Below, piece by piece: positions 1 through 10,716 of a DNA stretch of 10,716 nucleotides. Both the position numbers and the translations under genes were made by a program. Within the stretch, counting starts at the first letter, position 1, and every line of letters begins with the position of its first letter. The stretch spans positions 1-10,716 of the forward strand of contig JAJXUY010000028.1 in assembly GCA_021782525.1 (NCBI GenBank), in the 5' to 3' direction. This DNA comes from Acidobacteriota bacterium. Its GTDB lineage: Bacteria > Acidobacteriota > Thermoanaerobaculia > Thermoanaerobaculales > Thermoanaerobaculaceae. Below the pieces are notes generated by a model. The model searched no databases. It was not told the origin of the DNA and was given only the letters and a program-made list of their open reading frames with translations.

Positions 1-138
1 GTCCTCGAAGAAGACGGACCAGCCCTTGAGCTCGAACTTCATCGTGCACTCGACGTTGGCTTTCACCTCGGCGGCGTGGGCCGTGAGCGGCAGCAGTGCC
101 GTGACGCCCGCCAGCAACAACACGAGCTTGTTCTTCAT
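1..138 (-). CDS. Secreted hypothetical protein, N-terminal 46 residues only
   Basis: This is the 5' part of a gene that runs off the left edge. The start is ATG at 138-136, preceded on the minus strand by a strong GGAGAAGG ribosome binding site about 5 bases upstream. The visible 46 residues begin MKNKLVLLLAG, followed by a hydrophobic stretch and an LTAHA-A signal-peptidase I site near residues 21-23, so the product is probably exported to the periplasm or beyond. The mature part contains one Cys (about residue 31) and the segment FELKGWSVFFED. That segment resembles small exported proteins of unknown function seen in many Proteobacteria and relatives, but too little is present to assign a family. 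The upstream nitroreductase gene on the same strand ends 87 bases away, with a hairpin between them, so this gene may have its own promoter. Confidence 0.75.
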   Translation of the reverse strand, partial: MKNKLVLLLAGVTALLPLTAHAAEVKANVECTMKFELKGWSVFFED

Positions 139-205
139 CTTCCTTCTCCTCTCTGTCCGGCCTACGGTCGTTTGGTCGTTCTGACTAAATGATATCGCCG
201 CGCGC

Positions 206-224
206 CGGCGGCTGCGAGCCGCTG
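206..224 (-). terminator. Hairpin just after the nitroreductase stop, possible terminator
   Basis: Immediately downstream of the nitroreductase stop (minus strand) is the perfect dyad GCGGCT-CGC-AGCCGC at 208-222. A G.T wobble and a C-G pair extend it to 8 pairs. It is followed by a GC-rich stretch and then an AT-richer GATATCATTTAG segment rather than a clean T-run. It could be a weak intrinsic terminator. The lack of a U-tract keeps confidence low. Confidence 0.35.
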
Positions 225-839
225 TCACCACGCGTCGACGTGAAGACGGGCGTCGAGGTCCTCGCGCTCAGCCTCCGCCGGTGGGGTCCTGGGGAAGCCG
301 AACCGGATCACCGCGGCGACCTCGTAGCCGGCCGGGACCCGCAGCGCCTCCTTGAGCCCGGCGGCGTCGTACGGGGTGTAGGTGCAACCGAACAGCCCCT
401 GCTCGGCGAGCGCGAGCATCACGTTCTCGATGCACATCCACACCGACGCGAGCGGGTTGAGCTCGAACAGGGTGCGGCACTCGGCGAGTGGCTTGAGCTT
501 GTAGCAGACGACGAGCAGCTCCGGCGCCGCGAGCATCATCGCCTGCTGCACCGGCAGCGAGCGGCGGTAGACCGCCTTGAGCTCCTCGTCCGCGAAGCGG
601 GCGACGAAGCGCTCGATCTCGGCCGGGTCCGTGATGTCGCGCGCCTTGAGCGCCGCGACCACCGCCAGGCGGCGCTGGTCGCGGTCGCGCAGGAGGACGA
701 ACTGCCAGCTCTTGAGGTGCGCGTTGCAGGGCGCGCGCAGCCCCGCCTCCAGGGCCCGCCGCACCGCCGCCTCGGGGACGGCCCGCCCGTCGAACTCGCG
801 CGTCGTCCGCCTCGACCTGACGACCTCGCGGAACTCCAT
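225..839 (-). CDS. Nitroreductase family protein (FMN-dependent oxidoreductase)
   Basis: The 204-residue product has the normal length and motif order of the nitroreductase superfamily: flavoenzymes that bind FMN as homodimers in the cytoplasm and reduce nitro groups, quinones or other acceptors with NAD(P)H. The N-terminal RSRRTTREF (residues 8-16) is the phosphate-binding 'RRSxRxF' motif. APCNAHLKSWQFVLL (37-51) matches the 'APSxxNxQPWxF' FMN-contact segment. EQGLFGCTYTPY (146-157) is the 'G(L/W)G' loop, and VPAGYEVAAVIRFGFP (168-183) matches the C-terminal 'IPxGyexxaxIxlGyP' block. The start is ATG at 839, with GGGAGGTG about 5 bases upstream. The substrate cannot be told from sequence. 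The gene stands alone, 175 bases from the next gene upstream on the same strand, and family membership is secure. Confidence 0.93.
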   Translation of the reverse strand: MEFREVVRSRRTTREFDGRAVPEAAVRRALEAGLRAPCNAHLKSWQFVLLRDRDQRRLAVVAALKARDITDPAEIERFVARFADEELKAVYRRSLPVQQAMMLAAPELLVVCYKLKPLAECRTLFELNPLASVWMCIENVMLALAEQGLFGCTYTPYDAAGLKEALRVPAGYEVAAVIRFGFPRTPPAEAEREDLDARLHVDAW

Positions 840-1014
840 AACCCACCTCCCGTCGTGCCGCGCCCCGGGTCCGAGCCGGGCGAGGCGCCACCGTCCGCGG
901 GGTCGCGCCGGCCCTCAACCCGTCCGCTTCCGGCGCGCGATCGGTCGCTCCCGAGTCGCCGCCCGCCTCGCCTCGACGTCGGTACGCCTCGGCCTGTCGG
1001 AAGGCGCGATGCCG

Positions 1015-1392
1015 CTAGCCGGGTACCTGTGACAGGGAGACCTCGAAGACGCAGCGCTTGGCGCCGGAGAGCTTGGACTCCTTGAGCCGCGCCTGCACCG
1101 GGCGGCCGAAGACGGCCTCGAAGCTCTCCTTCTGGTAGCCGACGGAGCAGTTGCACCAGACCGCCGGCGTCCGCCGCGCGTCGACCAGGGGGCAGCCGCA
1201 CGGCCCTTCGGCGACCGAGACGGTGACGACGCCCGTCCGTTTGTCCCACGAGGCGTCGGTGCCCCAGAGCTTCTTGACCGCGGCGAGATACCCGTCGGGG
1301 TCACCCTTGAACCTGGCGCCGAGCGTGCCCAGCTTGGCGCACCCGCACGCGCCGAGCCCGCACGCGCTCTTGAGGAATTCCTTGCGATCCAC
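1015..1392 (-). CDS. Small cysteine-rich protein, possibly DUF6144-like
   Basis: A 125-residue protein with a GTG start at 1392 and a good AAGGGAG ribosome binding site about 6 bases upstream. Its N-terminus, DRKEFLKSACGLGACGCA, resembles a twin-arginine leader (RRxFLK) in which the second Arg is Lys, ending in a Cys cluster (C11, C16, C18). The rest contains CGCP (C65, C67), WCNCSVGYQKESFEAVFGRP (79-98; C80, C82) and C114. The paired cysteines and the 'CxCxxGYxKExFE' block recall uncharacterised DUF6144-like proteins, some with related hydrolase or metal-binding annotations; I recognise the pattern but cannot name a function. Eight cysteines in 125 residues suggest metal or Fe-S binding, or disulfides if exported. 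The flanks are 175 and 189 bases of non-coding DNA, so it is probably transcribed alone. Confidence 0.8.
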   Translation of the reverse strand: MDRKEFLKSACGLGACGCAKLGTLGARFKGDPDGYLAAVKKLWGTDASWDKRTGVVTVSVAEGPCGCPLVDARRTPAVWCNCSVGYQKESFEAVFGRPVQARLKESKLSGAKRCVFEVSLSQVPG

Positions 1393-1581
1393 GCGCTCTC
1401 CCTTCCCGGCGGTTGCACGTCCTGGCCGGCGGTTCGTTGCGCCGTATACGGTGCACTTCCGCGAAGGTTCCGCGAGCGCCCCGTCTCACTCTGCGAACCC
1501 GGGACGCCACCGGACGCCGCGGGCGAGCGCCCGAGGTGTCGACCGGGTCGGGACCCGAGGCGGCGCCCGCGTACCGGGTCG
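1393..1581. other. Intergenic region, no gene seen
   Basis: These 189 GC-rich bases separate two minus-strand genes. The reading frames that cross the region are Arg/Pro/Ala-rich and have no codon bias. A TATACG hexamer on the minus strand (within 1443-1450) could serve as a -10 box for the gene starting at 1392, but no matching -35 is convincing. Confidence 0.4.
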
Positions 1582-2238
1582 CTACCCGAAGTACGAGCGG
1601 ACCTCCTGCGCCAGTTGCAGCAGGTCGCGGGCGGTGCCCGGGTCGATCAGCCGGCCGGTGTGGACGAGCATCGCGTCGCCGTCCGCCTCGAGGTGCGCGA
1701 CCCTGGTCGGCCGCTGCACGAGCTGCGATCGCACCCCCGGGGTGAACGCCGCTCGGACCGCCGCCTCGTCGGGGCCGACGACGCGGTAGGCCTTGGAGAA
1801 GGCGGGGTCGTCGTCGAACGCGATCTCGCGGATCCCGAAGAGCGGGCCGAGGCTGTGCGAGATCGGGTCCTCGGGGGCGAGCTCGAACCGGGGCAGCGAG
1901 TGCCCTGAGGCGCTCAGGATGCAGACCGTCGCGCGGTGCTGCTGCTGGCTCTTGCCGCCGCCGGTCGCGTAGACGAAGTCGGCGATCCAGACCTCCCGCC
2001 CCCAGGTGGAGCCGCGGACGAGGTTGCGGACGCGCCCGTCGCGGCCTTTCTGGAAGAGGGGGAGGGAGCCGAACCGGTCGAGCAACTCGGAACCGTCGGC
2101 GACCGACAGGCCGAGCTCGACAGCGGCCGCGGCCCAGCGCTCGCGCCGCCGCTTCCACCACGCCCGCTCGGCGAGCCAGATGGCCGCCACGGCGGCCGCG
2201 ACGCCGACCACGATGAGAGCGATCACGAACGGTTTCAT
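1582..2238 (-). CDS. Membrane-anchored protein of an uncharacterised family
   Basis: I chose ATG at 2238 (218 residues) because GGAGG lies 4 bases upstream and because the frame further upstream encodes an Arg-rich stretch with no domain character. Residues 3-22 (PFVIALIVVGVAAAVAAIWL) form one transmembrane segment, followed by the positively charged WWKRRRERW, so the remaining ~190 residues are probably cytoplasmic. Conserved-looking blocks include LPLFQKGRDGRVRNLVRGS (59-77), FVYATGGGKSQQQHRATVC (88-106), LPRFELAPEDP (115-125), LFGIREIAFDDDPAFSKAY (133-151) and VGPDEAAVRAAF (154-165). This order matches a widespread family of bacterial proteins of unknown function that have one N-terminal membrane helix. 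No catalytic motif is visible and I assign no function. It is divergent from the small plus-strand gene at 2381. Confidence 0.85.
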   Translation of the reverse strand: MKPFVIALIVVGVAAAVAAIWLAERAWWKRRRERWAAAAVELGLSVADGSELLDRFGSLPLFQKGRDGRVRNLVRGSTWGREVWIADFVYATGGGKSQQQHRATVCILSASGHSLPRFELAPEDPISHSLGPLFGIREIAFDDDPAFSKAYRVVGPDEAAVRAAFTPGVRSQLVQRPTRVAHLEADGDAMLVHTGRLIDPGTARDLLQLAQEVRSYFG

Positions 2239-2380
2239 CGCGCCTCCGGGGCCTCGCCGGGGGACCTCCCGGCCACGCCGCCGCACGTGATCGCCATCGT
2301 ACCTCGCCCGCGTCCGGTCGCGGGCGGCGCGGGGTCGCTGAACCTGCGGCTCGAGGTCGTTCGCGGGCGCCTGTGCGATC

Positions 2381-2614
2381 ATGCGCGGCATGGGACTGCT
2401 GCGGCCGAGACCCGAGGGCAACGCGGTGCGGCTGGGAGCGCGCGCCGGCACGGTGGTGACGTGTCCCTACAACGGGCATCAGGTCGGATGGTGCCGGGGA
2501 CTCTGCGCTCCGGTCGCCGGGATCGGCCACTGCGGGCGGCCCGCGGCGCACGCGATGATGGGCCGCACGCAGCTGGCCATTGCGGCGCAGATGGCGCTGC
2601 TCGCCACCGAGTGA
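2381..2614 (+). CDS. Small four-cysteine protein, hypothetical
   Basis: A 77-residue frame from ATG 2381, or 74 residues from ATG 2390. Coding character is supported by high G/C at third positions throughout and by a motif-like core, CPYNGHQVGWCRGLCAPV followed by GHCGR, giving the spacing C-X9-C-X3-C-X8-C with nearby His residues (H33, H50, H57). The C-terminal half, RPAAHAMMGRTQLAIAAQMA, could be a helix. Such a Cys/His arrangement is typical of a small zinc or Fe-S binding domain, but I cannot name a family. There is no Shine-Dalgarno sequence before either ATG. It lies divergent to the membrane protein starting at 2238, and its 3' end is 126 bases from the convergent DoxX gene. The alternative is a chance open frame in GC-rich DNA. 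The Cys/His core argues against this but does not prove coding. Confidence 0.6.
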   Translation: MRGMGLLRPRPEGNAVRLGARAGTVVTCPYNGHQVGWCRGLCAPVAGIGHCGRPAAHAMMGRTQLAIAAQMALLATE

Positions 2615-2740
2615 CGGGGGCGAGACGCTCGCCGGTTCCTCGGGCCGCGGCGGTCTCGCGGACATCTGGCCGGTTGCGTCGCCGTTCCTGCGGCGGTGCT
2701 GGCAACGGCGCGGGGGAGGTACGTCCAGCGGTCGCCCGGA

Positions 2741-3154
2741 TCACCTCTTCCGGGCGGCGTCGAGGCTCCAGGCGCCCCCGCCGGCGGCCGAAAAGTAGAG
2801 CCAGATGAAGCAGAAGACCACGGGGTCGATGCCGCCGTTCAGGAGCGGCCAGAACCCTTTCGGCGCGAAGAACTGGAAGTAAGCCACCGCCATCTCGCCG
2901 GACAGGACGAACGCCACCGGACGGGTGAACAGGCCGAGCAGGAGGAGCCCGCCGCCGACGACCTCGAGGAGGCCGGCTAGCCCGACCTCGGACAGCAGCG
3001 GCACCGTGCCGCCGTTCGGGGGAACCCCGGCGGGGAAGGCGAACAGCTTCATCGTGCCGGCCAGGAGGAAGATGCCCGCCGCGACGATGCGCAGCACGCT
3101 TTGCAACTGCGGGCCCCAGCCCGACCACCTCGCGACCAGAGTGCGTTCACTCAT
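2741..3154 (-). CDS. DoxX family membrane protein
   Basis: The 137-residue product has four hydrophobic segments (about 18-39, 57-77, 79-96 and 110-126), the usual size and topology of DoxX/DoxD-like inner-membrane proteins. Diagnostic blocks are VLRIVAAGIFLLAGTMKL (20-37), the 'RIxxGxxFxxaGxxKL' motif; GLLEVVGGGLLLLGLFTRPVA (61-81), with the membrane-embedded Glu; and FAPKGFWPLLNGGIDPVVFC (96-115), the 'WPlxNGGE' segment in which the usual Glu is here Ile-Asp. DoxX proteins have been linked to thiosulfate/quinone chemistry in archaea and to redox stress complexes in mycobacteria, but most members have no known role. The start is ATG at 3154, with GGGGGTGAG about 3-6 bases upstream. The neighbours are unrelated and more than 120 bases away, so it is likely monocistronic. 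Confidence 0.92.
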   Translation of the reverse strand: MSERTLVARWSGWGPQLQSVLRIVAAGIFLLAGTMKLFAFPAGVPPNGGTVPLLSEVGLAGLLEVVGGGLLLLGLFTRPVAFVLSGEMAVAYFQFFAPKGFWPLLNGGIDPVVFCFIWLYFSAAGGGAWSLDAARKR

Positions 3155-3354
3155 CTCTCACCCCCATGCGCGATGAACCGAAGTCGCCCGCCGCCGGCCG
3201 GTGCGGTCCAGCGCGACCATCCGGCGCGCGAGACTGGCCGGACGTCGCCCGCCGTCGGCGATCGGCGTTCTTGCGCTCGCACGCGGCAACCGCGCCGGAT
3301 GTGGCGCTCGGGTGCGGGCGCGGGACACGGGCCCGCCAACGACGTCCGCGCGCA
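3155..3354. other. Intergenic region, no gene seen
   Basis: This is 200 bases of very GC-rich DNA between the DUF1579-like gene and the DoxX gene. Frames through it are short, Arg-rich and without recognisable domains. It must contain the DoxX leader and perhaps its promoter, but I see no clear -35/-10 pair and no strong hairpin with a T-run. Confidence 0.4.
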
Positions 3355-3939
3355 CTAGTGGTTCATCATGTGATGCGCCGGTGCGCCGGTCGGCGTGCAT
3401 GTCTCGCGGCCCAGCGGCGTCCAGGTTCCGTTCACCTCCAGCTCCCACGTGTGCTCCAGCGTGTGGGCGCCCTTCTTCGTGAATGTGTCGCGGCTGGTGA
3501 ACGTCTTGCCGTCCATCGAGCCTTCCCCGGACCAGACCATCGTGTCACCGTTCCAACCGGGCGAGGTCTCCTGCGAGAAACCGCCGCCGTTGTCCACCCA
3601 CAGCATCACGAACTGCTTCTTGCCGGGGTCGAACGTCATGTGGAACATCCCTTCCATCGGCCTCGGGGTCGCCGCCGCCTTGGTCTCCACGACCATGCCG
3701 GACACCCAGAAGCCGCCGAGAGCGCCGTGCGCGTGGACCTTCGAGGAGGTGGCGTGCGCCAAACCGAACGGTGAGGCGTCGGCCTGCCCGGTGCACGCGA
3801 AGCTGCCCTCGAACGGCTTCAACTGCGCCATCTCCGGCGCCGGGCGGGGAACCGCGGGTGCCGGCTCCGCGGCGCGGGCCGCGACGGCGGCGACTAGGGC
3901 CACGGCCGCTCCTACCGCAACGATCCGAGTGCTGTTCAT
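3355..3939 (-). CDS. Secreted DUF1579-like protein
   Basis: The 194-residue product starts at ATG 3939, behind AAGGAGAG about 5 bases upstream. Residues 1-23 are a signal peptide with a Sec-type cleavage site near ARA-AE, and a Pro/Ala-rich linker follows. The mature domain shows the DUF1579 pattern: MAQLKPFEGSFACTG (37-51), a run of beta strands with GGFWVSGMV (75-83), MEGMFHMTFDPGKKQFVMLW (95-114), a stretch with W129 and W136, and DGKTFTSRDTFT (143-154). DUF1579 proteins are exported or cytoplasmic beta-barrel-like proteins of unknown ligand. Two cysteines (C49 and C181) could form a disulfide. The C-terminus, APAHHMMNH, is rich in His and Met and might bind copper or another metal; that is my inference. 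It has its own strong promoter, so it is probably expressed constitutively and independently. Confidence 0.87.
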   Translation of the reverse strand: MNSTRIVAVGAAVALVAAVAARAAEPAPAVPRPAPEMAQLKPFEGSFACTGQADASPFGLAHATSSKVHAHGALGGFWVSGMVVETKAAATPRPMEGMFHMTFDPGKKQFVMLWVDNGGGFSQETSPGWNGDTMVWSGEGSMDGKTFTSRDTFTKKGAHTLEHTWELEVNGTWTPLGRETCTPTGAPAHHMMNH

Positions 3940-4000
3940 AGTCTCTCCTTTCCGAGGAGTGAAGGTACACAGAGAATCAGTTGCAATATCATTGAGGTGG

Positions 4001-4028
4001 ATTCTAGCGCCGGGGTGGCGACTGTCAA
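4001..4028 (-). promoter_or_regulatory. Near-consensus sigma70 promoter for the DUF1579-like gene
   Basis: On the minus strand a perfect -35 TTGACA (4023-4028 in plus coordinates) is followed by a 16-base spacer and the -10 TAGAAT (4001-4006), which is one mismatch from consensus. The start of transcription would fall near 3994, leaving a 5' leader of about 55 bases before ATG 3939. It is the best promoter match in the window, and the leader is notably AT-richer than its surroundings. Confidence 0.72.
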
Positions 4029-4101
4029 GACCGCGGCACCTCCCTTCTCCGGGCGACGAGTCGATACCAATGAGGGTGCGACTGCACCGATTGAGGGGGC
4101 G

Positions 4102-4887
4102 CTACTCGGGGAAGCGCCGGATCAGGTTGAAACCGAGCCGCACGTCACCGAGCCTGAACCCGCCGGGGATGTCGGAGCCGGCGATCAGGTCCACCGTGGT
4201 GGCGCGCGAGTTCCCCAGGTAGATCACGAACGCGTGTCCGGTCACGCGTTTCGTGAGCCCGACCGCCCAGGCGAGGGTCGCGCCCGGCGCGTCACGGTTC
4301 GCGGGGACGGCTTCCAGCGCCACGTCCCAGGCGTGCGGCAGGTGGAGTGAGGCGCCGAGGCCCACGTTCACGGCGTTGCGCAGCGTCGGTGTGTCCGACA
4401 CGAACATCGGCACAGCGAAGATATCGAGCGCGTGCCCGAGCCGGCGCGCCAGCACGACTTGCGCGAACCCGGCCCAGCGGTCGGTCTCGCCGGTCGCGGC
4501 GCGGTAATCCGTTCCGATCCTAAGCGCCACACCGAGCGGGAACCTCTCGCCCTGCAGCAGCGCGGTCCATTTCAACGCCGTCTCGTACTCCTTGAAGAGC
4601 GAGGAGCGGTACAGCGAGGTTTCCAACCCGTGGCCGAACCCTAGCGCGAGACCGAGGCCGACATCGGCGCCGGAGTCGAGGCCGTACAGGTTCCCGGGCC
4701 CGGCCGCGTCGACGGGCTCGGTGAAGCGGTGCGTGAAGAGCACCGCCAACGTCGATGGCGAGAGCGTCAGATGCGTCGGGAGGTTTACGAGCAGGTCGGT
4801 GAGTTCGGGCTCGAGCACCACCTGAGCGGACGCCGGCAGCGCGACTGCCAGTGCGACCACGGTGCAGACGAGCGCGCCCGACCGCAT
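4102..4887 (-). CDS. DUF5777-like outer-membrane beta-barrel protein
   Basis: This is a 261-residue exported protein. A GTG at 4893 is also possible, but ATG 4887 has AAGGG at a proper distance (5 bases), whereas that site would abut the GTG. Residues 1-20 form a signal peptide ending ALPASA-Q. The rest alternates polar and hydrophobic residues in strand-length blocks, with aromatic positions, and ends LGFNLIRRFPE, as expected for an outer-membrane barrel. The segments LTLSPSTLAVLFTHRFTEP, GLDSGADVGLGLALGFGHGLE and VALEAVPANRD match the DUF5777 pattern as I remember it. Members often lie beside c-type cytochromes or YceI proteins, and here the cytochrome-like gene ends only 9 bases upstream. 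No transport or binding function is established for the family. A role as the outer-membrane partner of the lipoprotein is inferred from gene order. Confidence 0.85.
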   Translation of the reverse strand: MRSGALVCTVVALAVALPASAQVVLEPELTDLLVNLPTHLTLSPSTLAVLFTHRFTEPVDAAGPGNLYGLDSGADVGLGLALGFGHGLETSLYRSSLFKEYETALKWTALLQGERFPLGVALRIGTDYRAATGETDRWAGFAQVVLARRLGHALDIFAVPMFVSDTPTLRNAVNVGLGASLHLPHAWDVALEAVPANRDAPGATLAWAVGLTKRVTGHAFVIYLGNSRATTVDLIAGSDIPGGFRLGDVRLGFNLIRRFPE

Positions 4888-4896
4888 CGACACCCT

Positions 4897-5445
4897 TCAG
4901 TCCTTGGGCGCGCCGCGGCGCACCCAGTCGATGACCAGCTGGATCTCGTCGGGTGACAGCGTGCTCCCGTTGGGCATGCGCACGCCGGTGATATCGGGGT
5001 CCCCGCGCAGCTTCTTGACCAGATACGATCGATCGGGGTCGCCCGGCTCGACGCGGGCGAGGTCCGGCCGCTCGACGGACGGCACGCGAACGATGCTGCC
5101 GTACGCCGCCCCGGCCGCGAGGCTCATCCCCTCCTGCGGGTTGAGGCTCGAGTGGCAGCCCGCCGCGGCGCAGTTGGGCGTGAACACGACCGCCTGCACG
5201 CGCGTGAACGTGGCGCTCGGGTTCGGCGTCGGCGCAACGGCCGGCTCGAACGGCAGCTTCCGTTGCCCGCAGCCGGCCGCGGCGAGCGCCGCCGCGAGGA
5301 CGGCGATGCGCAGCGGTGGGACGGTCCGCCGCTCCCGCCCCGGCAGCTCGCACCCGTGGCCGGCGCCTCCGACCTCCCTCCGCGGGAGGCGTGCAAGCTC
5401 CGGCCGCTCCCGGCCCCGCGAGCTGCATCTCCGGGCTCGCGCCAC
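4897..5445 (-). CDS. Cytochrome-c-like lipoprotein with a CX4CH haem motif
   Basis: The frame gives 182 residues from GTG 5445, but the functional protein probably begins near residue 45. The stretch LRIAVLAAALAAAGC (45-59) looks like a complete lipoprotein signal peptide with C59 as the lipidated residue. After a Pro-rich linker come F88-T-P-N-CAAAGCH (C92, C97, H98), a CX4CH haem-attachment motif, then PGDPDRSYLVKKLRG (134-148) and MPNGSTLSPDEIQLVIDWVRRGAP (157-180). The latter carries the usual axial Met (M157) and the C-terminal helix of single-haem cytochrome domains. This is typical of envelope electron-transfer lipoproteins annotated as c-type cytochromes. The gene sits 1 base after the PKD gene and 9 bases before the barrel gene, so co-transcription is likely. 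The odd point is the 44-residue Arg/Gly-rich N-terminus, encoded by a repeat cluster, with no ordinary start codon downstream of it. Confidence 0.82.
   Translation of the reverse strand: MARARRCSSRGRERPELARLPRREVGGAGHGCELPGRERRTVPPLRIAVLAAALAAAGCGQRKLPFEPAVAPTPNPSATFTRVQAVVFTPNCAAAGCHSSLNPQEGMSLAAGAAYGSIVRVPSVERPDLARVEPGDPDRSYLVKKLRGDPDITGVRMPNGSTLSPDEIQLVIDWVRRGAPKD
5328..5426. repeat. GC-rich cluster of direct and inverted repeats
   Basis: The cluster lies over the 5' end of the lipoprotein frame. GCCGCTCCCG occurs at 5328-5337 and again at 5403-5412, 75 bases apart. GCAGCTCGC (5343-5351) is perfectly inverted as GCGAGCTGC (5418-5426). CCGG plus AGCTCGCAC (5340-5353) is also inverted, with one mismatch and one bulge, as GTGCAAGCT plus CCGG (5391-5403). 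Inside is another hairpin, CCTCCC/GGGAGG (5373-5378/5384-5389). The mutually exclusive foldings could form a terminator-like or attenuator-like structure between the PKD gene and the lipoprotein, or be a short mobile repeat. Confidence 0.6.
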
Positions 5446-5446
5446 C

Positions 5447-7543
5447 TCAATACCCGTAGTAGTTCGTCACCGTGACCGTCCGCGTCGGCGGGTTGGGGTC
5501 GCTCACGCCATCGGTGTTGGTCACGGTGAACGTGACCGTGTACGACCCGGCGCTCGCGAACGAATGCGTCACCGAGAAGCCGCTCCCGGTGCTGCCGTCG
5601 CCGAAGTTCCACATGCGGGTCAGCGACTCGCCCTTCGGGTCGGTGCCGGTGCCGACGAAGCTCACCGCCGTGTTCGTGTAGGTCGAGATGTTGCCCGCGG
5701 GCGAGGTGATCGTCCCAGTCGGCGCCGGGGGCTGGGACGACGCGGTGACCGTGATGGCGCGCGTGGGCGGGTTGGGATCGCTCAGGCCGCTCGTGTCGGT
5801 GACCGTCATCGTGACCGTGAAGGTCCCCGTGGCGGTGTAGGTGTGGGTCGCCGAGTAGCCCGTGCCCGAGGTGCCATCGCCGAAGTTCCAGGAGACGCTC
5901 AGCGCCTCGCTCTGCGGGTCCGTCCCGGAGCCCTGGAACGTCACGGCGGCCCCCTCGGTCACCGAGACGTTTCCGGTCGGCGCCAAGATCGTTCCGGTCG
6001 GCGGCGACGGCTGGGCCGTCGCCGGCTGGGTCATGGCGGCCGGGAGCGCGACCGCCGGTTGGTGGAACCCGTCGTCGGTGACATTGTCGACCGGCGACGA
6101 GAAGATGTAGATCGGCTGCGTCGCCGTGAAGGTGATGAAGAAGTTGTCGAGCGTCTGCTGCGCGGCAGGGATGCCGGGGATGATCTGGTAGAAGAGCCCC
6201 TGGTCGTCGTCCCACGCCGGAAACGTCACCTGCGACGGCGGCGCGACGAGCGATCCGTCGGGCTTGCGCACGTTGAACGTCACCTCGATCGGGTTCGGGC
6301 TCGGGTTGAAGAAGCCGACGTTGGTGCGGAAGCCGGCGGCGTCGGTCTTCGGCCGGTTGGAGTTGAGCAGCAGCCCGCCCGACAGCAGCGCGCCGTCGGT
6401 CCCGAGGCCGGGTTCGTCCTGGCCGTAGGTCCCGGAACCCACCGACCGCTGGTCGTTGTAGCTGCGCGCGATGGCCTTGAACGGGAACGCCGAGAGCAGC
6501 CGGATCGCCCCGCGGTCCGCGGCCCGGAGCAGCGACGAGACGACGTCGTCGTAGACGGCCTCGCCGCCGGCCGGGATCGTGAACTCCGTCGTCGAGGCCG
6601 GCCCGGTGGCGTTCGACACGCCGTGCGGATACCACTCGGCGTAGGCCGTCGCCGGCTCGTCGGTCAGGCTGAGCGCGCGCAGATCGGTACGGAAGTAGCT
6701 CGTGCCCAGACCGGGGTTGTGCGCCGCGACCGCGAAGTTGACGTCCGTCTCGGTGGGCGCGAGCTGGCCGCGGATGGCGCCGTTGGGGAAGTCGCCGGTG
6801 TGGATGTTGACGTAGTACAGCGCCGGGTCCGCCTCGATCGCCGCCACCGTGGCGGCGTCCGCCGTCACCATCCCCGACGCCTGTCCACCCGCGAACGTCG
6901 GCGACAGCCCAACCAGCACGGGCCCGCTCACGCCCGCTGCACCCGTGTGGACGTGGGCCGCGGTCGGTGCCGAGAGCCCGGTCTCCCAGAGGTAGTAGTA
7001 GACGGTGGCACCGTCGAACACGAGCGCGGCGTACCCCTGCGCTGCGGTGGCGCCCCCGCCTGGCTCGCGGCTGGCGATCAGGTCGGTGGCGAGCGCGTAA
7101 CTAGCGGGGCCGTCTCCGAGGAGCTGGCCGCGCAGCGCACCGCCAGGGTACGCCGCGTTGTGGACGTTGACGTAAAACGCCGGAGGGTCGGCCAGGATCG
7201 GTGCCGTGGTCCCGCTGTCCGCCGCCACGGAGCCCATCGCGACGTAGGTGTTGGACGCCAGCGTCGTCCACGTCGGCGAGAACCCGACCACGATCGCCCC
7301 GGGAGCGCCCGCCAGCGCGGCGTGGATGTGAGCCGCTCCGGGGGCGGCGATGTTCTGCACCCAGAGGAAGTAGTACACGTTCCCGCCGTTGAAGGTGATC
7401 ACCGCCAGGCCGCGACCTGCGGGGTCGCCTCCTCCCGACTCACGCGAACCCAGCATCGTGGCGGTGAAGGTCTGCGCCGTCACTGGACCGGCGGCGAGAG
7501 CGACGAGAACCACACCAAACGCCCGTGCGATGAGCCGTCTCAT
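5447..7543 (-). CDS. Secreted two-CHRD, two-PKD domain protein
   Basis: The product is 698 residues from ATG 7543, chosen for the GAGGAGGG site 6 bases upstream and the signal peptide that follows (1-24, cleavage near VTA-Q). Domains in order are: CHRD 1 (about 25-142, with AAHIHAALAGAPG and YVNVHNAAYPGGALRGQL); CHRD 2 (about 148-262, with AAHVHTGAAGVSG and YVNIHTGDFPNGAIRGQL); a central beta-rich region (about 265-495, with AIARSYNDQ, GTYGQ and FRTNVGFFNPSPNPIEV); PKD 1 (about 515-600, WNFGDGTSG at 552-560); and PKD 2 (about 610-693, WNFGDGSTG at 645-653). CHRD domains were defined in chordin and are common in bacterial exported proteins. PKD domains are beta-sandwich spacers or ligand-binding modules. 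No protease or hydrolase motif is present, so a structural, adhesive or binding role outside the cell is likely. Its start overlaps the sigma-factor stop and its stop is 1 base from the lipoprotein start. Confidence 0.93.
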   Translation of the reverse strand: MRRLIARAFGVVLVALAAGPVTAQTFTATMLGSRESGGGDPAGRGLAVITFNGGNVYYFLWVQNIAAPGAAHIHAALAGAPGAIVVGFSPTWTTLASNTYVAMGSVAADSGTTAPILADPPAFYVNVHNAAYPGGALRGQLLGDGPASYALATDLIASREPGGGATAAQGYAALVFDGATVYYYLWETGLSAPTAAHVHTGAAGVSGPVLVGLSPTFAGGQASGMVTADAATVAAIEADPALYYVNIHTGDFPNGAIRGQLAPTETDVNFAVAAHNPGLGTSYFRTDLRALSLTDEPATAYAEWYPHGVSNATGPASTTEFTIPAGGEAVYDDVVSSLLRAADRGAIRLLSAFPFKAIARSYNDQRSVGSGTYGQDEPGLGTDGALLSGGLLLNSNRPKTDAAGFRTNVGFFNPSPNPIEVTFNVRKPDGSLVAPPSQVTFPAWDDDQGLFYQIIPGIPAAQQTLDNFFITFTATQPIYIFSSPVDNVTDDGFHQPAVALPAAMTQPATAQPSPPTGTILAPTGNVSVTEGAAVTFQGSGTDPQSEALSVSWNFGDGTSGTGYSATHTYTATGTFTVTMTVTDTSGLSDPNPPTRAITVTASSQPPAPTGTITSPAGNISTYTNTAVSFVGTGTDPKGESLTRMWNFGDGSTGSGFSVTHSFASAGSYTVTFTVTNTDGVSDPNPPTRTVTVTNYYGY

Positions 7544-8526
7544 GGAGCCCTCCTCACCCGCGGCGCGCTGGCCCGACTGCTCACGCCGCGCGCGGCGGTC
7601 GTTCCGAGTCTTCCTTCCGTCCGGATGTACGGCGGCGCCGCAGGAACGGATGTCACTCCGGCGGCGACTTCCGTCACGGTCCGGTCGCGGCGTGTACGGG
7701 GAGGGAGACGGCGGCGGGCCGCCGGTGCGTGCGCCGGCGGCGCGGCGGCAACGGGCCCGCCGTGGGACGGCGTGGGTCGGGGAAGATCGGTCGCGCTCGA
7801 TCGCTCGCAGGAGTTGGGGTGAGCTGCGGCCGTTGGGCACGTGGTCGCCGGGGCGCCGGCTGCAGTCGCCGGGATGCGCATCGATCGCCGCTCGCGCGCC
7901 TCCCGTGAGGCGACCGAGAAGGAGCTGAGCGGTGCGGGCGGGCACGCCGGCCCGCCGCCGTCGGACAGCGCGCGCCGCAGCGCAATCATCCCGGATCGAA
8001 TCCTTGTTTTGATCGTGCCCAGCGGCACACCGAACGCGGCGGCGATCTCGCTGTGCGACATACCGCCGAAGTACGCGGCGACGATCGCCCGTCGTTGCGT
8101 TTCCGGGATCTCCAGGAGCGCGACGCGCAGGTGGCGCACGAGCTCCGCTCCGAGGCTCAACGCCTCCGGGTTCGGCTTTCCGTCCGGAACCTCGCGGTGC
8201 AGCTCGAGAGGGAGCTCGCGCGTGGCCCGGCGCTGTCGGGAGCGCAGGCGGTCGACTGCCTGGTGATGCGCGAGCGTCAGCAGCCAAGACTCGGCGCGCC
8301 CGCGCGAGCCGTCAAACCGCGATGCCTGTCGCCACACCCTGAAATACACGTCCAGCGTGACCTCCTGCGCGGTGTGGTGGTCGCGGAGGATCCGCAGGGC
8401 CAACCCGTAGACTCGACGGCTGGTGGCGTCGTACAGCGACCGGAGTGCGGCCGGATCGCCCGCCCCGACGCCCTGCAGCAACTGATCCAGCGTTGGCACG
8501 ATGCTGATGGAACAACGGATCTCCAT
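7540..8526 (-). CDS. ECF RNA polymerase sigma factor with an unusual C-terminal extension
   Basis: From ATG 8526 the frame encodes 328 residues, of which the first ~190 are a standard ECF sigma factor (GTG 8499 is an alternative start; neither has a good Shine-Dalgarno site). Region 2 covers about 28-100: LYDATSRRVYGLALRILRD, then AQEVTLDVYFRVWRQASRFD for core binding and -10 recognition. Region 4 covers about 135-187: LLEIPETQRRAIVAAYFGGM, then HSEIAAAFGVPLGTIKTRIR, the helix-turn-helix that reads the -35. Such factors usually end near residue 190 (about 7957). Here the frame stays open for ~138 more residues, rich in Pro, Ala, Arg and Thr, and its TGA overlaps the ATG of the CHRD/PKD gene. 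Third-position G/C falls in the extension, so it may be untranslated, a readthrough after loss of a stop, or a real disordered tail. No anti-sigma gene is recognisable. The likely targets are its own operon. Confidence 0.9.
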   Translation of the reverse strand: MEIRCSISIVPTLDQLLQGVGAGDPAALRSLYDATSRRVYGLALRILRDHHTAQEVTLDVYFRVWRQASRFDGSRGRAESWLLTLAHHQAVDRLRSRQRRATRELPLELHREVPDGKPNPEALSLGAELVRHLRVALLEIPETQRRAIVAAYFGGMSHSEIAAAFGVPLGTIKTRIRSGMIALRRALSDGGGPACPPAPLSSFSVASREARERRSMRIPATAAGAPATTCPTAAAHPNSCERSSATDLPRPTPSHGGPVAAAPPAHAPAARRRLPPRTRRDRTVTEVAAGVTSVPAAPPYIRTEGRLGTTAARGVSSRASAPRVRRAP

Positions 8527-8639
8527 GGGAGATTCCGCCCGACTGTTCGCCGGCGGCCATCCCCCGGAGCGCTTCGCCGGCGACGCCGGCCGACACGCGG
8601 CGCTGCCCCGTCTCGGGCCCGACGTGACACAATGCGCGG
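8527..8639. promoter_or_regulatory. Divergent intergenic region between the sigma factor and FGE-like genes
   Basis: These 113 bases must carry the leaders of two genes transcribed away from each other. They contain TTCGCCGGCG twice (8546-8555 and 8573-8582) and other GC-rich partial palindromes (CGCCGGCG, GACGCCGGCC). I see neither a convincing sigma70 promoter nor an ECF-type GGAAC/GTC pair, so the regulatory content is inferred from gene orientation only. Confidence 0.4.
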
Positions 8640-10415
8640 ATGCGGGCCCCATGCTCCTTGACGCGCGTTGCGGCGATGGCGGCGGTCGCGGTCCTGTGCG
8701 CCGGCGCGGCGCTCGGGTTCGGCCGGGTCACTGCGCGAAACGGCGAGGTGGTGACACTGTCCGTCGGTTCGCGCGACGGCGTCCAGTCCGGGATGCGCGG
8801 CGACGTCGTCAAGCTGGTCGAGGCGAAAGGGCAGTCGCAACCGACCGTCATCGCCTCGTTCGTCGTCACCGAAGTCGGCGAGGGTTCGAGCCAGGCTCGG
8901 CTGGAGAAGGTCGAGGCCGGCTTCGAAGGTGATCCGATGCGGGGCCTGCCGGTCGCGTTCGACAAGCCGCTGAAGAAACCGGAGACCGCGCCCGCGGCGG
9001 CGCCGGCCACGCCACCCCCGACGGCCGGGGAGGCGCCGACCCCGGCCACGCCGCCCCCGGCTGCGCAGGGAACACCGTCCCCAGCGCCCGCCCCACGCCT
9101 GCCGGACAATCCGGTCCAGCTGCTGAATCAGGCCGACGCCGCCTGGGAGCAGCAGGACTGGGAGAGGGCCGCCGAGCTGTACGAGGCGTTGCTCCGGGTG
9201 ATGCCGGGCTACCCGATGGCGGTCAAGCGGGCCGCGGCGGCGCGGGCGAAGATCCAGACCGCGCCGGCGGAGGCCCGGGGTGCGACCGACGAGGCGGTGC
9301 GACAGGCGGCGCTGGCGCAGGAGCGCAGGAACCTCCCCGACTACCGCGAGAAGGCGAAGGCGTTTCTCGCCGCCGGCAACTGGAACGCCGCCGTCGAGTG
9401 GCTGCAGAGGATCGCCGCGGCCGACCCGAACGACGCCTACCTGGCCTCGGTGGTGGAGGGCCGGAGGCACGACGCCGAGCGGGCGCTCGCCGAGAAGCGC
9501 TACGACGACGCGGTCAGGGAGTGCGAGGAGGCGCTCGCGGTCTCGGCGCCGCCGCCGCCGGCGATCAAGGCGTTGCTGGGGCAGGCGCGCACCGGGCAGG
9601 TGAACCGGTGGCTTGCCGAGGGCGACGGCGACCTGGCGCGGGGCGACGTCCCCGCTGCGCGGCTCGCGTGGGACCGGGTGGCTGCGGTGGATCCGCACAA
9701 CGCCGGCCTCGACCAGAGGCTGACGAAGCTCGACTGGGTGAGGATCCCGGCCGGGACGTTCGAGATGGGGTGCGTCCCCGCGGACACCGAGTGCTCCGAC
9801 AACGAGAAGCCGCGCCACGCGGTCACGATCAGCAAGCCGTTCCTGATGATGAAGAGGCCCGTGACCGTCGCGCAGTACCGCCGGTTCGCGCAGTCGACCG
9901 AGCGTGCGGCGGCGCTGCCGCCGGCGTTCGCGCAGGGCGACGATCACCCGGTGGTCGACGTCAATTGGGACGATGCCGTGGCGTACTGCTCGTGGGCCGG
10001 CGGCCGCCTGCCGACGGAAGCCGAGTGGGAGTACGCCGCGCGGGGCGGCAAGGACGGACTGAAGTACCCGTGGGGCAACTCGATCAGCCACGACGACGCG
10101 AACTTCAAGGGAACGGGCGGCCGCGACCAGTGGAAGTACACCTCGCCGGTCGGCTCGTTCGCGGCGAACGGGTTCGGCCTTTTCGACATGGCGGGGAACG
10201 TGTGGGAGTGGTGCGCCGACCTGTACGGCGAGACGTACTACGCGAACTCGCCGTCGGTCGACCCGCAGGGGCCCGCGTCAGGGAGCTCGCGCGTGCTGCG
10301 CGGGGGATCGTGGGACTTCGAGCCCAAGAGCCTGCGCACCTCGTTCCGGGGCTGGGTCCTGACGTGGGGCGGGTGTGACAGCGGCGGCTTCCGCTGCGTC
10401 CGCCCGTCTCGCTGA
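8640..10415 (+). CDS. Exported TPR-like protein with a non-catalytic FGE-sulfatase domain
   Basis: The product is 591 residues from ATG 8640; ATG 8676 would shorten the leader by 12 residues, and neither has a clear ribosome binding site. Residues ~9-26 are a hydrophobic export signal. Next come a small beta-type domain (28-108, with GEVVTLSVGSRDGVQSGMRGDVV, similar in style to FlgT-type C-terminal domains), a Pro/Ala linker (115-155), and TPR-like helices (~158-360, with AWEQQDWERAAELYEALLRVMPG, FLAAGNWNAAVEWLQRIAAADP and LARGDVPAARLAWDRVAAVDP). The C-terminal FGE-sulfatase domain (365-591) has WVRIPAGTFEMG, RPVTVAQYRRFA, VDVNWDDAVAYCSWAGGRLPTEAEWEYAARGG, YPWGN, NGFGLFDMAGNVWEWCADLYG and RVLRGGSWDF. 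True formylglycine-generating enzymes have two cysteines shortly after RGGS. Here that segment is RGGSWDFEPKSLRTSFRG, with none, so sulfatase maturation is unlikely. A binding or structural role on the periplasmic side is more plausible. Confidence 0.9.
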   Translation: MRAPCSLTRVAAMAAVAVLCAGAALGFGRVTARNGEVVTLSVGSRDGVQSGMRGDVVKLVEAKGQSQPTVIASFVVTEVGEGSSQARLEKVEAGFEGDPMRGLPVAFDKPLKKPETAPAAAPATPPPTAGEAPTPATPPPAAQGTPSPAPAPRLPDNPVQLLNQADAAWEQQDWERAAELYEALLRVMPGYPMAVKRAAAARAKIQTAPAEARGATDEAVRQAALAQERRNLPDYREKAKAFLAAGNWNAAVEWLQRIAAADPNDAYLASVVEGRRHDAERALAEKRYDDAVRECEEALAVSAPPPPAIKALLGQARTGQVNRWLAEGDGDLARGDVPAARLAWDRVAAVDPHNAGLDQRLTKLDWVRIPAGTFEMGCVPADTECSDNEKPRHAVTISKPFLMMKRPVTVAQYRRFAQSTERAAALPPAFAQGDDHPVVDVNWDDAVAYCSWAGGRLPTEAEWEYAARGGKDGLKYPWGNSISHDDANFKGTGGRDQWKYTSPVGSFAANGFGLFDMAGNVWEWCADLYGETYYANSPSVDPQGPASGSSRVLRGGSWDFEPKSLRTSFRGWVLTWGGCDSGGFRCVRPSR

Positions 10416-10457
10416 CGCGGCGGCCTCGCTCGACCACTGTGATTTCCCACAGAGATG

Positions 10458-10467
10458 GTACCACTTT
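10458..10467 (+). repeat. Target-site duplication, left copy
   Basis: GTACCACTTT directly abuts the left inverted end of the 149-bp element. It is identical to the copy at 10617-10626, and the identity stops at exactly 10 bases (the outer neighbours are G and T, the inner ones A and G). Confidence 0.72.
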
Positions 10468-10616
10468 AGGGCTATTCGGCTCACTCCAGTTGCTGATGCG
10501 CATGTCGTGAGGTGCTCGCAGCTTACGGCACGCGCCGACGGAGACTTCCGTTTGCTACCAACCCACGGTGGATCAGTGGATTGCAATGCGGTCGCTTGAG
10601 TCGAAGGGATAGCCCT
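10468..10616. mobile_element. MITE-like element, 149 bp
   Basis: The left end reads AGGGCTAT and the right end is its exact inverse, ATAGCCCT. Aligning the first 22 bases of each end gives 15 matches: the 8-base tip, a C at position 10, ACTC at 16-19 and AG at 21-22. The sequence directly outside each end is the same 10-mer, GTACCACTTT, as expected for a target-site duplication. There is no transposase and no room for one. The interior is about 59% G+C by hand count, lower than the neighbouring genes. It is best read as a non-autonomous element moved in trans. A 10-base duplication would fit IS4-type transposases, but the family is not determined. Confidence 0.75.
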
Positions 10617-10626
10617 GTACCACTTT
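10617..10626 (+). repeat. Target-site duplication, right copy
   Basis: GTACCACTTT directly follows the right inverted end ATAGCCCT. Removing the element and one copy restores a continuous ...GAGATG-GTACCACTTT-GTGTTC... sequence, which is the predicted empty site. Confidence 0.72.
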
Positions 10627-10691
10627 GTGTTCAACCGTAATGTTTTGGTAGTGGCCAAGCACACGCGCGCAGGAGGCCCGTAGGGAACCAC

Positions 10692-10716
10692 TGTCATCGC
10701 GAGGAGTCCCGCCAAC
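10692..10716 (+). repeat. Possible start of an interspersed repeat, cut by the window edge
   Basis: The sequence TGTCATCGCGAGGAGTCCCG, continuing to the window end, resembles the opening of the 'GTCATTGCGAGGAG...' intergenic repeats found in several bacterial phyla, which usually continue into a GC-rich hairpin and end '...GCAATC'. Only the first ~25 bases are here, so the identification rests on memory of the motif. Confidence 0.35.

Follow-up and report, generated by a model that had tools for sequence, protein, structure and literature searches.

Downstream of a gene for a protein with TPR and FGE-sulfatase domains, the window (the whole stretch of 10,716 nucleotides analyzed here) carries a 149-bp segment that is best read, with good confidence, as a miniature non-autonomous element whose insertion into the left tip of a dispersed repeat (R in what follows) duplicated 10 bp of target. 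A transposition-type insertion with such a duplication had been proposed in a sequence-only reading of this DNA; it is still the best explanation, and the unbroken copies of R in relatives lend it further weight. The duplication, the inverted ends, the absence of a transposase, and the occurrence of uninterrupted copies of R at other sites were established directly. The features to which we refer are as follows.

8640 to 10415, + strand: upstream gene, encoding a TPR and FGE-sulfatase (SUMF1) domain protein
10458 to 10467, + strand: left direct repeat GTACCACTTT of the putative target duplication, probably the original R tip
10468 to 10616, no strand assigned: 149-bp putative miniature element without a transposase
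10468 to 10483, + strand: left terminal inverted repeat AGGGCTATTCGGCTCA
10597 to 10616, - strand: terminal inverted repeat of the right end, AGGGCTATCCCTTCGACTCA as its reverse complement, with a 4-nt insertion
10617 to 10626, + strand: right direct repeat GTACCACTTT, which from 10618 on is the conserved left tip of R
10617 to 10716, + strand: left part of R, ended by the window end
10691 to 10716, + strand: start of a REP-like palindromic module in R, which alone matches many other places in related genomes

Examination of the segment reproduced the coordinates and letters given earlier for the 10-mer pair, the flush 8-bp inverted pair, and the 15 of 22 matches of the ungapped inverted ends. 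The direct 10-mers agree at 10 of 10 positions, and since the bases adjoining the two differ, the duplication is exactly 10 bp. Flush inside them lies the perfect 8-bp inverted pair, AGGGCTAT (10468-10475) and ATAGCCCT (10609-10616). When one 4-nt gap was allowed, the ends matched at 15 of 16 positions, with AGGGCTATTCGGCTCA set against AGGGCTAT+CCCT+TCGACTCA, and the element thus has imperfect 16-bp terminal inverted repeats (AGGGCTATTCGRCTCA). The MITE features present here are therefore terminal inverted repeats, a flush target-site duplication, and the lack of a transposase gene inside. The G+C content is 59% in the element versus 71% in the window. As to the earlier statement that the element has no coding capacity, short open frames do run across the 149 bp; two of the translations, which served as bait for spurious open reading frames in further copies, shared three common 5-residue words with no database protein. 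The suggestion that the insertion is recent had the intact 10-mer as its sole basis.

A scan of the whole window at enclosed lengths of 60-400 bp found no second flush structure of 10 + 8 bp. We then compared the pair with 150 sequences simulated under a first-order Markov model to match the window in length and composition, counting as a flush pair a direct repeat of 4 or more and an inverted repeat of 5 or more at an enclosed length of 40-600. The best flush pair totaled at least 18 bp in 2 of the 150 simulated windows, a chance value near 1% for the bare pair, and the earlier phrase "very unlikely by chance" accordingly overstated slightly the case for the two signals by themselves. That value is lowered by the gapped extension of the ends and by the position of the structure at the R tip. 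A coincidental meeting of a 10-bp direct repeat and an 8-bp inverted repeat, which those two simulated windows would allow, is on balance extremely unlikely, given that the inverted repeat continues at 7 of 8 positions beyond the 4-nt gap and that R's own tip forms the right 10-mer.

We also considered whether the segment could be a structured RNA or regulatory element, that is, a transcribed, multi-branched fold closed by a stem of AGGGCTAT and ATAGCCCT, with the 10-mers incidental. The predicted RNA fold of the 149 bp reached -66.3 kcal/mol (z -3.8) on the + strand and -54.8 (z -2.0) on the - strand, a difference in favor of such a structure, as was the z of -3.3 obtained in a separate test with 300 shuffles; the DNA fold gave z -2.3. 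Inverted ends by themselves raise the folding energy, however, and among 14 sliding frames the one at 10400-10548 (149 bp) likewise reached z -3.3 (60 shuffles), so the folding signal does not set the element apart. Rfam gave no match over threshold in 10300-10716, the single match, at 10324-10414, being below threshold and within the coding region and hence set aside, and the same interval held no terminator-like or sigma-70 promoter-like site. As a structured RNA would also leave the flush, perfect 10-mers unexplained, we hold this explanation to be very unlikely.

The DNA to the right of the element proved to be part of R in a search of seven related genomes with 10438-10716. Positions 10618-10716 matched the start of R at 93% identity in G001 and 92% in G002, 10619-10713 matched a copy in G004 at 82%, and 10634-10716 matched a copy without its tip in G003 (L017) at 87%. 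The upstream flanks at the matching places were unrelated, indicating that the repeat cut off by the window end is a dispersed one. The matches in G001, G002, and G004 start inside the right-hand 10-mer; the sequence-only reading had recognized this 10-mer as a direct flank but missed that it belongs to another repeat.

The R loci that we looked at include L015, L016, L018, and L050-L079. The left tip of R approximates CTGATACC(G/A)CTTT, and the consensus tip CTGATACC is found on both sides. Among 17 right ends, 11 were GGTATCAG or GGTATGAG, two were GGCATCAG, and four were of other kinds. Seven copies with both ends recognizable ranged from 69 to 266 bp in length, and REP-like palindromes occupied the body of most copies inspected. 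A full copy of R used as query found at least 53 places in at least eight of 21 genomes at E<=1e-8, many of these matches covering the palindromic part only. A pattern for the inner R tip gave 15 matches in 59 genomes, 11 of them R left ends; L112, L117, L118, and L119 appeared unrelated by eye and were left out. In G002 (L113, 1487-1555) we observed a 69-bp R-type copy in which the left tip is followed almost at once by the right end GGTATGAG. This copy has no REP modules and may represent the minimal mobile unit of R.

In copies of R elsewhere, the tip is joined to the body without a break, as TACTACTTTG in L015 (G001), TACCACTTTG in L016 (G002), and CACCACTTTG in L018 (G004), or, in longer form, TACTACTTTGCGTTCAACCG, TACCACTTTGCGTTCAACCG, and CACCACTTTGTGTTCAAACC, respectively. 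By eye, nine of the 11 R left ends show a recognizable tip joined immediately to the body. Because the tip continues unbroken in them, these copies can be used as paralogous empty sites; the tipless L017 copy of G003 cannot. The window itself holds TACCACTTT twice, once beside the body of R and once beyond the 149 bp. With the tip sequence present twice, the arrangement is most simply explained by an insertion of the element behind TACCACTTT that duplicated 10 bp. Both window 10-mers have G before TACC. The readable R copies have A at this base in L015, L016, L018, L030, L056, L058, and L124, and G in L116 and L121. The G shared by both window 10-mers mildly favors a duplication over two independent tips.

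The insertion may be pictured as follows. The older R repeat would have been in place first, downstream of the FGE-domain gene. The element would have been brought from elsewhere, probably by a DDE-type transposase acting in trans. It would have entered the left tip of R, after TACCACTTT, at a staggered cut of 10 bp, and gap repair would then have copied GTACCACTTT to yield the 10-bp duplication. Transposition as such, the type of transposase, and the precedence of R over the element are our inference. The insertion point lies within ~12 bp of the end of R, by luck or by preference.

The tip of one R copy, L054 (G010:C30), complicates this account. Its left tip is AAAGGGCTATTCGCTCAATCG, that is, AGGGCTATTCG-CTCAATC, and its match to the element ends is much closer than that of the R consensus. 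Both element ends aligned to the L054 tip better than any of 2000 shuffles, in a test made after the fact, with L054 chosen because the motif was visible there. Against the R consensus the element ends scored no better than shuffles (fractions 0.315 and 0.249). Judged from these alignments, a relationship between the element ends and at least one R tip is probable, and the L054 tip suggests a less clean picture than that of a stranger inserted into R. The tips of the element itself are AGGGCTAT rather than of the CTGATACC type seen at both ends of R, a pattern from which the left tip of L054 also departs.

It is in this light that two neighboring members of one repeat superfamily have to be weighed against an insertion. 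Here, TACCACTTT would be a shared family tip, the apparent duplication would consist of two tips pointing the same way, with the 149 bp as a diverged R-type element beside a standard R. Such an arrangement draws on the fact that TACCACTTT forms part of the conserved tip of R, and on the AGGGCTATTCG-CTCA tip that L054 carries on an R body and that outscored the 2000 shuffles post hoc. If TACCACTTT were the element's own end, however, the inverted form AAAGTGGTA would be expected at the right, where the direct form is found instead. The failure of the element ends to exceed shuffles against the R consensus also speaks against it, as does the agreement of the 10-mers at 10 of 10 positions, which extends to the G although another base is commoner at that place in R tips. 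We consider two adjacent repeats rather improbable. Also unlikely is a related possibility, in which the element and R would be two branches of one miniature-transposon superfamily, with L054 as an intermediate, that insert in each other's tips; were this true, the lineage would build nested or chained repeats downstream of genes.

Returning to insertion of a distinct miniature element into R, we looked for further copies of that element by three different searches, the genome sets of which (99, 393, and 295 genomes) overlap. The end pattern AGGGCTATYCNNNNNACTCMAG occurred in none of 393 related genomes, and similarity to the element at E<=1e-4 was found in none of 295. The 169-bp query gave weak matches at 15 places in 14 of 99 genomes, with E values from 0.0016 to 0.1; alignments were inspected at E<=0.05 among the loci fetched. 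Thirteen of the 15 fall on the G+C-rich middle (query 52-110), and the remaining two, in G005 (query 21-40) and G074 (query 25-64), cover the inner left end and leave the first 10 bases untouched; all were judged to be chance. A control of a kind is provided by the flanking R sequence, which recovered its own copies by the same similarity search. The exact 21-mer of the left end was found in no stretch of genome_contigs. Allowing up to two mismatches, the end pattern gave three matches in 21 genomes, on three separate contigs, and a looser pattern gave two in 39 genomes, one being the R copy L054 and the other lying inside a reading frame that by eye resembles PEP synthase. Plasmids had no match to 10420-10716, and phages had none to 10458-10626. 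Seven viral-contig matches to the left-end 16-mer shared 16-18 bp, where a rough estimate predicts about 20 by chance, and were discarded. The idea of an undescribed non-autonomous family thus found no backing: the 99, 393, and 295 genomes, genome_contigs, the plasmids, and the phages yielded no convincing second copy. Family status is therefore unproven, and sister copies may lie elsewhere in the window's own genome. Titles and abstract openings in the literature on acidobacterial MITEs and REP elements of this class included none on this element.

Transposases with the PF01609 domain were matched 27 times in 13 of 31 related genomes. Neither GGGCTATTCG nor GGGCTATTCA was present at any of the 27 loci, some of which end at contig edges, and an autonomous IS with the same ends, which the sequence-only reading had thought worth seeking, was found at none of them. 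One of the related genomes, G002, does carry a 1861-bp IS (L098, 1040-2900) with ends CTTGCCCACCCCCAGT and a 10-bp duplication, GTCCGCGCCC, so machinery for 10-bp duplications exists in the lineage. The best NCBIfam match of L098 was to the IS4 family at 122.5 bits, below the model cut-off of 152, and its transposase translation shows by eye the Y-2-R-3-E-6-K spacing. At E<=1e-10, a search of 147 related genomes showed no relative of this IS in the 146 besides G002.

Members of the IS4 family have target duplications of about 10 bp according to PMC2266710, a value with which the 10-bp duplication of the element agrees. The subgroup end signatures given there include CAT for IS231 and ISH8, CA for IS4Sa, CT for IS10, and -AATR for IS4 (PMC2266710). 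The element end AGGGCTAT fits none of the seven subgroup signatures given (PMC2266710); because of this mismatch, the element is not filed under IS4.

The element resembles bacterial MITEs in its small size (149 bp), inverted ends, lack of a transposase, and flush target duplication, but differs from them in being found as one copy, with no autonomous partner of the same ends in the loci examined. With the IS4 family it shares the duplication of about 10 bp, also made by the IS4-type L098 of the related genome G002, whereas its ends are AGGGCTAT and L098 ends in CTTGCCCACC. Like R, it is non-coding and has related tips, the left tip of the R copy L054 resembling the element end; unlike R, it has neither CTGATACC tips nor REP-like palindromes. 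IS231A reportedly inserts into the terminal repeats of Tn4430, duplicating about 10-12 bp. The element likewise duplicates 10 bp and sits in the end of another repeat, but here it is a single non-autonomous copy in an acidobacterial repeat, and no target preference is claimed. In sum, we see one transposon-like, non-autonomous insertion within a dispersed repeat, which is real, well preserved, and ordinary in kind. This example from an uncultured acidobacterial lineage documents the presence of such nested repeats in that lineage and offers a sequence to seek in fuller genomes; the general picture is unchanged by it.

Homologues of the upstream gene were headed by eight at 82-93% identity, and the named lineages among the top homologues were Acidobacteria bacterium 37-71-11 and Thermoanaerobaculaceae. 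By sequence comparison, the window is related to Acidobacteria bacterium 37-71-11. Relatives of the gene were present in seven genome_contigs loci, of which L008 (Acidobacteria bacterium WY1.bin89) is the closest full one and L014 covers just the start of the gene. DNA similarity to the orthologous loci ends at 10437 (L008), 10436 (L011), 10432 (L009), 10425 (L010), and 10405 (L012 and L013), at most 22 bp beyond the stop codon, and none of the six loci showed a trace of the element or its downstream DNA at the site. By eye, GAGATG just before 10458 appeared common to the orthologous loci; as the local alignments stop at 10437 or earlier, we did not use it as evidence.

The FGE-sulfatase fold is often diversified by diversity-generating retroelements. 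We rejected such a retroelement for the upstream gene: the C-terminus is nearly identical in the closest of 19 homologues and varies with relatedness rather than being hypervariable. An alignment of the FGE N-terminal part had no relative in viral contigs. In L008, ~90 bp separate the parts matching window positions 2625 and 8620, and the intervening ~6-kb block of the window (about 2626-8619) is absent from that locus or placed elsewhere. This block contains DoxX, DUF1579, DUF5777, CHRD-PKD, and most of a sigma-70 gene.
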